A stretch of DNA of 64,000 bases from positions 62,001 through 126,000 of the forward strand of contig JAAFJO010000003.1 in NCBI GenBank assembly GCA_013298145.1. The letters run 5' to 3'. The position numbers were made by a program, and so were the translations under genes. The notes beneath the pieces are model-generated. The model was not told the origin of the DNA, made no database searches, and was given only the letters and a program-made list of their open reading frames with translations. The stretch comes from Betaproteobacteria bacterium (GTDB lineage Bacteria > Pseudomonadota > Gammaproteobacteria > Burkholderiales > Casimicrobiaceae). Positions 1 through 64,000 of this stretch are shown here, in pieces. Numbering within the stretch: the stretch's first letter is position 1; the number at the start of each line of letters is the position of its first letter.

Positions 1-521
1 CCCGCGAGATGTACTTGGCTTCCTACGCCTGCAGAGCCGAAATTCATCGCGCCAGGCTTTGCGTTCGCCGCAGCGATAAATTCGGCCACATTTTTAGCCG
101 CGACATTCGGTGAGACAACGATCACCATCGGCCCCTGCGCGATATTGATGACAGGCACAAAGTCTTTCGCGGTATCGAACGGCATCTTCGCGTAGATGTG
201 AGGATTGATTGCAATCGCTCCAGAGCCCAAGAGCAGGGTGTAGCCGTCGTTAGGCGCTTTGGCCACTTCAGCTGCGCCGATATTGCCGCCTGCGCCGGTT
301 TTGTTTTCAACGACGACGGTTTGGCCCCACATCTCCTGCAGCCTTTGGCTCACGATGCGCGCCACTAAATCAGTTGTGCCACCCGCAGGAAAGTTCACCA
401 CAATCCGAACGGGTTTGGCAGGCCACGCTTGTGCATGGCTTGCTAAAGACGCGCCGAAACCAAGCAAGGCAGCGCAGGCCAGAATGGCCGCACGGCGGAC
501 TATCCGAGTGTGAAAAACCAT
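1..521 (-). CDS. Bug/TctC-family tripartite tricarboxylate receptor (partial, 3' end outside window)
   Basis: Periplasmic solute-binding receptor of the Bug (TctC) family, which captures small carboxylates or other organic acids. Translating the reverse strand from ATG at 521 gives MVFHTRIVRRAAILACAALL, a signal peptide ending near ASHAQA, then WPAKPVRIVVNFPAGGTTD, the typical Bug N-terminus with the PAGG(T/S)(T/S)D ligand loop. The motifs NKTGAGGNIGA and NDGYTLLLG also fit. About 173 residues are present; the family is usually about 320, so the gene runs off the left edge. A strong ribosome site GAGGAGG lies about 10 nt upstream. It follows the SDH-like membrane subunit by 31 nt, so it is probably in the same transcript. 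No TctA/TctB membrane partners are visible, as is common for Bug proteins. Confidence 0.9.
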   Translation of the reverse strand, partial: MVFHTRIVRRAAILACAALLGFGASLASHAQAWPAKPVRIVVNFPAGGTTDLVARIVSQRLQEMWGQTVVVENKTGAGGNIGAAEVAKAPNDGYTLLLGSGAIAINPHIYAKMPFDTAKDFVPVINIAQGPMVIVVSPNVAAKNVAEFIAAANAKPGAMNFGSAGVGSQVHLA

Positions 522-552
522 GGTTGAAAATCCTCCTCAAATTTGACGTAAC

Positions 553-939
553 TTATTTCGCTAAAAGTATCGCGGCAAGCAATGCGCCCACCAATGCGCT
601 CATCGCAATCGCGATGGCAATCCAGCCTTTTCGCAAGCCTTGCCAGCGGCCAAATTCGATCAGCAACAAGCGCGTGCCACAGCCCAGGTGAATGGTCAGT
701 AAGACTACCAATCCCCACTCAGCGAATTTGAAAAGCGGCATATCGGTCCAGCTTAGAAACTGATCGAGCGCCGCTGCGCCTTTCAGGCTACTGCCGAGCG
801 CCCAGAAGTGAATCGGAAGGAAGAGCGCGAGGCAGACGCCTGAAATGCGATGCGCGACGAACGCTGCATAGCCAATGTTGCCACGCGCGCGCCAATCGTT
901 TCGCCGCGTGAGCCCATTCGTAGAAACGTTAACCGCCAT
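553..939 (-). CDS. SDH/fumarate reductase-like cytochrome b membrane subunit
   Basis: Small integral-membrane anchor of a succinate dehydrogenase/fumarate reductase-type complex, 128 residues from ATG at 939, with three hydrophobic segments. VAHRISGVCLALFLPIHFWAL near residue 30 and IHLGCGTRLLLIEFG near residue 85 match the SdhC pattern HRxSG...H and HxxxGxRxLLxxFG; these His residues are the usual haem b or quinone-site residues. The start overlaps the end of the preceding subunit by 11 nt, which indicates translational coupling. A longer reading from 993 is possible but would lie deep inside the upstream gene. Its real electron donor or acceptor is unknown because no flavoprotein subunit is in the window. 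Confidence 0.8.
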   Translation of the reverse strand: MAVNVSTNGLTRRNDWRARGNIGYAAFVAHRISGVCLALFLPIHFWALGSSLKGAAALDQFLSWTDMPLFKFAEWGLVVLLTIHLGCGTRLLLIEFGRWQGLRKGWIAIAIAMSALVGALLAAILLAK

Positions 940-1270
940 AAAGCCCCCACACTGCCCGCGCTCCCATCGCTGTAAGGAGCGCAGCGAGCGCAAGCATCAC
1001 GATACCGAGCGAGCGGCCACGCCAGCCCAGCCACTCTTCGACGACGCGCGCGAGCCCAATCGGCGCGTGAATCGCAACCGCCACTACGAACAACCCATAA
1101 AACGCGGCGAACGCGGCATTTCCCTGCGTTCGCGAAAGTATTGCGCTTGCGGACAAGCCGCTTTTGATCGCGTACAAAATCGTGACCAGGTGAACGAGCA
1201 CGCAGAGCGCCAACACCATCGCGCTGATGCGCTGGGCGTACCAAAGTTTCGCTTGGGTCGACGGCTTCAA
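929..1270 (-). CDS. second SDH/fumarate reductase-like membrane anchor subunit
   Basis: Second membrane subunit of the SDH/FRD-like complex, 113 residues, three hydrophobic helices. It begins LKPSTQAKLWYAQRISAMVL and contains VLVHLVTILYAI and VAIHAPIGLARVVEEWLGW, again HRIS-like and HxxxGLxxVxEEW patterns with potential haem/quinone His residues. I place the start at TTG 1270 because it overlaps the TGA stop of the iron-sulfur gene (TTGA), a common coupled arrangement. An ATG at 1366 would give a 100-nt overlap and a basic, hydrophilic N-terminus atypical of the family. Both anchors resemble SdhC more than each other's canonical partner, so SdhC versus SdhD assignment is uncertain. Confidence 0.7.
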   Translation of the reverse strand: MKPSTQAKLWYAQRISAMVLALCVLVHLVTILYAIKSGLSASAILSRTQGNAAFAAFYGLFVVAVAIHAPIGLARVVEEWLGWRGRSLGIVMLALAALLTAMGARAVWGLYGG

Positions 1271-1983
1271 TCGAGCTCGCCCCGAATGGCTGCGCGCGCC
1301 GACAGCTTTTTGAGGCCGCTGATACCAGCGGTTGGCGAAAGGGATTTTGGGCAGCGCTCCGCGCAACTCGTGTGCGTATGACAGGCGTGGCAGCCTGCGT
1401 CATCAGCAATAGCGCGTAAGCGCTCATTTTGTGCAGTATCGCGAACATCATTAACCAAGCTCCACGCCCGATTAAGTGCTGCCGGGCCTAAATAATCCGG
1501 TCTCCAGCTCACCGTGTCGCATGAGGCGTAGCAGACGCCACAGCCGATGCACTCAATCGCCGCATCGGCCGCTTTTCGAGCGGGCGTTTCAGGAACGACA
1601 TTCGCGAAGTCGTCGGCGCGCGTTTTGTCCCCTTTGAACTGCCCGCGAGCACTGGCCCATTTGTCAAAAAACACCGTCATGTCGGTCGTTAAATCTTTCA
1701 CGATCGGCAGATTGGAGAGCGGCGCGAGTTCCAGCGTATCGTTCACGGCGACCTTTGACACATGGGTACGGCAAGTCCAGCGCGCGACGCCGTTGACCGT
1801 CATGGCGCACGAACCGCACATCCCAACTCGGCAGGAAAAGCGATAGCTCAATGTGGGATCAATCACGCGCTGCACATGGGTGACCACATCCAACACCGTC
1901 TGGCTATCTCTGCGCGGCACGTCGTAGCGCTGAAAATCGCCATCCGCGCCACCACGCCAAATGCGCACTGCCAGCGTCTGCAT
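1267..1983 (-). CDS. SDH/fumarate reductase-like iron-sulfur subunit
   Basis: Iron-sulfur electron-transfer subunit (SdhB/FrdB family), 238 residues from ATG at 1983. The N-terminal [2Fe-2S] domain has SCRVGMCGSCAM followed by WTC; the C-terminal domain carries CIGCGVCYASC and GCHACHTHTSCAERCP, ligands for the [4Fe-4S] and [3Fe-4S] clusters. It would pass electrons between a flavoprotein subunit and the two membrane anchors encoded just downstream. No flavoprotein gene lies upstream, where a divergent LysR gene begins after 112 nt, so SdhA/FrdA must lie past the left edge or elsewhere. A longer reading to 2181 would run across the divergent LysR start and is rejected. Confidence 0.88.
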   Translation of the reverse strand: MQTLAVRIWRGGADGDFQRYDVPRRDSQTVLDVVTHVQRVIDPTLSYRFSCRVGMCGSCAMTVNGVARWTCRTHVSKVAVNDTLELAPLSNLPIVKDLTTDMTVFFDKWASARGQFKGDKTRADDFANVVPETPARKAADAAIECIGCGVCYASCDTVSWRPDYLGPAALNRAWSLVNDVRDTAQNERLRAIADDAGCHACHTHTSCAERCPKSLSPTAGISGLKKLSARAAIRGELD

Positions 1984-2031
1984 TACGTTCCACTTCAATT
2001 TCGCGACGTTTCGATTGTTTCGCACGAATAC

Positions 2032-2081
2032 ACAAAAGAAAAGCGAATAATGATTTGTTTGAGATAAAGTATTTCTTTTGT
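2032..2081. promoter_or_regulatory. Inverted repeat in LysR/SDH-like divergent promoter region
   Basis: The arms ACAAAAGAAA (2032-2041) and TTTCTTTTGT (2072-2081) are perfect 10-bp inverted repeats separated by 30 nt, inside the 112-nt space between the divergent iron-sulfur and LysR genes. The interior is AT-rich, unlike the flanks. This is a plausible operator region for the adjacent LysR regulator, but the wide spacing is not the classical T-N11-A box, so the assignment is inferred. Confidence 0.45.
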
Positions 2082-2095
2082 AATTGGACTGAACG

Positions 2096-2989
2096 ATGCC
2101 GACGATTCGGGTGATGAGAACGTTTTTGGCGGTTGCGCAGTCGGGGAGCTTCGTCGCGGCGGGGGCTCGCGTCGGTCTCACCCCCGCAGCCGTGGGGCTG
2201 CAAATCCGCGCGCTGGAGGAAGATCTCGGTCAGACGCTCTTTGATCGCTCGGCGCGAGCGGCGGTGCTCAACACCGCGGGGCGGGCCGCGTCGGTCGCCA
2301 TCGAATCGCTCGTCAACCGTTATGACGCGCTGTGCGGTGGCAAAGACGAAATGTCCGGCACGGTGGCTGTCGGCGCGTTGGTGTCCGCGTTGATGGGCGC
2401 GTTTTCCGGGGCATTACTCACGCTCAAGCGCGAATTTCCCGCGCTCGAGGTGAAACTTTTCGCTGGCTTGTCCTCAGATTTTGCGCTTCGAGTGCAGCAG
2501 GGCGAACTTGATACGGCAATCACCACCCGCCCGCCCCGTGGTTTATCGGCCTCGCTTCGCTGGAGCCCGCTCTACGCTGAGGATATGGTGCTCATCGTGC
2601 CCCACTCGCCGCAGTTCCCCCTCGCCAATGACGCGCTCGAAATCCTGCGCACGGCTCCCTTCCTGCGCTTTGATTCATCCACCTGGACGGGCGATCTGGT
2701 GCAGGAGGTGCTACGGCGTCTTAACGTGCGCGTAAACGAAGGGCTCGAGGTCAATTCCGTCGAGACCATCGTCGCGCTTGTGCGCCAGGGCTATGGCGTC
2801 TCCATTGTTCCTAAGCTCGACAACGTGGAATGGACGCGTGATAGCGGCTTGCAAGTCATTTCTGTTCCTGGTCACAATGTGGTGCGTCAGGTGGGGCTCC
2901 TGGAGCGGCGCGTTCATGGGCGCACGCATTTCACGGGCGCAATCAAAGCGCACTTTGCCGCGCGAATGCACGCGCGCGAGCCGCAGTGA
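2096..2989 (+). CDS. LysR-family transcriptional regulator
   Basis: DNA-binding regulator of the LysR family, 297 residues, typical length. The N-terminal winged helix-turn-helix is clear: MRTFLAVAQSGSFVAAGARV followed by LTPAAVGLQIRALEEDLG and LFDRS. Residues from about 90 form the periplasmic-binding-protein-like effector domain, with FPALEVKLFAG and a QGELDTAIT segment. It is divergently transcribed from the SDH-like iron-sulfur gene, the usual position for a LysR protein that controls its neighbour, so the likely targets are the SDH-like genes and the Bug receptor. The effector is probably a carboxylate transported by the Bug protein, but this is inference. Confidence 0.9.
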   Translation: MPTIRVMRTFLAVAQSGSFVAAGARVGLTPAAVGLQIRALEEDLGQTLFDRSARAAVLNTAGRAASVAIESLVNRYDALCGGKDEMSGTVAVGALVSALMGAFSGALLTLKREFPALEVKLFAGLSSDFALRVQQGELDTAITTRPPRGLSASLRWSPLYAEDMVLIVPHSPQFPLANDALEILRTAPFLRFDSSTWTGDLVQEVLRRLNVRVNEGLEVNSVETIVALVRQGYGVSIVPKLDNVEWTRDSGLQVISVPGHNVVRQVGLLERRVHGRTHFTGAIKAHFAARMHAREPQ

Positions 2990-3148
2990 AAATGCCCCTA
3001 CACAACATAGCGCGAGCCCGCCATACGAGTAATTCGCTAAGGTACGCAGTTTTGACGAAGAGCGCTTTGAACGAGGTCTCTACAATTACGTTTTGTCACT
3101 CGAAGCGCCGCAGCAGTCGCCTGCACGCCGTTTCTCTTCTCTTCGCGC

Positions 3149-6100
3149 ATGTCTGACGCCTCCCTCCGATTGCATCTTCGCGGCGCTATTGCGCTTTCCG
3201 ATTTCCGTCAACGCAAACTGATTGATGCGCTTCGCGCGCAACAGGTCACCAACGTCGAGGCCGAGTATTGGCACTTTGTGCAACTTTCTCGTGCGCTCTC
3301 CCGCGAAGAACACATCAAGCTCGAAGCGCTCCTCGCGTACGGCGAAAGCCCGCCCGAGGAAGACGAGGATCAAGATCAGCCCGCCGAGCGTTCTTCCGCT
3401 CACCACTATAGTTTTTTGGTGGTGCCGCGGCTTGGAACGATCTCGCCGTGGTCATCCAAGGCCACCGATATTGCGACGAACTGCCGACTAACCGCAGTAG
3501 CTCGCATTGAGCGCGGCGTTTGGTTCACAGTCACTACTGAAAAAGCGCTTAACGAAACGGGCAAGCGCGCTGTCGAGTCTGCATGTCACGACCGTATGAC
3601 TGAGAGCGTACTCGCGGAGCTCGATTCAAGCGAAGCAATCTTTGCTACGCATAACGCGCAGCGATTAGCGACGATTCCTCGCAGCGCGGAATCGCTCAAG
3701 AAAGCGAACGTTGAGCTTGGGCTCGCTTTGGCGGTCGATGAAATCGATTACTTGGTAGCGGCATTTGGTAAGCTGGAGCGCGACCCGACCGATGTAGAGC
3801 TCTTGATGTTCGCGCAAGCAAACTCTGAGCATTGTCGCCACAAGGTGTTCAACGCCTCCTGGGTGATTGATGGCGAAGCACAGCCGCTCTCGTTGTTTCA
3901 GATGATCCGAAATACGCACAAGCTATCGCCCGAGGGCACGGTGGTTGCGTACTCCGATAACGCGGCGATCCTCGAAGGTGGCGAAGCGAAGCGCTTTTAT
4001 CCTGATGCAGAGGGTCGCTATGACGCGCATGCCGGCTTGACGCACTACCTCGCCAAGGTCGAAACGCACAACCACCCGACAGCGATTGAGCCCTTTGCGG
4101 GCGCTGCGACAGGCGCGGGCGGCGAGATTCGCGACGAAGGCGCAACGGGTCGCGGCGCAACGCCGAAGGCGGGTGTGACTGGGTTTACAACGTCGCACCT
4201 TCGTTTGCCTGGACTCCCGCAGCCGTGGGAGGAGGCAAGCGCCCATGTGGGGCGACCCGCTCGTATCGTTTCAGCGCTGGACATCATGGTGCGCGGGCCG
4301 GTGGGTGGCGCGGCGTTCAATGACGAATTCGGTCGTCCGAATTTAGGTGGCTATTTCCGCACGTTTGAGCATGTTGAAAAAAATGCTGCGGGCGAGACGG
4401 TGTACGGCTATCACAAGCCCATCATGATCGCGGGCGGCGTGGGCGCAATCGCCGATGAGCACACCCACAAGATCGAATTTCCGGCCGGCACGCTCCTCGT
4501 GCAGCTCGGCGGCGAAGGAATGCGTATCGGGATGGGCGGCGGTGCGGCCTCATCCATGACAACCGGACAAAACATTGCGGATCTCGATTTCGATTCAGTT
4601 CAGCGCGGTAATCCCGAGATGGAGCGACGTGCGCAAGAAGTGATCAACGCCTGTTGGCAGCTTGGAAAAGATAACCCGATCCTCGCAATTCACGATGTCG
4701 GCGCGGGCGGCCTCTCTAATGCGCTGCCAGAGCTTGTGTACGGTGCTGGCAGCAAAGATGATCCACGCGGCGCGCTATTCGATTTGCGCACAGTGCCCAC
4801 GCTTGAAGCAGGAATGAGCCCTGCTGAGATTTGGTGCAACGAATCACAAGAGCGCTACGTGCTCGCCATCGCGCCGCAAAGTCTCGCCACGTTCAAAGCG
4901 ATGTGTGCCCGCGAACGCGCTCCTTTCGCGGTGCTGGGTGTGGCCGATTCTTCGGGCGATTTGGTTGTGGCTGACAAGAAGTTTGACAACAATCCCGTGG
5001 AGATGCCGCTCGAAGTGCTGCTCGGCAAACCGCCAAAGATGGAGCGGACTACCGCGCGGCAATCTCGCGATGTCTCGCTTGCAAAGTCAAACGCGGTGTT
5101 GACACCGAAGGCGCTGCGCGACGTTGCTTTCAAGGTGTTGCAGCATCCGACCGTCGCTGACAAGACGTTTCTAGTCACCATCGGTGATCGATTTGTGGGT
5201 GGCTTGACTGCGCGCGAGCAGATGGTTGGGCCGTGGCAAGTGCCTGTCGCTGATTGCGCGGTCACGCTCAGAGATTTCGTCGGCGATGCGGGCGAAGCGA
5301 TGGCGATGGGCGAGCGCACGCCGCTTGCCGTGATGAACGCTGCGGCATCGGCGCGAATGGCCGTAGCCGAGGCGGTGACGAATATCGCAGCCGCGCGAAT
5401 TCAGTCGCTCTCGGATTTGAAGCTATCCGCAAACTGGATGGCAGCCGTTGACGTTCCCGGCGAAGACGCGGCGCTTTTTGATGCGGTCAAAGCGGTGGGG
5501 ATGGAGCTTTGTCCTGCGCTTGGCATCGCCATTCCGGTGGGCAAAGATTCGATGAGTATGCGAACCGCATGGTCTGATGACAAACAAAAGAAATCTGTGC
5601 ACTCGCCGGTTTCGCTCATCGTTACTGCGTTTGCCAACGTCGTGAGCGCCGGCAAAACGCTCACGCCGCTTTTGCGCACCGAAGGCGACAACGTGCTCTT
5701 GCTGATCGACATCGCAGCGGGCAAGCAGCGGATGGGTGGATCTATTTTTGAGCAGGTGCGCGGCGAGTTTTCGAGCGACGTGCCGGACTGCGATTCGGCA
5801 ACGGCGCTCAGTGAGTTTTTCGCAGGCATCCAGTCGCTTAATGAAAAAGGATTGCTGCTCGCGTATCACGACAAATCGGACGGTGGTTTGTTTGCCGCGC
5901 TCGTTGAGATGTCAATTGCCTCGCGCGCGGGGCTGTCGATTACTCTCGATGCTGTTTCGGGCGATGCGCCATCGATCCTCTTCAATGAAGAATTGGGGGC
6001 GGTCGTGCAGGTACGGCGCGCAGACGTGGCGCGCGTGCGTGAGGCGTTCGCGGGCGCGAAGGTCGGTGTCTTTGAGTTGGGGAACGTCGCTCTGGACAGC

Positions 6101-7093
6101 GCCTTCGTGATCCAGCACCAGGGCGAAAAAATATTCAATGAAGCGCGCCAAGCGCTGCACGCGGCGTGGTCATCCACCACAATTGAAATTCAACGCCTAC
6201 GCGACAATCCTGATTGCGCAGATTTCGAGTTTGATCGCGTGTTTGATGATGACGACGTAGGCCTTGCGCCCCGCGTGCTGTTCGATGCCAAAGAGAACGT
6301 CGCTGCGCCTTTCTTGAACTTGGGGGCACGCCCGAAAGTGGCGATCTTGCGTGAGCAGGGTGTGAATTCGCATGTTGAAACTGCGCATGTGTTCACGCTG
6401 GCAGGGTTCGATGCGTACGACGTGCACATGACTGATTTGCAAACGGGGCGTCGTTCGCTTGATGAGTTTGCCGGATTCGTTGCCTGCGGCGGATTTAGCT
6501 ACGGTGACGTGTTGTCCGCCGGTGCGGGCTGGGCGAAATCAATATTGCTTAACAACGAGCTGCGCGAACAATTCAAAGAGTTTTTTGAAGACCCATCTAC
6601 GTTTGCGATCGGCATTTGCAATGGCTGCCAAATGCTCGCGCAGATGTCGCCGATCATGCCCGGTACTGCACACTGGCCGCGCTTTGCAAAGAATGGGAGC
6701 GAGCAGTTCGAATGCCGAACCGCGCTCGTTGAAATCGTCGATTCGCCTTCGATTCTCTACAAGGGGATGGAGGGCTCACGCTTGCCAATCGTTGTTGCCC
6801 ACGGCGAGGGTTTTGCTCAGTTCAAAGACGAAGATCAGCTAGAGGCGGCTGACCGCTATGTCACGCTCCGTTTTGTCGATGGGCACGGTAATGCGTCTGA
6901 AACTTACCCGATCAATCCCAACGGTTCGCCGCAGGGGATCACGGGACTTACCAGCGAGGATGGTCGCTTCAACATATTGATGCCGCATCCGGAGCGCACC
7001 CATCGCGTTGAAAACTTTTCCTGGCATCCCGAAGCCTGGACTCGCTCGCCGTGGCTTCGAATGTTTGAGAACGTTCGGGTTTGGGTTGACTGA
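3149..7093 (+). CDS. purL: phosphoribosylformylglycinamidine synthase (single-chain PurL)
   Basis: Catalyses the fourth step of purine synthesis, converting FGAR, ATP and glutamine to FGAM in the cytoplasm. At 1314 residues it is the long, single-chain proteobacterial form containing the PurS-like, two AIR-synthetase-like and glutaminase parts. Visible landmarks are [17 protein letters not shown] (about residue 210), [25 protein letters not shown] ATP-site segments, and the C-terminal class I glutaminase with GICNGCQ (nucleophile Cys about 1157) and HPERTHR near the end. It is not in a pur operon; the next gene is an unrelated GNAT. No PurR box or riboswitch is evident in the 159 nt upstream. 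Confidence 0.97.
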
Positions 7094-7137
7094 GCCTTGC
7101 GGCAACACGCCTTGCTTGCGAGCAGGACTGAACGCCA

Positions 7138-7614
7138 TTGATTGAGTTTCGTCAGGTTGACCGGTTTACTGAGCCTGCGTTTTCGTCAATGCAGCGCGAG
7201 GTGTTCGCGATCATTCCTGGTGCCCGCGTCGCGTCGCAATCCACGGCGAAAAGCGAAGTCACGCATCGCTACATTCACTTCGACCCGGATGCGCAGAAGG
7301 TACGAATCGGCGCGTTCGATGCAGTCCAGCTCGTGGGATGGTCGATTGGGTGGCAGCTAACGCCCGAGCGGTTTTATATGTCGAATTCTGGCGTCGTAGC
7401 GCGTTACCAGCGCCGAGGAATCTATTCGCACTTGGTTGCGCAAATGCTTGACGCGGCAGCGGCGATGGGTTGCAGTGAAGTTGTTTCACAGCACTTACCT
7501 GACAACCGCGCGGTGCTTGAGGCTAAAGCGAAGCTCGGGTTCGTGCGCGACGGCTTCTGTTTTTCCGACGAATTTGGCGAAATGGTTCGGCTTCGCCACT
7601 CGCTTAGAACGTAG
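7138..7614 (+). CDS. GNAT-family N-acetyltransferase
   Basis: Predicted acetyl-CoA-dependent acetyltransferase of 158 residues. The acetyl-CoA-binding motif A is visible as VVARYQRRGIYSHLVAQMLDAAAAMG (R/Q-x-x-G-x-G/Y type), followed by the typical NRAVLEAKAKLGFVRDG motif B. The start must be TTG at 7138, since an in-frame TGA lies only three codons upstream and no ATG occurs early; a weak AGCAGGA ribosome site lies about 11 nt before it. It starts 44 nt after purL and may be read through from it. The substrate cannot be predicted. Confidence 0.75.
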   Translation: MIEFRQVDRFTEPAFSSMQREVFAIIPGARVASQSTAKSEVTHRYIHFDPDAQKVRIGAFDAVQLVGWSIGWQLTPERFYMSNSGVVARYQRRGIYSHLVAQMLDAAAAMGCSEVVSQHLPDNRAVLEAKAKLGFVRDGFCFSDEFGEMVRLRHSLRT

Positions 7615-7665
7615 CGCCGCACGCATGCGCTCCTCACATCATAGACGACTGCTCCGAACATTTGA

Positions 7666-7749
7666 CCCATATTTTATTGGGACAAAATGCGAGAAAATGT
7701 CATTAGCAATACGCTAGTAAATCGTACGCTAGCCCCAATAAATTAGGCG
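7666..7749. repeat. Dispersed intergenic element, copy A (46-nt-spaced hairpin/TAGCCC family, diverged)
   Basis: Hairpin CCCATATTTTATTGGG (7666-7681) is followed by TAGCCCC at 7730-7736, 48 nt after the last G, or 47 nt if the diverged A at 7682 is taken as the usual C. Other copies at 16.4, 29.5, 54.6 and 57.8 kb share the layout with a 46-nt gap. It lies between two convergent genes (GNAT and glnD), so a transcript-end role is possible. The downstream arm is degenerate here (AATAAATTAGGCG). Confidence 0.55.
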
Positions 7750-7801
7750 ATTCAATAAAAAGGTTAAACACATCACGCTTGTCTCGATGGCTGCGAGCGG
7801 A

Positions 7802-10345
7802 CTAAGCGATGGCTTCCGCAAGTTCGGTTTCAATGGCAATTCGTGTTGACTCTTCGGCGAGTCGCCCCCCGGAGACCACAAACACGTCTTCAGCGCGCCC
7901 CCCGAGGGTATTGACGCGTGCAGTTTCGATGGATACGCCACGCTTGGCGAGCACATCAGCGATGCGTGAGAGGAGCCCCGTACGGTCTGCCGCGACGATT
8001 TCAAGTGCGAATCGTTGCCCCAACTCATCGCCCACAATTTCGATGCGCGGCGCGATCGGAAAGCTTCGCTGTTGCCGCGTTGGCTTCCCGAGCGGCGCAG
8101 GGACGCCGTCCCCTTTTTCGCTGAGCGCTTCCGTGATGTCATGTTCAAGAAGCTGGGTCACATCGCGATACGCAAATTTTGCAGACCCCGGATTCACCAC
8201 GGTAAACGTATCCAGTGCGTAGCCGATTTTTGAGGTATGGACCCGCGCGTCAAGCACCGAAAAGCCTAAGCGCGCGAACACGCGCATGACGCGCGCGAAG
8301 AGGTTAGGCTGGTCATGCACATAAACCATGACTTGAAGCCCCGTGCCCTCTGACATCAGGCGAGTTTTGACAATCGGTGTTTCGTCGTCAAACCGCCAGA
8401 ATAGATTTCTCGCATGCCACGCCATCTCATCTGCGCTGTGGCGTTGCAGGTATACCGAATCAAGTGTTCGCCAAAATTTCTCGGCTCTACTCACGTCGAT
8501 CGCGTAAAGCGAAAGCAGGCGGCGCGCTTCGCTCATTCGATCAGCGAGCATGTCGAAATCACTCGCGCCACCCATGCCACGAAAGTGCGACATGGTTGAG
8601 CGATAGAGCTGCTCTAACAGGCGGGCTTTCCAGTTGTTCCACACTTTGGGCGAGGTGCCGCGAATATCAGCAACGGTGAGTAAATAGAGCGCGACCAAGC
8701 GCTTCTCATTCCCGCACAATACGGCGAATTCGCGCACCACAGCCGGATCGGCAATATCCTTTTTCTGGGCGATGGATGACATCGTTAGGTGGTGTTGCAC
8801 GAGCCAGGCGATGAAATCAACGCTCTCAGCGGAGAGGCCTAAGCGGGATGCAAAGTCTCTCGCATCGACCGTACCTAAATCGGAGTGATCGCCGCCACGA
8901 CCTTTCGCAATGTCGTGGAAGAGGCACGCCAGATAAAGCACCTCTTTTTCAGGAAACTCTTGCATCAATTCAGAGCACAACGGATATTCATGCGAATGCA
9001 CTGGATCGGCGAAGCGCCGCATATTTCGCAGCACCATCAAGATATGCTGATCCACGGTGTACACATGAAACAAATCATGCTGCATTTGCCCCACAATGGG
9101 CGCCCATGGAGGAATGAGTTTGGCAAGCACGCCGAGCTCGTTCATCTCTTTAAGCGCGTGATAGATCCCGTGGCCCGCACTTAAAAATTCACGACATACG
9201 GTTCGACACTCATCGGTGGAGAAGGCGTCTTCCGACAACATGGCAGTCGATGCATAGATTGCGCGCCGGAGTGCGGGGGTGAAGCGATCAAACGCACGAT
9301 CACGGTAGAGCAATCGAAATGCGTCAAGGATTTCAAGCGCGGTCAGTCGTGTATTCGCATCAGCGATGTGCAGATGGTCAGAGAGCGATGCAAAACGAGT
9401 ACCTTCAATCGCGCTGGCTTCAGCTTTCCGCTCGACAGTCAGCGAATCGATCAGGATGTCATTGAACAATCGTAAGCGGCGCGCAGATTGATAGTAGCGG
9501 CGCATCATGATTTCGCTAGCACGAAGCCCTTTGGTGGCTTCGACGCCGAGCGCTTCTGCAAGCGCGGCTTGCAGTTCATACGCCAATCGATCTTCGCGGC
9601 GCTTCGCGATCACATGAAGCCGCGCGCGCAAGAATTTCACTTCGTCATAGGCGATTTGCAGCGTTTCTTTTTCTTCGACCGTCAATAGTTTTGCGCTACA
9701 CAGTCCTTCCAGCGAATCGATACCGTGTAACGCGCGTGCAAGCCACAACACCATTTGCACATCACGAAGCCCGCCAGGACTTTCTTTCAGATTCGGCTCA
9801 AGGTTATACGCTGTGTCTTGAAAACGAGCGTAGCGCTGCTGTTGCTCAAATCGCTTCGCATTCACGAAGTGGGGGACATCAAAGCGCTTTGCCCACGCGC
9901 GATCAAGTGAAGTGGGCGCATCGCTGCTGGCGTGGAGCACGCGACGCTCAAGCAGCGCCGTGGCGACCGTCACATCGGCTTGCGCTTCAGCAATGCATTC
10001 CTCGACCGAGCGAACGCTATGCCCGATTTCAAAGCCTAAATCCCAGGCATCGCTCAGGAAGCCTTGGATGCCGGGAATCGATTCGACTTCGATGTTGTCG
10101 TGCAGAAGTAGCAAATCAACATCTGACGACGGATAGAGCTCCACGCGGCCATAGCCACCGACCGCGAGTAGCGCGAGTGGCGTACGGTTTAGTTCATGTT
10201 TGTGCCACTGCGCGATCAGTACGTCGTCGACCACGAGCGCATGCGCGCGAAGTGCTGCATCGACTTGATCCGGCGCTTGTAGCGCGTCGAAAATTAACGC
10301 GCGCTGGCTACGGTAGTTGGCGCGAAGTTCGGCGAGCGTTGACAT
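7802..10345 (-). CDS. glnD: PII uridylyltransferase / uridylyl-removing enzyme
   Basis: Bifunctional sensor of glutamine that uridylylates PII proteins under nitrogen limitation and removes the group when glutamine is plentiful. The 847-residue protein has a nucleotidyltransferase site GGYGRVELYPSSDVDLLLL (residues 63-81, catalytic Asp75 and Asp77), an HD hydrolase domain with LACLFHDIAKGRGGDHSDLG in the middle, and two C-terminal ACT domains (for example VMVYVHDQPNLFARVMRVFA and ALEIVAADRTGLLSRIADVL). The start is the ATG at 10345; an upstream reading to 10462 would overlap map. It lies 35 nt after map, as in many proteobacteria. Its target, a PII gene with Tyr51, is at 63.1 kb. Confidence 0.96.
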   Translation of the reverse strand: MSTLAELRANYRSQRALIFDALQAPDQVDAALRAHALVVDDVLIAQWHKHELNRTPLALLAVGGYGRVELYPSSDVDLLLLHDNIEVESIPGIQGFLSDAWDLGFEIGHSVRSVEECIAEAQADVTVATALLERRVLHASSDAPTSLDRAWAKRFDVPHFVNAKRFEQQQRYARFQDTAYNLEPNLKESPGGLRDVQMVLWLARALHGIDSLEGLCSAKLLTVEEKETLQIAYDEVKFLRARLHVIAKRREDRLAYELQAALAEALGVEATKGLRASEIMMRRYYQSARRLRLFNDILIDSLTVERKAEASAIEGTRFASLSDHLHIADANTRLTALEILDAFRLLYRDRAFDRFTPALRRAIYASTAMLSEDAFSTDECRTVCREFLSAGHGIYHALKEMNELGVLAKLIPPWAPIVGQMQHDLFHVYTVDQHILMVLRNMRRFADPVHSHEYPLCSELMQEFPEKEVLYLACLFHDIAKGRGGDHSDLGTVDARDFASRLGLSAESVDFIAWLVQHHLTMSSIAQKKDIADPAVVREFAVLCGNEKRLVALYLLTVADIRGTSPKVWNNWKARLLEQLYRSTMSHFRGMGGASDFDMLADRMSEARRLLSLYAIDVSRAEKFWRTLDSVYLQRHSADEMAWHARNLFWRFDDETPIVKTRLMSEGTGLQVMVYVHDQPNLFARVMRVFARLGFSVLDARVHTSKIGYALDTFTVVNPGSAKFAYRDVTQLLEHDITEALSEKGDGVPAPLGKPTRQQRSFPIAPRIEIVGDELGQRFALEIVAADRTGLLSRIADVLAKRGVSIETARVNTLGGRAEDVFVVSGGRLAEESTRIAIETELAEAIA

Positions 10346-10380
10346 GAATCGATGGGAGTGTCGCGCTTCTGGTCGCGAAA

Positions 10381-11172
10381 CTAGGCAGGCGGCGGCGGCG
10401 ACCCCGCTGACAATGTCGTCACTTCGAACCCGGTTTCTGTAACAAGAACCGTGTGTTCCCATTGCGCTGAAAGCGAATGGTCGACGGTAACCGCAGTCCA
10501 GCCATCGGCGAGTACGCGCGTTGCCGCTTTACCCGCGTTAATCATCGGCTCTATGGTGAACATCATGCCTGGGAGCAAACGCATTCCCGTGCCCGGTTTG
10601 CCGTAGTGAAGCACCTGCGGTTCTTCGTGATACTTGCGCCCGATGCCATGGCCGCAAAACTCGCGGACCACCGAGAAGCCCATCGGCTCCACGTAGCTCT
10701 GAATTGCATGCCCGATGTCGCCGAGCGTGGCTCCTGGCTTTACCGCGCGAATGCCGCGCCACATCGCCACGTACGTTGCTTCGACTAATCGCTTTCCTTG
10801 AATCGTCGGTTTGCCCACATGGAACATGCGGCTGGTGTCGCCGTAGTAACCATCGATCACCATAGCGACATCGATGTTCAAAATGTCGCCGTCTTTTAGT
10901 TTCTTTTCGCTCGGAATACCGTGGCATACAACGTGGTTGGGCGAGGTACAGATTGACTTCGGAAACGGCACATGACCGAGCGGTGCGTAGTTCAAATTTG
11001 GCGAGTATCCCTTTTGAACTTCGGTGACAAATTTCGAGCACAACGCATCGAGCTCGTCGGTGGTGACGCCCGGCTTTACATATGGCGTAATGAAGTCAAG
11101 GATTTCAGCCGTCATCCGACCTGCTTTGCGCATGGCTTCGATGTCGTCTTTGTTTTTGATTTGTACTGACAT
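10381..11172 (-). CDS. map: methionine aminopeptidase, type I
   Basis: Removes the initiator methionine from nascent proteins in the cytoplasm. The 263 residues show the pita-bread fold signature: CTSPNHVVCHGIPS with the substrate-site His, DILNIDVAMVIDGYYGDTSRMF with two metal-binding Asp residues, REFCGHGIGRKYHEEPQV with the metal His, MFTIEPMI with the first metal Glu, and WTAVTVDHSLSAQWEHTVLVTE with the second. The Pro-rich tail GSPPPPA is unremarkable. It is followed by glnD on the same strand and preceded by dapD. The 145-nt gap to dapD contains GC-rich hairpins. Confidence 0.96.
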   Translation of the reverse strand: MSVQIKNKDDIEAMRKAGRMTAEILDFITPYVKPGVTTDELDALCSKFVTEVQKGYSPNLNYAPLGHVPFPKSICTSPNHVVCHGIPSEKKLKDGDILNIDVAMVIDGYYGDTSRMFHVGKPTIQGKRLVEATYVAMWRGIRAVKPGATLGDIGHAIQSYVEPMGFSVVREFCGHGIGRKYHEEPQVLHYGKPGTGMRLLPGMMFTIEPMINAGKAATRVLADGWTAVTVDHSLSAQWEHTVLVTETGFEVTTLSAGSPPPPA

Positions 11173-11189
11173 GGTTTCGCTTTATGTTC

Positions 11190-11317
11190 CTCACCCTTCA
11201 AGAGGGGCGACGAAAAACTTTTCGTCAAGTGTGACTACGGGACGAGGATGGTTTTCGACTGATAAGCCGGAGAAAAAAACCATCCCCACCCTAGCCCTCC
11301 CCTTGAAAGGGAGGGGA
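11190..11317. repeat. Hairpin-rich repeat region between dapD and map
   Basis: This gap holds three stem-loops. CCTCACCCTTCAAGAGGGG is a partial repeat near 11190. GACGAAAA/TTTTCGTC forms a perfect 8-bp palindrome with a 2-nt loop at 11209-11226. CCCTCCC...GGGAGGG at about 11295-11316 abuts the dapD stop. The last resembles the CCCCACCCTAGCCCTCCCC-type repeats that occur at many intergenic sites in related genomes, and a mirror copy lies at 13422-13445. It may act as a weak terminator or mRNA-processing site for dapD. Confidence 0.55.
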
Positions 11318-12136
11318 TCAATCTCGAAGCAATTCGTTAATCGACGTTTTGCTACGCGTCTTCGCGTCAACTTGTTTCACGATCACCGCGCAGTACAGGT
11401 TGTATTTCCCGTCGGTAGATGGCAACGATCCGCTCACGACCACCGATCCGGACGGCACCCGACCATACAACACTTCGCCCGTGGCGCGGTTGTAAATCTT
11501 GGTGCTTTGGCCGATGTAAACACCCATGCCAAGCACTGAGTTTTCTTCAACGATCACACCTTCAACGACTTCGCTGCGTGCACCGATGAAGCAGTTGTCT
11601 TCGATGATGGTGGGGTTGGCTTGAAGTGGTTCAAGTACGCCACCGATGCCTACACCTCCCGAAAGATGAACGTTCTTGCCAATCTGTGCGCAAGAGCCGA
11701 CGGTGGCCCAGGTGTCAACCATCGTGCCTTCATCGACGTATGCGCCGATGTTGACGTAAGAGGGCATCAGCACCACGCCCTTCGCGAGGTACGAACCACG
11801 GCGCGCAACGGCCGGTGGCACGATGCGCACACCAGCCGCGCGAACCTGCGCCTCGTCCAGATGCGCGAATTTGGTCGCAACCTTATCGAAGAACGCAAGA
11901 TCTCCCGCTTGCACGAGCGCGTTGTCTTTAAGGCGAAACGAAAGCAGCACCGCTTTCTTGATCCACTGATGCGTGACCCACTCGCCGCCAATTTTCTCGG
12001 CGACGCGCACACGCCCCTTGTTCAAATCGGAAATCACGTGTTCGACGGCATCGATCACGTCTTTCGGCGCGCTGGAGGGAGAAAGGCTCGCGCGGTCTTC
12101 CCACGCTTGGTCAATAACTGCCTGTAATGTACTCAT
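11318..12136 (-). CDS. dapD: 2,3,4,5-tetrahydropyridine-2,6-dicarboxylate N-succinyltransferase
   Basis: Succinyl-CoA-dependent step of the succinylase branch of lysine/diaminopimelate synthesis. The 272-residue protein has an N-terminal helical domain followed by a left-handed beta-helix of hexapeptide repeats ([41 protein letters not shown] is read in the reverse strand as consecutive segments of such repeats). The length equals the family norm of about 274. dapC, whose product acts next in the pathway, lies immediately upstream (23 nt), so the two probably share a transcript. Confidence 0.96.
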
Positions 12137-12152
12137 AACTTATTCGCGATTT

Positions 12153-12170
12153 GCCCAATTTAATTGGGGC
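12153..12170. repeat. Single GCCC/GGGC hairpin at dapC stop (copy B)
   Basis: GCCCAATTTAATTGGGGC (12153-12170) is an 18-nt near-perfect palindrome followed by TAG, matching the first hairpin of the 46-nt-spaced element family. The second TAGCCC box is not seen. It overlaps the stop codon of dapC, so it lies in the short gap between dapC and dapD. Confidence 0.5.
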
Positions 12171-13371
12171 TAGATTCAAAAAAAGAAGTAATTCGAGAAA
12201 CTGCTTCAGCGCATTCCTTGCCCTCAGAAACCAAGGCGATGCGGACGAAAGCTTTTCCTGGATTTTGTCCGTTTGCAGCAGTGCGGGAGAGATAGGAGCC
12301 GGGAATCACAGTGACGCCGGTTTTTTCAAAGAGCAAACGCGTAAACGCTTCGTCGTCGTCGCCAAATTTCGCGGGGATGGGAAGCCACCAATAAAACGCT
12401 GCCTCTGGCATTTCAATCGCGGTGTGCTTTTGCATGAGCGGCGTAAGCTCGCGAAACTTCTTTGCGTACTCGGCGCGATTTGCCACCACATGCGCTTCGT
12501 CGTTCCACGCTTCAATACTCGCTGCGGCGACCGTTGCCGACATCGCCGAGCCGTTGAATGAACGAAGCTTCAAAAACGCAGCGATGAGTTTTGCATCGCC
12601 CGCAACAAAACCTGAGCGCAAGCCCGGCGCGTTGGAGCGCTTCGAGAGCGAGCCCATCGCGATCAAATTTTTGAAATCTGTGCGGCCGAGTTCTTGCGCC
12701 ACTTCTAGTGCGCCGTGCGGCGGATTGGCTTCATCGAAGTAAATCTCGCTGTAACACTCATCGGCGAGGATGGCGAAACCGTAGCGATCAGACAGCTCAA
12801 AAAGTTTCTTCCAGCGCGCCTTTGCCGTGATGTGACCGGTTGGATTGTCTGGCGAACAAACAATGAGCAATTGGACGTTCGACCAAACAGTTTCCGGCAC
12901 ATGATCCCACGCGTATTCGCCAGTCTTCGCATCGAAGTTCACGTAGTACGGTTGCGCGCCGCAGAGTGTCGCTGCGCCTTCGTAGACCATGTAGAACGGA
13001 TTCGGCACCAGAATCGTGGGATTCGGTTGGGTCGGATCAACAATCAGCTGCGTGAACGAATAAATCGCCTCTTTGGTTCCCACCACGGGCAGCACCTGAG
13101 TTTCAGCGTCAAGCGCGGCGAGTTTGAATCTGCGCTTGATCCAACCGGTGATTGCGGTTCGCAGCTCCGGTGAGCCTTTGGTCGGCGGATACTGTGCAAG
13201 GCCTATCGTGTTATTTGCGATAGCGTCGCGAATGAATTGCGGCGTCGGATGCTTGGGCTCACCGATGGAAAGATTGATCGGTTTCAATCCCGCAGGCGGC
13301 GTAACACCCGCGAGTAGTCGTGCAAGGCGGGTGAACGTAAATTCGTTGAGATTCGCGAGATATGGATTCAC
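12160..13371 (-). CDS. dapC: succinyldiaminopimelate transaminase
   Basis: Pyridoxal-phosphate aminotransferase that makes N-succinyl-L,L-diaminopimelate in lysine/peptidoglycan precursor synthesis. Its 403 residues show class I/II features: INLSIGEPKHPTP near residue 32, VVGTKEAIYSF, CSPDNPTGHITAK, ILADECYSEIYF and the Schiff-base lysine in MGSLSKRSNAPGLRSGF. The N-terminus MNPYLANLNEFTFTRLARLL is typical of the DapC family rather than the generic AspC or ArgD enzymes, and adjacency to dapD supports the call. The gene starts at 13371 and faces the divergent GspC-like gene across a hairpin-rich gap. Confidence 0.93.
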   Translation of the reverse strand: MNPYLANLNEFTFTRLARLLAGVTPPAGLKPINLSIGEPKHPTPQFIRDAIANNTIGLAQYPPTKGSPELRTAITGWIKRRFKLAALDAETQVLPVVGTKEAIYSFTQLIVDPTQPNPTILVPNPFYMVYEGAATLCGAQPYYVNFDAKTGEYAWDHVPETVWSNVQLLIVCSPDNPTGHITAKARWKKLFELSDRYGFAILADECYSEIYFDEANPPHGALEVAQELGRTDFKNLIAMGSLSKRSNAPGLRSGFVAGDAKLIAAFLKLRSFNGSAMSATVAAASIEAWNDEAHVVANRAEYAKKFRELTPLMQKHTAIEMPEAAFYWWLPIPAKFGDDDEAFTRLLFEKTGVTVIPGSYLSRTAANGQNPGKAFVRIALVSEGKECAEAVSRITSFFESSPN

Positions 13372-13421
13372 CGGTAGTTATGTATTCATGAATCGCGACA
13401 GCGATTTTTTGGCGAGTATCT

Positions 13422-13445
13422 CCCCTCTACCTTTGAGAAGAGGGG
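13422..13445. repeat. CCCCTCT/AGAGGGG hairpin repeat
   Basis: CCCCTCT (13422-13428) pairs with AGAGGGG (13439-13445), followed by GCGGGGGTGAGGG. This is the reverse orientation of the CCCTCACCCC-type repeat in the dapD/map gap. It lies upstream of dapC in the divergent region. Confidence 0.5.
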
Positions 13446-13458
13446 GCGGGGGTGAGGG

Positions 13459-13501
13459 ATGAGCGCTCCAACTAGTGTCTCAAAACCAACGGAGCGCTCA
13501 T
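13459..13501. repeat. 11-bp inverted repeat with 21-nt loop
   Basis: ATGAGCGCTCC (13459-13469) and GGAGCGCTCAT (13491-13501) are perfect inverted repeats. Both arms also contain the small palindrome GAGCGCTC. The structure lies between divergent dapC and the GspC-like gene and could be an operator with two sites or a stem-loop in a leader transcript. No function is known to me. Confidence 0.5.
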
Positions 13502-13619
13502 TAGTGCAGAATCGCGCTCGTTGGTTGACAACGCCGACGCAGATTCGATTAGACGTTCCCGCAAATCATTCGCGAGCAACATGACACAAGGCCAGCGCAA
13601 TTATAAAGCCGTAAACGCA

Positions 13620-14420
13620 ATGAAGCGCTTCGAGCGGTGGGCTGCGCCGCTCGCGTGGCTCTTCGCCGCAGGCCTTGCAGGCTGGGCAATTGCGCTCTTG
13701 ATCGGCCTCTTGGGTGATCGATCAGCCGCGAAGTTGCCAGCCTGGACGCCCCCGACGCTCGCGATGGATCTCAAGCCACAGCAAAGCGCCATGAGTGCAG
13801 CGCCGAGCTCGGGCGGTAGCGCCCCTTGGCAGCTTGTCGGCATTGCTGATGATCGCGTCTATGTGCGCAGCGAAGGCAAGCCCGCATCGTTTGCGGAAGG
13901 CGAAACGCTGCCCAACGGCGATATCGTCAAAAAAATTGAGCGCGATGCGGTCGTTGTGCTGAGCAAGGGCCGCGAAAGTCGCCTCGCGCTGTACAAGGAG
14001 CTCCAGAGCGCCCCGGCCGGTACCGGCTCAGCAAGTAGCGCCGCAGCCGTTCAAACAGGCGCAGTCGCGTGCCGCCTGAGCGGACAAGACCGCGCCAACG
14101 CGACCTTTATCGAGCCCGCAGTCGCGAGCGCTTTGATGAAAGAAACGGCGGCGTTTAATCGCATCTTTTCGCCGCTGGTGGCGGTGAGCGAATCGGGCGG
14201 CGGCGTTCGAGCGGCGGGCACAGGCGGCGTCACCGCAGCATTCGGTATTCAAGATGGCGACACCCTTTTTCGCGCGGAGGGACGCGCGATAACGAGCGGT
14301 CAATCGGTGTTGAACGAGGTGATGGCGCGCATTCAGCGCGGCGAGCCGGTCGTGGTTGACGGCGAACGGAATGGCACGCCACGGCGTTGGGTGTTTGCGC
14401 CAACGAGTTGTCGTACTTAA
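13620..14420 (+). CDS. GspC-like type II secretion inner-membrane protein
   Basis: A 266-residue protein resembling GspC, the type II secretion subunit that links the inner-membrane platform to the secretin. After MKRFERWAAPLAWLFAAGLAGWAIALLIGLL (a single transmembrane helix) come a Pro/Ala-rich linker, an HR-like segment WQLVGIADDRVYVRSEGKPASFAEGETL with KKIERDAVVVLSKGRESRLALY, and a C-terminal PDZ-like region AAFGIQDGDTLFRAEGRAITSGQSV. The start at 13620 gives the usual short cytoplasmic tail; an earlier ATG at 13581 is also possible. No other gsp genes are in the window, so it would work with a system elsewhere. Confidence 0.65.
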   Translation: MKRFERWAAPLAWLFAAGLAGWAIALLIGLLGDRSAAKLPAWTPPTLAMDLKPQQSAMSAAPSSGGSAPWQLVGIADDRVYVRSEGKPASFAEGETLPNGDIVKKIERDAVVVLSKGRESRLALYKELQSAPAGTGSASSAAAVQTGAVACRLSGQDRANATFIEPAVASALMKETAAFNRIFSPLVAVSESGGGVRAAGTGGVTAAFGIQDGDTLFRAEGRAITSGQSVLNEVMARIQRGEPVVVDGERNGTPRRWVFAPTSCRT

Positions 14421-14506
14421 TGCACGACGCGTTCGTTCGTGAGCCGCGTAGCTGCCTGGAAGACCTGAGCTAAATCTGGAACGAGAGGCGAACTGTTCCC
14501 CTGTAC

Positions 14507-15031
14507 TTAGGTCTGGCAAGCGCGTTTCAACGTAATCACGCGTAGTGCGTCGGGCGCGTATCCAATTTCCGTCAGACTCCCCGTCGGACTGAAGTGCAGG
14601 TAGAGACAAACGGCCTCGTGTTCACTACGAAGAAATCGGTAGATGTGTACCGGCTCATCTTTCTTGAACGGATAACGTAGTTCGTAGTATTTCGGGCCAA
14701 TCAGATTCTCAACTTCATCGACTGACATGCTTGGTTTAAGCATCTGCACACGTTCGTTTGTGAGAACTTGCAATGGCAATCCTGCGCGGCCCGTCGCATC
14801 AAATTCGACAAACCAGGTTTCTCTTCCTTCCATGGCTGTGGAATAGATCCAGCGCTCGCCAGCCCCTAGCTTTTTGATCTGCGACGGATTGCCCCAACTC
14901 GCACGCACTGATTCACGCGATCCGTTGGTGGGAAAGCTCGATAACTGCGGCATTTGCGCGCATCCCGCGAGAATTAATGCACAAACTGCGGCTGCGACTA
15001 GCCGATTGACGAGGTGGCGGGGCCTAACCAC
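14507..15031 (-). CDS. putative outer-membrane lipoprotein
   Basis: Unassigned lipoprotein of 174 residues. The signal peptide VNRLVAAAVCALILAGCAQ contains a lipobox LAGC, with Cys about residue 23. After it come two short repeats resembling the SmpA/OmlA (BamE-like) fold: ESVRASWGNPSQIKKLGAGERWIY and SVDEVENLIGPKYYELRYPF. That fold is my inference from the alternating Gly-Pro and Trp/Tyr pattern. GTG start at 15031 overlaps the end of the LURP-one-like gene by 8 nt, so the two genes are translationally coupled and may act together at the envelope. A BamE identity is not supported. Confidence 0.6.
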   Translation of the reverse strand: MVRPRHLVNRLVAAAVCALILAGCAQMPQLSSFPTNGSRESVRASWGNPSQIKKLGAGERWIYSTAMEGRETWFVEFDATGRAGLPLQVLTNERVQMLKPSMSVDEVENLIGPKYYELRYPFKKDEPVHIYRFLRSEHEAVCLYLHFSPTGSLTEIGYAPDALRVITLKRACQT

Positions 15032-15620
15032 GACTGCGCTCCAACAAAGTCATCATCACAACGCTCAACGCGAGCAATTCGTTTTCTGCGTGCGATGTCG
15101 GTGCTTCTTGAGTGAGCTGGAAGCGACCTTCCCACATTGCGGGCTGCTTCTTCAATTTCATTACGAGCCTCCCATCGACGCGCTTCACGAGATACGTTGG
15201 CTGGAAGAGATACCCTGAGAGCATACCAATGATCGGGATCGAATCGAAAAAGCCGTCGAGCATGCGAATCCACGGGTTTTCTTCTTCGATGAAAAACGAT
15301 TCACGACCGAACGCGTCTTCCACATCGAAGTGCGCCTTCCACAGTGATTTCATGCCGCGCTGCTTGATCGCGCCTAGTGTTTGCCCCGCTTGTCCCGTGA
15401 TGGTGTAGCGCGCTCGAAAATCGAGTACGCGATCGGCCTTGATCGTGTGCGTTTGCTGGCTTTGCGCCTGGTCGGCGTAGACGACCACTTCTTCCTTGAG
15501 CTTCAGCAGCTTTTGCTTGATGTAGAGCAGCGTCTGGCCGCTGCTGTCTTCAAGGAAGATTTGCGGGGCAAGCGCGATTAGCTTGAAGCGCAGGGTGAGG
15601 GGAAGAGAGAAATTTTTCAT
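15024..15620 (-). CDS. LURP-one-related (tubby/scramblase-like) protein
   Basis: A 198-residue protein of the LURP-one/phospholipid-scramblase-like superfamily. The visible signs are the beta-rich, short-strand pattern: LRFKLIALAPQIFLEDSSGQTLLYIKQKLLKLKEEVVVYAD, then VLDFRARYTITGQAGQTLGAIKQRGMKSLWKAHFDVEDAFGRESFFIEEENPWIRMLDGFFDSIPIIGMLSGYLFQPTYLV near the middle, described here as consecutive strands with one hydrophobic central helix. The family binds lipids or membranes, but no catalytic activity is known. Its coupling to a lipoprotein gene suggests an envelope role. Confidence 0.65.
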   Translation of the reverse strand: MKNFSLPLTLRFKLIALAPQIFLEDSSGQTLLYIKQKLLKLKEEVVVYADQAQSQQTHTIKADRVLDFRARYTITGQAGQTLGAIKQRGMKSLWKAHFDVEDAFGRESFFIEEENPWIRMLDGFFDSIPIIGMLSGYLFQPTYLVKRVDGRLVMKLKKQPAMWEGRFQLTQEAPTSHAENELLALSVVMMTLLERSRG

Positions 15621-15646
15621 CGTTATTCACTGGCCTGGTTGATTGA

Positions 15647-15670
15647 CTAGGGCGTGTTAACACGCCCTAG
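15647..15670. repeat. 24-bp perfect palindrome (copy C)
   Basis: The half-site CTAGGGCGTGTT is followed directly by its reverse complement AACACGCCCTAG, a perfect 24-bp palindrome. It sits immediately downstream of the gph stop, in the short gap to the LURP-one gene. An almost identical copy with one change lies at 37768-37791. It could form a hairpin or cruciform; it has no T tract. Confidence 0.7.
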
Positions 15671-16384
15671 CTATTTGCTGATCGATTCGTTCGCAGCATG
15701 CACTGAATCCATCGGCAGCCGAGGCAACATGCGTAAGAGCTCAATCGGTTCATCAATCTCATGATCCGCGCCCCATGTGCGTGCGAGTGCGAGGTCTGGG
15801 ATGTAGCCGTAGGCCGCCAACACGCACGGCATGTTGCAGGCGATTGATGCCTTCACGTCGCTTTCGCCATCGCCTACATAGACGCAGTGTTGCGGCGAAA
15901 CGCTCAACGCTTCTGCCGCCGTGGTTAACGGCATGGGATGCGGTTTGGGCCACGGCGTTGTATCGCCACAAACGACGACCTGCGGTATGAACGCACGATC
16001 ACGCAGAAGCGCATCGATCATCGGCTCAGCCAAGCGCGAGTTCTTGTTCGTCACTATGCCCCAAGGCAGCGCGCGTCGCTCAATGGCCACCAAGAGTTCC
16101 AACACGCCACCAAAGAGGCGCGAGTTGTGCAATTTCCGCTCGCCGTAAATGGCCAAAAAACGTTGCCGATTCTGCTCATAGTCATCGTCACCCGGCCCGA
16201 GCCCGAGCGCGACTTTCACGAGACTGCGCGCGCCGTAGGTCGCGAACGGGCGCAGCGCTTCGTACGGCAGAGGCTCCATTCCGTGTTCGATACGCAAATC
16301 GTTCGCAGCGCCTGCGAGATCGGGCGCGCTGTCTACAAGCGTGCCGTCAAAATCGAAGAGGATGGCGTGAGGAGAAATTAGCAA
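15671..16384 (-). CDS. gph: phosphoglycolate phosphatase (HAD family)
   Basis: HAD hydrolase of 237 residues that dephosphorylates 2-phosphoglycolate formed by DNA repair and oxygenation chemistry. Motif I is ILFDFDGTLVDSAPDLAGA near residue 8 with nucleophile Asp; motif II/III are GIVTNKNSRL and KPHPMPLTTAAEAL; motif IV is YVGDGESDVKAS. The C1 cap helices lie between residues 20 and 90. The start appears to be TTG at 16384, because no ATG or GTG occurs upstream before an in-frame stop. It follows ubiG with a 114-nt gap holding a repeat element, and the ubiG-gph order is common in betaproteobacteria. Confidence 0.9.
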   Translation of the reverse strand: MLISPHAILFDFDGTLVDSAPDLAGAANDLRIEHGMEPLPYEALRPFATYGARSLVKVALGLGPGDDDYEQNRQRFLAIYGERKLHNSRLFGGVLELLVAIERRALPWGIVTNKNSRLAEPMIDALLRDRAFIPQVVVCGDTTPWPKPHPMPLTTAAEALSVSPQHCVYVGDGESDVKASIACNMPCVLAAYGYIPDLALARTWGADHEIDEPIELLRMLPRLPMDSVHAANESISK

Positions 16385-16399
16385 GCTCTAGCTTTCAAC

Positions 16400-16484
16400 G
16401 CCCTATTAACTCAGGGCTAGACATCAATTAAAGAAATTAATGAAAGAAGTATTTACGTGGTTCTAGCCCGAACAAATTCGGGCT
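16400..16484. repeat. Dispersed intergenic element, copy D (both hairpins intact)
   Basis: GCCC (16400-16403) pairs with GGGC (16414-16417) around a 10-nt loop. Exactly 46 nt later TAGCCC begins at 16464, and AGCCCGAA/TTCGGGCT (16465-16484) forms a perfect 8-bp stem with a 4-nt loop. This is the most complete copy in the window and lies between ubiG and gph, inside an operon. Confidence 0.75.
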
Positions 16485-16498
16485 CTAATCCACAAAGC

Positions 16499-17212
16499 TT
16501 ACGCAGATTTCACGCTGCTCACGATGTAGTTCACCTGCGTATCCGATTGCCATTTCGCCACATGCGTGAAAGGGTTGTAATCCATGCCGCGCAAATCGGT
16601 GAGTGTGAGTCCCGCGTTCTCCGCGAAGCCGATCAATTCGGACGGCTTCAGAAACTTCGAATACTCATGCGTGCCCTTAGGCAGCAGACTCAACACGTAT
16701 TCCGCGCCGAGTACGGCAAACACATAGGCTTTCGGCGTACGCGAAATCGTGGAAAAGAAGAGGTGGCCGCCGGGTTTCGCGAGCGTTGCGCACGCGGCGA
16801 CCACGGCCTTCGGGTCCGGCACGTGTTCAAGCATTTCAAGGCAAGTAACCACGTCAAATGTGCCCGGCGCTTTCGCGGCCATTTCCTCTGCGGTTGCCTC
16901 GCGGTAATCAATGTCCACGCCGCTCTCAAGTGCATGCAGCTTTGCAACGGAGAGCGCCTTTCCGGCCATATCCACGGCTGTGACTTTCGCGCCCATCTTC
17001 GCCATACCTTCGGACACCAGCCCGCCGCCGCAGCCGATATCAATGGCTGCTTTGCCTTTCAGACCACCAACAGTCTTGTCGATCAACTCAAGCCGCAGCG
17101 GATTGATATCGTGAAGCGGACGAAATTTGCCGTTCGGATCCCACCATTGACTAGCCAGCTCAGAAAACTTGGCCAGTTCGGCGGGGTCGGTGTTTTGTTT
17201 GGAAGATTGCAT
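16499..17212 (-). CDS. ubiG: 3-demethylubiquinol / polyprenyl-dihydroxybenzoate O-methyltransferase
   Basis: SAM-dependent methyltransferase that carries out both O-methylation steps of ubiquinone synthesis. The 237 residues begin MQSSKQNTDPAELAKFSELA (UbiG usually starts near NVDxxEIxKFxxLA), followed by WWDPNGKFRPLHDINPLRL, the SAM motif AIDIGCGGGLVSEGMA and VTCLEMLEHVPDP. The ATG at 17212 is preferred over a GTG at 17227. The gene is followed by gph and, upstream, by the 1336-residue secreted protein rather than directly by the usual mtaD-like gene. Confidence 0.96.
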   Translation of the reverse strand: MQSSKQNTDPAELAKFSELASQWWDPNGKFRPLHDINPLRLELIDKTVGGLKGKAAIDIGCGGGLVSEGMAKMGAKVTAVDMAGKALSVAKLHALESGVDIDYREATAEEMAAKAPGTFDVVTCLEMLEHVPDPKAVVAACATLAKPGGHLFFSTISRTPKAYVFAVLGAEYVLSLLPKGTHEYSKFLKPSELIGFAENAGLTLTDLRGMDYNPFTHVAKWQSDTQVNYIVSSVKSA

Positions 17213-17313
17213 GTTGCAATTTTCCACGAATTGCCAACCAGCAGCTCGGGCGACTCCGAAGATAAGGTCAAGTTACGTGCTAGAGCTCGCGCGCGAACAT
17301 GCTTTGCCTTCGC

Positions 17314-20300
17314 TTAGTTCAGATACAAGCTGCAACTACCCGATAGAAACGCTCGAACTTGATTCCAGTCGGTGCGAATTGCGTTCGGACCGATGGCACC
17401 GTCGGTAACCGCGTCGCCCTGGAAACCGAGTAGAACGCGTAACAGCATCAGACCGTCCGTGCCCGGAGTGACCTGCCCATTGCCGTCAAGGTCATAGCTG
17501 GAGATTGATATCCGGCTCGTGATCCCGGCGGCTGAGAGCGGTACACAGCGGTGCGTCGCACCCGCGAGTAACGCATCGCCAGTTAACCCGAGCATGCGGC
17601 GAAGAATGATGACACCGTCGGTTCCCGCGAGTCGCGCACCGTCACCGTCGACGTCAAGCCGGCAGCTACCGCTGTCGTACGTCCAATTGCCAGTTGAATT
17701 GAACTGAACGACGCCGCTGACGTTACTGAAAGAAAACGGAGAGCCTGGCGTTACGTAGGGGCCACTGCCCGGTATGAAAAACACTTGCCCAGACATGCCG
17801 ACAGGTCCAGTGCACTGCCACTCGTATTGCTCGGTATCACTGCTGCACACAATCCCTGGGTTCGGTGAGCAAACAGATGCACTGTAAGGCAGCGAATTGC
17901 CGCGCACCACAGCGCCTGCGACCAGGGTAACGCTTCGAGTGACCGATTGCGCCGGTAGCAGATCATCGTTGCCCGCAAACGAGAACGTGATTGAGTGAGT
18001 GCCCGCGCCCAGTCCTGTGACCTCACATACAAAATAGCGGTCAGGTTGATCAAAACTTGAACTGGTGTTGCCGCGAGTAGATGAGCATGACCCCGCTGAC
18101 ATCGATACGTCCGCAGCGTTCAGGTAAGGGACGAGGTTGAAACTGCTAGGCGTGCGAAGCTTCACTTGGAAGCGGACGCGATCACCTGCAATCCCGGCGT
18201 TGCGCGGCTCTTCGATCACCGCAAGCGTTGGTTGCGCTTTAGCGATGCTTGGCGCCGCCCGCTGGGTCGTTGAATTGGCAACTTCACTAGAGTTACTGAC
18301 GAAAGAGGCCGTAACGGGGAACGCGGCCGTGCGCACCAATAGCTCACAACGTCGACGCGAGATTTCGTTCGCAGAGACCAATGGCGAGGTGCAATTTCTG
18401 ATGGATACGTTGTCCGCGGCGGTTGGGTCGTAAACATATCCTGCAAAGTTCAGCGGAAGGACAGCCGGTGACGTCGCGACTGCGTCAAGAACGCGGACAT
18501 CATAGGCAGTAAACGACGTGCCTGGGGTGATACCAATTGTCGTGACGCTTGGCGCTTGCACAAACGTAAGGGGCGCTGAGTACCCTGCGGGCATTCCGTC
18601 GCTCCACGCGGATAGTGCAACACCTGACTCCACGCGGTTGTAGATGAGGCCGGATACGTCACATTCAGACGCGCCTGCTGCGATGGTGCAAGTCAACGGT
18701 CCACCGAGATTCCCGCTTCCCGCTGCAAGCGCGATGCGCGCAACCCGCGCTGAGGCTGCGACTACGGGCTGATCCAGCGCGTCTCGCAGGCTCAGTCGGA
18801 CGCTAAACGGCACGCGGAAGCCAATCGGATTCGACGGAACTTGCAGGAACTTGATTCGCTGGGTTGAGGCGACCCCCGCTAACGAAATCTTTCGCATCGT
18901 CACGAGTGAGTTTTCGAATTCGTTTCGGGGAGACTGCCCGAGCACCACTAAGTTGCCCGTCTCATCGAAGGCCGCTACCGCATCATTGGCAACGGGGTTT
19001 GACAAGAGCTGACCGTCGCGCCAGCGCTCTGCGCCACTGGCAGAAATCGACCACAGTTGCGGCACGCCACTCGCGGCGGAAATAACGGAAATCGAGTTGC
19101 CAGCATTGTCAACCGCGATCGAGGTGACACAGTCCGCGCTGTCGCCCGCCAAATCCGCGTATTGGCTCCATCGCTCACTTCCCGCCGCAGTCCAAGACAC
19201 AAGCATTGAATTGGCTGTTGAGTCGCGAGCATCGCTCTGCTTTGCGCTGCACCCACCCGCATACAAATTCCCAGCCGTGTCTTCGGCAAGCGCCTTCAAC
19301 GCGACGTAAGGGCGAATAAAGTCCCCCGAGACGATTCGCTGCCACGCGATCGCGCCGTTCACCGCGATCCGAAACACCCGTCCCTCCCCGCAAGACTGAG
19401 TGCCGATCAAGATGTCATCATTGATCAATTTTCGGGCCGCGACCAGCGTATCTGTGCAGGTTGGAATGTCAATCAGCGTCGTCCAAAGTACCGTGCCAGT
19501 AGGCGAAACTTTGACCACGGCGGGCGTGTTGTTCGAGTAAACGACCCACGTATTTCCGGCGCTATCCTTGGCCGCGAATTGCGGCTCGGATTGATTGGTG
19601 AGCACTTCAAACCCGATTGCGCCTGACGCGCTGACGCGGCCGACCAAGTTTCCAACCGCGTAGGTTGTCTCGCCACTTCCCTCCGTAATTTGAACCCCCG
19701 CACGATTCGACGAATACGTGGTGGGACTCAGTTGCCCGTTTACCTGCCATTCGGTAAGGCCGCCAGCGGTCAATTTTTTGGCTCGTGCGAAGGCATCAAA
19801 ATTGACTACGATTTGCCCACCATCGTCGGCCATGGGAAAGCCACAGCCATTTGCTATCCCGGGTGATCGTCCCGCCGCCGAGCCATCGCTTGCGGTTCGC
19901 CCCAACCAACGCGGCAGCCAGCTCGGGAACGAGTTCGGCTCAACAATGTTGGCGGAACGCCCCCACCAAGCGTCCGGGCTCGACTTGGTCAGCTTGGGCA
20001 TCAAGCAAGCCGTAGTGTCAGTCATCTGCGCGGCTCGACGAAACTTCGCTTCGTGAACCCAGCGCTCGGGCGCGGTCGGGCGCAGAAAAACAAGGGTTGC
20101 GGCAAGCGTATCGGGGAACTGCCCCGAGGAGATGTAGTCTCGTTGAAACGCAGCAATCATGCCGTTAGCCGCAGGAAACCATGCGTTCGCCGCAAAAGCG
20201 TCGTTTCGTGTGTAGATGAGCGGCGTTCCGAGCGAGCCGTTCGCCGTAGAGATCGGGAAGATGAACGAATCGGTAACGCCAGCGCCAACATCCGTACGTA

Positions 20301-21324
20301 TCGCGCTCAAGCTGGTGCCAGCTTGCACAATGCGTGACACCCGCGACAAATGCTTCTGCCAGGCGATGGTGCCCGCCGATGTCAGGCGCGCAAGTTCGCT
20401 GCCTGCGTCTGCCGATTGGCCTTCTCGCGCCACGATCACATCGTCGGCCCCTTCTGCAAAGAGCCCCACAATTTGCGTGCTGCTGAACACGGTTGTTGGA
20501 AACGTTACAGTCCGCAACCAGGCTCTCGATCCGTCTGCACGATAACGCGCGACGCTCGCAACGACTGCGTTGGATGTTTGCATCTCGTTAAGCAGAAAGA
20601 CGAATTCACCATTTGCTCGAGGAATGAGCGTGCGCAAGTTTGCGGGGTTTTGAGAAGTGTTTGCGGTGTCCAGAACTGCACCGCTTGAGATAAGCACGCC
20701 ATCGGTCGCTCTGCGAACGGCGAACCAGCCGCGACGAAGCTCTAGGTAGTTCCCAGCGGAATCAATTTGCGCGGCTAGTGTGGTGCGGTAACTTGACTGT
20801 GTTTCGGTTACCGTCCAACGGATTGCGCCATCCGCTGCGCGCTTACTCACGAATCGATCGTAGTCACCCGAAGCGAATATCAAGTCGCCATCTGCAGCTT
20901 GCGTGACTGAGGCGTTGGATGTAAGTCCATCCAAACAGTACCGCGCGCGGGGTGTGCCGTTACTCGTAAAGTTAGCAACACACAGCGAAGAGGAATTGTC
21001 TCCAAGCACGACTTGGCTTACGGAGCCATCCGCGTGGCTAAACAACGATTTGGCGCAATCGAGCGGCGAGCCGTCTACCCAGCGCACCCATACCGCTTCC
21101 CCTGTGGGCGAGAGCTTTGCTACACGCACGCGACTCACGTCGGTGGCAACGAGTACTGCGCTAACGTAAATCGCGCCCGCGTCAGCGTTCACAATCGCCG
21201 TGCGATGGAGAGGCATGGGTTCCTCAGGCGGATTGAGCGCCGTGTTCCAAAGCACTTGTGCGCTTACTGCGAAAGAGAGCGCAAGCGCCGCGCATGCGAA
21301 GAATGCTCGCATCAAAAACATCAT
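17314..21324 (-). CDS. large secreted protein with propeller-like repeats, Ig-like domain and C-terminal dockerin-like repeats
   Basis: A 1336-residue exported protein of unknown function. The N-terminal signal peptide MRAFFACAALALSFAVSAQ is cleaved after SAQ. From about residue 50 to 870 there are many short repeats of the kind GAIRWTV, GTIAWQKHL, GTVLWTTL, GAIAWQRIV, GSERWSQY, typical of PQQ-like or WD-like beta-propellers. Around residues 1060-1170 is an Ig-like segment ending SVTRSVTLVAG. The last 116 residues (1221-1336) contain two dockerin-like calcium loops, LDVDGDG...GTDGVIILRRMLG and YDLDGNGQVTPGTDGLMLLRVLLG. The gene lies between mtaD-like and ubiG. The same C-terminal module occurs in the glycine-rich protein at 45-47 kb. 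Confidence 0.75.
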   Translation of the reverse strand: MMFLMRAFFACAALALSFAVSAQVLWNTALNPPEEPMPLHRTAIVNADAGAIYVSAVLVATDVSRVRVAKLSPTGEAVWVRWVDGSPLDCAKSLFSHADGSVSQVVLGDNSSSLCVANFTSNGTPRARYCLDGLTSNASVTQAADGDLIFASGDYDRFVSKRAADGAIRWTVTETQSSYRTTLAAQIDSAGNYLELRRGWFAVRRATDGVLISSGAVLDTANTSQNPANLRTLIPRANGEFVFLLNEMQTSNAVVASVARYRADGSRAWLRTVTFPTTVFSSTQIVGLFAEGADDVIVAREGQSADAGSELARLTSAGTIAWQKHLSRVSRIVQAGTSLSAIRTDVGAGVTDSFIFPISTANGSLGTPLIYTRNDAFAANAWFPAANGMIAAFQRDYISSGQFPDTLAATLVFLRPTAPERWVHEAKFRRAAQMTDTTACLMPKLTKSSPDAWWGRSANIVEPNSFPSWLPRWLGRTASDGSAAGRSPGIANGCGFPMADDGGQIVVNFDAFARAKKLTAGGLTEWQVNGQLSPTTYSSNRAGVQITEGSGETTYAVGNLVGRVSASGAIGFEVLTNQSEPQFAAKDSAGNTWVVYSNNTPAVVKVSPTGTVLWTTLIDIPTCTDTLVAARKLINDDILIGTQSCGEGRVFRIAVNGAIAWQRIVSGDFIRPYVALKALAEDTAGNLYAGGCSAKQSDARDSTANSMLVSWTAAGSERWSQYADLAGDSADCVTSIAVDNAGNSISVISAASGVPQLWSISASGAERWRDGQLLSNPVANDAVAAFDETGNLVVLGQSPRNEFENSLVTMRKISLAGVASTQRIKFLQVPSNPIGFRVPFSVRLSLRDALDQPVVAASARVARIALAAGSGNLGGPLTCTIAAGASECDVSGLIYNRVESGVALSAWSDGMPAGYSAPLTFVQAPSVTTIGITPGTSFTAYDVRVLDAVATSPAVLPLNFAGYVYDPTAADNVSIRNCTSPLVSANEISRRRCELLVRTAAFPVTASFVSNSSEVANSTTQRAAPSIAKAQPTLAVIEEPRNAGIAGDRVRFQVKLRTPSSFNLVPYLNAADVSMSAGSCSSTRGNTSSSFDQPDRYFVCEVTGLGAGTHSITFSFAGNDDLLPAQSVTRSVTLVAGAVVRGNSLPYSASVCSPNPGIVCSSDTEQYEWQCTGPVGMSGQVFFIPGSGPYVTPGSPFSFSNVSGVVQFNSTGNWTYDSGSCRLDVDGDGARLAGTDGVIILRRMLGLTGDALLAGATHRCVPLSAAGITSRISISSYDLDGNGQVTPGTDGLMLLRVLLGFQGDAVTDGAIGPNAIRTDWNQVRAFLSGSCSLYLN

Positions 21325-21410
21325 TGGATATCCCGCTAGCCCTGCAAAGGCGTTTGACCGATGATTTATAGCGGCTAAAGGCTGATCGCGGTACTACTCG
21401 ATAACGCTGT

Positions 21411-22781
21411 CTAGGCCCGTCTGATAGTTGACACTCGATCAGAAAACTCCGCCATTTGCAGCCGCGCATCCGCGAGCCTCTGCTGCGCGTCGCGCGCAAG
21501 GCCTCCATCCATCACGCACGCTTTCCCCGCAACCCACGTGTGGATGACGTCTGCGCGCGACGCGACATAGACAAGATGCGAGACGGGATCAAACATGGGA
21601 TTCATCCCGATCGCATCACACGAAATCGCAATCATGTCCGCCTGCTTCCCGATTTCGAGTGAACCTATCAATTTTGATAGGCCAAGCGCATGCGCGCCGT
21701 TGATTGTCGCTGCGCGAAACGCGGCTTCGGCTGGAAACGCGCTGGCGTCGTTAGCTTGCACTTTGGCGAGGAGGGCCGCGAGTCGCATTTCTTCAAACAT
21801 GTCGAGACGGTTATTGCTCGCTGCTCCATCGGTGCCGATGGCGACGTTGGCGCCCGCTTTCGCAAGTGCCGTGATGGGGGCGATACCGCTTGCGAGTTTT
21901 AAGTTTGACGAAGGGCAATGCACGATATTGCCCGCATTCTTCGCGAGGCGCGCGATATCTTCTGCGTTGAGATGAACGCCGTGCGCGCCTACGAAATCGG
22001 GCGACAGCACGCCCAGCCGCTCCATTCGCTTGGTGGGGCGCTCGCCAAATTTGCTGAGCGACTCATCGACCTCTTGCGCCGTTTCTTGCAGGTGGGTGTG
22101 AATCGGCAAAGCAAGCTCGGCCGCGTAGGCAACCACGCGCTGAAACGTGGAGTCGGAGACGGTGTACGGCGCGTGCGGGCCAAGTGCGAAGGAAAGCAGC
22201 GCTTCACCCTTTAGGGCATCACGTGCCTCTAGTGCCAGTGCAAGATAGCGATCTGCATCGCTTGCGTAGCGCGTTGGGAACTCAATCACGGGCATGGCGA
22301 GTTGCGCGCGCATGCCCATCGCCAAAAAAGCTCGCGCTGCATCTTGTGGATAGAAATACATATCGGCGCAAGTGGTCGTGCCGCCCAGCAACATCTCGGC
22401 CGCGGCGAGCTGAGTGCCCAGTTCGACAAACTGCGCATCGACGAGCGCGCCTTCCATGGGCCAAATCCGCTTCTGCAGCCAATCCATGAGTGGCAGATCA
22501 TCGGCGGCGCCACGAAAGAGGCTCATCGCGGCGTGGCAATGGGCGTTAACCAATCCGGGACAGAGGATCGCGTTCCCGAGATCAACGAGGTTGATGGATC
22601 GACTCCTAAGCGCTTGTCCAACGCGATTTTCGGCAAGAGTCTGATTGGCTTCGCACTCGATATGAACAATTTTCCCCGTTTCGTCCCAAAAGACTGTGGT
22701 ATCGCGAAGAATTTTTATACCGATTTCAGCCGGGCTAATCAGCCACGCGGCGCGGGCCGCATTGATTTCATTCGCTTCCAT
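21411..22781 (-). CDS. TRZ/ATZ-family amidohydrolase (MtaD-like deaminase)
   Basis: Metal-dependent amidohydrolase of 456 residues, close to S-adenosylhomocysteine/5'-methylthioadenosine deaminases. The metal-site sequence is PGLVNAHCHAAMSLFRG (HxH near residue 80), followed by LPIHTHLQETAQEV and VGAHGVHLN, and ends with VAIGTDGAASNN containing the catalytic Asp. Tail residues IGSLEIGKQADMIAISC are the usual beta-sandwich signature. In many betaproteobacteria this gene stands directly before ubiG; here the large secreted gene intervenes. The real substrate is not determined by sequence alone; guanine deaminase or chlorohydrolase activity would be alternatives. Confidence 0.85.
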   Translation of the reverse strand: MEANEINAARAAWLISPAEIGIKILRDTTVFWDETGKIVHIECEANQTLAENRVGQALRSRSINLVDLGNAILCPGLVNAHCHAAMSLFRGAADDLPLMDWLQKRIWPMEGALVDAQFVELGTQLAAAEMLLGGTTTCADMYFYPQDAARAFLAMGMRAQLAMPVIEFPTRYASDADRYLALALEARDALKGEALLSFALGPHAPYTVSDSTFQRVVAYAAELALPIHTHLQETAQEVDESLSKFGERPTKRMERLGVLSPDFVGAHGVHLNAEDIARLAKNAGNIVHCPSSNLKLASGIAPITALAKAGANVAIGTDGAASNNRLDMFEEMRLAALLAKVQANDASAFPAEAAFRAATINGAHALGLSKLIGSLEIGKQADMIAISCDAIGMNPMFDPVSHLVYVASRADVIHTWVAGKACVMDGGLARDAQQRLADARLQMAEFSDRVSTIRRA

Positions 22782-22980
22782 CCTGTGATTTTACGGACGT
22801 AAATGGTCGCCGCGAGTAGCCGATGCATCTCAACAACTGCTATCCCGCACTGAGGCGCACTGGCGCGGGTGAGGCGCGGTGCAAATCAGCGGCCTTTCCA
22901 ACGGCGCGCCGGCTTTTGCAAATTCCGCTCTTTCGCCTGGGTTCCAGCGCATGTGTTGGCTCGCGCAGTAGCATTCCTCC

Positions 22981-24522
22981 ATGAATAACGCAGACAACTC
23001 TCCCAAATCGCCAGAACGCCGAAAACTCCTAGCTGGAGCCGCTGCGACGAGTGCGTCACTCATCGCCGCTTCAGGCGCTGAGCCGCAAACGCCGGAAGCA
23101 TTGCCGACGTCCCAGCGGGCGGTCGGCACAGCATCGTTTACCAAAACGCTACCGCATGATTCGCTGGGCGTCGTTGAACCGAACGCTATGCGAATGTTTG
23201 AAGACGCCACCGTTTCGGGGCGTATCGCAGATTGGGAAGCGCTTCCGATCAAAAACGAGATTCGGCTTGTTAACCCGCTTGCGGCTTATGCGTGGACCAG
23301 CGATCCGCTTGCCAAAGATGTGATCACTCTGCCACCGTTCCCCAAGCTCGATTCAATCGAACTTGCCGAGCAGGCACTTGAGCTCTATTGGATGGCGTTG
23401 TTGCGCGATGTCCCGCTCTGGGACTACGAGCGCAACAGTTTGGTACGCGATGCGCTTGTCGAGCTTACGAAGACAAAGCTAAATGCGAACGCAACGACTG
23501 AGAGCTTGTTTCGCTTGAATTCACCAGGCGAGCGAAGTGGTCATTATGTGTCTCAGTTTCTTTGGATGACGATCCCCTACGGTGCACACATTACCTATCA
23601 AAAATATCGAACGGTGCATCGCGGTGTTGAGTTTGCAACCAAGCGTGAAGAGGTGGTACGCCTCGCAAATGGTGAATGGCCAGCAGGCATTGCAAACCAT
23701 TACGCCGACGACTTCTATCTGCGCTCGGGCCGGGATCTCGCCGAGTATGTGCACTGGGATTTTTCGTATCAAGCGTTTGTCGATGCAGCCTCAATTTTGA
23801 TCGGCAACCCGCATCGGCCGCGCGAGGGTGTGGCGCGCGCGAACCCGTACAAAACGTCGCGCACGATGAATGGCTTCGTTTCATTTGGCCCTGCATTTGC
23901 GCACAACGCGATGGGTGTCGTTTCGGATTGTGCGATGCGTGCGTGTTGGCATGAGAAATGGGTTCGCCATCGTGCGCTGCGGCCAGATGCGTATGGTGTG
24001 CTTGTCGATCGCGTTGCCCGAGGAGAGCGCGCGCAAAGCGTGGGCATCCATCCGATGATCGCAAACTCGGAAGCGGTGAAGCGCGTTCGTGCGAAGTTCG
24101 GCAGCGCACTCTTGCCGCAAGCCTACCCCGAAGCTTCGCCCGCCCATCCAGCGTATCCCTCGGGTCACGCCGCGATTGCGGGCGCGTGCGTCACCGTGCT
24201 CAAAGCGCTCTTTGATGAAAAGCGTGAAATTCGTTTCCCAATTCAACCCACGCGCGACGGCAAAGACTGGGAAGACCTAGACCGTACGCTACCGCGTCCC
24301 ACGGTCGGTGGCGAACTCAACAAACTCGCAGCCAACGTGGCGGTCGGCAGGAATATCGCAGGGATTCACTGGCGCAGCGATGCTGAGCAGGGCTTGCGAC
24401 TAGGTGAAAGCGTCGCGCTTGCGTGGCTTAAAGCGGAGCGGCTTAAGAGCATTGAGGGGAAGCAGGGCTGGCTGAAAGAGTTTGAGCTGACGGACTTTGG
24501 TGGAACAACGGTTCGTGCGTAG
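22981..24522 (+). CDS. Tat-exported vanadium-dependent haloperoxidase (PAP2 superfamily)
   Basis: A 513-residue enzyme of the vanadium haloperoxidase/PAP2 phosphatase superfamily. A Tat-type leader is visible as SPERRKLLAGAAATSASLIAA, so the protein is predicted to reach the periplasm. The three vanadate/phosphate-binding motifs are present: KWVRHRALRPDAYG (about residue 322), YPSGHAAIAGA with the active-site His396, and GRNIAGIHWRSDAEQG with His463, the axial vanadate ligand. It could oxidise halides with hydrogen peroxide, or hydrolyse phosphate esters. It is alone on the plus strand between two minus-strand genes; a small ORF follows. Confidence 0.82.
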   Translation: MNNADNSPKSPERRKLLAGAAATSASLIAASGAEPQTPEALPTSQRAVGTASFTKTLPHDSLGVVEPNAMRMFEDATVSGRIADWEALPIKNEIRLVNPLAAYAWTSDPLAKDVITLPPFPKLDSIELAEQALELYWMALLRDVPLWDYERNSLVRDALVELTKTKLNANATTESLFRLNSPGERSGHYVSQFLWMTIPYGAHITYQKYRTVHRGVEFATKREEVVRLANGEWPAGIANHYADDFYLRSGRDLAEYVHWDFSYQAFVDAASILIGNPHRPREGVARANPYKTSRTMNGFVSFGPAFAHNAMGVVSDCAMRACWHEKWVRHRALRPDAYGVLVDRVARGERAQSVGIHPMIANSEAVKRVRAKFGSALLPQAYPEASPAHPAYPSGHAAIAGACVTVLKALFDEKREIRFPIQPTRDGKDWEDLDRTLPRPTVGGELNKLAANVAVGRNIAGIHWRSDAEQGLRLGESVALAWLKAERLKSIEGKQGWLKEFELTDFGGTTVRA

Positions 24523-25008
24523 TGCGTGACCTTTTTGCGCCGTAAGCGCGGGACCCTGTGCGTGTAGGTTCAGTAGGGTGAGATAAAGAGAGTTGAGCAA
24601 ACCCGCATTCGTTGCGATCGACAGGCTCAGCGATTGTCTCGGCCACGCCGAACTTCGTCGACAGCGTTTGTCGTTTTTTTTTCGTTAACGAAATGACGGA
24701 CTTCACGCGATCTAACGGCCATCCCGCGACGCGGGGCTCCCAGGAAATCGAGCCCGATTTGCGTAGTGCGATGCTCGGCATCAAGCGCGGTAACGTTCGC
24801 ATGTTTCTCAAAGCAACCAAAGACCCGCTCGCACGCGAGGCATTGAACTGAGCGGATTCAGACGTCGTCGTCGTTGAGTGCAGTCAAGCCTGCGCCCAAA
24901 AAAACAAGTATCGGCGTCGGTTTGAGGTTACTTGATCGAAGCCGAACACGGGAGCTGCGTGGGCAGAGGCCGCCCACCCGATGAAGGGTGGCGCAATAGA
25001 GCTCTTCC
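24523..25008. other. Intergenic stretch between haloperoxidase and LysE exporter
   Basis: About 486 bp. The only coding-like sequence is the 52-residue frame at 24693-24851, described separately. I see no clear terminator, tRNA or promoter motif. The fragment GATCGACAGGCTCAGCGATTG near 24618 resembles the dispersed TCGACAAGCTCA-type repeat, but it is too short to assign. Confidence 0.4.
24693..24851 (+). CDS. small hypothetical protein (52 aa)
   Basis: Short plus-strand frame starting MTDFTRSNGHPATRGSQEIE and ending DPLAREALN. The third codon positions are GC-rich like the neighbours, which hints at coding, but no ribosome site is visible before the ATG and I do not recognise a family. It could instead be the tail of a decayed gene. 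The N-terminal extension to 24612 has poor codon character. Confidence 0.3.
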   Translation: MTDFTRSNGHPATRGSQEIEPDLRSAMLGIKRGNVRMFLKATKDPLAREALN

Positions 25009-25695
25009 CTAGGTGCGGTTCGTTTTCTGCGACGAAAACGCCGCAAGCACGCCCATCGCGATGTAGGTGAAGCCGCTGAAATAGCGCCCGACGGCAGACG
25101 CATTTTTTGCGCGAGCGAAAAGCGGCGCGATGCGACTTGCGGCGTGGGCGTAGAGGGAATCGGTCAACGCCGCGATAGCGACAAAGATCGCGCCCAACAT
25201 GACGCTCTGTGCCGCAACGGAGGCTTTGGGATCAATGAATTGCGGCAGGAACGCGGCGAAAAAAATGGTGGTCTTGGGATTGAGAAGTGCCACGATGAAT
25301 CCATCGCGAAAGATGCGGCCCCGGTTGAGCCGCTCGACCTCAGGTACGCGTTGGTCGCTCGATGCGCTTCGCGAACGAAGCGCTTGCACGCCAAGATAGA
25401 TCAGGTACGCAGCACCCGCGTACTTAATGGCGGTAAACGCAAGCGAGGACACCGCGAAGAGTGCGGCAAGTCCGAAGCTTGCAGCAACCGAATTGCCAAA
25501 ATTGCCGAGCGCAACGCCCGCGACCGACATGAGCCCAGACGCGCGCCCTTGAGACAGGCTCCGGGCGAGAATGTAGAGCACGCCAGGACCAGGCGTCACG
25601 GCCAGTACAAAGCTCGCGATGAGAAATGCAGAAAGGAACGTCCACGAAGGCAGGAGTTCAAGCACGAAATTCACTGTTCTAGATGAAACACGCAT
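25009..25695 (-). CDS. LysE/RhtB-family amino-acid exporter
   Basis: Inner-membrane exporter for amino acids or related metabolites, 228 residues with about six hydrophobic segments. The family hallmark is at the start, FVLAVTPGPGVLYILARSLSQGRASGLMSVAGVALGNF, with the P-G-P-(A/D/G) motif, and LLNPKTTIFFAAFLPQFIDP in the middle. The ATG at 25695 was used; a GTG seven codons later (MNFVLELL...) would give a more usual N-terminus. A second, distinct LysE homologue is at 56.6-57.3 kb. The substrate is not predictable. Confidence 0.88.
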   Translation of the reverse strand: MRVSSRTVNFVLELLPSWTFLSAFLIASFVLAVTPGPGVLYILARSLSQGRASGLMSVAGVALGNFGNSVAASFGLAALFAVSSLAFTAIKYAGAAYLIYLGVQALRSRSASSDQRVPEVERLNRGRIFRDGFIVALLNPKTTIFFAAFLPQFIDPKASVAAQSVMLGAIFVAIAALTDSLYAHAASRIAPLFARAKNASAVGRYFSGFTYIAMGVLAAFSSQKTNRT

Positions 25696-25841
25696 CCATC
25701 GTACGAGTTTAGCCGTATCTGATCCAGTGCATAAGTGGGATCGACTGGCGCGTTGGTCAGCTTTCGGCAGTACACTCCTGCATGATTTAGTGAAACCCGC
25801 CTCCGCGAGAGCGTGGCAAGGCGAAAAATAAGGAGCAGTCT

Positions 25842-26582
25842 ATGAATCAGTCCTTAAAACGAATCGGTATCGCACTCGCGATCGCAGTCGGCGTGGCCGC
25901 TGTGCCGATTGCGCAGTCGCAGGCACCCGCAAATCCAACGACCGCACCGGCCACGGCACCCGCGCCCGCCGTGTTTAAACAAGCGCCACTCCCGTATGCG
26001 TTTGATGCGCTCGAGCCCGTGATCGACAAACAAACAATGGAGCTTCATTGGGGACGTCATCACAAGGCACAATACGACGCGCTCAACTCGATTGCTGCAC
26101 AAAATCCGGACGTTGCCAAATTGTCGATTGAGCAATTGCACGCCAGCATGTCAAAGTTTCCTGCGGGTGTTCGCAACAATGCGGGCGGCGTCTGGAACCA
26201 CGATTTTTTCTGGCAGATCATGGCACCTGCAGATCGGCGTGGATCACCTTCCGCGGCGCTGTTGCAGCGCATCGTTGCAGATTTTGGATCCGTTGACGCG
26301 ATGAAAACACAGTTCAACGCGGGCGGTGCGACGCGATTTGGATCGGGCTGGGTTTGGCTGATCGTGAAAGACAAGAAGCTGGCGGTGGTTTCAACCCCGA
26401 ATCAAGACAATCCGTTGATGGACACGGCTGAGGTGCGCGGCACGCCGATTCTCGGCAACGACGTGTGGGAGCACGCGTACTACTTGAAGTACAACAATCG
26501 CCGTGGCGAATACCTCACGAATTGGTGGCAAGTGGTCAATTGGAATGAAGTGAACAAGCGCTTTGATGAGGCGATGAAGTAA
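25842..26582 (+). CDS. exported Mn-type superoxide dismutase
   Basis: Dismutates superoxide; 246 residues with an N-terminal signal sequence MNQSLKRIGIALAIAVGVAAVPIAQSQ and a Pro/Thr/Ala linker, so it is probably periplasmic. Metal ligands match SodA/SodB: His69 (MELHWGRHH), His120 (VWNHDFFW), Asp206 and His210 (DVWEHAYYL). Gly116 and Gln187 (STPNQDNP) are the Mn-type pattern rather than the Fe-type. The gateway tyrosine (Tyr34 in E. coli) aligns with Gln77, while a tyrosine follows at 78. AAGGAG precedes the start. A terminator hairpin lies just downstream, where it meets acnA. Confidence 0.88.
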   Translation: MNQSLKRIGIALAIAVGVAAVPIAQSQAPANPTTAPATAPAPAVFKQAPLPYAFDALEPVIDKQTMELHWGRHHKAQYDALNSIAAQNPDVAKLSIEQLHASMSKFPAGVRNNAGGVWNHDFFWQIMAPADRRGSPSAALLQRIVADFGSVDAMKTQFNAGGATRFGSGWVWLIVKDKKLAVVSTPNQDNPLMDTAEVRGTPILGNDVWEHAYYLKYNNRRGEYLTNWWQVVNWNEVNKRFDEAMK

Positions 26583-26603
26583 GTTCGCTGCAAACGAAGA
26601 AAA

Positions 26604-26628
26604 AGGCTCCGCAAGGAGCCTTTTTTTT
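26604..26628. terminator. Rho-independent terminator (SOD/acnA convergent)
   Basis: AAGGCTCC (26604-26611), loop GCAA, GGAGCCTT (26616-26623), then a run of T. It terminates the SOD gene, and its A-rich upstream side makes it useful for acnA transcripts arriving from the other direction. Confidence 0.9.
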
Positions 26629-29311
26629 ACGACTTCAATAATTGTCCGAGCACGAACGGCAAGATGCCGCCTTGCTTGTAATAGTCGACTTCAATCGGTG
26701 TATCGATTCGGGAGATGACTTTTGTGGGCATCGACGTGCCGTCTTTGCGATGGATCGTCAGTGTGTATTCCATCTGCGGCTCGATCGTTTCAAGGCCCGT
26801 AATTGAAAACACTTCGTCGCCTTTGATGCCGAGCGTGTCAGCGCCAACGCCTGCTTTGAATTGCAGCGGTAGCACACCCATCCCCACGAGATTGCTGCGA
26901 TGAATTCGCTCAAAACTTTTCGCGATCACCGCTTTCACGCCTAAGAGCTGCGTGCCCTTCGCGGCCCAGTCGCGGGAAGAGCCGGTGCCGTACTCCTCGC
27001 CACCGAAGATCACGGTGGGCGTTCCTGTTGCGATGTATTTCATCGCGGCATCGTAGATCGCGAGCTTTTCCTGCGTGGGTTGGAAGAGCGTGACCCCGCC
27101 TTCTTCACGCGTGCCGTCGGCATTGAGCGGAATCATCAAATTCTTGATCCGCACATTGGCGAAGGTGCCGCGCATCATTACCTCATGGTTGCCGCGCCGT
27201 GCGCCGTAGCTGTTGAAATCCGCTTTACCGACGCCGTTTGCTTTGAGCCACGCGCCTGCGGGCGAGGATTCTTTAATCGAGCCCGCAGGCGAGATGTGGT
27301 CGGTCGTAATCGAATCGCCGAATACGCCGAGTGCGCGGGCGTTTTTGATGTCCCCTGTGATGATTGGGGTACCGAAGTTCGCGAAGAACGGTGGCTCAGC
27401 GATGTAGGTGGATTTTGGCCACGAATACGCATCACCCGTAACGCCTTTGATCGCTTGCCAAAGCGGATTGTCCGCACCGGGTTTGGCGTAGAGCGATCGG
27501 AAGGTGTTTGGATCGCGCGCGTAGGGTTGAAGCGCAGCGATTTCGTGGCTCGTGGGCCAAATGTCTTTCAAATAAACGGGGTTGCCGTCGCTGCCGGTGC
27601 CCAGCGGATCAGTCTCAAGGTTATTGAGTACGCTTCCCGCGAGCGCAAATGCGACCACGAGCGGCGGCGACGCGAGGAAGTTCGCTTTTAAGTTCGGATG
27701 AATGCGTGCTTCGAAATTGCGATTGCCTGAGAGCACTGCCGCGCAAATGAGATCGTTCTTGATGATCGTATCGTTGATCTCCGCAGATAGATCGCCGGCA
27801 TTACCGATGCAGGTGGTACAGCCGTATGCGGCGACGGTGAAACCCAGGTTCTCAAGGTATGGCAAGAGCCCTGACTTTGTGAGGTACTCGGTGACGACGC
27901 GAGAGCCAGGCGCGAGCGACGTTTTGATGCGTGGATTCACCGAAAGACCGCGTTCAACCGCTTTTTTCGCGAGCAATCCTGCCGCAAGCATCACGCCGGG
28001 GTTCGATGTATTCGTGCAACTGGTGATCGCGGCGATCAGCACGTCACCGTTACCTAGATCAACCCCGCTTGGCGTGTTCACGCGTTTGCGTAGTAATTCG
28101 GCGGGCTGGGAAAAGCCATTCTCGGAAACGGGCGTCGAGTACAGCGATGTGAAGGTATCGCCTAGCGCGGGAAGGAGTACACGATCCTGCGGACGCTTCG
28201 GGCCAGCGAGCGATGGCTTGATCGTTGCAAGGTCGAGTGTGAGCGTTTGTGAGTAATCGATGTCGCCCGCGTTTGGTACACCGAACAAACCTTGCGCTTT
28301 GAAATAGGCCTCGAAGCGTGTGATCGCCTCGGCGCTGCGACCCGTCGCTCGCAAATAATCTACGGTTGACTCATCGACTGGGAAGAAGCCCATGGTTGCG
28401 CCGTACTCGGGGGCCATGTTCGCGATCGTCGCGCGATCCGGCACGGCGAGCGATGCGGTGCCGTCGCCAAAGAACTCGACAAACTTGCCAACCACTTTCG
28501 CTTTTCGCAGCATTTCGGTGACGGTCAACACCAGATCGGTCGCGGTTGTGCCCTCGGGCAACTTGCCGGTGAGGTTCACGCCGACCACATCGGGCGTCAA
28601 CATGTACACAGGCTGACCGAGCATCGCGGCTTCGGCTTCGATACCGCCGACACCCCAACCGACCACGCCGATGCCGTTGATCATGGTGGTGTGGCTATCG
28701 GTGCCGACAAGTGTGTCGGGGTAAGCGACGCCGTCTTTCACGTGCACACCCGGCGCGAGGTATTCCAGATTGACTTGATGCACGATGCCCACACCCGGCG
28801 GAACGACCTTAAACGTATCGAACGCCTGCATACCCCATTTCATAAATTCGTAGCGCTCGCGGTTGCGAGAGAACTCGAGCTTCATATTGAGATCGAGCGC
28901 GTCTTTGCCTCCGTAATGATCAATCATCACGGAGTGATCGACAACCAAATCGACGGGCACGAGTGGCTCAATCATCTTTGGATTCTTGCCCATCGCTTTT
29001 GCCACACCACGCATCGCAGCGAGATCGGCGAGCAGAGGAACGCCCGTGAAATCCTGCAACACCACGCGGGCGACTACGAACGGAATTTCTGCAGTGCGTT
29101 TATCGACCGGCTTCCAGTTTGCGACCTGCGCCACGTGTTCCGCCATCACTTTTTTGCCATCCACATTCCGCATCACGCTTTCGAGCACGATGCGCATTGA
29201 GATGGGCAGGCGATTGACGTTCGGAAATTGGGTTGCGAGCTCGGGCAACGAATGAAACTTGATCGATTCGCGGTTGGTGGTGGTGAGCGTTTGGAGGGAG
29301 GAGGCGGTCAT
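26627..29311 (-). CDS. acnA: aconitate hydratase A
   Basis: Interconverts citrate and isocitrate in the TCA and glyoxylate cycles, 894 residues, the normal AcnA length. The [4Fe-4S] ligands are visible in [13 protein letters not shown] and [13 protein letters not shown]. Other signatures are [53 protein letters not shown] and the C-terminal swivel domain with [16 protein letters not shown]. It is divergent from a VapBC module, beyond which the second aconitase acnB is encoded. AcnA is usually the more oxidation-resistant paralogue, and it neighbours an exported superoxide dismutase. Confidence 0.97.
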
Positions 29312-29476
29312 AGCGTTTTCTTCGTAACGTCGGTTCTTGCAAAGTCGGTCGAACCGTTAACGTATGCGTGTGATTGAGCTGGGATCGTAGGGCTCGTGCA
29401 TGACATCTCGATCATCGATAACGTGAAGCGCTTCCCGAAAATCAGTCACAGTATCGTCTAATAAACCATGTATTAG

Positions 29477-29548
29477 GCCCCATATAAGATTCGGGCTAGC
29501 GACGATATTTGTATCGTATGGAAAAATAGCAAAGGCGCGATCTAGCCC
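29477..29548. repeat. Dispersed intergenic element, copy E
   Basis: GCCC (29477-29480) pairs with GGGC (29493-29496), and TAGCCC begins at 29543, with exactly 46 nt between. GGGCTAGC at 29493 and CTAGCCC near 29542 also form long-range inverted arms. It lies between divergent acnA and vapB. Confidence 0.65.
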
Positions 29549-29600
29549 TATTTAAATGGATGCTTCAGCTATTTTGTTGTTGTACTTTGCGCTTCCGAAT

Positions 29601-29649
29601 TTCATACCATAGAATTCATACCTGTCAAATCATACTTTTGAGGTATGAC
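29601..29649. promoter_or_regulatory. Candidate VapBC autoregulatory operator
   Basis: TTCATACC occurs at 29601-29608 and again at 29615-29622 (14-bp spacing). A further partial TCATAC lies at 29630, and the inverted form GGTATGAC at 29642-29649 abuts the vapB ATG. Direct plus inverted ATACC half-sites just before an AbrB-type antitoxin gene are the usual layout for toxin-antitoxin autorepression. Confidence 0.5.
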
Positions 29650-29892
29650 ATGGAAGCAACGCTTGCAGAACGCGGTCAGGTCGTCATCCCAAAGAGCATG
29701 CGCGATCAGCTGGGGCTCACGCCCGGCACGCTGTTAACGTTTTCGATTGAGGACGGAAAACTGGTGATTCGCAAGAAAGTAGACGACGCCATCAGCCGCG
29801 CACGCGGAAAATTCAAACTCGCCTCGGGCTTTGAATCGACGGATGATGCGATGCGCGCGATTCGTGGCCGCGCACCCGGCGATCCCGCCTAG
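29650..29892 (+). CDS. AbrB/MazE-fold antitoxin (VapB-like)
   Basis: An 80-residue antitoxin starting MEATLAERGQVVIPKSMRDQ, the SpoVT/AbrB swapped-hairpin DNA-binding signature (ERGQVVIPKxxRxxLGLxPG). The C-terminal part, SRARGKFKLASGFESTDDAMRAIRGR, is the segment that typically wraps the toxin. It binds its own promoter region and neutralises the PIN-domain toxin encoded 6 nt downstream. An upstream reading from 29560 has no plausible N-terminus; the ATG at 29650 fits. Confidence 0.85.
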   Translation: MEATLAERGQVVIPKSMRDQLGLTPGTLLTFSIEDGKLVIRKKVDDAISRARGKFKLASGFESTDDAMRAIRGRAPGDPA

Positions 29893-29898
29893 AAGCTC

Positions 29899-30306
29899 AT
29901 GATCGCAGTAGATTCATCAGTGTTGATCGACATCCTGAATAACTCCGCACGCGCGGAAGTGTCAGAGGCAGCGCTTCGCCGTGCGCTCGAAAAAGGGCCT
30001 GTCGTGATGTGTGACGTAGTCGTTGCCGAAGTGTGTAGCGCGCTGATGCAACCTGATGAAGTGCAGCAAACGCTGGAAGAACTGGGCATTCAGTATTTGC
30101 CGATGAAGCAAACGGCGGCCGCGCGCGCTGGCGAAATGCAGAAACGCTACCGTGATCGCAAAGGAACGTATCCGCGCGTGCTACCCGATTTTTTGGTGGG
30201 TGCACACGCGATGATGCAATGCGAGGCGCTCATCACACACGACGGCGAATTCGTTCGTGACTATTTCAAGGGGCTCAAGGTGATCGTGCCTTCAGAGCTG
30301 CAATGA
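29899..30306 (+). CDS. PIN-domain toxin (VapC-like ribonuclease)
   Basis: A 135-residue PIN-domain endoribonuclease. The acidic metal-binding residues are all visible: Asp5 (MIAVDSSVLIDIL), Glu44 (VVVAEVCSALM), Asp96 (VLPDFLVGAHA) and Asp114 (ALITHDGEF). The targets of VapC toxins are usually tRNA or rRNA; this one is not known. It forms a module with the antitoxin 6 nt upstream and precedes acnB by only 28 nt on the same strand, so the aconitase may be transcribed from the TA promoter. Confidence 0.88.
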   Translation: MIAVDSSVLIDILNNSARAEVSEAALRRALEKGPVVMCDVVVAEVCSALMQPDEVQQTLEELGIQYLPMKQTAAARAGEMQKRYRDRKGTYPRVLPDFLVGAHAMMQCEALITHDGEFVRDYFKGLKVIVPSELQ

Positions 30307-30334
30307 GTTTTTTTGAGAATTTGAGGAGAATGAA

Positions 30335-32932
30335 ATGCTAGAAGCCTATCGCCAACACGTAGCCGAGCGCGCCGCGCTCGGGATTCCACCGCTGCCACTC
30401 AACGCGAAGCAGGTTGCGGAGTTGATCGAATTGATCAAGAACCCGCCCGCTAATGAAGGTGCCACGTTAGTTGACTTGATTTCAAATTGCGTGCCCGCTG
30501 GTGTGGACGCGGCTGCGAAAGTAAAAGCGAGCTATCTCGCAGCAGTTGCCCACGGCACAGAGAAAACTCCTTTGCTCTCGCGCGAGAAAGCCACTGATCT
30601 TTTGGGAACGATGCTGGGCGGCTACAACATTTCTCCGATGGTGGAATTGCTCGACGATGCGTTAGTGGGCGGCATCGCTGCAAACGGCTTGAAGAAAACG
30701 CTGCTGATGTTCGATCAATTTCACGATGTGAAAGAGAAGGCCGAGAAAGGCAATGCGAACGCGAAGGCAGTGTTGCAAAGTTGGGCTGATGCAGAGTGGT
30801 TTACCTCGCGCCCGGAAGTGCCGAAGTCGATCACAATTTCTGTGTTCAAAGTAACGGGTGAGACGAATACCGATGATCTCTCGCCTGCGCCAGATGCGTG
30901 GAGTCGCCCTGACATCCCGTTGCACGCGCTCGCGATGCTCAAAAACAAGCGCGATGGCATCACGCCGGAAGAAGACGGCAAGCGCGGACCGATTAAATTC
31001 ATCAACGACCTTCGCGCGAAGGGCAATCTCGTTGCCTACGTGGGCGATGTCGTCGGTACAGGCTCATCGCGCAAATCGGCGACCAATAGCGTGCTTTGGT
31101 TTACGGGCGAAGACATTCCGTTCATTCCGAACAAGCGGTTCGGTGGCGTCTGTCTCGGCAGCAAGATTGCGCCGATCTTCTACAACACGATGGAAGATGC
31201 AGGCGCGTTGCCGATTGAAATCGACGTCGCGCAAATGAATATGGGCGACGTAGTGCAGATCGCGATCGATCACGCTACCGGCAAAGTGACTGCGACAAAA
31301 GATGGCAAGCAAATCGCTGAATCGCAGCTAAAAAACCTGGTGTTGCTGGACGAAGTTCGTGCCGGTGGTCGTATTCCGCTGATTGTGGGTCGCGGCCTCA
31401 CAGGTAAAGCGCGTGAAGCGCTTGGATTGCCAGCGAGCACGTTGTTCCGCCTTCCAGTAGCGCCGAAAGATAGCGGCAAGGGCTACACACTTGCGCAGAA
31501 AATGGTCGGTCGCGCGTGCGGCTTGCCAGAAGGCAAAGGCGTTCGCCCCGATACGTATTGCGAGCCGAAAATGACCTCGGTCGGCTCGCAAGACACGACC
31601 GGCCCGATGACGCGCGACGAGTTGAAAGATCTCGCTTGCTTGGGCTTCTCATCCGATCTCGTGATGCAATCGTTCTGCCACACCGCCGCCTATCCGAAGC
31701 CGGTTGACGTGAAAATGCATCACGAATTGCCAGACTTCATTTCGACGCGCGGCGGCGTGTCGCTGCGTCCGGGTGACGGCATTATTCACTCATGGTTGAA
31801 CCGCATGCTGCTGCCCGATACGGTGGGCACGGGTGGTGACAGCCACACCCGTTTCCCGATTGGTATTTCGTTCCCAGCGGGCTCGGGGCTCGTCGCGTTC
31901 GCCGCAGCAACCGGTGTGATGCCGCTTGACATGCCGGAGAGCGTGCTCGTGCGCTTCAAAGGCAAGATGCAGCCCGGCGTCACGCTGCGCGATCTCGTAC
32001 ATGCGATTCCGCTTTACGCGATCAAGGCGGGTCATCTGACCGTTGCGAAGCAAGGCAAGAAAAACATTTTCTCGGGTCGCATTCTCGAAATCGAAGGTCT
32101 GCCTGATCTGAAGATTGAGCAGGCGTTCGAGTTAGCCGATGCGTCTGCTGAGCGCAGCGCTGCCGGTTGTACCGTTGCGCTCAATAACGAACCGGTGATT
32201 GAGTATTTGAAATCGAACATCGTTCTTTTGAAAGCGATGATCGCCGACGGTTACCAGGATGCGCGCTCGCTCGCTCGCCGGATCAAGGCGATGGAAGATT
32301 GGCTCGCCAATCCGAAGCTCTTGAAAGCGGACGCAGACGCGGAATACGCCGCGGTCATCGAAATCGATCTCGCAGAAATCACCGAGCCGATCGTATGCTG
32401 CCCGAACGATCCTGATGATGCGAAAACGCTGTCGGACGTTGCGGGTGCGAAGATCGACGAAGTGTTCATCGGAAGCTGCATGACCAACATTGGCCACTTC
32501 CGCGCCGCCGCGAAGTTGCTCGAAAACAAGCGTGACATTCCAGTGAAGCTCTGGGTCGCACCGCCGACCAAGATGGACGCGGCGCAGCTCACCGAAGAGG
32601 GCCACTACGGCACGTTCGGAACGGCGGGTGCGCGCATGGAAATGCCGGGCTGCTCTTTGTGTATGGGTAACCAAGCGCAGGTGCGTGAAGGCGCGACTGT
32701 GATGAGCACGTCAACGCGTAACTTCCCGAATCGCCTCGGCAAAAACTCCGACGTGTATCTGGGCAGCGCTGAGCTCGCAGCGATTTGTTCCAAACTTGGA
32801 CGCATTCCGACCAAAGAGGAATACCTGGCTGACATGGGCATCATCAACAAAGACGGCGACAAGATCTATCGTTACATGAACTTCAACGAGATGCCTGAGT
32901 TTGTAGAGCGCGCGGATTCGGTTGCGGCTTAA
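30335..32932 (+). CDS. acnB: bifunctional aconitate hydratase 2 / 2-methylisocitrate dehydratase
   Basis: Main TCA-cycle aconitase of many proteobacteria, 865 residues, the usual AcnB length. The N-terminal HEAT-like domain begins [22 protein letters not shown]; the [4Fe-4S] ligands are visible as [13 protein letters not shown] and [13 protein letters not shown], with [19 protein letters not shown] as a third catalytic segment. A good ribosome site GAGGAGAATGAA precedes the ATG. The gene ends at a terminator shared with the convergent Lrp gene. Its co-location with VapBC on the same strand is unusual. Confidence 0.97.
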
Positions 32933-32997
32933 TCCACGCGAAGATATTCCCCCGAGAACGGGGAAGCTAGCGCGGGAATAGTGTTCCGTTTGCTTGA

Positions 32998-33022
32998 AAG
33001 CGGCTCCGACGGGAGCCGTTTT
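32998..33022. terminator. Rho-independent terminator (acnB/Lrp convergent)
   Basis: CGGCTCC (33001-33007) and GGAGCCG (33012-33018) form a stem with loop GACG, preceded by AAAG and followed by TTTT. It serves acnB from the left and the Lrp-family gene from the right. Confidence 0.85.
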
Positions 33023-33025
33023 CAC

Positions 33026-33451
33026 TTATGACAGTCGATACGTCTCGAGATGAATACTCGTCTCCGTATTCGCGATGCCTTTGAGCAGGCGAATACGTTC
33101 GAGCACTTTGGCGAGGTCTTGCAGGTTTTCGGCGCGGAGCTCGGCTAGTAGATCCCAGCGGCCGTTGGTGTCTACGAGTGTTGCGACGCCGGGTTCGCCC
33201 ATGAGATTGGCGATCACTTCGCGCGTGCGGTTTCCATCAACAGCAATACTTGTCCAAGCCTTAATTTGCTCGGGCTTAACGTCAGGTCTTAACTTTATTG
33301 TGTAACCCACAATAATTCCGTCCTGTTCCATTTTGGTGAGGCGGTTAGTCACGGTGCCGCGAGAGACTTTCAGTCTCGCCGCCAACGTGGCGATGCTTTC
33401 GCGAGCGTTTTGCCGGAGCAGTGCAATGAGCTTGTGATCGATCTCGTCCAT
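33026..33451 (-). CDS. Lrp/AsnC-family transcriptional regulator
   Basis: A 141-residue feast/famine regulator. The winged helix-turn-helix is MDEIDHKLIALLRQNARESIATLAARLKVSRGTVTNRLTKMEQDGIIVGYTI, here read as MDEIDHKLIALLRQ followed by LAARLKVSRGTVTNRL, and the RAM ligand-binding domain begins about residue 65, with TSIAVDGNRTREVIANLMGEPGVATLV. It is divergent from the ornithine cyclodeaminase gene, with an inverted repeat between them, so it probably controls that gene in response to an amino acid such as ornithine or arginine. Confidence 0.92.
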   Translation of the reverse strand: MDEIDHKLIALLRQNARESIATLAARLKVSRGTVTNRLTKMEQDGIIVGYTIKLRPDVKPEQIKAWTSIAVDGNRTREVIANLMGEPGVATLVDTNGRWDLLAELRAENLQDLAKVLERIRLLKGIANTETSIHLETYRLS

Positions 33452-33458
33452 TTGTGCA

Positions 33459-33490
33459 TTTTGCCAGTGATACTTACCATAATGGCAAAA
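33459..33490. promoter_or_regulatory. Inverted repeat in Lrp/ornithine cyclodeaminase divergent promoter
   Basis: TTTTGCCA (33459-33466) and TGGCAAAA (33483-33490) are perfect 8-bp arms 16 nt apart, directly upstream of the Lrp-family gene and 116 nt before the ornithine cyclodeaminase gene. A site for the adjacent regulator is plausible. Confidence 0.5.
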
Positions 33491-33606
33491 ATTTAGCTAT
33501 TTCTATCAGTTTATGGGCTTTTGCTTGACGTAACCAAGCTTCAAAATTCACTCCGTGGCGTTTCACCTTTCCGAGCCGCCCTTTATTTGACCCACGGAGC
33601 CCACCA

Positions 33607-34719
33607 ATGGATCGTAATTCACAGCAAACCCTCAAACGGAATCGACATGAAGAAACGCGCTTTTTAAGCGCACCCGAGGTCGCACGCATGATCGCCGAGC
33701 GCGGTTTGCCGCAATGCCTGCAAGGCGTTGCCGCAAACATTGCTCAAGATTTTCTGCGTTGGAAATCGTTCGATAAGTCAGCGCGGCTTGCATGCCATTC
33801 GCGCGACGGTGTCATTGAGCTAATGCCCATTGCGGACGACAAGTCATTTACGTTTAAGTACGTCAACGGTCATCCCAAGAACACCGCCATCGGCTTACCC
33901 ACCGTGATGGCCTTCGGTGTGCTCGCAGACGTTGCCACCGGCATGCCCCTGTTGATTAGCGAGCTGACACTAACGACCGCGATTCGCACCGCCGCCACCT
34001 CTGCAGTCGCGGCGCGCGCGCTCGCGCGTGCGAACTCGCGCACGATGGCCTTGATTGGCAACGGCGCTCAAAGTGAGTTTCAAGCGCTTGCGTTTCATCA
34101 TTTGCTCGGCATCGAGGAAATTCGCCTCTACGATTGCGACCCCAGCGCAACGGCGAAATTGGTGCGCAATCTAGAGCGGAGCGGCGATGCAGCTAACCTG
34201 GTGCTTAAGGTGTGTTCGAGCGCGCGCGAAGCGGTTCGCGGCGCTGACATCGTGACCACGGTGACCGCTGACAAAACGAACGCGGCAATCCTATCTGCCG
34301 ACATGATTGAGCCAGGCGTTCATCTCAACGCGGTGGGTGGCGATTGCCCTGGCAAAACGGAAATTCCGCCAGAGGTATTGACGTTGGCGAACGTATTCGT
34401 CGAATATGAACCGCAAACCCGTATTGAAGGCGATTTGCAGCAGATGCCCGCTGAATTCGCCGTCACTGAGCTATGGGAAGTGCTCGCCGGGCGCCATGTC
34501 GGCCGGGGAAGCGCTGCTGAGGTAACTATGTTTGATTCAGTCGGTTTCGCGATTGAGGATTTCTCCGCGCTCCGATTCTTGCGTGATCTCGCGATTGCGA
34601 ACGACGTTGGACAATCAATCGAGCTCATTCCATCGCTTGAGGATCCGAAGGATCTATTTCGATTGCTCCAGCCAGTTCGTGCTTCGCAGGCTGCGATACC
34701 CGCGGGCGCTGTGATTTAG
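33607..34719 (+). CDS. ornithine cyclodeaminase / mu-crystallin family protein
   Basis: NAD-dependent enzyme of 370 residues, probably converting ornithine to proline and ammonia. Features are DDKSFTFKYVNGHPKNTAIGLPTVMAFGVL near residues 78-108, a substrate-side region with the catalytic-type Lys (KYVNGH), TTAIRTAATSAVAARALAR, the Rossmann motif LIGNGAQSEFQALAFHHLLG and LNAVGGDCPGKTE with the Asp proposed to activate water. Members can also act as alanine dehydrogenase or ketimine reductase, so the substrate is inferred. GGAG lies just before the ATG. The divergent Lrp gene fits control by an amino acid. Confidence 0.88.
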   Translation: MDRNSQQTLKRNRHEETRFLSAPEVARMIAERGLPQCLQGVAANIAQDFLRWKSFDKSARLACHSRDGVIELMPIADDKSFTFKYVNGHPKNTAIGLPTVMAFGVLADVATGMPLLISELTLTTAIRTAATSAVAARALARANSRTMALIGNGAQSEFQALAFHHLLGIEEIRLYDCDPSATAKLVRNLERSGDAANLVLKVCSSAREAVRGADIVTTVTADKTNAAILSADMIEPGVHLNAVGGDCPGKTEIPPEVLTLANVFVEYEPQTRIEGDLQQMPAEFAVTELWEVLAGRHVGRGSAAEVTMFDSVGFAIEDFSALRFLRDLAIANDVGQSIELIPSLEDPKDLFRLLQPVRASQAAIPAGAVI

Positions 34720-34766
34720 GGGCTCGCAGAGTCCAGACACGCGCACTCTCGTTTAGGTGACTTTTG

Positions 34767-35237
34767 CTAGCGACAGTCTTTCTGATCGATTGCGCACGCG
34801 TTCGCAACAACGCGCTCCGCGCGCCTCCGAGCGGACCAGGAAACAAAGCGCTTAAACATCGTCATCGCGACTGAGAACACCCACGTGCGCGAAAGCCACT
34901 GGCGGTTATCAGCAACCCACGGATACACGCGTTTCCACATCGGTTGCAGCCATGCCGCCCCCCAGAGCGTCGCCACCGACGCCGCGCCGATGGCGCGATA
35001 GGCTGCACTAAACACGGGTGGGCCGATAAACCATACGCCATTCGCGTCGCGGCCGTGAATGAGCCGCATCATCGCGTCACGCGAATGCTCGTGGTGATCA
35101 ACAAAGTCGGTAGCCGAGCAGTCAATGAACACGAGTTTTTGCTCATGATTGTGACGGCGCAAAAGCTCGACCTCATCGCGACAAAGCGGACATGAATGGT
35201 CGTAGAACACTGTGAGAGGGAATACAACGTCGGACAT
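34767..35237 (-). CDS. DCC-family (DUF393) thiol-disulfide oxidoreductase-like protein
   Basis: A 156-residue member of the DUF393 family, marked by the N-terminal motif VFYDHSCPLCRDEVELLRRHN, with CPLC resembling a thioredoxin-like active site. Other conserved parts are IDCSATDF and DANGVWFIGPPVF. Its function is unknown, although a redox role is suspected from the CxxC pair. The ATG overlaps the stop of the GbsR-type regulator by one base, so the two are coupled. It is the last gene of that operon. Confidence 0.8.
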   Translation of the reverse strand: MSDVVFPLTVFYDHSCPLCRDEVELLRRHNHEQKLVFIDCSATDFVDHHEHSRDAMMRLIHGRDANGVWFIGPPVFSAAYRAIGAASVATLWGAAWLQPMWKRVYPWVADNRQWLSRTWVFSVAMTMFKRFVSWSARRRAERVVANACAIDQKDCR

Positions 35238-35767
35238 TACTTCTTTCCGGTTGCAGTGATGAAAAACTTCTGAATCTTGCTGCCTAATTTTAAGAGCTTC
35301 GATAGCGTGGAAGGTTCCAGCTGCAGCATCTCGTCTGTCCAGTCGCCCAAGGAACTCATCAAGGCGTAAGTGTCGCGGATGCGCTGTTGCCGATCAGCCG
35401 GTTCTTTTGAAAAGCTGGGCTCGGCTAAGGTGGCTTCAAGCATGCTCACCGTTGGGTCGAATTCGCGGAGCTTCCGTTCGCGTACGATGATTCGCATTAG
35501 CACCCACGGATCGGATGAGGTCTCGTAGAAATCGCGGCGATCACCAAGAATGTGTGTGATACGCACTAGATCCCAGTTTTGCAGCTCGCGCAGGCTGTTG
35601 CTCACGTTTGACCGCGCAACCCCCAGCGTTTCCGCGATATCCTCGGCGGCGAGCGGCGCGCCATTGACGAAGAGCAGGGCGTGAATTTGCGCCACCGTTC
35701 GGTTCACGCCCCAACGCGTACCCATCTCGCCCCAGTGCAGGACGAAGCGTTCGGTAATCGGAGACAT
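35237..35767 (-). CDS. GbsR/MarR-family transcriptional regulator
   Basis: Winged-helix regulator of the GbsR family, 176 residues from MSPITERFVLHWGEMGTRWG. The HTH is LAAEDIAETLGVARSNVSNSLRELQNWDLVRITHI with RRDFYET following. It is in an operon with the DUF393 gene and divergent from the SDR gene across a promoter with a palindromic operator at 35855-35874, so it likely represses that promoter. An ATG at 35782 gives five more residues; either is possible. Confidence 0.85.
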   Translation of the reverse strand: MSPITERFVLHWGEMGTRWGVNRTVAQIHALLFVNGAPLAAEDIAETLGVARSNVSNSLRELQNWDLVRITHILGDRRDFYETSSDPWVLMRIIVRERKLREFDPTVSMLEATLAEPSFSKEPADRQQRIRDTYALMSSLGDWTDEMLQLEPSTLSKLLKLGSKIQKFFITATGKK

Positions 35768-35828
35768 GGTGAGGGCGGGCATTGCGGAACCGTTTTTATG
35801 AGATGTGACAAAAAACGTCAGAAAGTGG

Positions 35829-35857
35829 TTGACTTAATTTTCTGCGCTTCGTACATT
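35829..35857 (+). promoter_or_regulatory. Sigma-70-type promoter for the SDR gene
   Basis: TTGACT (35829-35834), 17-nt spacer, TACATT (35852-35857). This is close to the consensus TTGACA-17-TATAAT and points towards the SDR gene that starts at 35952. The -10 box overlaps the palindrome described next, which suggests repression by steric block. Confidence 0.65.
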
Positions 35858-35874
35858 TCTGTCAAGACAGAAAT
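35855..35874. promoter_or_regulatory. Palindromic operator, probable GbsR-family target
   Basis: ATTTCTGTC and GACAGAAAT are perfect 9-bp inverted repeats separated by AA. The 20-bp site overlaps the -10 box of the SDR promoter and lies in the divergent region next to the GbsR-like gene, the typical position of an autoregulating repressor operator. Confidence 0.7.
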
Positions 35875-35951
35875 AACAGACAGTACAGCAGCGATGGTGG
35901 TAAGTTGGTGCGATTCGAACTGCTGGGCGTAAACCACGAAAGTAGAATGCA

Positions 35952-36893
35952 ATGAAAGTACTAGTTTTGGGCGGACGCGGTTTCATCGGGCGCTATGCGG
36001 TGCGCGCGCTATCGGAGCGTGGTCACGAAGTAACTATTGGCACTAGAAAAGCGCGACCTTTACCAGCCACGGCGTTGCCGGGCGCTAGCTTTCAAGCGGT
36101 CTGCTTCCACAAAGTCGAGCGTTGCATCGATTGGTGCGATATCGTCAAGCCCTACGATGCAGTGATCAACTGCGTCGGCATATTGCGCCCCCGTCTGCGG
36201 GAAAGTTACGCCGATGTTCATCACTGGGCGCCTTATCGGATTGCCAAGGCCTGTGCGGTTTACGGGAAGCGCTTCATTCATGTGAGCGCGCTTGGTTTGA
36301 GCGATAGGGCTACGAGCGAATTTATTCGGTCGAAGCTGGCGGGTGAAATCGCGATCGCTGAGACGGGCGCGGACTACTCGATCGTGCGACCTTCGATTTT
36401 GGATGCGTCAGACGGCTTCGGTTCGCGCTGGATTCGCCGAGTTGCTAACGCTCGTGTGCAGTTTGTTCCATCGTGCGCGCGCGGGATGCTCGCGCCGCTC
36501 GCTGTCGAGGATTTGGGTGAAGCGCTCGCGCGCCTTGCTGAAATAAAGAATGAGCCGCGCTATCGTGAAGTCGACGTCGGTGGCCGGGATGAGCGCACGA
36601 TGGCGGTTTACTTGCAAGCGCTCCGCGACGAGTCACTGCCGAATCCCATTCGCATCTCGATCCCAGCTTGGATGGTTCGCGCTGCCTCGCATGTGTGCGA
36701 TCTACTTCACGTCACTCCGCTCTCATGGGCGCACGTGCAACTCATGCGTCGGGATAACCGACCAGAGATTAACTTGTTACCCGAGCTCTTGGGGCGCGAA
36801 CCAAAACGCGTCGGGCGGCTTTGGGTCTGCCCGCTACCTTCGAAAGAAAGCGAACCGCACAGAGGTGGGCCGCTTGTAGCAGGTGCGGAGTAG
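35952..36893 (+). CDS. NAD(P)-binding SDR-like protein (NDUFA9/epimerase type)
   Basis: Atypical short-chain dehydrogenase/reductase-like protein of 313 residues. The Rossmann motif is VLVLGGRGFIGRYAVRAL, residues 3-20, followed by VINCVGILRPR and FIHVSALGLS. The catalytic Tyr-x-x-x-Lys of classical SDRs is not evident; the segment RSKLAGEIAIAETGADYSIVRPSIL is typical of NmrA/NDUFA9-like members that bind NADPH without redox. Homologues in betaproteobacteria carry a C-terminal DoxX-like domain that is absent here. The divergent GbsR-like gene is its likely regulator. Confidence 0.75.
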   Translation: MKVLVLGGRGFIGRYAVRALSERGHEVTIGTRKARPLPATALPGASFQAVCFHKVERCIDWCDIVKPYDAVINCVGILRPRLRESYADVHHWAPYRIAKACAVYGKRFIHVSALGLSDRATSEFIRSKLAGEIAIAETGADYSIVRPSILDASDGFGSRWIRRVANARVQFVPSCARGMLAPLAVEDLGEALARLAEIKNEPRYREVDVGGRDERTMAVYLQALRDESLPNPIRISIPAWMVRAASHVCDLLHVTPLSWAHVQLMRRDNRPEINLLPELLGREPKRVGRLWVCPLPSKESEPHRGGPLVAGAE

Positions 36894-37007
36894 AGAGCGG
36901 TCAGTCAGGCGGATCGCGATAGTTTGCGGTAGCGCGCTGCCCGGTGGGAAAGTGCACGACGTTGTCCATCGCCCGAAGCCAATGGCTCGCTCTCCCACAG
37001 GTTGTAA

Positions 37008-37784
37008 TTACGGGCGTACGCCAGGTGTCTCTAGTTTCATGCCTGCTGCCCGTTTCGCGAGATAGGCCTCCAGATCAATCAGCTCACTCGCGCCGTGCGC
37101 GTAGGGCTCTGCTCGTACCGCCGTCATGCAGCCGCGCAGCCGTCGTTGCAGGCTACCGACGCTTTGCCATTCGAGGCGATAGATCGGGTAGCCCGTGGCG
37201 TGACCCTGAGGTATTACATTACCACCGAGCTTTCTTCCGGCAAGTGTTTCGTGACAGTCACGACAGCTCAGATCGACTTGTCCGATACGTTGGTTGAAGA
37301 GGGCTTCGCCGCGCGTTTGCGCATCGGCAAGTTGCGATTGTGTCGGCGGTGAGATGGGTAAACCGCGAGACTCTTTTGCGATTGCGGCTTCAAGGCCGAG
37401 CAGCGATTCGTGCTCCGCTGGCCATTGAGATACTTGCTGTTGCGTGACACGGCAAAGGTTTACCTGTTGGCTCAGGTTAATGACTTTCGCCTGAGTCGAC
37501 GAGTACGCGGGGTAACGCGTCGCCACCGACTTCATGCGGCCGATTTCACCGTGGCAGCTCGCGCAGGATTTCGCGGCTGCGCCTTCTGGTTTGTTCCATA
37601 GTGCTTCCCCAGCTTTCACCCACAACATCGCCGGGTTTTGTGTATCGTCTTTTTGCAACGCCTGCGTAGACGGCTGCATGAATTCGAAGCCGGATTTGCG
37701 GGCGTCAGTTGCGATCGCTGCTGCAGACAGCGCCAGACTAAACAATAGCGCGGGTAAGGCTCGCAAGCTAGGGCGTATTAACAC
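37008..37784 (-). CDS. soxA: sulfur oxidation c-type cytochrome SoxA (dihaem)
   Basis: Subunit of the SoxXA cytochrome, which joins a sulfur substrate to the SoxY carrier in the periplasm. The 258 residues have a signal peptide (LPALLFSLALSAAAIA) and two haem sites, CASCH at 74-78 and CRDCH at 174-178. The conserved active-site cysteine is Cys219 in RRLRGCMTAVRAEPY. The start is GTG at 37784, which lies inside a 24-bp palindrome; a TTG at 37766 is possible. It is the last gene of the soxXYZA series; no soxB or soxCD follows. The next gene downstream is the divergent SDR. Confidence 0.92.
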   Translation of the reverse strand: MLIRPSLRALPALLFSLALSAAAIATDARKSGFEFMQPSTQALQKDDTQNPAMLWVKAGEALWNKPEGAAAKSCASCHGEIGRMKSVATRYPAYSSTQAKVINLSQQVNLCRVTQQQVSQWPAEHESLLGLEAAIAKESRGLPISPPTQSQLADAQTRGEALFNQRIGQVDLSCRDCHETLAGRKLGGNVIPQGHATGYPIYRLEWQSVGSLQRRLRGCMTAVRAEPYAHGASELIDLEAYLAKRAAGMKLETPGVRP

Positions 37785-37791
37785 GCCCTAG
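37768..37791. repeat. 24-bp near-perfect palindrome (copy F)
   Basis: CTAGGGCGTATT followed by AACACGCCCTAG, one mismatch from a perfect palindrome and one base different from the copy at 15647-15670. It overlaps the stop codon of soxZ and the GTG start of soxA, which is a surprising place for a mobile-type repeat. Confidence 0.7.
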
Positions 37792-38147
37792 GCAACCAGC
37801 AGGCTGACCGTTTCGGTCTGCGCCAGCCCGTTGTCACCTTCCCACGAGAAGACGAGTGTGCCACTCGTGGTTGCCCGCAGGTTGAACGATAGGTAGGGGT
37901 TGGCGGCGATGGCAGCATGAAAGGTTGCGGCGAAGATCAGATCGCCAGCGGTGCTCGTGGCACTTGAGTTGGCTGCTACGCGGGGTACGAAGCGGCAGGT
38001 GAACCGACGAATCAGATCGCGTGGAAGCAAATCACCCTCGCTCGAACGACGGTAGCCGGTCTCCATTGAGTGCTGGACGAGCGCGCGGATCTCGATGATC
38101 TCATCGCGTCTGGCGGTGCGCGGAACGGTGATGAGGGTGCGGGCCAT
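37788..38147 (-). CDS. soxZ: sulfur oxidation carrier subunit SoxZ
   Basis: Partner of SoxY in the periplasmic thiosulfate-oxidation carrier, 119 residues. Recognisable SoxZ features are RDEIIEIRALVQHSMETGYRR near the start, FTCRFVPRVAANSSATS and the conserved AAIAANPYLSFNLRATTSGTLVFSWEGDNG. No signal peptide is present, as expected for a protein carried out with Tat-exported SoxY. The start MARTLITV at 38147 lies just after the soxY stop, with GAGGA from the soxY tail as its ribosome site. Confidence 0.92.
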   Translation of the reverse strand: MARTLITVPRTARRDEIIEIRALVQHSMETGYRRSSEGDLLPRDLIRRFTCRFVPRVAANSSATSTAGDLIFAATFHAAIAANPYLSFNLRATTSGTLVFSWEGDNGLAQTETVSLLVA

Positions 38148-38151
38148 CGTG

Positions 38152-38598
38152 CTATTCCTCAATACAGGAGGAGACGGTCACCAGCACTTCAACAGTGTGT
38201 GTCCAGCAACTGCCGTCATTCATTTTGGCGACCGCTACTAGCTGTTGCGTCGTCGCGAGGCGGATTCGCGTCGCTACCCGGGCCCGACCGGACAGATGTG
38301 ACAGCGAGAATTGCGCCACATCATTCTGCGGGTTTTTTTCATTAAACAGCGTGATCCCGACGACATGCTGCTGCGGTGTCATCGGGCTGTCGACGGTCAC
38401 TTCAACAGGCACGCTGTTACCGTTGTCGACGAGTCGAGCGATGTCGAACTTAACGCGTCCTTCACGCACAACAGCGCCTGCCGCGTATTCCTTTACTAGC
38501 GCGGTGAGCACTGTACTTTGTTCGATTGCGGCGACCGGGCGCACGATCACGCTGGCGACCAGGCCAGCGCTGCTGGCGAGAAAGCTACGGCGCTTCAT
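38152..38598 (-). CDS. soxY: sulfur carrier SoxY with atypical C-terminus
   Basis: Covalent substrate carrier of the Sox system, 148 residues with a Tat-type leader MKRRSFLASSAGLVASVIV. The Ig-like core is normal, including PVEVTVDSPMTPQQHVVGITLF and ATRIRLATTQQLVAVAKMNDGSCW. The last residues are VTVSSCIEE instead of the conserved GGCGG swinging arm; the cysteine (Cys145) is kept but flanked by Ser and Ile/Glu. No frameshift restoring GGCGG is visible. soxY starts with ATG overlapping the soxX stop (ATGA). The end of the gene doubles as the ribosome site for soxZ. Confidence 0.85.
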   Translation of the reverse strand: MKRRSFLASSAGLVASVIVRPVAAIEQSTVLTALVKEYAAGAVVREGRVKFDIARLVDNGNSVPVEVTVDSPMTPQQHVVGITLFNEKNPQNDVAQFSLSHLSGRARVATRIRLATTQQLVAVAKMNDGSCWTHTVEVLVTVSSCIEE

Positions 38599-39077
38599 TT
38601 CAGAGTCGCCAGCCAGGCCACGACGTCTTCGACCTGTTGCGCGTTGAGGATCGGTTTGTCACGCCAGTTCGCGCCCACGCGCGAGAGGCTCTGCGTCTTG
38701 AAGTAGGCGGGCATCACGGACTCGGCATTTACGCGCCTTGAATCGACGATACGCAGGCGAAGTTGTGGCACTGTCCAGCGTGCACCCGCACCTGCGAGGT
38801 TGGTTGCTATGTCACCCTGAAACCGGTCATTGCTCGCTGGTACTTGGTGACACAACTGGCACATTCCGACTTGTCGGTTGGTTACGATGTCGCGACCGCG
38901 TGTTGCGTCACCCGGCTGCGTGGTGAGCGCCACTGGGATGCCGTCTTCAACCACGGTATACGTAGTTGTTTGCGCAGCTACAGTCGTGGCAAGCATCGAG
39001 TTAACCACGCTCGCCAGCAACGCAAATACGATCACTGGCGGGCGCACCAGTGTAGTGTTGCATTCTTGATGCGACAT
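38595..39077 (-). CDS. soxX: sulfur oxidation c-type cytochrome SoxX
   Basis: Monohaem partner of SoxA. From ATG 39077 the 160 residues contain a hydrophobic leader (VIVFALLASVVNSMLA), the haem site GMCQLCHQVP (Cys73, Cys76, His77), and AESVMPAYF carrying the probable axial Met122. The C-terminal RDKPILNAQQVEDVVAWLATL is a SoxX hallmark. A longer reading to 39191 has no signal character. It follows the molybdenum hydroxylase genes on the same strand after 135 nt. Confidence 0.92.
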   Translation of the reverse strand: MSHQECNTTLVRPPVIVFALLASVVNSMLATTVAAQTTTYTVVEDGIPVALTTQPGDATRGRDIVTNRQVGMCQLCHQVPASNDRFQGDIATNLAGAGARWTVPQLRLRIVDSRRVNAESVMPAYFKTQSLSRVGANWRDKPILNAQQVEDVVAWLATLK

Positions 39078-39212
39078 AAAAACGTGTCTTTTCCGCCGAC
39101 TCGTCGTTGCAAATGCTCGCAATAGCCCGCTATTGCTGTGCTTTGCGCCTAGATTCGACGAAAAATCCATCGTTTTTATTAGTCGCATCAATTCCGCAAC
39201 ACTACACTAGGC

Positions 39213-41447
39213 CTACGCTTTCAAACTATGGTTCTTCAGCGGCAAGTCCCGAATGCGCTTGCCGGTTGCCGCGAAGATTGCGTTGAGCACCGCAGGTGCA
39301 GCGACCGCGATCGTCGGTTCACCCACGCCACCCCAGAAGCCGCCCCATGCAAGAATGACCGTTTCGACCTTGGGCATTTCGGCGAGCTTGAGCGAGGGGT
39401 AGTCCGCGAAGTTGGTTTGCTCGATGCGACCATCCTTGACTGTGCACTCCTGATAAAGCGCGGCGCCCAGTCCGTAGACGAACGAGCCTTCAACCTGCGC
39501 CTCGATCTGCTGCGGATTGACCGCGTTGCCACAGTCGGTGGCCGCCACGATGCGGTGAATTTTCAGTCCGCCTTCCTTACTCACCGAAACTTCGGCGCAG
39601 GCTGCAACATAAGAACCAAAGCCCATGGTCTGCGCAAGCCCGCGGAACACGCCAGCAGGGGCAGGCTTGTCGTAGCCGACTTTCTCGGCGACAGCGTTGA
39701 GCACGGCCAGGTGCTTCGGGTGTTTGCTCATCAGCTTGCGACGCAGCGCAAGCGGGTCTTGATTGGTCGCATGTGCGATTTCATCGAGAAAGCTCTCTAG
39801 ATAGATTGCGTTCTGATTCAGGTTCACACCGCGCCAGAAGCCCGCAGGCACGTGCGGATTACGCATCGCGTGATCGACAAGAAAGGTCGGGAAGGTATAG
39901 CCAATCGACGCTTCAGGCCCTGGCGCATTGAGCCCCTGAAACACGACGGGATCCCGCCCGTCACGAATATTCTGCGGAGCCACGTAAGCTAGGATCGATT
40001 GCCCTGAAATGCGCATACTGAGGCCAGTGATCTCGCCCTTGTCATCGAGGCCTGCCACCATCTTGCATTGCGTGACTGGATGAAAGCGGCCCTGCGCCAT
40101 ATCTTCTTCGCGCGACCAGATCATCTTGACCGGCGTGCCTGGCATCTGTTTGGCGATAGCAACGGCCTGACGAATGAAGTCAGTCGCACCGCGACGACCA
40201 AAGCCGCCACCGAGATGGATCTTGTAAACCTCGCATTTAGCCGGCGGCAAGCCTGCGGCCTCGGCCGTTGCGGCGAGGGCAGCTTCGCCGTTTTGCGTTG
40301 GCACCCAGACTTCGCATCTCTCTGGCGTCCACTTCACCGTCGCGTTCATCGTCTCCATGCACACATGGTTTTGATGCGGGTAGGAATACACCGCTTCAAT
40401 CTTGCGCGGGGATGCAGCGATGGCCGCTCGTGCGTCGCCAACGCTATGGCCGACCACCGCATCTTTTGCGTCGAGTCCGGCTTTGAGGACTTCGGCGAAA
40501 CTGGCGCTCGAAGCTTTAGCGTTCGGTCCGTCTTCCCATTCAATCTTGAGTGCATCAAGCGCTGTTTTCGCGCGCCACCAGGTGTCAGCCACGACTGCAA
40601 CTGCCGTATCGCCGACCCGCAATACTTTCTTCACGCCAGGCCGCTTCAATACGGCTGTGTCGTCGACACTTTTGACCTTGCTGCCGAATACCGGCGCATC
40701 CTTTACCGCCGCATTGAGCATGCCTGGCAGCTTGAGATCCATGCCGTAGATCTGCTTGCCGGTCGTTTTTTCTACGGTGTCGAGCCGCGCCAAACGCTTG
40801 CCGATTAGCGTCCAGTCTTTCGGATCCTTGAACTTAATGTCAGTCGGTGGCGTGAGTTTGGCCGCCGCGTTGGCGACTTTGCCGTAAGTGGTGGTGCGTT
40901 TCGTCGGACCGTGCGTGATGACGCTTTTGCTCGCCGAACATTCGCTGACCGGTACTTTCCATTCGTCGGCCGCCGCCTGCACCAACATCATGCGCGCGGT
41001 CGCGCCGCCCTTGCGCACGTTGTCCTGTGAGCCGCGAATGCCACGGCTGCCGCCAGTGGAGAAGTCACCCCATACACGTTGCCGCGCGAGGTTTTGTCCT
41101 GGCGTTGGGTACTCGGTGCTGACCTTTGCCCAGTCGCACTCAAGCTCTTCCGCGACCATCTGCGCGAGGCCGGTCAGGCTGCCTTGACCCATTTCCGAAC
41201 GCGCAATGCGAATGATGACCTTGTCGTTCGGCTGTACGACGACCCACGCGTTCACTTCGGGAGAGATGGGTGCAGCGGCAATGCCTTGCGCCATCGCCTG
41301 TTTGTTGAAAAAGGGGACGTGAAAACCGACGACCAGGCCCGCTGTAGTTGCGGCACTGCCTTTCAGGAAAGTGCGGCGTGAAGGCTTCGCGACGGCGGTG
41401 TCAGTGTTGGTGCGGTCACGTTTGCTGGGGTTGGACGTCGTGCTCAT
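39213..41447 (-). CDS. molybdopterin-binding subunit of xanthine dehydrogenase-family hydroxylase (IorB-like)
   Basis: Large catalytic subunit of a periplasmic molybdenum hydroxylase, 744 residues. A Tat leader [18 protein letters not shown] begins near residue 24, so both subunits are probably exported together. The Mo-pterin region includes [34 protein letters not shown] and the near-C-terminal [15 protein letters not shown] with the conserved catalytic Glu. Aldehyde or N-heterocycle oxidation (isoquinoline 1-oxidoreductase type) is the family norm. The start overlaps the stop of the 2Fe-2S gene (ATGA). The physiological electron acceptor is probably a cytochrome; soxX and soxA lie just downstream. 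Confidence 0.85.
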
Positions 41448-41986
41448 GCCTGACTCCCATCAATGTGTTGAATATCGAGAACAGATTTGCCGAGTTCGGA
41501 GACTTTCTTCGGCTTCGCGCCAGTTTTGGTAGCGGCCATTTCCTTCGCGGCCACGTGAATCGCAGCGCGGACACGGTTGTAAGTGCCACAGCGACAGATA
41601 TTGGTCATCGCGTCATCGATGTCCTTGTCGGTCGGGTTCGGTTTTTCCTTGACGAGTGCTGTAGCCGCCATGATCATGCCCGACTGGCAGAAACCGCATT
41701 GCGGCACGTCGAGCGCCTGCCATGCTTTCTGGATCGGATGGGTGCCATTCGGCGTGAGGCCTTCAATCGTTGTGATCTTCTGCGTGGCCTTCATTGCCGC
41801 AGCAGGCATGACGCACGAGCGCACGGCAACGCCATCGATGTGCACGGTGCACGCACCGCACTGCGCAATGCCACAGCCGTATTTGGTGCCGGTGAGACCG
41901 AGCTGCTCGCGCAGCACCCACAAGAGCGGCGTGCCCTCGTCCGCCTGATAGTCAAGTAACTTCCCGTTGACGTTCAACTTGGGCAT
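41444..41986 (-). CDS. 2Fe-2S subunit of xanthine dehydrogenase-family hydroxylase (IorA-like)
   Basis: Electron-transfer subunit of 180 residues with two [2Fe-2S] clusters. The plant-type N-terminal cluster is [26 protein letters not shown]; the C-terminal cluster is [11 protein letters not shown] and [11 protein letters not shown]. The family is usually about 150-160 residues; here about 25 extra Lys-rich residues follow at the C-terminus. A Shine-Dalgarno AGGAG lies just before the ATG. It lacks its own leader and is presumably exported with the Tat-tagged large subunit. Confidence 0.88.
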
Positions 41987-42155
41987 GGTGCACTCCTCAA
42001 AAGATACTTTTGATTATTCCAGATTATCCAAGGGATATGTTCGGTAGAGGGAAAGCCTAGTGCAACGCGATTACTCGAACACTTGGCGGTCGCCTATCAA
42101 TGCCGCGTGTTTCTGCGTGAAGTCAGTAGCTCGTGTGAAATAAAAAGCGCTTGCG

Positions 42156-42788
42156 TTAGGCAGCGCGTGCCATCACCGCTTTTGCGCGTGCCGTGATCTC
42201 GTTCCATGCGCGAGCACGAATCAGTTCGGCGCTCGCAACCGAACTCGATCCAACCGCCAGCAAATTGGGCTGTTCCCAGTAGCTTGGCATGTCCTCGTCT
42301 TTGATGCCGCCGGTCGCCATGAATTGGGCTTGCGGCAATGGGCCGCGAATCGCCTTTAGCCAACCCACGCCGCCGTAGGTGTTTGCCGGGAAGAACTTTA
42401 AGGCTTCGTAGCCCTCGTCAAGCAACTTCATCACCTCGCTCGGCGTGACCGCGCCTGGGACGAGCGGTAGACGTAGTTCACGGCACTTTTGGCCAAGCGC
42501 AGCGGTGTATCCCGGGGATACCGCGAATTGCGCTCCAGCGCCAAAAACGTCTTGGGCTTGCTTTGCATTAATTACTGTTCCGGCTCCACACAAAATAGGT
42601 ACCTGTGCCCTAGCTATCTGGGCGATCCCGTGAAGACCTGCATCGGTTCTCAGCGTTACTTCGATCGCGCCGACGCCGCCCGCCACAAGCGCTTCAGCGA
42701 GTGGAACAGCGTTGGCAACGTCGTCTAGTTCGATGACAGGGACGTAGCGGAGTTTGCGGAGAGTTTCAGTGAAATTGGAGTCGGTCAT
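42156..42788 (-). CDS. eda: 2-dehydro-3-deoxy-phosphogluconate aldolase
   Basis: Second enzyme of the Entner-Doudoroff pathway; splits KDPG into pyruvate and glyceraldehyde-3-phosphate. The 210 residues contain VPVIELDDVANAVPLAEAL, GGVGAIEVTLRT with the conserved Glu, LCGAGTVINAKQA, and the Schiff-base Lys in YEALKFFPANTYGG. It follows edd on the same strand, with a 172-nt gap containing an inverted repeat pair. An N-terminal methionine at 42788 gives a standard length. Confidence 0.95.
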   Translation of the reverse strand: MTDSNFTETLRKLRYVPVIELDDVANAVPLAEALVAGGVGAIEVTLRTDAGLHGIAQIARAQVPILCGAGTVINAKQAQDVFGAGAQFAVSPGYTAALGQKCRELRLPLVPGAVTPSEVMKLLDEGYEALKFFPANTYGGVGWLKAIRGPLPQAQFMATGGIKDEDMPSYWEQPNLLAVGSSSVASAELIRARAWNEITARAKAVMARAA

Positions 42789-42837
42789 GTTGCGTGTTTT
42801 CGTTGAAGAGTTTGTGCGCTGAACGTTTGCATTTATC

Positions 42838-42944
42838 CGTCATCCCCGCGAAGGCGGGGACCCAGCCCCCGAACGCGTTCCTCACGCAAAATTGGTTTTA
42901 ATGCCGAACTTCCCGGTCTGGGTCCCCGCCTTCGCGGGGACGAC
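42838..42944. repeat. GTCATCCCCGCG-type inverted repeat pair between edd and eda
   Basis: The left arm (42838-42865) reads CGTCATCCCCGCGAAGGCGG and continues to CCCAG; the right arm (42918-42944) begins CTGGGTCCCCGCCTTCGCGG and ends GGACGAC. Each arm is itself palindromic (CCCCGCGAAGGCGGGG), and together they form a large inverted repeat of the dispersed kind seen in many proteobacteria. It interrupts the edd-eda transcript. Confidence 0.85.
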
Positions 42945-42960
42945 AGCCATAGCGTTCTGG

Positions 42961-44796
42961 TCAACCGAATAGCACGGTCGCTCCCGTATTCGCGGTCCCC
43001 ACGCGCTCGCGGAAGTTACCGAACATTTCACGTCCCCAGCCTTCATGTTCAAGCTCGTAACGCTCGGCAGAACGTGCGCGAAGTTCTGCATCATCCACGA
43101 GCGCGCGCAACACTCGCCCCTCGCAGTCGAATTCGATCATATCGCCGTCGCGTAACTTCGCGAGCAGGCCGCCATCACTCGCCTCAGGCGTGACGTGAAT
43201 CGCAGCCGGTACTTTGCCTGAGGCGCCCGACATGCGGCCGTCGGTCACAAGTGCGACTTTGTACCCGCGATCAAGTAGCAACGAAAGCGCGGGCGTGAGT
43301 TTGTGCAGCTCTGGCATGCCGCGTGACTTCGGACCTTGGAAGCGCACAACGATGACGCAATCGCGGTTCAACTCACCCGCATTGAACGCGGTGAGCACAT
43401 CGTTTTGTTCGTTGAACACGACTGCGGGGGCACGCACGACGCGATGTTCTTTGGCGACCGCGGAGACCTTTACAACCGCTTGACCGAGATTGCCTTTGAG
43501 CACGTTGATGCCGCCTTCGTGGCTAAATGGATTCTCCGCGCTGCGCAAGACTGTGTCGTCGCCCGATTTTGCGAACGCTGGTTCGAAACTGAGCGGCGCT
43601 CTGTCCGCGCCTACCGACGGCGCGACGCGTTGCGTGTAAGCGCGAAGTCCGTGCCCTACGACCGTGTCGACATCGTCGAACAGTCGCCCAGCATCGAGCA
43701 ATTCGCGGATCAAAAAAGAAGTGCCACCGACGCGATCAAAGTCATTCACATCGGCTTCGCCATTGGGATAAAGTCGTGTCAAGAGCGGCGTTGCACGCGA
43801 GAGCTGATCAATGTCATCCCACGTGAGTTGCCACCCCGCAGCGCGCGCGATCGCCACCCAGTGCATTGTGTGATTCGTCGAGCCGCCCGTCGCTAGCAAA
43901 GTCACAATCGCATTCACGATCACCTTTTCATCGATCCATTCGCCGATGCCGCGACGATCATTTGCTTTCTTGCGCGCCTGTTCCGCGAGCGCCTTGCACG
44001 CCGCGCGCGTCAGCAGTTCGCGGCGCGGATCGTTCGGTTGCACGAATGCCGCGCCGGGCACCATCAGCCCCATCGCTTCCAGCAACATTTGATTGCTGTT
44101 CGCCGTGCCGTAAAACGTGCAAGTGCCGCTCGTGTGGTACGCGGCCATTTCCGATTTCAATAATTCTTCTTGCCCCGCTTTGCCAGCGGCGACCGCTTTA
44201 CGCACTTTCGATTTATCGGTGTTCGAAAGCCCCGTCGGCATCGGCCCGGCAGGAATGAACACCGCCGGCAGATGTCCAAACGAAAGCGCGCCGAGCAAGA
44301 GCCCTGGCACGATCTTGTCGCACACGCCGAGCAAAAACACGCCGTCGTACAAATCATGCGATAGCGCTACGGCCGTTGACATCGCAATCACGTCGCGCGA
44401 GAAGAGGGAAAGCTCCATCCCCGGCTGCCCCTGCGTCACGCCGTCACACATCGCTGGAACGCCGCCTGCGAATTGCGCCACGGCGGCGAATTTGCGCGTT
44501 TCTTCGCGAATGATCTGCGGATAATTTTCAAGCGGCTGATGCGCGGAGAGCACATCGTTGTACGCCGACACAATCGCGAGCATCGGCACTGGCTCCGAGA
44601 CGACGCGTAACTTGTCGCCATTCGGCAGCGATGCGTAACCGTGTGCGAGATTGGTCGCCGCAAGACGATGCCGCAATCGCTCGCGCCGTGCATCTCGCTG
44701 CAGGTGGAGACGTTTGAGATATGCCGCGCGCGAATCAGCGCTGCGCGCCGCAAGATCGGCCGCGACTTTCGCGACGATGGGGTGAATTTGGGTCAT
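42961..44796 (-). CDS. edd: phosphogluconate dehydratase
   Basis: First enzyme of the Entner-Doudoroff pathway, converting 6-phosphogluconate to KDPG, 611 residues as in E. coli. The [4Fe-4S]-enzyme family (IlvD/Edd) landmarks are [62 protein letters not shown] and [25 protein letters not shown]. The start is [10 protein letters not shown] at 44796; a longer reading to 44964 contains no recognisable sequence and crosses the candidate HexR site. A HexR-like operator lies 73 nt upstream. Confidence 0.96.
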
Positions 44797-45254
44797 GGAC
44801 ACCTGATTGGATTCACTCTTTTGAAGCTCACAATCAGTCAAAAAAACTACGATATTTTGATTTTTGCTTGTATGAAAACTACATGCAACAACGGCGCAAT
44901 GAAATCGAGAAACTCGCTCTGAAAGCTTAGTCATGAGCGACAAACTAAAAACTCGTAAAACCAATATCTAACGGGAGCTAGAGTCGATTCCAATGAATAA
45001 CAAGAATAGAGAAAAACGCTGCCTTGTCTATGCCTAATAAAGTCTATACGCGAAGATGCAATAAGTAGAGCTTGAGAAAACTTGTTCGTGCAACCTGCTT
45101 GACCTACAGAACTACAACGTGCGAGCGGAGTTCAGCCCGCGTTGCCAAATGGCTTGGCTCGGCGTCGCGCCCTACATGCGTTCAACTTGTTCTGCTTGAC
45201 CCCTTCCGCGCGCCCTCGGACAATCCACTTCACGCGCCATATTTGAAGTTTTCC
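44797..45254. other. Divergent intergenic region edd / glycine-rich gene
   Basis: 458 bp, AT-rich near edd. The candidate HexR site (44869-44883) is the only regulatory motif I can place. A weak ORF extends from 45072 into the glycine-rich gene, but its first 61 residues look non-coding. No RNA gene seen. Confidence 0.4.
44869..44883. promoter_or_regulatory. Candidate HexR operator upstream of edd
   Basis: TGTATGAAAACTACA fits the HexR consensus TGTARTWWWAYTACA (as I recall it) at 13 of 15 positions, including both TGTA and TACA ends. HexR represses Entner-Doudoroff genes and is relieved by KDPG, and the site lies 73 nt before edd, so edd is its likely target. Confidence 0.5.
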
Positions 45255-47518
45255 ATGTCTGTTCCCACCATCGCCAGCCACGTCGAACTTGCCCCGATCC
45301 CGCGGAAAACGTTGCCCCACTCCGAGCGCGGTGTTCTCAAGTTGGCGCAAGTTGCGTTGGCCTATTTCTTCGCGTTTTCACCACTTACGTCATTCGCTGC
45401 CAACTTCAACGTGAGCACTGAGGCGGAGCTTTCGGCGGCGCTAGATCCCCGGTCCGTCGATAACAACAACAATCCGCGAACGCCTGGGGCGCAGGACGGT
45501 GACAGTATTACCTTCACTGCAAACATCGCTCTCAGCGCCGATTTGCCGATCGTCCAGCGAAGCATCACCTTCAACGGGAGTAGTCGAACGCTTAACGGCA
45601 GCAATCTCTACCGCGGGTTGTTTGTTCAAAGCGGCACGGTGGAAATTAATGATCTAACCATTAGTGCGGCTAGGGCGCTCGGTGGCAGCGGCGGGAATAG
45701 TGGCGCGGGCGGCGGAGGCGGCGCTGGGTTCGGCGGCGCGTTATTCGTAGCGTCCGCTGCCACTGTTACGGTGCGCAATGTTTTGTTGCTGGGTAACTCC
45801 GCTCAGGGCGGCAACGGAGGGAATGCGGTATCTGGCGCAAGCTCGATGGGTCGCGGTGGCGGCATGGGCGGTAACGGCGGAGCCTCCGGTCAGGGCGGCG
45901 GTACCGTGGGCGGCGGTGGCGGCGGCTTTGGGCGCGGAGCAAACGGCGGTGCTTTCGGTGGCAGCGGGGCAACCGGTATCGCGCTTGGTTTGTTTAGTGG
46001 CGGCACAGGCAGCGGCTTCATGAGCGGCGGCGTCGGAGGGAGTAACGGCGGCGGAGGCGGCAGCGGCGGCACCAGCAACGTTGCTGGCGGCGGCGGTGGT
46101 GGTGGCGGCATCGGCGGCTCTGCCGGTCTCGGAACCATCGGTGGGTTTGGTGGCTTCGGTGGAGGTGGCGGCGGCGGCGGAGGTGACGGCGGTTTCGGCG
46201 GCGGCGGCGGTGGCGGCGGAGGGCTGGGTATTGGCTTTGCGCGTCGGGGTGGTTTCGGTGGAGGTGGCGGGTCGTCTGGAGGCGGTGGCGGCGTCGGTCC
46301 GAGCGGGTTTGGCGGTGGCGCTGGCGGCGGTGGACCCGGCGGCGGCGGCGCGGGCATGGGCGGCGGCGTCTTTGTGATGAACGGAGGCACACTGGCTATC
46401 GCCGGTACTTTCACGGTCGAAGGCAATGTCGTGCAGGCCGGCGGTTCCGGCATCGGGTTTAACTTCGGCGGAAGCGGCTCTGCCCTCGGAGGGGGGTTCT
46501 TTTGCAGGGCAACGGTGCCATCACCTTTGCGCCGGCCGCGCAGCTTACGCAGACCATTTTGGATGCGATCGCGGATCAGAGCGGCTCCGGTGGGACCGGC
46601 GGCGACGCAGGAAGCTACAGTCTCGTCAAAAACGGTCTGGGCGCGCTCGAACTTGGCGGTGACAACACCTTCAGTGGGAACGCGAGTGAAGTGACGGATG
46701 GAACACTGAGGATCAGTCATCCAACGGGCTTAGGGCTGGGTAGTTGGACAAATCGCGCAACGCTTGAGCTTCGCTCCGCGAGTTTTCCGCTGGTCATCGG
46801 CGCGACCGCTGAGCGAAGCCCCGCCAACTTCACACAAAGCGCAAACGGTGTCCTGAAGATGCGGATTACCGGTAGTAATTGCGAACATGATCGATTGAAC
46901 GCAAGAACCAATCTCGCGCTGGCCGGGACACTTGTTGTGAATGTGAGCGGAGGCTGTCGACTAAATAGCGGGAAAAGTTTCACGCTCATGTCGGCCAACA
47001 TGGGCGCTGGTGTGCCCAGTGTTGGCACGCGCAACGGAACTTTTGCCAACGTGGTGGTGATCGGCATGCCGGCTGCAAGAACGCTGAGTGTGAGCTACAC
47101 CGCCACATCGGTGGTGTTGACTGAAGCCGCGGGTGCAAGCGCTCGTGTGCTCAACATTGACAACAGCGATCCAGCCACGATCTACGATCCCGCCACTGAC
47201 GGAGTGCTTTTGCTTCGCTATTTGCTTGGGTATCGTGGGCTCCCGTTAGTGAACAGCGCCGTGGGAATCGGGACTGACATTCGGAACGCAACGCAAATTG
47301 AAGCCCACCTTGCGACGACGCTGAGTCTCTTGGATGTTGATGGCGATGGCCAAACGCTTGCGATGAGCGACGGAGTAATGATTCTGCGTCGGCTGTTGAC
47401 CCCGAACGCTGCCCTGAGCGACCCGGTCGCGATGAGCGCAATTACCGCGAACGCAAAACGTGGCGTGCGAACTGACGCTGAGATCGTGAGCGCGATTGAT
47501 GTGTTGAAGCCTAATTAA
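45255..47518 (+). pseudogene. glycine-rich secreted protein with autotransporter-type repeat and dockerin-like end, interrupted by a frameshift
   Basis: Extended signal peptide around residues 30-50 (VLKLAQVALAYFFAFSPLTSFAA) precedes a region ANFNVSTEAELSAAL, then about 250 residues of Gly/Phe-rich sequence. In the frame starting at 45255 the text becomes meaningless after LGGGFF near 46500; the next frame continues with LQGNGAITFAPAAQ from 46502 to the stop at 47518. Adding one T to the TTCTTTTGC run would join the two. After the join come a PATR-like motif LVKNGLGALELGGDNTFSG and a C-terminal dockerin-like repeat pair, NIDNSDPATIYDPATDGVLLLRYLLG and LLDVDGDGQTLAMSDGVMILRRLL. The frameshift could be real, phase-variable, or a sequence error. 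Confidence 0.7.
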
Positions 47519-47764
47519 GGCACAACGATTAAGTTTGATGTTCGCTTGTTCTTCGACAAGCTGACCACAAACGGGAAAAGTAAAAACTTCTTCGTGCCGG
47601 CTCATTAGTGCTGGTGTAATTTCCCGAGCACTGTCGGCACGGCACGCCTGCTGGTTCCGAAAAGCCGACTACCCGTCGCTAACTCGCGCTATATTGCCCT
47701 ACGAAACACGGCGGTGAGACGTATGGAGCGTGCACTGTTGGCAGACAAATACGGGGGATCAGGC

Positions 47765-49999
47765 ATGTCAGGCTATCGAATCGTCGCGCTGCTTTTAATC
47801 GCGGCGGGACTCACGCTCGTACCGTGGTACGCGCTCCAGGGATCGTTTTTCGAGTTCAAGTGGCTCGCAAGTTTCAGCGGCAAAGATCAGGCATCTGCGC
47901 TGCTTCAAGTTGCCAAACACGGTAAGAGCTGGCTCATTCTTTTGCCGGTATTGCTACTGAGTGCAGCCGGCGTACTCGCCAAGCCTGTAAACGCAGCAAC
48001 GGCTGAGGAAGGTGCGGTGCGCACGTGGGCGCGTATGGTTGTTTTCCTCGGGGCTGTGGGCGCGCTCTACGTACTCGCGCAAGGCTTTGCGATTGGTCCG
48101 CTTGGATACAACTTCGCCTTCCTCACGGCGACGATGCCAGAAATTTCGGGCGGGCAGTTCGGCATGGGCGCAGGTGCGCTGCTGGTGACCTTCGGCTTTT
48201 TAATGATTTGCGCCGATGGCATCGCGAGCATGGGTTACTTCCGGGGTGATCGATTTGTATCGTGCGCACTCTTGATGGTCACCTCACTCGTCGCGATGTT
48301 TGTGTTTTTTCCGGTGGTGCGTGTTTTGTATGAAGGCTTTGTCGATGCAGACCGCAATCTTTCGCTAGGCGCGCTCTGGACACGGTTTGCGCAGCCGAAG
48401 CTCTGGGCGCTTTCTTGGAGTTGCCTGTGGGGCGGCAGCGGATGTGGGGTGGCGTGGAATACGCTTTGGCTAGCTCTACTCTGCGCGGCAGGGACGACAT
48501 TCTTAGGGCTACTGCTCGCGTTGTTGGTAACGCGCTCAAACTTCCGCGCGAAGAAAGCGCTACGTTTGCTGACGGTTCTGCCGATCATCACGCCGCCATT
48601 CGTAGTGGGGCTTGCGTTAATTCTGTTGTTTGGGCGGTCGGGCGCGGTCAACGATTTCCTCTACTGGGCGTTCGATATTCCGCCGACGCGCTGGATCTAT
48701 GGCTTGCCAGGCGTCTTACTTGCACAGCTCTTCGCATTCACGCCGGTCGCGTTTCTCGTGTTAATCGGGGTGGTTGAAGGCGTTAGTCCGCAGCTTGAAG
48801 AGGCGAGCCAGTCATTGCACGCAAGTCGGTGGCAAACGTTTCGGCATGTGACACTGCCGTTGATGGCGCCCGGGCTTGCTAATGCGTTTTTAGTCGGCTT
48901 CATTGAATCCATCGCAGACTTTGGAAATCCCATCTTGTTGGGCGGCGGATTTGGCGTGATGTCGACCGAAATTTATTTTGCAATTGTTGGCGCGCAGCTT
49001 GATCAAGGCAAAGCGGCGGTTTACTCGCTCATCTTGTTGTCGTTCGCATTGATGGCGTTTTGGCTCCAGAGGAGAGCCACAGCGAAGAAAAGCTTTGTTA
49101 CTGTGTCAGGCAAGGGCGACACCGGTTTGCCAAGCCCGCTACCCGACGGGGTGCGGCGTACCGCTTATATCGTGGGGCTTCCTTGGCTTGCGCTAACCGT
49201 TGTGCTCTACGGCATCAGCATCGTCGGCGCGTTTGTGAAGACATGGGGGCGCGACTACACCCCGACGCTTGAGCATTTCGCGAAGGGCTTCTCGATTGAG
49301 CAAACAGTCAATGGGCTGCAATTCACAGGCGCTGCATGGCATTCGCTCTTCAACACGGTTCAGTTTGCGCTAGTTGCTGCACCGCTCACCGCGACCATTG
49401 GGATTCTCTCCGCGTATCTGATCGCGCGAACGACGTTTAAGGGGCAGCGCGTGTTCGAGTTCCTGACGCTGCTTTCCTTCGCGATACCGGGAACTGTGAT
49501 TGGCGTTGCCTACATCTTCGCGTTCAATGTGCCACCGATTGAGATCACCGGAACCGGGCTCATCATCGTGCTTTGTTTCGTGTTCAGAAACCTGCCGGTC
49601 GGTGTTCGTGGCGGTATCGCGGCTTTTTCGCAACTGGACAAGTCCCTTGACGAGGCAAGCACGACGCTCGGCGCAAAAGGTGCGACAACCTTCCGTCGTG
49701 TGCTGTTGCCGCTGCTGAAGCCTGCGGTAATCGGGGCGTTGATCTATGGCTTTGTGCGGTCGATGACGACGGTGAGCGCGATCATCTTTTTGGTCTCTGG
49801 CGATACCGAACTCGCCACCACTTACATCCTCGGACGGGTCGGTAACGGCGATTACGGTGTAGCCATTGCCTACAGCGCGGTGCTCATTCTCATTATGGTC
49901 GTCGCAATCGTGTTCGTGCAATGGCTTGTCGGCACACGAAAGCTCGGGCGACGCACGACGCAAGCGCAAGGGGTCACGGCGGTTGCTGCGGTGGGCTAG
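47765..49999 (+). CDS. ABC transporter permease, iron(III)/AfuB-FbpB type
   Basis: Inner-membrane permease of 744 residues containing two fused permease halves. Each half has the EAA-type loop that contacts the ATPase: LEEASQSLHASRWQTFRHVTLPL around residue 365 and LDEASTTLGAKGATTFRRVLLPL around residue 635, both read here as EA(S)xxxGAxxxxxFxxVxLPL. About 200 N-terminal residues with additional hydrophobic segments extend the usual FbpB core, as in the AfuB type. GGGGGA precedes the ATG at 47765; the upstream reading from 47714 is unlikely. The ATPase gene follows after 34 nt. The ligand could be ferric iron, but the nearby binding proteins are of a different class. Confidence 0.88.
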   Translation: MSGYRIVALLLIAAGLTLVPWYALQGSFFEFKWLASFSGKDQASALLQVAKHGKSWLILLPVLLLSAAGVLAKPVNAATAEEGAVRTWARMVVFLGAVGALYVLAQGFAIGPLGYNFAFLTATMPEISGGQFGMGAGALLVTFGFLMICADGIASMGYFRGDRFVSCALLMVTSLVAMFVFFPVVRVLYEGFVDADRNLSLGALWTRFAQPKLWALSWSCLWGGSGCGVAWNTLWLALLCAAGTTFLGLLLALLVTRSNFRAKKALRLLTVLPIITPPFVVGLALILLFGRSGAVNDFLYWAFDIPPTRWIYGLPGVLLAQLFAFTPVAFLVLIGVVEGVSPQLEEASQSLHASRWQTFRHVTLPLMAPGLANAFLVGFIESIADFGNPILLGGGFGVMSTEIYFAIVGAQLDQGKAAVYSLILLSFALMAFWLQRRATAKKSFVTVSGKGDTGLPSPLPDGVRRTAYIVGLPWLALTVVLYGISIVGAFVKTWGRDYTPTLEHFAKGFSIEQTVNGLQFTGAAWHSLFNTVQFALVAAPLTATIGILSAYLIARTTFKGQRVFEFLTLLSFAIPGTVIGVAYIFAFNVPPIEITGTGLIIVLCFVFRNLPVGVRGGIAAFSQLDKSLDEASTTLGAKGATTFRRVLLPLLKPAVIGALIYGFVRSMTTVSAIIFLVSGDTELATTYILGRVGNGDYGVAIAYSAVLILIMVVAIVFVQWLVGTRKLGRRTTQAQGVTAVAAVG

Positions 50000-50033
50000 C
50001 AATCCCACACCTACGAATTCTTAGAGAGAAGAC

Positions 50034-51101
50034 ATGATGAAAGATACGAAGAAGGGCACATTGGAATTTATCAATGTGGTGAAGGATTACGGGACCGGCG
50101 AGCCAGCAGTGAAGGGCGTCTCCTTTCGTATAGAAGACGGCGAACTGGTCACATTGCTCGGCCCCTCTGGCTGCGGCAAGACCACGACGCTTCGCATGGT
50201 GGCGGGCCTGGAGCTTCCTACAAAAGGGCAAATCCTCCTCGGCGGCCGAGATGTGACCGCTGAGTCGGCATCGCAGAGAAACGTATCGCTCGTGTTCCAG
50301 AGCTACGCCCTTTTCCCGCACTTGAGCGTTGAAGAAAATGTGGGCTATGGCCCCATGGTGCAAGGCATGGCGAAACCGCAGGCTGCCGCGAAGGTCGCCG
50401 ATGCGTTGAAGCTAATCGGCCTGGATGGTTACGAGAAGCGCCTACCGTCTGAGCTTTCTGGTGGGCAGCAACAACGTGTTGCAATTGCGCGCGCACTTGT
50501 GCTTGAGCCCGCAGTGTTGCTCTTCGATGAGCCGCTCTCCAATCTTGATACCAAGCTGCGTCGCCACGTTCGCGAGGAAATTCGTGAGCTACAACAACGC
50601 CTCGCAATCACGTGCGTCTACGTGACCCATGACCGCGAGGAGGCGATGGCGGTGTCGGATCACATCATCGTGATGGACAAAGGGCTTATCGCTGAGGCAG
50701 GTAGCCCAAGCCAGCTTTTCTTCGAGCCGCGAACTGCATTCGTGGCGGACTTTCTGTCGGAGGCAAACGTCCTCGACGTTACGGTCGTTGCCTCGGATGC
50801 GACCTCTTGCAAAGTACAGCTTGGCGCTACTACCTTAAGCGTCAACGGGCCAGCCCCGCTCGGCGCAGCAAAACTCGGGATTAGGCCAGACTCGTTCGAG
50901 CTACCCACCGGCACCGACGTTCGGCCACGGATCATCGCGACGATCACGAAATCAGCGTTTGTAGGCAAGGGGATCGAGCTCGTTGCTGATATCGGCGGTC
51001 AAGCGGTATTTGTGTACCTCCCGAGGGCCAAGGCGCGCTACGTTGCAGGCACGCCGCTGGAGCTGGTGCTTTCTGAGGCCGAGCTTCGCATTCTGAGCTA
51101 G
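50034..51101 (+). CDS. ABC transporter ATP-binding protein
   Basis: Cytoplasmic ATPase of 355 residues, partner of the permease 34 nt upstream. Walker A is LLGPSGCGKTTTLRMVAGLE near residue 45, the Q-loop is FQSYALFPHL, the signature loop LSGGQQQRVAIARALVLEP and Walker B VLLFDEPLSNLDTKLR. The C-terminal 100 residues form a TOBE-type regulatory domain (LGAAKLGIRPDSFELP). FbpC/PotA-type importers share this layout, so iron or a similar substrate is possible. Confidence 0.92.
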   Translation: MMKDTKKGTLEFINVVKDYGTGEPAVKGVSFRIEDGELVTLLGPSGCGKTTTLRMVAGLELPTKGQILLGGRDVTAESASQRNVSLVFQSYALFPHLSVEENVGYGPMVQGMAKPQAAAKVADALKLIGLDGYEKRLPSELSGGQQQRVAIARALVLEPAVLLFDEPLSNLDTKLRRHVREEIRELQQRLAITCVYVTHDREEAMAVSDHIIVMDKGLIAEAGSPSQLFFEPRTAFVADFLSEANVLDVTVVASDATSCKVQLGATTLSVNGPAPLGAAKLGIRPDSFELPTGTDVRPRIIATITKSAFVGKGIELVADIGGQAVFVYLPRAKARYVAGTPLELVLSEAELRILS

Positions 51102-51493
51102 GACCGGTGTAGGCCCTCAGGTTTAATGCGACGCGACACTGAGGCCTGGCCGTCGCCTTGGCTTTGGGAGGCGCACGACCAGTACGCTTTTGCCGCGCCT
51201 CGCAAATAGACCCATTGAAAGCTCGGGGCGATGGCGAGCTGCCAGTGACTCAGTGGCTGACGATTTTTGCCACTGAGCGTCGACGTTTTACGTCGTTTCG
51301 TGAGATTCTTCGGGTCTCATTTGGGTGCTTTTTTCTTGCCTTGACGACTTCAGGTTGCATTGGCACCGGGTTCGCGGGCGTTTTGCTCCCCAATCAACTC
51401 TTTTTCGCGACGATACCTATCACTTTTGACAGGCTTCATGCCGTCGGCATGCGACTTGCACGCCTAGGCACTAACTCACATTTAAGGTAACTC
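51102..51493. other. Intergenic stretch between ABC ATPase and first binding protein
   Basis: 392 bp. GGCCCTCAG and CTGAGGCC near 51112-51150 form a weak stem without a T-run. A reading at 51158-51490 contains SFGCFFLALTTSGCIGTG, which looks like a lipoprotein leader, but it has no start codon near enough. I see nothing else that I can support. Confidence 0.35.
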
Positions 51494-52615
51494 ATGCGAT
51501 CGCTCCTACGACACTTCGGCCTATGGGTGACCCCGACGCTCTTTAGCGTTTTGTCGCTCGCCGTCAGCGCTCAGGAGATCGTGCTGGGTCAATCGGCTGC
51601 AATCTCGGGGCCTGCGCAAGAGTTAGGTAAAGAGATGCGATTGGGCGCATCCCTCTACTTTGAGCGCGTGAACGCCGACGGCGGCGTGCGCGGGAAAAGA
51701 GTCGTTCTGCGTACGATGGATGACGGCTATGAAGCGGATCGTGCGGCAGCCAATACGCAAAAAATGGTGGCGGACGGCGACATTCACGCGTTTTTTGGCT
51801 ACGTAGGTACGCCGACATCGTTGCCCTCGCTCAAGATCGCCACCGAGGCCCGCATCCCGTTTTTTGGCGCTTTCACCGGGGCGCAAGCCCTACGCGATCC
51901 ATTCAATCGTTATGTTTTTAACGTACGAGCAAGCTATTTTGATGAGACAGAGGCGATTGTTCGCCAGATGACTCAGAGTGGCGCAACGAAAATTGCCGTG
52001 TTCTATCAGAACGATTCGTATGGGCAAGCCGGCCTAGCGGGCGTCGAACGGGCACTGCTTAAGCGTGACCTGAAAGTATTTGCCAGGGGCACAGTTGAGC
52101 GCAACTCAATCGATGTGAAAGCTGCCGTTGACGCGATGTTTGCCGTAAAACCTGAGGTGATTGTGATGATCAGCGCCTACAGTTCATGTGCTGAATTCAT
52201 AAAGCAGGCGAAAGCGCGCGGTATCGCGACGCAGTTCGTGAACGTCTCATTCGTTGGCACCCATGCGCTGGCGAAGGCCTTAGGGCCAGCGGCAGATGGA
52301 GTGCTTATATCGCAAGTCATGCCTCCGCCAACGGCGAAGAAATACGCCATTGTCCGGGAATACTTGACTGCAATCGAAGCGGCGAAAGTGGAGCCTTCGT
52401 ACACGAGCCTGGAAGGCTTTGTTGCCGCGAAAATTATGGTGGAAGCGCTCAAACGAGGCGGCGACGCATCTCGCGAAGCGCTCGTCAAGGCTCTGGAGTC
52501 GATGCGAAACTACGATGTGGGTGGGTTAAACATTTCATTTAGCCCGGAAAACCACAACGCCTCCAAGTTCGTTGAACTTACTGTTTTGGGGCGCGATGGC
52601 AAAGTGCGCTACTAG
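51494..52615 (+). CDS. branched-chain amino-acid-type ABC substrate-binding protein (first of tandem pair)
   Basis: Periplasmic type I binding protein of the LivJ/LivK family, 373 residues with a signal peptide ending SLAVSAQ. Landmarks are QEIVLGQSAAISGPAQELGKEMRLG, FGYVGTPTSLPSLKIATEARIPFFGAFTGAQALRDPFNRYVFNVRASYFDET split across short segments, and VFYQNDSYGQAGLAGV. The ligand could be an amino acid, amide or aromatic acid. It is followed by a close paralogue. No LivHMGF permease genes are adjacent; the nearest transporter is the iron-type ABC system upstream. Confidence 0.88.
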   Translation: MRSLLRHFGLWVTPTLFSVLSLAVSAQEIVLGQSAAISGPAQELGKEMRLGASLYFERVNADGGVRGKRVVLRTMDDGYEADRAAANTQKMVADGDIHAFFGYVGTPTSLPSLKIATEARIPFFGAFTGAQALRDPFNRYVFNVRASYFDETEAIVRQMTQSGATKIAVFYQNDSYGQAGLAGVERALLKRDLKVFARGTVERNSIDVKAAVDAMFAVKPEVIVMISAYSSCAEFIKQAKARGIATQFVNVSFVGTHALAKALGPAADGVLISQVMPPPTAKKYAIVREYLTAIEAAKVEPSYTSLEGFVAAKIMVEALKRGGDASREALVKALESMRNYDVGGLNISFSPENHNASKFVELTVLGRDGKVRY

Positions 52616-52800
52616 CGGGGACAGGCGCGCAAAGGCATGCCTACGCGCAGTTTAGGTGCTCTGCGGCGCGAGCGACTTCGTGTCCGAGATCGGTGCGCGT
52701 TGAAGCGAATGCAATCGTAATCTGACACAAGAGCAAGTTTGCTAGACGCTGACGAGCAGCGAGTGTCGTTTTTTTTATAGTGATGATCGGGTGGTTTGAG

Positions 52801-53916
52801 ATGTTGTGGCGGAAGTGGGTTACTGTTTGTTTGTCTTCAGGGTTAGCGTTTGCAAGTGCGGCGACGCTCGCGCAGGACATCGTGTTTGGCCAGTCGGTCG
52901 CGCTTACGGGGCCAGCCTCCGAGCTTGGCCGAGAAATGCGGCTGGGCGCGCAGATTTTCTTCGATAAGGTGAACGCTGAAGGCGGCGTTAAAGGGAAGCG
53001 GATTGTGCTGCGCACACTCGACGATGGATACGAGGCAAACCGCGCTGCCGAAAACACGCGAAAACTCGTTAACGACGGCGATGTCCACGCGTTTTTTGGC
53101 TACGTCGGTACGCCTACGTCTTTGCCATCGATCGCCATTGCAACTGAGGCGAGGATCCCGTTTTTTGGCGCGTTTACTGGGGCGCAAGGCCTGCGCGAGC
53201 CGTTTAACCGATATGTATTTAATGTCCGCGCGAGCTACTTCGACGAAACTGAACTTCTCGTTAAGCAGCTCGTGGCCGAGGGGGTGCGCAGCATCGCTGT
53301 ATTCCACCAAAACGACTCCTATGGGCAAGCTGGGCTCGCGGGTGTGACACGTGCGCTCCAGTCACGCAACATGCAAGTATTTGCGACTGCGACCGTAGAG
53401 CGAAATAGCAACGATGTGTCGCGCGCGGTCGCCGTGATGCTTGAGCGCAAGCCCGAAGCGGTAATCATGGTGAGCACGTATGGATCATGTGCTGAGTTCA
53501 TCAAGCAAACCAAGGCGCGTGGCCTCGTTACCCGCTACGCGAATGTATCCTTCGTTGGAACAAAATCTTTGGTTAAGGCGCTTGGCGAGGATGGCCGCGG
53601 GGTGATGATTTCTCAGGTGATGCCTTCGCCATGGGCACAGCGCTACCCGTGGGTCCAGGAATATCAGCGGCTCATAAAAGCAAAAGGGGAAGAGCCTTCC
53701 TACACAAGCTTAGAAGGGTTCTTGGCTGCGCGTATTGCGGTTGACGCCTTGCGTCGCGGAGGCGATGTTTCACGCGAAGCGTTTGTGCGGGCGCTGGAGG
53801 GTATGCGCGAGATGAGTCTGGACGGGTTCCGCTTCGACTTCGGGCCAACCGATCACAACGCGCTGCAGTTCGTGGAGCTTACCGTCATCGGGCGCGACGG
53901 AAAAATTCATTATTAG
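52801..53916 (+). CDS. branched-chain amino-acid-type ABC substrate-binding protein (second of tandem pair)
   Basis: Paralogue of the preceding gene, 371 residues from ATG 52801, with signal peptide MLWRKWVTVCLSSGLAFASA. Shared segments include FGYVGTPTSLPS, ARIPFFGAFTGAQ, NRYVFNVRASYFDE and DSYGQAGLAGV, so a tandem duplication is clear. The two differ mostly between residues 200 and 330 and at the C-terminus, the parts that shape the ligand pocket, so ligand preferences may have diverged. A GTG-ATG start a few codons earlier is also possible. Confidence 0.87.
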   Translation: MLWRKWVTVCLSSGLAFASAATLAQDIVFGQSVALTGPASELGREMRLGAQIFFDKVNAEGGVKGKRIVLRTLDDGYEANRAAENTRKLVNDGDVHAFFGYVGTPTSLPSIAIATEARIPFFGAFTGAQGLREPFNRYVFNVRASYFDETELLVKQLVAEGVRSIAVFHQNDSYGQAGLAGVTRALQSRNMQVFATATVERNSNDVSRAVAVMLERKPEAVIMVSTYGSCAEFIKQTKARGLVTRYANVSFVGTKSLVKALGEDGRGVMISQVMPSPWAQRYPWVQEYQRLIKAKGEEPSYTSLEGFLAARIAVDALRRGGDVSREAFVRALEGMREMSLDGFRFDFGPTDHNALQFVELTVIGRDGKIHY

Positions 53917-54043
53917 CCAACTCACCGCGTTGGAGCTTGATCGGCGCTTCGCGCTCGCTGACCGCATCGCAGCGAGCCTGTGCCGACCCTGCCGTGTGCG
54001 GGTGGGCAAAACTGCACGAGCGCGCAGCTTCTACAATTAGGGC

Positions 54044-54538
54044 ATGATCGTCTACAACCTCGCCTGCGAACACAAGCATCCCTTTGAAGGATGGTTTGCA
54101 TCCCCCGCTGACTTTGAAAACCAGCGTGATCGCGGTCTCGTTGAGTGTCCGGTGTGTGGTTCGCAGCGTATTGAGCGTCAGCTGCATGCGCCTCGCGTGA
54201 ATTTTGGCGGCGTCGGAGGCCGCCGCGAACGCGAGTCTGACATAGCGAAGCACGAGCTCCAAGTTGCTGCAGCCTCCGATAGCAATGGCGAATTTGTCGC
54301 GAGTGACGACTACCGCAAACTTGTCGCCGCTGTGCAGTCGTTCACGGAGCAGGTGCGCGAAAACACTGAATACGTGGGTGAAAAGTTCGCCGACGAGGCG
54401 CGCGCCATGCATTACGGCGACAAGCCGCACCGTGGGATTCGCGGGCGCACCGATCCGGAAACCGCGCAAAAACTGCGTGATGAGGGCATCGAATTTCAAT
54501 CGCTGCCGTTTCCGATCGACTTCCCTAAAAGTCACTGA
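54044..54538 (+). CDS. DUF1178 family protein
   Basis: A 164-residue protein with the DUF1178 pattern: MIVYNLACEHKHPFEGWFAS near the start, then VECPVCGSQRIERQLHAPRV, a short zinc-ribbon-like CPVCG pair, and GIRGRTDPETAQKLRDEGIEFQSLPFPI at the end. The function is unknown. It starts 127 nt after the second binding protein and is followed by a repeat element (54560-54631). Confidence 0.85.
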   Translation: MIVYNLACEHKHPFEGWFASPADFENQRDRGLVECPVCGSQRIERQLHAPRVNFGGVGGRRERESDIAKHELQVAAASDSNGEFVASDDYRKLVAAVQSFTEQVRENTEYVGEKFADEARAMHYGDKPHRGIRGRTDPETAQKLRDEGIEFQSLPFPIDFPKSH

Positions 54539-54559
54539 AAATACAAATACTTCTACCTT

Positions 54560-54631
54560 GCCCCTATAAAATTGGGGCTAAGCGGCTTTTTATATTTAAA
54601 GTGATTTACGCAAGAAATGTGCGCTAGCCCC
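54560..54631. repeat. Dispersed intergenic element, copy G
   Basis: GCCCC (54560-54564) pairs with GGGGC (54574-54578) around a 9-nt loop, and TAGCCCC begins at 54625, leaving exactly 46 nt between. It lies between the DUF1178 gene and trhO, both on the plus strand. Confidence 0.7.
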
Positions 54632-54743
54632 GGTTTAACAAGAGCTTGGGTGTATACGCCAGCGCTCTTTGCTCAAACAATTACGAACGCCCAGCGTGAT
54701 CAATTTGACCTCGCGTCGCCGCCGACTCGTCGAAAATTGCGGA

Positions 54744-55604
54744 ATGGAATTAGTTCACTCAGCGTTCTATCGATTCGCCCGGATTGAAGATCCTTCGACC
54801 CTCGCGCACGCTATCACGGATACAGCGAAGACAGAGAACCTCACTGGAAGCATTCTGCTTGCCCAAGAAGGCATCAATGGCGGCGTGGCTGGGGCGAAAA
54901 ATTCCGTAGACCGCTTTGAGGCGCACCTGCGAAAGCATGCCGAGTTCGCGGATCTCGCATTCAAGCGTAGCCGTTGTGACACGCCGCCGTATGGCCGATT
55001 CAAATTGAATGTCGGCAAGAGAATCGTTGCATTCGGACATAGCGCGGATGCGCCGTTCATCCCGGATCGCGCCACGCAAGTAGCCCCCGAGCGCTGGCGT
55101 GAATTGCTTGGCGAATCAAACGTTGTCGTGATTGATAACCGCAACAGCTTTGAGTATCGGTTGGGCCGCTTCGAAGGTGCCGTTGATCCAGGTGTGAGCC
55201 ATTTTTCCGATTTTGAGGCCTATATCGCGGCGAACGCGGACGACTGGCGCGAGAAGGGCACGACGGTTGCGATGTACTGCACGGGCGGCATCCGCTGCGA
55301 GCGGGTTGCGCCTTGGATGAGCTCACTCGGACTCAAGGTAGCTGAGCTGGAGGGCGGCATCCTCAACTACTTCGCGAGGATGCCCGATGCCAATCGTGAA
55401 TGGAAAGGTGAGTGCTTCGTTTTCGACAATCGGATCGCGCTTGATACCGAACTTCGTGAGACCGCAACGACTGAGGCCGATGTGTACGATTCCGCCGCGG
55501 ATGGGCAGTGGCGCATCGAGCGCGCAAGACGGTTGCGAGAAGCGGTCGTTCTGAGCACGGACGCGCGTGAAAGCAGCGCAGAAGATCTGACGCCAAAGCA
55601 TTGA
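54744..55604 (+). CDS. trhO: tRNA uridine(34) hydroxylase (rhodanese-like, TrhO/YceA type)
   Basis: O2-dependent tRNA hydroxylase of 286 residues that makes 5-hydroxyuridine at the wobble position. The N-terminal ferredoxin-like part ends LAQEGINGGVAGAKNSVDRF; the rhodanese domain has VVVIDNRNSFEYRLGRFEGAVDP and the active-site loop MYCTGGIRCERVAPWM. The start MELVHSAFYRF at 54744 is preferred; an upstream reading from 54669 has no family resemblance. The stop overlaps the next start by one base, so the pseudouridine synthase that follows is probably co-translated. Confidence 0.92.
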   Translation: MELVHSAFYRFARIEDPSTLAHAITDTAKTENLTGSILLAQEGINGGVAGAKNSVDRFEAHLRKHAEFADLAFKRSRCDTPPYGRFKLNVGKRIVAFGHSADAPFIPDRATQVAPERWRELLGESNVVVIDNRNSFEYRLGRFEGAVDPGVSHFSDFEAYIAANADDWREKGTTVAMYCTGGIRCERVAPWMSSLGLKVAELEGGILNYFARMPDANREWKGECFVFDNRIALDTELRETATTEADVYDSAADGQWRIERARRLREAVVLSTDARESSAEDLTPKH

Positions 55605-56584
55605 TGAGGGAGCTTGCGAAGGCCCTGCATGCCGATCTCGCTGTTCAGTCGCGCGGCCATCGCGATGGTGTCGCGCCCAGCGAAGTGGTCATTCCTGCAA
55701 AGCGCGAATTGATCGCGTCGCAGCCTACGCTTCTCGATTATTTTGCGAGTCGATTCCCGGGTATTCCTCGATCAGAATGGGAGCATCGATTTGCAAGCGG
55801 CGACGTGTGGATCGCGCCGCACAAGCAGGCGAAACCGACGCAGGCGCGCGCCATACGCGGCGATGAGCTCACCGCCGCGCATGCGGGCACGCGGCTTTGT
55901 TACTACCGCAGTCAAGTTTCGGAAGCCGCCACACCCGAAAGCGAACGTGTGCTGTTTGAGGATGAGAGGATTCTCGTCGCCGATAAGCCCCATGGGATGC
56001 CGGTCGTGCCGAGCGGAAGATATGTCCGTGAGACACTGCTCGCGCGCCTTCGAGTACGAACCGCGTTGGCGGAACTCACGCCCGCGCATCGTATTGATCG
56101 AGACACAGCGGGGCTCGTGCTTTTTGTAAAGCACGCGTGTGATCGGAGCGCGTATCAATCGCTGTTTCGAGACCGTCAAGTGACAAAAGTCTATGAAGCG
56201 ATTGCGCCTTTTCGTTCAGCGTTTGCGGCACCGTTCTGCTATCGCTCGCGTCTGGCAGATGGCGCGCATTTCATGCAGATGCAAACAGTCGATGGCGAGC
56301 CAAACGCAGAAACCGAAATTTCAATGATTCGACCACTCGCCGATGGCTGGGCGTTGTATCAGTTGAAACCAAGCACCGGGCGCCGTCATCAGTTGCGCGC
56401 GCAGTTGGCGCATCTCGGGATACCAATCCAAAACGATGCGATTTATCCGGCCTTGCTCGCTGAAGAGTTCGACCAAAATCGCGCCCCGCTTAAGCTCCTC
56501 GCAAAGTGCTTAGCGTTTGTGGACCCGCTCGATTACACGGCTCGCGAATTTCAAAGTACGCGCGAACTCAATACAGACCAGTGA
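55604..56584 (+). CDS. RluA-family pseudouridine synthase
   Basis: Enzyme of 326 residues that isomerises uridine in rRNA or tRNA. The signature is AHRIDRDTAGLVLFVKHACDRSAYQSLF, with the catalytic Asp in HRIDRDT, and the family end KPSTGRRHQLRAQLAHLGIPIQNDAIYP. It starts MRELAKAL at ATG 55604, overlapping the trhO stop (TGATG). A TTG at 55601 is an alternative. The target base cannot be told from sequence. Neighbouring trhO also acts on tRNA, which may be more than coincidence. Confidence 0.9.
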   Translation: MRELAKALHADLAVQSRGHRDGVAPSEVVIPAKRELIASQPTLLDYFASRFPGIPRSEWEHRFASGDVWIAPHKQAKPTQARAIRGDELTAAHAGTRLCYYRSQVSEAATPESERVLFEDERILVADKPHGMPVVPSGRYVRETLLARLRVRTALAELTPAHRIDRDTAGLVLFVKHACDRSAYQSLFRDRQVTKVYEAIAPFRSAFAAPFCYRSRLADGAHFMQMQTVDGEPNAETEISMIRPLADGWALYQLKPSTGRRHQLRAQLAHLGIPIQNDAIYPALLAEEFDQNRAPLKLLAKCLAFVDPLDYTAREFQSTRELNTDQ

Positions 56585-56627
56585 CTTAAGGCATTCATCT
56601 CCGCCGACTCAGGCGGCATTCGCGATC

Positions 56628-57263
56628 CTAATGTTTGCGCTCGAGCGCGAGGAGGGCGACGCCGGACGCGACAAAGACTCCGCCTACGCTGCGATTGAAG
56701 TATTTGAAAAAGCTTGGCTGATTGCCCAACCACTGGCTCACCCGATGCGCGGCGATCGCAAGCGGTGCATACGCGGCGACCGTCAGAATTGCGAAGATCG
56801 CGCCGAGCGCGATGATCTGACTGAACGCCGAAGCGCTCCCGGGCGACGTCGCAACAAATTGCGGAACAAACGCAATCATGAAGAGCGCAACCTTTGGATT
56901 CAGTGAATTTGAGAGCAGCCCACGCCAGAACACACTGCTATAGGAAAGGCTCGCCACGTCGCTCGTGAAACGAGGAGCGCCTTCGCGCCATTGCATGATT
57001 CCAAGGTAGACGAGGTAGGCTGCACCACCGGCCTTGAGGAACCAAAACGCCGTTTCGTTTGCAAGCAGCAAAAGGCTCACGCCAAAAGCAGCCAGCAGCG
57101 TGTGCAGCATGATCCCGCATCCAACACCTACGGCGTGGACGATTCCCGAGATCTTGCCTTGCGTCAGGCCGCGTGCGAGCGATAAGAGCATGTCAGGGCC
57201 GGGGATCGCAATGACAATCAACGCAGCCGGGGTGTAGAGCAGGAGTTGTTCGAAGGTAAGCAT
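56628..57263 (-). CDS. LysE-family translocator
   Basis: Second LysE/RhtB exporter of the window, 211 residues with about six hydrophobic segments. The family start is LIVIAIPGPDMLLSLARGLTQGKISGIVHAVGVGCGIML, followed by LKAGGAAYLVYLGIMQWREG and LSNSLNPKVALFMIAFVPQFV. It is convergent with the RluA-type gene (43-nt gap). Its substrate is unknown; the other LysE gene at 25 kb is clearly distinct in sequence. Confidence 0.88.
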   Translation of the reverse strand: MLTFEQLLLYTPAALIVIAIPGPDMLLSLARGLTQGKISGIVHAVGVGCGIMLHTLLAAFGVSLLLLANETAFWFLKAGGAAYLVYLGIMQWREGAPRFTSDVASLSYSSVFWRGLLSNSLNPKVALFMIAFVPQFVATSPGSASAFSQIIALGAIFAILTVAAYAPLAIAAHRVSQWLGNQPSFFKYFNRSVGGVFVASGVALLALERKH

Positions 57264-57383
57264 GCCTGAACTCTAACTGAATCCCAAACGAGTTGTATCG
57301 ACGCCATCGCCTAGCGCGTGAGCGTGAGCGATTACCGCGCTCTCCATGGCAGGGAAGGTGCAAACGTTCCTACAATCTCGCGT

Positions 57384-57782
57384 ATGAGCACGATTGCATT
57401 GATTGCCCACGACCGCTGCAAAGCGCAGATGGTAAGTTTCGCGCGGGAGCATCTTTCCGCGCTTAGCCCGCATCAGCTCGTCGCAACGCGCACCACTGGC
57501 GGGTTACTGCGATCAGAGGTGGGGCTTAACGTGCAGCAATTGCTTTCGGGGCCGCAAGGCGGCGATCTCCAAATCGGTGCAATGATCGCGGAGGGGCGCG
57601 TTGACGCCGTAATTTTTCTGCGCGACGTTCTCACTGCCCAGCCCCACGAGCCAGACATCTCAGCGTTGTTGCGCATTTGCGATGTTCACAACGTACCGGT
57701 TGCGACCAATCTCGCGACTGCACGCTGGGTGTTGAACGGGCTGCTGCAGCAAACTACGCAGCGTAAAGCAATCGCTTCATAA
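57384..57782 (+). CDS. mgsA: methylglyoxal synthase
   Basis: Converts dihydroxyacetone phosphate to methylglyoxal and phosphate, a glycolytic bypass when phosphate is scarce. The 132 residues contain [14 protein letters not shown], the phosphate loop [25 protein letters not shown], with the catalytic Asp61 of GGDLQIG, and His88 in QPHEPD. The ATG at 57384 gives the family length; an upstream reading to 57318 is not supported. It is followed by a repeat element and then the convergent enoyl-CoA hydratase gene. Confidence 0.93.
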
Positions 57783-57853
57783 CCCTGATTAAACGAGGGC
57801 AAGGCGCAATTTGGCGCGCATAACAATACGTTACCGATTTTGCTGTTAGCCCC
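57783..57853. repeat. Dispersed intergenic element, copy H
   Basis: CCCT (57783-57786) pairs with AGGG (57796-57799) in ACCCTGATTAAACGAGGGC, and TAGCCCC begins at 57847, 46 nt after the C at 57800. It sits immediately after the mgsA stop, between convergent genes. Confidence 0.65.
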
Positions 57854-57973
57854 ATTAAAAACTAGCCTAAAAGCGTGGAGTTATAGATTGAAACGGAGCA
57901 ACTGAAGCCCGGCTCGCGCCGCTCCATTCCGCAAACCAACCGAGCTCTTCGCGCTGAATCGCGACCTGCGGCG

Positions 57974-58780
57974 TTAATCAAACTTCGCGGGTCGCTTTTC
58001 GATAAAGGCGCTAATCCCCTCGGCGAAATCCTGTTTTGCTGCGCATGAGGAAAAGCTCTCGGCTTCTGCGTCCAGCTGTGCGGAGAGTGTTGATTGCATG
58101 GATGAGTTGAGCAGGCGCTTTGCCCCCGCCATTGAGCCGCGCGCACTGCGCGCAATTTGTGCGGCGATCTTGTCCACCGCTGCATCGATTTGATCGTTTG
58201 CAAAAACGCGATTGACGAAGCCGAGATGAGCCGCTTCTTGCGCTGACACGCGCTCGGACAGAAGCGTTAACTCCATGGCTTTCTTTACGCCGACCAAACG
58301 GGGCAAAAAGAACGACTGACCCCCATCCGGCGTGAGGCCAATCGCTTTGTACGCCGTCGCGAAATACGCATCTTCGCTCGCGATTGAAAGATCGCAGCCG
58401 ATGCCTAGGCTCATTCCGAATCCGGCACACGCGCCGCGAATTTTTGCAACGGTCACGACGGGCATGCGCTGCATCAACTCGATCCCGCTGTGCAAAAAGT
58501 GAATCATTTCCAGGAAATGCTTCTTTCGAGCTTCACCTGGGGTGGCAAGGGTTTCGCTGAAGCCCTTGATGTCGCCGCCTGCCATAAAGTGTTCGCCCTC
58601 ACCCTGCACAATGAGCACTCGAATCGAGAGGTCGTTTGCCACCGCTTGAATCGCGGGCACAAACGCTTTCGTCATCGATTCATTGAGCGCGTTTAAGGCC
58701 TTCGGACGATTCATGGTGAAGGTGGCCACACCCGGAATCGATGGATGTGGAGCGACGATGATGGGGGAGTCGGTGGTCAT
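57974..58780 (-). CDS. enoyl-CoA hydratase/isomerase family protein
   Basis: Crotonase-fold enzyme of 268 residues acting on enoyl-CoA or related thioesters. The oxyanion-hole motifs are GEGEHFMAGGDIKGF near residue 60 and AKIRGACAGFGMSLGIGCDLSIAS near residue 115. The catalytic Glu pair of true hydratases is not clearly present at the second position, GLTPDGGQSFFLPRLVG, where an Asp occurs; it may therefore catalyse isomerisation or other chemistry. The ATG overlaps the end of the deacetylase gene by 4 nt (ATGA), indicating coupling. Confidence 0.85.
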   Translation of the reverse strand: MTTDSPIIVAPHPSIPGVATFTMNRPKALNALNESMTKAFVPAIQAVANDLSIRVLIVQGEGEHFMAGGDIKGFSETLATPGEARKKHFLEMIHFLHSGIELMQRMPVVTVAKIRGACAGFGMSLGIGCDLSIASEDAYFATAYKAIGLTPDGGQSFFLPRLVGVKKAMELTLLSERVSAQEAAHLGFVNRVFANDQIDAAVDKIAAQIARSARGSMAGAKRLLNSSMQSTLSAQLDAEAESFSSCAAKQDFAEGISAFIEKRPAKFD

Positions 58781-59670
58781 GCGAAAACCTCAAATACGGT
58801 ACGTACGGTGTTGAAGTGAATATCAACGATGTCGGCTAAATCGTGAGCATAGCCGCCCGCCATGGTGACGGCGATGGGTATGCCGAGGTCTCGGGCCGTT
58901 TTAAGCACGAATTCGTCGCGCTGCCGCAAGCCGGATTTGGTGAGCTTGAGGCGGCCCAAGCGATCGCCTTCAAATGGATCCGCGCCCGCGAGATAGATGA
59001 TCGCGTTCGGCGCGAAGCGCGCAATGATTGACGGCAGCACTTCTGAAAGCGTGTCGAGGTAGCTAGCATCGCCGCAACCGTCTGGCAACTCGATATCCAA
59101 ATCGCTTCGCTCCTTGCGTACGGGATAGTTGCGCTCGCCGTGAATCGAAAAGGTAAACACACTATTGTCTTCCGCAAAAATTGATGCCGTGCCGTTACCC
59201 TGATGCACATCGAGATCGCAAATCAACACTCGTGAAATGCCGTGGTCGCGCTGAATCACTCGTGCCGCCACCGCTGCATCGTTGAAGCAGCAAAAGCCCT
59301 CACCATGATCGCGAAACGCGTGATGGGTGCCGCCCGCTAGATTGATTGCAGCGGAATGTGTAAGCGCAGATTTGAGCGCCGCCACGGTCGCCCCTGCAGA
59401 GCGGCGGGCGCGCTCAGCCATGTACGGAGACCAAGGAAATCCTATCGCACGTATTTCTTGCGTGCTCAGACCGCCGTGGATCATTCGATCAATGTAGGCA
59501 GGGTCGTGGGCGAGGGCGAGCTCATCGTTAGTGGCGGCGGGGGCTTCCAAAAGCGAATAGGGCGCAAACATTTGCACCGATTCGCGAAGCATTTGATACT
59601 TTGCCATCGGGAAGCGATGCCCCGTCGGTAGCGGCAGCACGAATTGATCGGTGTAGAAGCAATGAATCAT
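58777..59670 (-). CDS. histone deacetylase-family (acetylpolyamine/acetoin-utilisation-type) protein
   Basis: Zinc-dependent amidohydrolase of 297 residues of the HDAC/AcuC superfamily. The active site is visible as NLAGGTHHAFRDHGEGFCCFND (His-His dyad), VLICDLDVHQGNGTASIF (Asp and His zinc ligands), LAGADPFEGD (third zinc ligand Asp) and TMAGGYAHD with the catalytic Tyr. The bacterial substrates are usually acetylpolyamines or unknown acetyl-amides. It is translationally coupled to an enoyl-CoA hydratase gene. Confidence 0.9.
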   Translation of the reverse strand: MIHCFYTDQFVLPLPTGHRFPMAKYQMLRESVQMFAPYSLLEAPAATNDELALAHDPAYIDRMIHGGLSTQEIRAIGFPWSPYMAERARRSAGATVAALKSALTHSAAINLAGGTHHAFRDHGEGFCCFNDAAVAARVIQRDHGISRVLICDLDVHQGNGTASIFAEDNSVFTFSIHGERNYPVRKERSDLDIELPDGCGDASYLDTLSEVLPSIIARFAPNAIIYLAGADPFEGDRLGRLKLTKSGLRQRDEFVLKTARDLGIPIAVTMAGGYAHDLADIVDIHFNTVRTVFEVFA

Positions 59671-59733
59671 GCGATGGGGGCTACCAAAGCGCTGATCGCT
59701 TCGCTCGACAGCGGTATCGGCCGAAGTCGCCGC

Positions 59734-60879
59734 TCACATCGGTTCGGCTGGAGCCGCAGTTTTGAACGGTGATGATTCGGAGAGCTCTTCCATCGTGTGC
59801 ATCATTCCGATCTTCTCTCGATGCAAGAAGTGCTCGACGGCATCAGAGAAGCGTGGGTCAGAAAAGCAGTGTGATGAATAGGTCGTGACTGGCAACAAGC
59901 CGCGTGCAAGCTTGTGTGCGCCTTGCGCACCGCCTTCGAAACATTTGATACCCCGCTCGATACACCAGCTGATCGGTGTGTAGTAGCAGGCTTCGAAATG
60001 AAGCGAACGAATTGACTCGGTACTTCCCCAGTAGCGGCCATACAACCGAGCGCCGCTTTGAATGCAGAGCGATACCGCGACGGGCTGGCCGTCTCGCTCA
60101 CCCACGAACAACACCACGGCAGGACCGCACTGGGCCACGATTTGGCGGAAAAAGTCGATGGATAGGTAGGGTGTAGAGTAGTGCGCTGCGTAGGTGTTCT
60201 CATAGCAGCGGTAAAAAAAGCGAAGGTCCGCTTCTGAAATCTCCGGGGCAATTTGGATTCGCCATTGAATCCCGGCTTCACGCACGTAGCGTCGATCTTG
60301 TTTGATCCGCTTTCGTTTGTCGTGCGACATCTGCGCAAGCATTGCGTCGAACGATTCATAGCCTAGATTCGTCCAGTGGAACTGAACGCCTTCGCGTGCC
60401 AGCATCCCATTCGCAACCCAGCGTTTTTGTTCGCCTTCGTGTGGAAGAAGCACGTGCAAGCTCGAAAGCCCCAGTTGCTGGCTTTCGCGCACGGCGGCTG
60501 CAATCAGGGCGTCGCGTACGTCATCGCGCGCGGCGAGAACACGCGGTCCGGCGCACGGTGTGAACGGCACCGCGGCCAAGAGTTTCGGGTAGTACGATCC
60601 TCCAGCGCGCTTATAGGCATCCGCCCAAGCCCAGTCGAAGACGTATTCGCCGTAGGAATGATACTTTTGGTAGAGCGGCATCGCGCCGACCAGTGCATCG
60701 TCTTCAAAGGCGAGCAGGTAGTGCGGCTGCCAACCGGTACGCGCGGTTGCGCAACCACTCTCGTGCAGCGAATGTAAATACTCGTAGCTAAGAAAAACAT
60801 TACCGTCGGCGGATGCAACCAGTCGATTCCAATCGGACGGTGAGACGGCGGCGAGAGACGCTACAACTTCAATGCGCAT
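59734..60879 (-). CDS. FemAB-like GNAT N-acetyltransferase (DUF482 / peptidoglycan-type)
   Basis: A 381-residue protein of the FemAB-like acyltransferase group. Conserved segments are WNRLVASADGNVFLSYEYLHSLHESG near residue 17, MPLYQKYHSYGEYVFDWAWADAYKRAGGSYYPKLL about 70-105 and FEACYYTPISWCIERGIKCFEGGAQGAHKLARG near 300. The family is widespread in proteobacteria and its substrate is not established. It lies alone between the HDAC-like gene (63-nt gap) and the divergent nadE region. Confidence 0.82.
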   Translation of the reverse strand: MRIEVVASLAAVSPSDWNRLVASADGNVFLSYEYLHSLHESGCATARTGWQPHYLLAFEDDALVGAMPLYQKYHSYGEYVFDWAWADAYKRAGGSYYPKLLAAVPFTPCAGPRVLAARDDVRDALIAAAVRESQQLGLSSLHVLLPHEGEQKRWVANGMLAREGVQFHWTNLGYESFDAMLAQMSHDKRKRIKQDRRYVREAGIQWRIQIAPEISEADLRFFYRCYENTYAAHYSTPYLSIDFFRQIVAQCGPAVVLFVGERDGQPVAVSLCIQSGARLYGRYWGSTESIRSLHFEACYYTPISWCIERGIKCFEGGAQGAHKLARGLLPVTTYSSHCFSDPRFSDAVEHFLHREKIGMMHTMEELSESSPFKTAAPAEPM

Positions 60880-61190
60880 GGTCGAAATTGTAGGGGCTTC
60901 ACTGCGCTCAATGTCGGGGGGGCGCTAGACACAAGCCGCGCGCTGAGAAAAACGCGACTATGTTCACCCGAAGGCTCATGCCTCACCCGCCCCACAAACC
61001 GCAGGTCGAGCCGAAAAACTGGCGCAACGGCGTGTTCGCGCAAGATTTGATGCGTTCCCGGCGAGCTTATCGATCGACGCGTTTGCTTACAGCTTCGTTG
61101 AAAGTTCGGCCGCTAGAAGCTGGCGTCCACCGATCACCACACGCACGTGGCTGAACTCCGGGGCCAGTGCGGGCTACTTACAATGTGCAG
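60880..61190. other. Divergent intergenic region FemAB-like / nadE
   Basis: 311 bp. It contains a plus-strand frame at 60960-61154 with no ribosome site and no recognisable sequence, which I regard as chance. I see no clear promoter or terminator; both genes presumably have promoters here. Confidence 0.4.
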
Positions 61191-62813
61191 ATGAAAATTG
61201 TTGTTGCACAACTTAACTTGCTAGTCGGCGGACTTGCAAAAAATCGGCAAAAAATTCTTGAAGCTGCGGTGTCGGCAGCGGCTGTCGGATCCGATATCGT
61301 GCTCACGCCGGAGCTCTCGATTTGCTCCTATCAGCCGGAAGATTTGTTGCTACGGCCTTCGTTCATCGCCTCGTGTAAGTCGGAAGTGGAAGCGCTTGCG
61401 AGAGACGTCGAAGCGCTGTCGCCGACGCTCGCCGTCGTTGTGGGGCTTCCATGGCGTGAAGACGAGCGGCTCTACAACGCAGCGGCGGTGTTGCGCGGCG
61501 GCGTGATCGAAGCGGTTGCGAAGAAAGCGGAGCTCCCAAACTACTCAGTATTTGATGACAAACGATACTTTACTGCAGGCCATGAGCCTTGTTTAATTGG
61601 GGTGAGAGGAAAGAAAATAGGTATCTTGATATGTGAAGATATCTGGTTCTCGTCACCGTCAAAGCGGGCGAAAGCAGCAGGTGCTGATTTGATTTGCGTG
61701 ATCAACGGCTCGCCCTACGACACGGAGCATTTCGCGGCGCGCGAAGACGTTTGCCGCGCGCGCACCCAAGAAACGTCGCTGCCCATCGTGTTTTGCAATC
61801 TGGTGGGTGGTCAGGATGAAATCGTCTACGACGGGCAATCGTTTGTGATGAACGCTGCGGGCGATGTTTCCCAGCGCTTACCCGGCTTTGTGGAGGCGAC
61901 TGCTGTCGTTGAACTCGACTCAACAAACGATGTGCTTCAACCCAAACTGGTTCGTGGCAATCGTGCCAACGACGCTGTGGCAGACGTCTATGCCGCGCTC
62001 GTGCTCGCAGTAAAGGATTACATCAATAAGAACGGCTTCCCCGGCATCGTGCTCGGTTTGTCGGGCGGGATCGATTCTGCGGTCGTGCTGGCAGTTGCGG
62101 TGGATGCGCTCGGTGCTGAGCGAGTGCGCTGCGTGATGTTGCCGTCGAAGTTCAATGCCAGCATTTCGCTCGAGGATGCACGCTGGATGGCGGGTGTTCA
62201 AGGCGTTCGCTACGATGAAATTGGGATTGAGCCCATCTACGAGGCATTTGAAGCGGCGCTGCTCGATCAATTCAAAGGCTACCCGGTCGACGCGAGCGAA
62301 GAAAACTTGCAATCGCGCATACGCGGCACGCTACTCATGGCGATCTCAAACAAGACGGGCAATCTTGTCCTCACCACTGGCAACAAAAGCGAGATGACAA
62401 CCGGATACGCCACGCTTTACGGCGATATGGCCGGCGGCTTTGGTGTGCTCAAAGATTGCGACAAAGAGCTTGTGTATGCGCTCGCGAACTATCGCAATCA
62501 GTTCGGCCGTGTTATTCCAGAACGTGTGATTACACGCGCGCCATCCGCCGAGTTAAGACACGATCAGAAGGATCAAGATTCGTTGCCCGAATACCCCGTG
62601 CTCGATGAGATCATGGCGTTGTACGTCGAGCGAAATCTCAGCATCGAAGAGATTGTCGCGCGGGGGATCGCGCGCGCCGATGTTGAAAAGGTCGTACGGC
62701 TCCTTCGCATTAACGAGTACAAGCGCCGCCAAGCGCCAGTTGGGCCGCGCGTGACTCCGCGAGCCTATGGGCGGGATTGGCGCTACCCGATCACGAATGG
62801 GTGGCGCGAATAG
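61191..62813 (+). CDS. nadE: glutamine-dependent NAD+ synthetase
   Basis: Last step of NAD synthesis, amidating nicotinic acid adenine dinucleotide with glutamine as nitrogen donor. The 540 residues have an N-terminal nitrilase-type amidase domain, with LTPELSICSYQPEDLL (Glu), KKAELPNYSVFDDKRYF (Lys) and ILICEDIWF (Cys), and a C-terminal ATP-pyrophosphatase domain with LGLSGGIDSAVVLAVAVDAL. ATG 61191 (MKIVVAQLNLL) is preferred over a longer reading from 61167. A PII gene follows after 245 nt; nadE-glnB order is common in betaproteobacteria. Confidence 0.96.
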   Translation: MKIVVAQLNLLVGGLAKNRQKILEAAVSAAAVGSDIVLTPELSICSYQPEDLLLRPSFIASCKSEVEALARDVEALSPTLAVVVGLPWREDERLYNAAAVLRGGVIEAVAKKAELPNYSVFDDKRYFTAGHEPCLIGVRGKKIGILICEDIWFSSPSKRAKAAGADLICVINGSPYDTEHFAAREDVCRARTQETSLPIVFCNLVGGQDEIVYDGQSFVMNAAGDVSQRLPGFVEATAVVELDSTNDVLQPKLVRGNRANDAVADVYAALVLAVKDYINKNGFPGIVLGLSGGIDSAVVLAVAVDALGAERVRCVMLPSKFNASISLEDARWMAGVQGVRYDEIGIEPIYEAFEAALLDQFKGYPVDASEENLQSRIRGTLLMAISNKTGNLVLTTGNKSEMTTGYATLYGDMAGGFGVLKDCDKELVYALANYRNQFGRVIPERVITRAPSAELRHDQKDQDSLPEYPVLDEIMALYVERNLSIEEIVARGIARADVEKVVRLLRINEYKRRQAPVGPRVTPRAYGRDWRYPITNGWRE

Positions 62814-63052
62814 CCGCGCCCTTCTCGCCGATTTGAACCGCTAATTTGCAATGTAGGGCGTCGGCGAGCGACAATCAGGCGAAGTGAACGGGCGCGAACA
62901 TTCTTAATCCTCGGCCCCAAACTTGATCTTTCATTCCAACTTGGTAAAACTTGGCAGGGCTAGGCAAGGCGTTTCGCGTGATGCGGTAGATTGGTGAAGT
63001 CAACTTTGGCGACACCTGAACCGAAGGCAGCGAAACGCGGTGCAAGCAATAA

Positions 63053-63397
<345 letters not shown>

Positions 63398-63470
63398 TCC
63401 TTCGGGGTCGCATCGCAGGCGTTTGACATGGGCGTTTTGAAAGCGCTCGAATTAGAGGAGTAGAAGAATC

Positions 63471-63896
63471 ATGTCAATGATGGATGAGTTTAAGACCTTC
63501 GCAATGAAGGGAAATGTGGTTGACCTCGCCGTCGGCGTGATCATCGGTGGTGCGTTCGGCAAGATCGTCGACTCGGCGGTTGGCGATCTCATCATGCCGA
63601 TCATCGGGAAGATTTTTGGAGGGCTCGATTTTTCGAAGTTCTTCATTGTGCTCGGTGATAATCCCGAAAAACTCTCAAACCTCGCCGACCTTAAGAAGGC
63701 CGGGGTTGCCACATTTGCGTATGGCAACTTCATCACCATTCTCATTAACTTCATCATCCTCGCCTTCATTATTTTTCTGATGATCAAGGCGATGAACAAA
63801 GCGAAAGCGGCTGCAGAGCCGCCTGCACCGCCTCCTGCTGCTACACCCGAGGATGTTTTGTTACTCCGCGAGATTCGCGATAGCTTGCGAAAATAG
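63471..63896 (+). CDS. mscL: large-conductance mechanosensitive channel
   Basis: Pressure-release channel opening on hypo-osmotic shock. The 141 residues start [37 protein letters not shown], the characteristic MscL N-terminal helix and first transmembrane segment. The second transmembrane helix is [22 protein letters not shown], followed by a Pro/Ala-rich linker and the C-terminal cytoplasmic helix [14 protein letters not shown] terminator follows. Confidence 0.96.
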
Positions 63897-63915
63897 GTGA
63901 TGACGTAGACTCAGG

Positions 63916-63938
63916 AAAACCGGCTGCGGCCGGTTTTT
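63916..63938 (+). terminator. Rho-independent terminator after mscL
   Basis: Stem AAAACCGG (63917-63924) with CCGGTTTT (63930-63937), loop CTGCG, followed by T residues. It ends mscL transcription 20 nt after the stop codon. Confidence 0.85.
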
Positions 63939-64000
63939 GTGTTCTAACGCAACGATCCCCGTCTTACGCCGCTCGCGCTGGCGCTGAGGTGTTGCGCACT

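Follow-up and report, generated by a model that had tools for sequence, protein, structure and literature searches.

Bacterial chromosomes carry dispersed architectural sites, matS and parS among them, which are palindromic, present in many copies and read by a dedicated protein; matS and parS are single palindromes of 13-16 bp. Dispersed bacterial palindromes are often classed as mobile REP repeats. REPINs, for instance, are described as inverted REP doublets with nearly invariant ends and variable spacers of set length, in which compensatory changes are common and which have RAYT genes alongside (PMC3116915). The GTAG/CGTC-tagged REPs are extragenic palindromes, often in opposite pairs and mostly downstream of genes (PMC3733652). 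Finally, E. coli DNA gyrase has been reported to follow a 130-bp motif that is symmetric and in which G/C recurs every 10.75 bp, and its cleavage is enriched in BIME-2 elements and downstream of highly transcribed operons (PMC6379681).

Here, we describe a dispersed element, which we term the dyad, in a window of 64,000 nucleotides (C15:62001-126000) and in the source genome to which it belongs (4,127,361 bases in 21 contigs). We did not find a published element of this kind in the titles and abstract openings of a limited literature on intergenic palindromic repeats and dyad sites. The dyad resembles matS and parS in being palindromic, in its many copies and in its putative dedicated protein, and differs from them in that it is made of five boxes over 120 bp; among the matches listed for one congener, G038, it is spread over the chromosome. 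With REPINs and other REP doublets it shares an extragenic location, many copies, inverted palindromic arms and a variable interior of set length. However, its closest copies are no more alike than column-shuffled ones, its arms lack covariation, it does not cluster at Y1_Tnp genes, it keeps orthologous places, and the unit includes a conserved axis and outer boxes. Extragenic palindromes in opposite pairs, often behind genes, are also a trait of the GTAG/CGTC-tagged REPs described in PMC3733652, from which the absence of base-pair covariation in the arms sets the dyad apart. It is also similar to BIME-2 and strong gyrase sites, being ~130 bp long and symmetric about an axis, with alternating AT and GC blocks and often a place beside gene ends, but it differs from BIME-2 and the Mu strong gyrase site in its period (9.75-10.0 rather than 10.75 bp), its stricter boxes and its species-specific arms.

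The dyad unit is ~120 bp long and two-fold symmetric, with five boxes whose internal distances are nearly fixed. The axis reads TATCGATA or AAGTCGACTT, AT tracts lie near ±13 bp, palindromic arms are centred at ±33.5 bp and outer AAAGCT boxes lie near ±55 bp. In the source-genome logo, built from 98 half-sites of a 464-kb sample, TATC and GATA meet near the axis, followed by an AT block 11-15 bp out, an inner box GCTAGCCC ~21-28 bp from the axis, an AT core, an outer GGGG and AAAG(C/T)T at ~53-58 bp. The AT content is elevated out to ~65 bp from the axis, and the logos are symmetric. Two loci, L109 (530-600) and L110 (13520-13590), hold overlapping dyads with a common arm, which places arms every 67 bp, and the site may form short arrays.

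The copy at 16.4 kb in the window spans 16382..16502 (axis 16441.5, interior 48), with half-sites that score 24.4 and 25.1 by a matrix trained outside the window. It lies in the gap between gph-like and ubiG-like genes (NCBIfam), both on the - strand. The left palindromic arm, GCCCTATTAACTCAGGGC, occupies 16400..16417 and the right arm, GCCCGAACAAATTCGGGC, occupies 16466..16483 and includes what had been taken for a second 8-bp stem; the sequence and the logos place the right outer AAAGCT box at 16494..16499, ~55 bp from the axis. The original prediction, a GCCC/GGGC hairpin at a fixed 46-nt distance from a TAGCCC box, had put the element at 16400..16484. The element is real, and these coordinates cover only part of a unit of ~16382-16502. 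The TAGCCC starts at 7730, 16464, 29543, 54625 and 57847 and their gaps were found at the places claimed. The hairpin was claimed for all five copies; the strict pattern is present at 16400, 29477 and 54560, while at 7682 and 57800 the outer arm offers only CCC/GGG. The copy at 7682/7730 had been listed as an exception with 47 nt, but in the consensus register (7683/7732) its interior is 48 like the others (GGAC..GCCC). Likewise, the 46-nt interior, described as non-conserved, carries the conserved axis and the AT tracts.

At a score of 10 the window contains six inverted pairs, with an interior of 48 in five and 49 in one; the remaining inverted distances are -19 and -20 only, the palindrome of single arms. 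The copy at 7648..7768 (axis 7707.5, score 48.2) sits in a convergent gap between a + strand gene at 7189-7614 and glnD, which ends at 7802 on the - strand. A copy that had been missed earlier, at 12135..12255 (axis 12195, interior 49, half-sites of 31.2 and 16.3 at 12170/12220), overlaps the 3' end of dapC (12160-13371, - strand) and adjoins dapD, so part of this site appears to be translated. The copy at 29460..29580 (axis 29520.5, score 49.9) lies in the divergent gap upstream of acnA, and the orthologous gap in the congener G125 likewise contains a dyad; a promoter-side stretch near 29600 is also conserved in G125. Two further copies are found at 54542..54662 (axis 54602.5, score 48.4), in a tandem gap, and at 57764..57884 (axis 57824.5, score 50.3), in a convergent gap between genes for methylglyoxal synthase and an enoyl-CoA hydratase-like protein. 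Doubtful copies are found at 33240..33360, inside an ORF at 33026-33451, where one half-site is good (19.1) and its partner poor (-4.0), and at 44942..45062, where one half-site scores 12.8 and its partner -0.6. Among other features of the window, we observed a VapC-like toxin gene at 29899-30306, beyond the acnA-side dyad (NF047959, 55 bits, under the cut-off of 80), and a 1336-aa protein at 17314-21324 that only faintly matches a model for SBBP repeat lipoproteins of Leptospira (20.7 bits, against a cut-off of 400). No tRNA genes were found within the window.

Both the excess of these sites and their spacing are evident well beyond the window. A search of the whole genome on both strands, as the original prediction had proposed, gave 46 matches to GCCCN6-14GGGCN40-52TAGCCC against 6 for the reversed pattern, and GGGCTAN43-45TAGCCC was found at 46 places against 1 for its control. 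We then used a 42-bp half-site matrix, trained on 47 copies from outside the window, on a 464-kb sample consisting of the window and 20 stretches of 20 kb. Half-sites scoring at least 10 numbered 135, compared to 11 after one local dinucleotide shuffle. Between 0 and 150 bp, there were 25 inverted pairs, found at interiors of 47 (n=4), 48 (n=19) and 49 (n=2) only, with none in the shuffle, while the inverted distances below zero comprised 22 pairs at -17 to -20, which are arm palindromes, and one pair at -38. Given this excess and this single spacing peak, neither a lack of excess nor a spread of spacings, the outcomes that would speak against the original prediction, occurs. The sample contained 49 dyads scoring at least 14, against none in three shuffles, and a looser spacing penalty raised this to 54, or 11.6 per 100 kb, which extrapolates to ~480 per genome. 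All matrices were started from copies found by pattern, and for G125, G303 and the pooled high-GC species the scan covered the very sequence used for training. In three genomes of the same order (G118, G157 and G254), the GGGCTA/TAGCCC pairs listed look like GC-rich repeats of another kind.

The dyads are concentrated between genes, as the proposed check for enrichment in gaps had asked: 42 of the 49 source dyads fall in the 13.9% of the sample that no predicted gene covers, with approximate gene calls from our own simple hexamer gene finder. By gap type, 24 of the 42 are in tandem, 11 in convergent and 7 in divergent gaps, compared to ~24.5, 6.6 and 10.9 expected from the bases in such gaps (36,140, 9,665 and 16,128, respectively). 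Convergent gaps are thus somewhat over-represented and divergent gaps under-represented in the source, and the distribution is otherwise roughly proportional to gap length. In G125 the corresponding counts are 44, 11 and 12 (expected ~43.9, 8.1 and 15.0), and the pooled high-GC species have 7, 5 and 8. A dyad was found in 45 of 202 source gaps of at least 100 bp (score at least 12) and in 59 of 162 such gaps in G125 (score at least 10).

We searched for dyads in the relatives of the source organism. The genus is judged betaproteobacterial from the best-matching GlnD model and from aconitase relatives, which among the best matches listed are mostly Burkholderiales. Of its 17 draft genomes, the source included, 14 contain dyads or exact matches to half-site patterns, with G304, G306, G307, G302 and G310 counted from patterns alone. 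In G125, the nearest well-assembled relative, whose aconitase is 89% identical to that of the source, 83 dyads scoring at least 14 were found in 388 kb and none in the shuffle, by a matrix built from that very sequence; the consensus is TCGCCCAATTAAATTGGGCGA. Samples of G038, G309, G308 and G305 yielded 20 dyads (shuffle 0) with a consensus in which AAAGTC and GACTTT meet at the axis and the outer part is AAAAAGCTG. G303 has 36 dyads in 440 kb (shuffle 0), with arms AACGACCGnnnnCGGTCGTT, and G198 has 5 dyads scoring at least 4 in 60 kb (shuffle 0). G300 and G301, which were searched with patterns only, gave no evidence of dyads, and nor did G258. The pattern GTCGAC-N48-50-AAAAGCTG had 603 matches in 10 of the 17 genus genomes against 4 for the reversed control, and within the range searched, N48-50, the spacing was N48 in all but one of the matches listed. 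The source, G125 and G198 have another axis sequence and no match to this pattern. With a two-sided pattern allowing N47-51, the lengths of the congener matches listed run from 114 to 116 bases, which corresponds to a shift of the outer box by roughly one base on each side. A one-sided pattern (TCGA, GCCC, AAAGCT) gave few matches in six genomes, including 6 in the source against 1 for the control and 5 in G198 against 2.

Across 399 genomes of the order, the two-sided pattern was found in three, namely two congeners and one further genome with a single match; the control was found once in each of two genomes. In 47 genomes from 6 other genera of the family, GTCGAC-N48-AAAAGCT had 5 matches and its control 2. 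In the rest of the family and order, matches do not rise above chance, and diverged versions may still exist there. The high-GC matrix at a score of 4 found no dyads in 1.09 Mb of loci from other organisms (L123-L202).

Between species, the arms change in both sequence and length, on both arm sides, and the arm centres stay in place. The source arm is a palindrome of 19 bp with an interior of 48 and the G125 arm a palindrome of 17 bp with an interior of 49-50, so the arm centre lies ~33.5 bp from the axis in both; the arm centres of G303 likewise lie ~33.5 bp from the axis. The AT tracts on one side of the axis show a period of 9.75-10.0 bp (p 0.009) in the mean of four species-group profiles. 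Taken singly, two groups gave p values of 0.004 and 0.010, G125 gave 0.08 and the source 0.21, and AT power at 10-11.75 bp showed no excess over the null in any of the four. We used this one-sided analysis; a symmetric Fourier analysis gave 9.5 bp in all four groups, a value partly forced by the mirror constraint.

The most alike pair has an identity of 0.645 among 36 G303 copies, 0.516 among 33 source copies and 0.488 among 27 G125 copies, all within the column-shuffled range, and the copies within a genome show no clear common ancestry beyond the consensus. We also identified 12 distinct source dyads with flanks that match G125 stretches, of which L010, L030 and L095 were set aside because their left and right flanks mapped to distant places or to separate stretches. 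All nine of the orthologous gaps scored contain a dyad in G125 (scores 26.7 to 49.0, by a G125 matrix trained on the same stretches). Compared with the baseline of 59 in 162 gaps, the chance of this is ~1e-4 when gaps are treated as independent. The nine include L009, for which only the left flank matched, L093, which is ~2 kb longer in G125, and L108:389, for which only the right part of the gap was scored and the alignment shows little. By eye, the interior and flanks of the orthologous pairs align poorly, and the arm boxes remain in several pairs.

The original prediction had left three readings side by side, an RNA with two stems, a REP/BIME-like mobile repeat and a protein-binding pair at a fixed distance, and had added that the copies are not simple terminators. 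This last point agrees with the gap types, and since these roughly track gap length, divergent gaps included, a terminator role is not favoured. That the dyad acts at the level of the transcript, as a bidirectional terminator or a 3'-end RNA structure, seems improbable to us, although the position of the sites gives this idea some appeal: the axis lies 51-75 bp from a gene 3' end for 30 of 50 distances measured in the source (7 of 40 for 5' starts), in 20 of 66 in G125 (6 of 68) and in 3 of 17 in the high-GC species (0 of 23), and the source dyads lean to convergent over divergent gaps. We take this distance peak to mean that genes run up to the edge of the site and stop there, and a 3'-end role predicts the same. 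The so-called hairpin, however, is a palindromic consensus without base-pair covariation. The compensatory changes proposed as a test of its stems were not found, as arm pairing was no better than permutation in three genomes (p 0.79 in the source, 0.50 and 0.14) nor in source arms that do not begin with GCCC (p 0.58), and the two halves of the palindromic arm consensus vary independently among copies. Coupling across the dyad was absent in the source and G303 (p above 0.08). The centre of the G125 dyad is an exception, with an excess of coupling (p 0.002 when spacings are pooled, 0.0245 for spacing 50 and 0.44 for spacing 49) that a hairpin would explain; the pooled value may be partly due to mixed spacings, though the excess persists at spacing 50. 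Predicted folding is slightly better for the whole element than for its shuffles (mean z -0.92), but not clearly so for the interior alone (mean z -0.19), no Rfam 15 family matched the window at its gathering score, and the AT tracts of G303, which can be A or T on either side, are of the same type on both sides in 15 of 21 typed dyads (expected 12.4). An RNA hairpin, and with it the two-stem RNA, is therefore disfavoured, by the lack of covariation in the arms of three genomes and of coupling in two, with the G125 centre as the exception. Separately, near base 1500 of locus L071 (C15:188966-189021), a GGGCTAGA..TCTAGCCC-TTTTTT stretch follows what by eye appears to be a tRNA 3' end (CCA); this stretch, which falls within a dyad-like match, is likely an ordinary terminator.

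The main rival to an architectural role is a mobile origin, in which the dyad would be an old REPIN-like element, a pair of inverted palindromes spread by a RAYT-type Y1 transposase and since diverged or domesticated. We consider this unlikely, if less so than the other alternatives weighed here. Inverted palindromic arms at a fixed distance, an extragenic location and, by extrapolation, hundreds of copies per genome are all as expected of such an element, and the mean best match between copies is slightly above the column-shuffled mean in three genomes (0.597 vs 0.586, 0.471 vs 0.463 and 0.450 vs 0.442). However, the most alike pair stays inside the column-shuffled range in each of these genomes, which disfavours recent mobility, and the arms are neither nearly invariant nor rich in compensatory changes, unlike the REPINs described in PMC3116915. 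Y1_Tnp genes are present in 15 of the 17 genus genomes and absent exactly from G163 and G258, two small congeners of 2.5-2.6 Mb in which dyads are rare: in stretches taken without regard to dyads, G258 had none in 37 kb and G163 one poor hit (8.7) in 60 kb. Loss of intergenic DNA is another explanation for this scarcity, both genomes being small, and G163 has two clear dyads (66.5 and 56.2) despite its lack of Y1_Tnp. A high-scoring dyad lies within 1.5 kb of only 1 of 15 Y1_Tnp loci (L275, in G304), which is no more than dyad density alone would give, although some flanks were short and several species had no matrix of their own, so that dyads may be hidden; L223, L274 and L280 had low-scoring hits only. 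The mobile repeat is not supported in the form originally suggested, and the lack of both arm covariation and clustering at Y1-transposase genes makes an RNA hairpin and a typical REPIN alike improbable readings of the dyad. A somewhat more doubtful alternative than mobile origin, though one we rate above the transcript-level role, is that the dyad is a strong DNA gyrase site which, like BIME-2 and the Mu strong gyrase site, wraps around the enzyme and sets the level of supercoiling. Its 120-130 bp length, two-fold symmetry, alternating AT and GC blocks and frequent position just after gene ends are like the motif described in PMC6379681, and the cleavage specificity of type II topoisomerases is reported to vary between species (PMC12324340). 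The period of 9.75-10.0 bp is nevertheless not the 10.75 bp of gyrase, and the boxes of the dyad show a stricter sequence than the degenerate motif of gyrase. The Mu site does not stand out with the dyad AT profile: close to the annotated cut (17879), z reached 2.0-2.3 at the best axes, which ranked 384-891 of 36,590 positions, no better than with rolled control profiles.

These results favour the third of the original readings, a protein-binding pair at a fixed distance, which is supported by the dyad symmetry, the near-fixed geometry, the survival in orthologous gaps and the arms without covariation. The dyads are best read as sites maintained by selection and as candidate architectural sites. 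More specifically, we give about an even chance to the proposal that the dyad is the docking site of a putative symmetric protein complex that bends or wraps DNA and so organises the chromosome. Each arm would be read by a putative homodimeric protein: both halves of the arm differ between species yet vary independently among copies, so a homodimeric reader fits and a paired stem does not. The AT tracts ~10 bp apart may reflect bending or wrapping of the DNA around the putative protein, and the fixed distances of the dyad would be those of the complex. The role would then lie in chromosome topology rather than in the control of one class of genes.

A broader proposal, which we put forward only tentatively, is that the five-box 120-bp dyad represents a new class of chromosome site, found about once per 5-17 kb and wrapped by a putative genus-specific histone-like or condensin-like complex, and that its arm code has turned over in hundreds of sites while the scaffold stayed fixed, with sites and reader co-evolving. 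In place of the mobile history with which such palindromes are often credited, the likeness of dyads through their consensus only, their one geometry, their orthologous places and the joint change of both arm sides would be the trace of selected binding sites and their reader. The differing arm codes within one genus are a natural experiment, in which covariation of recognition residues should reveal the DNA-binding protein. If this reader wraps DNA, it would be either a new kind of architectural protein for the bacterial chromosome or a gyrase whose sequence preference is unusual.
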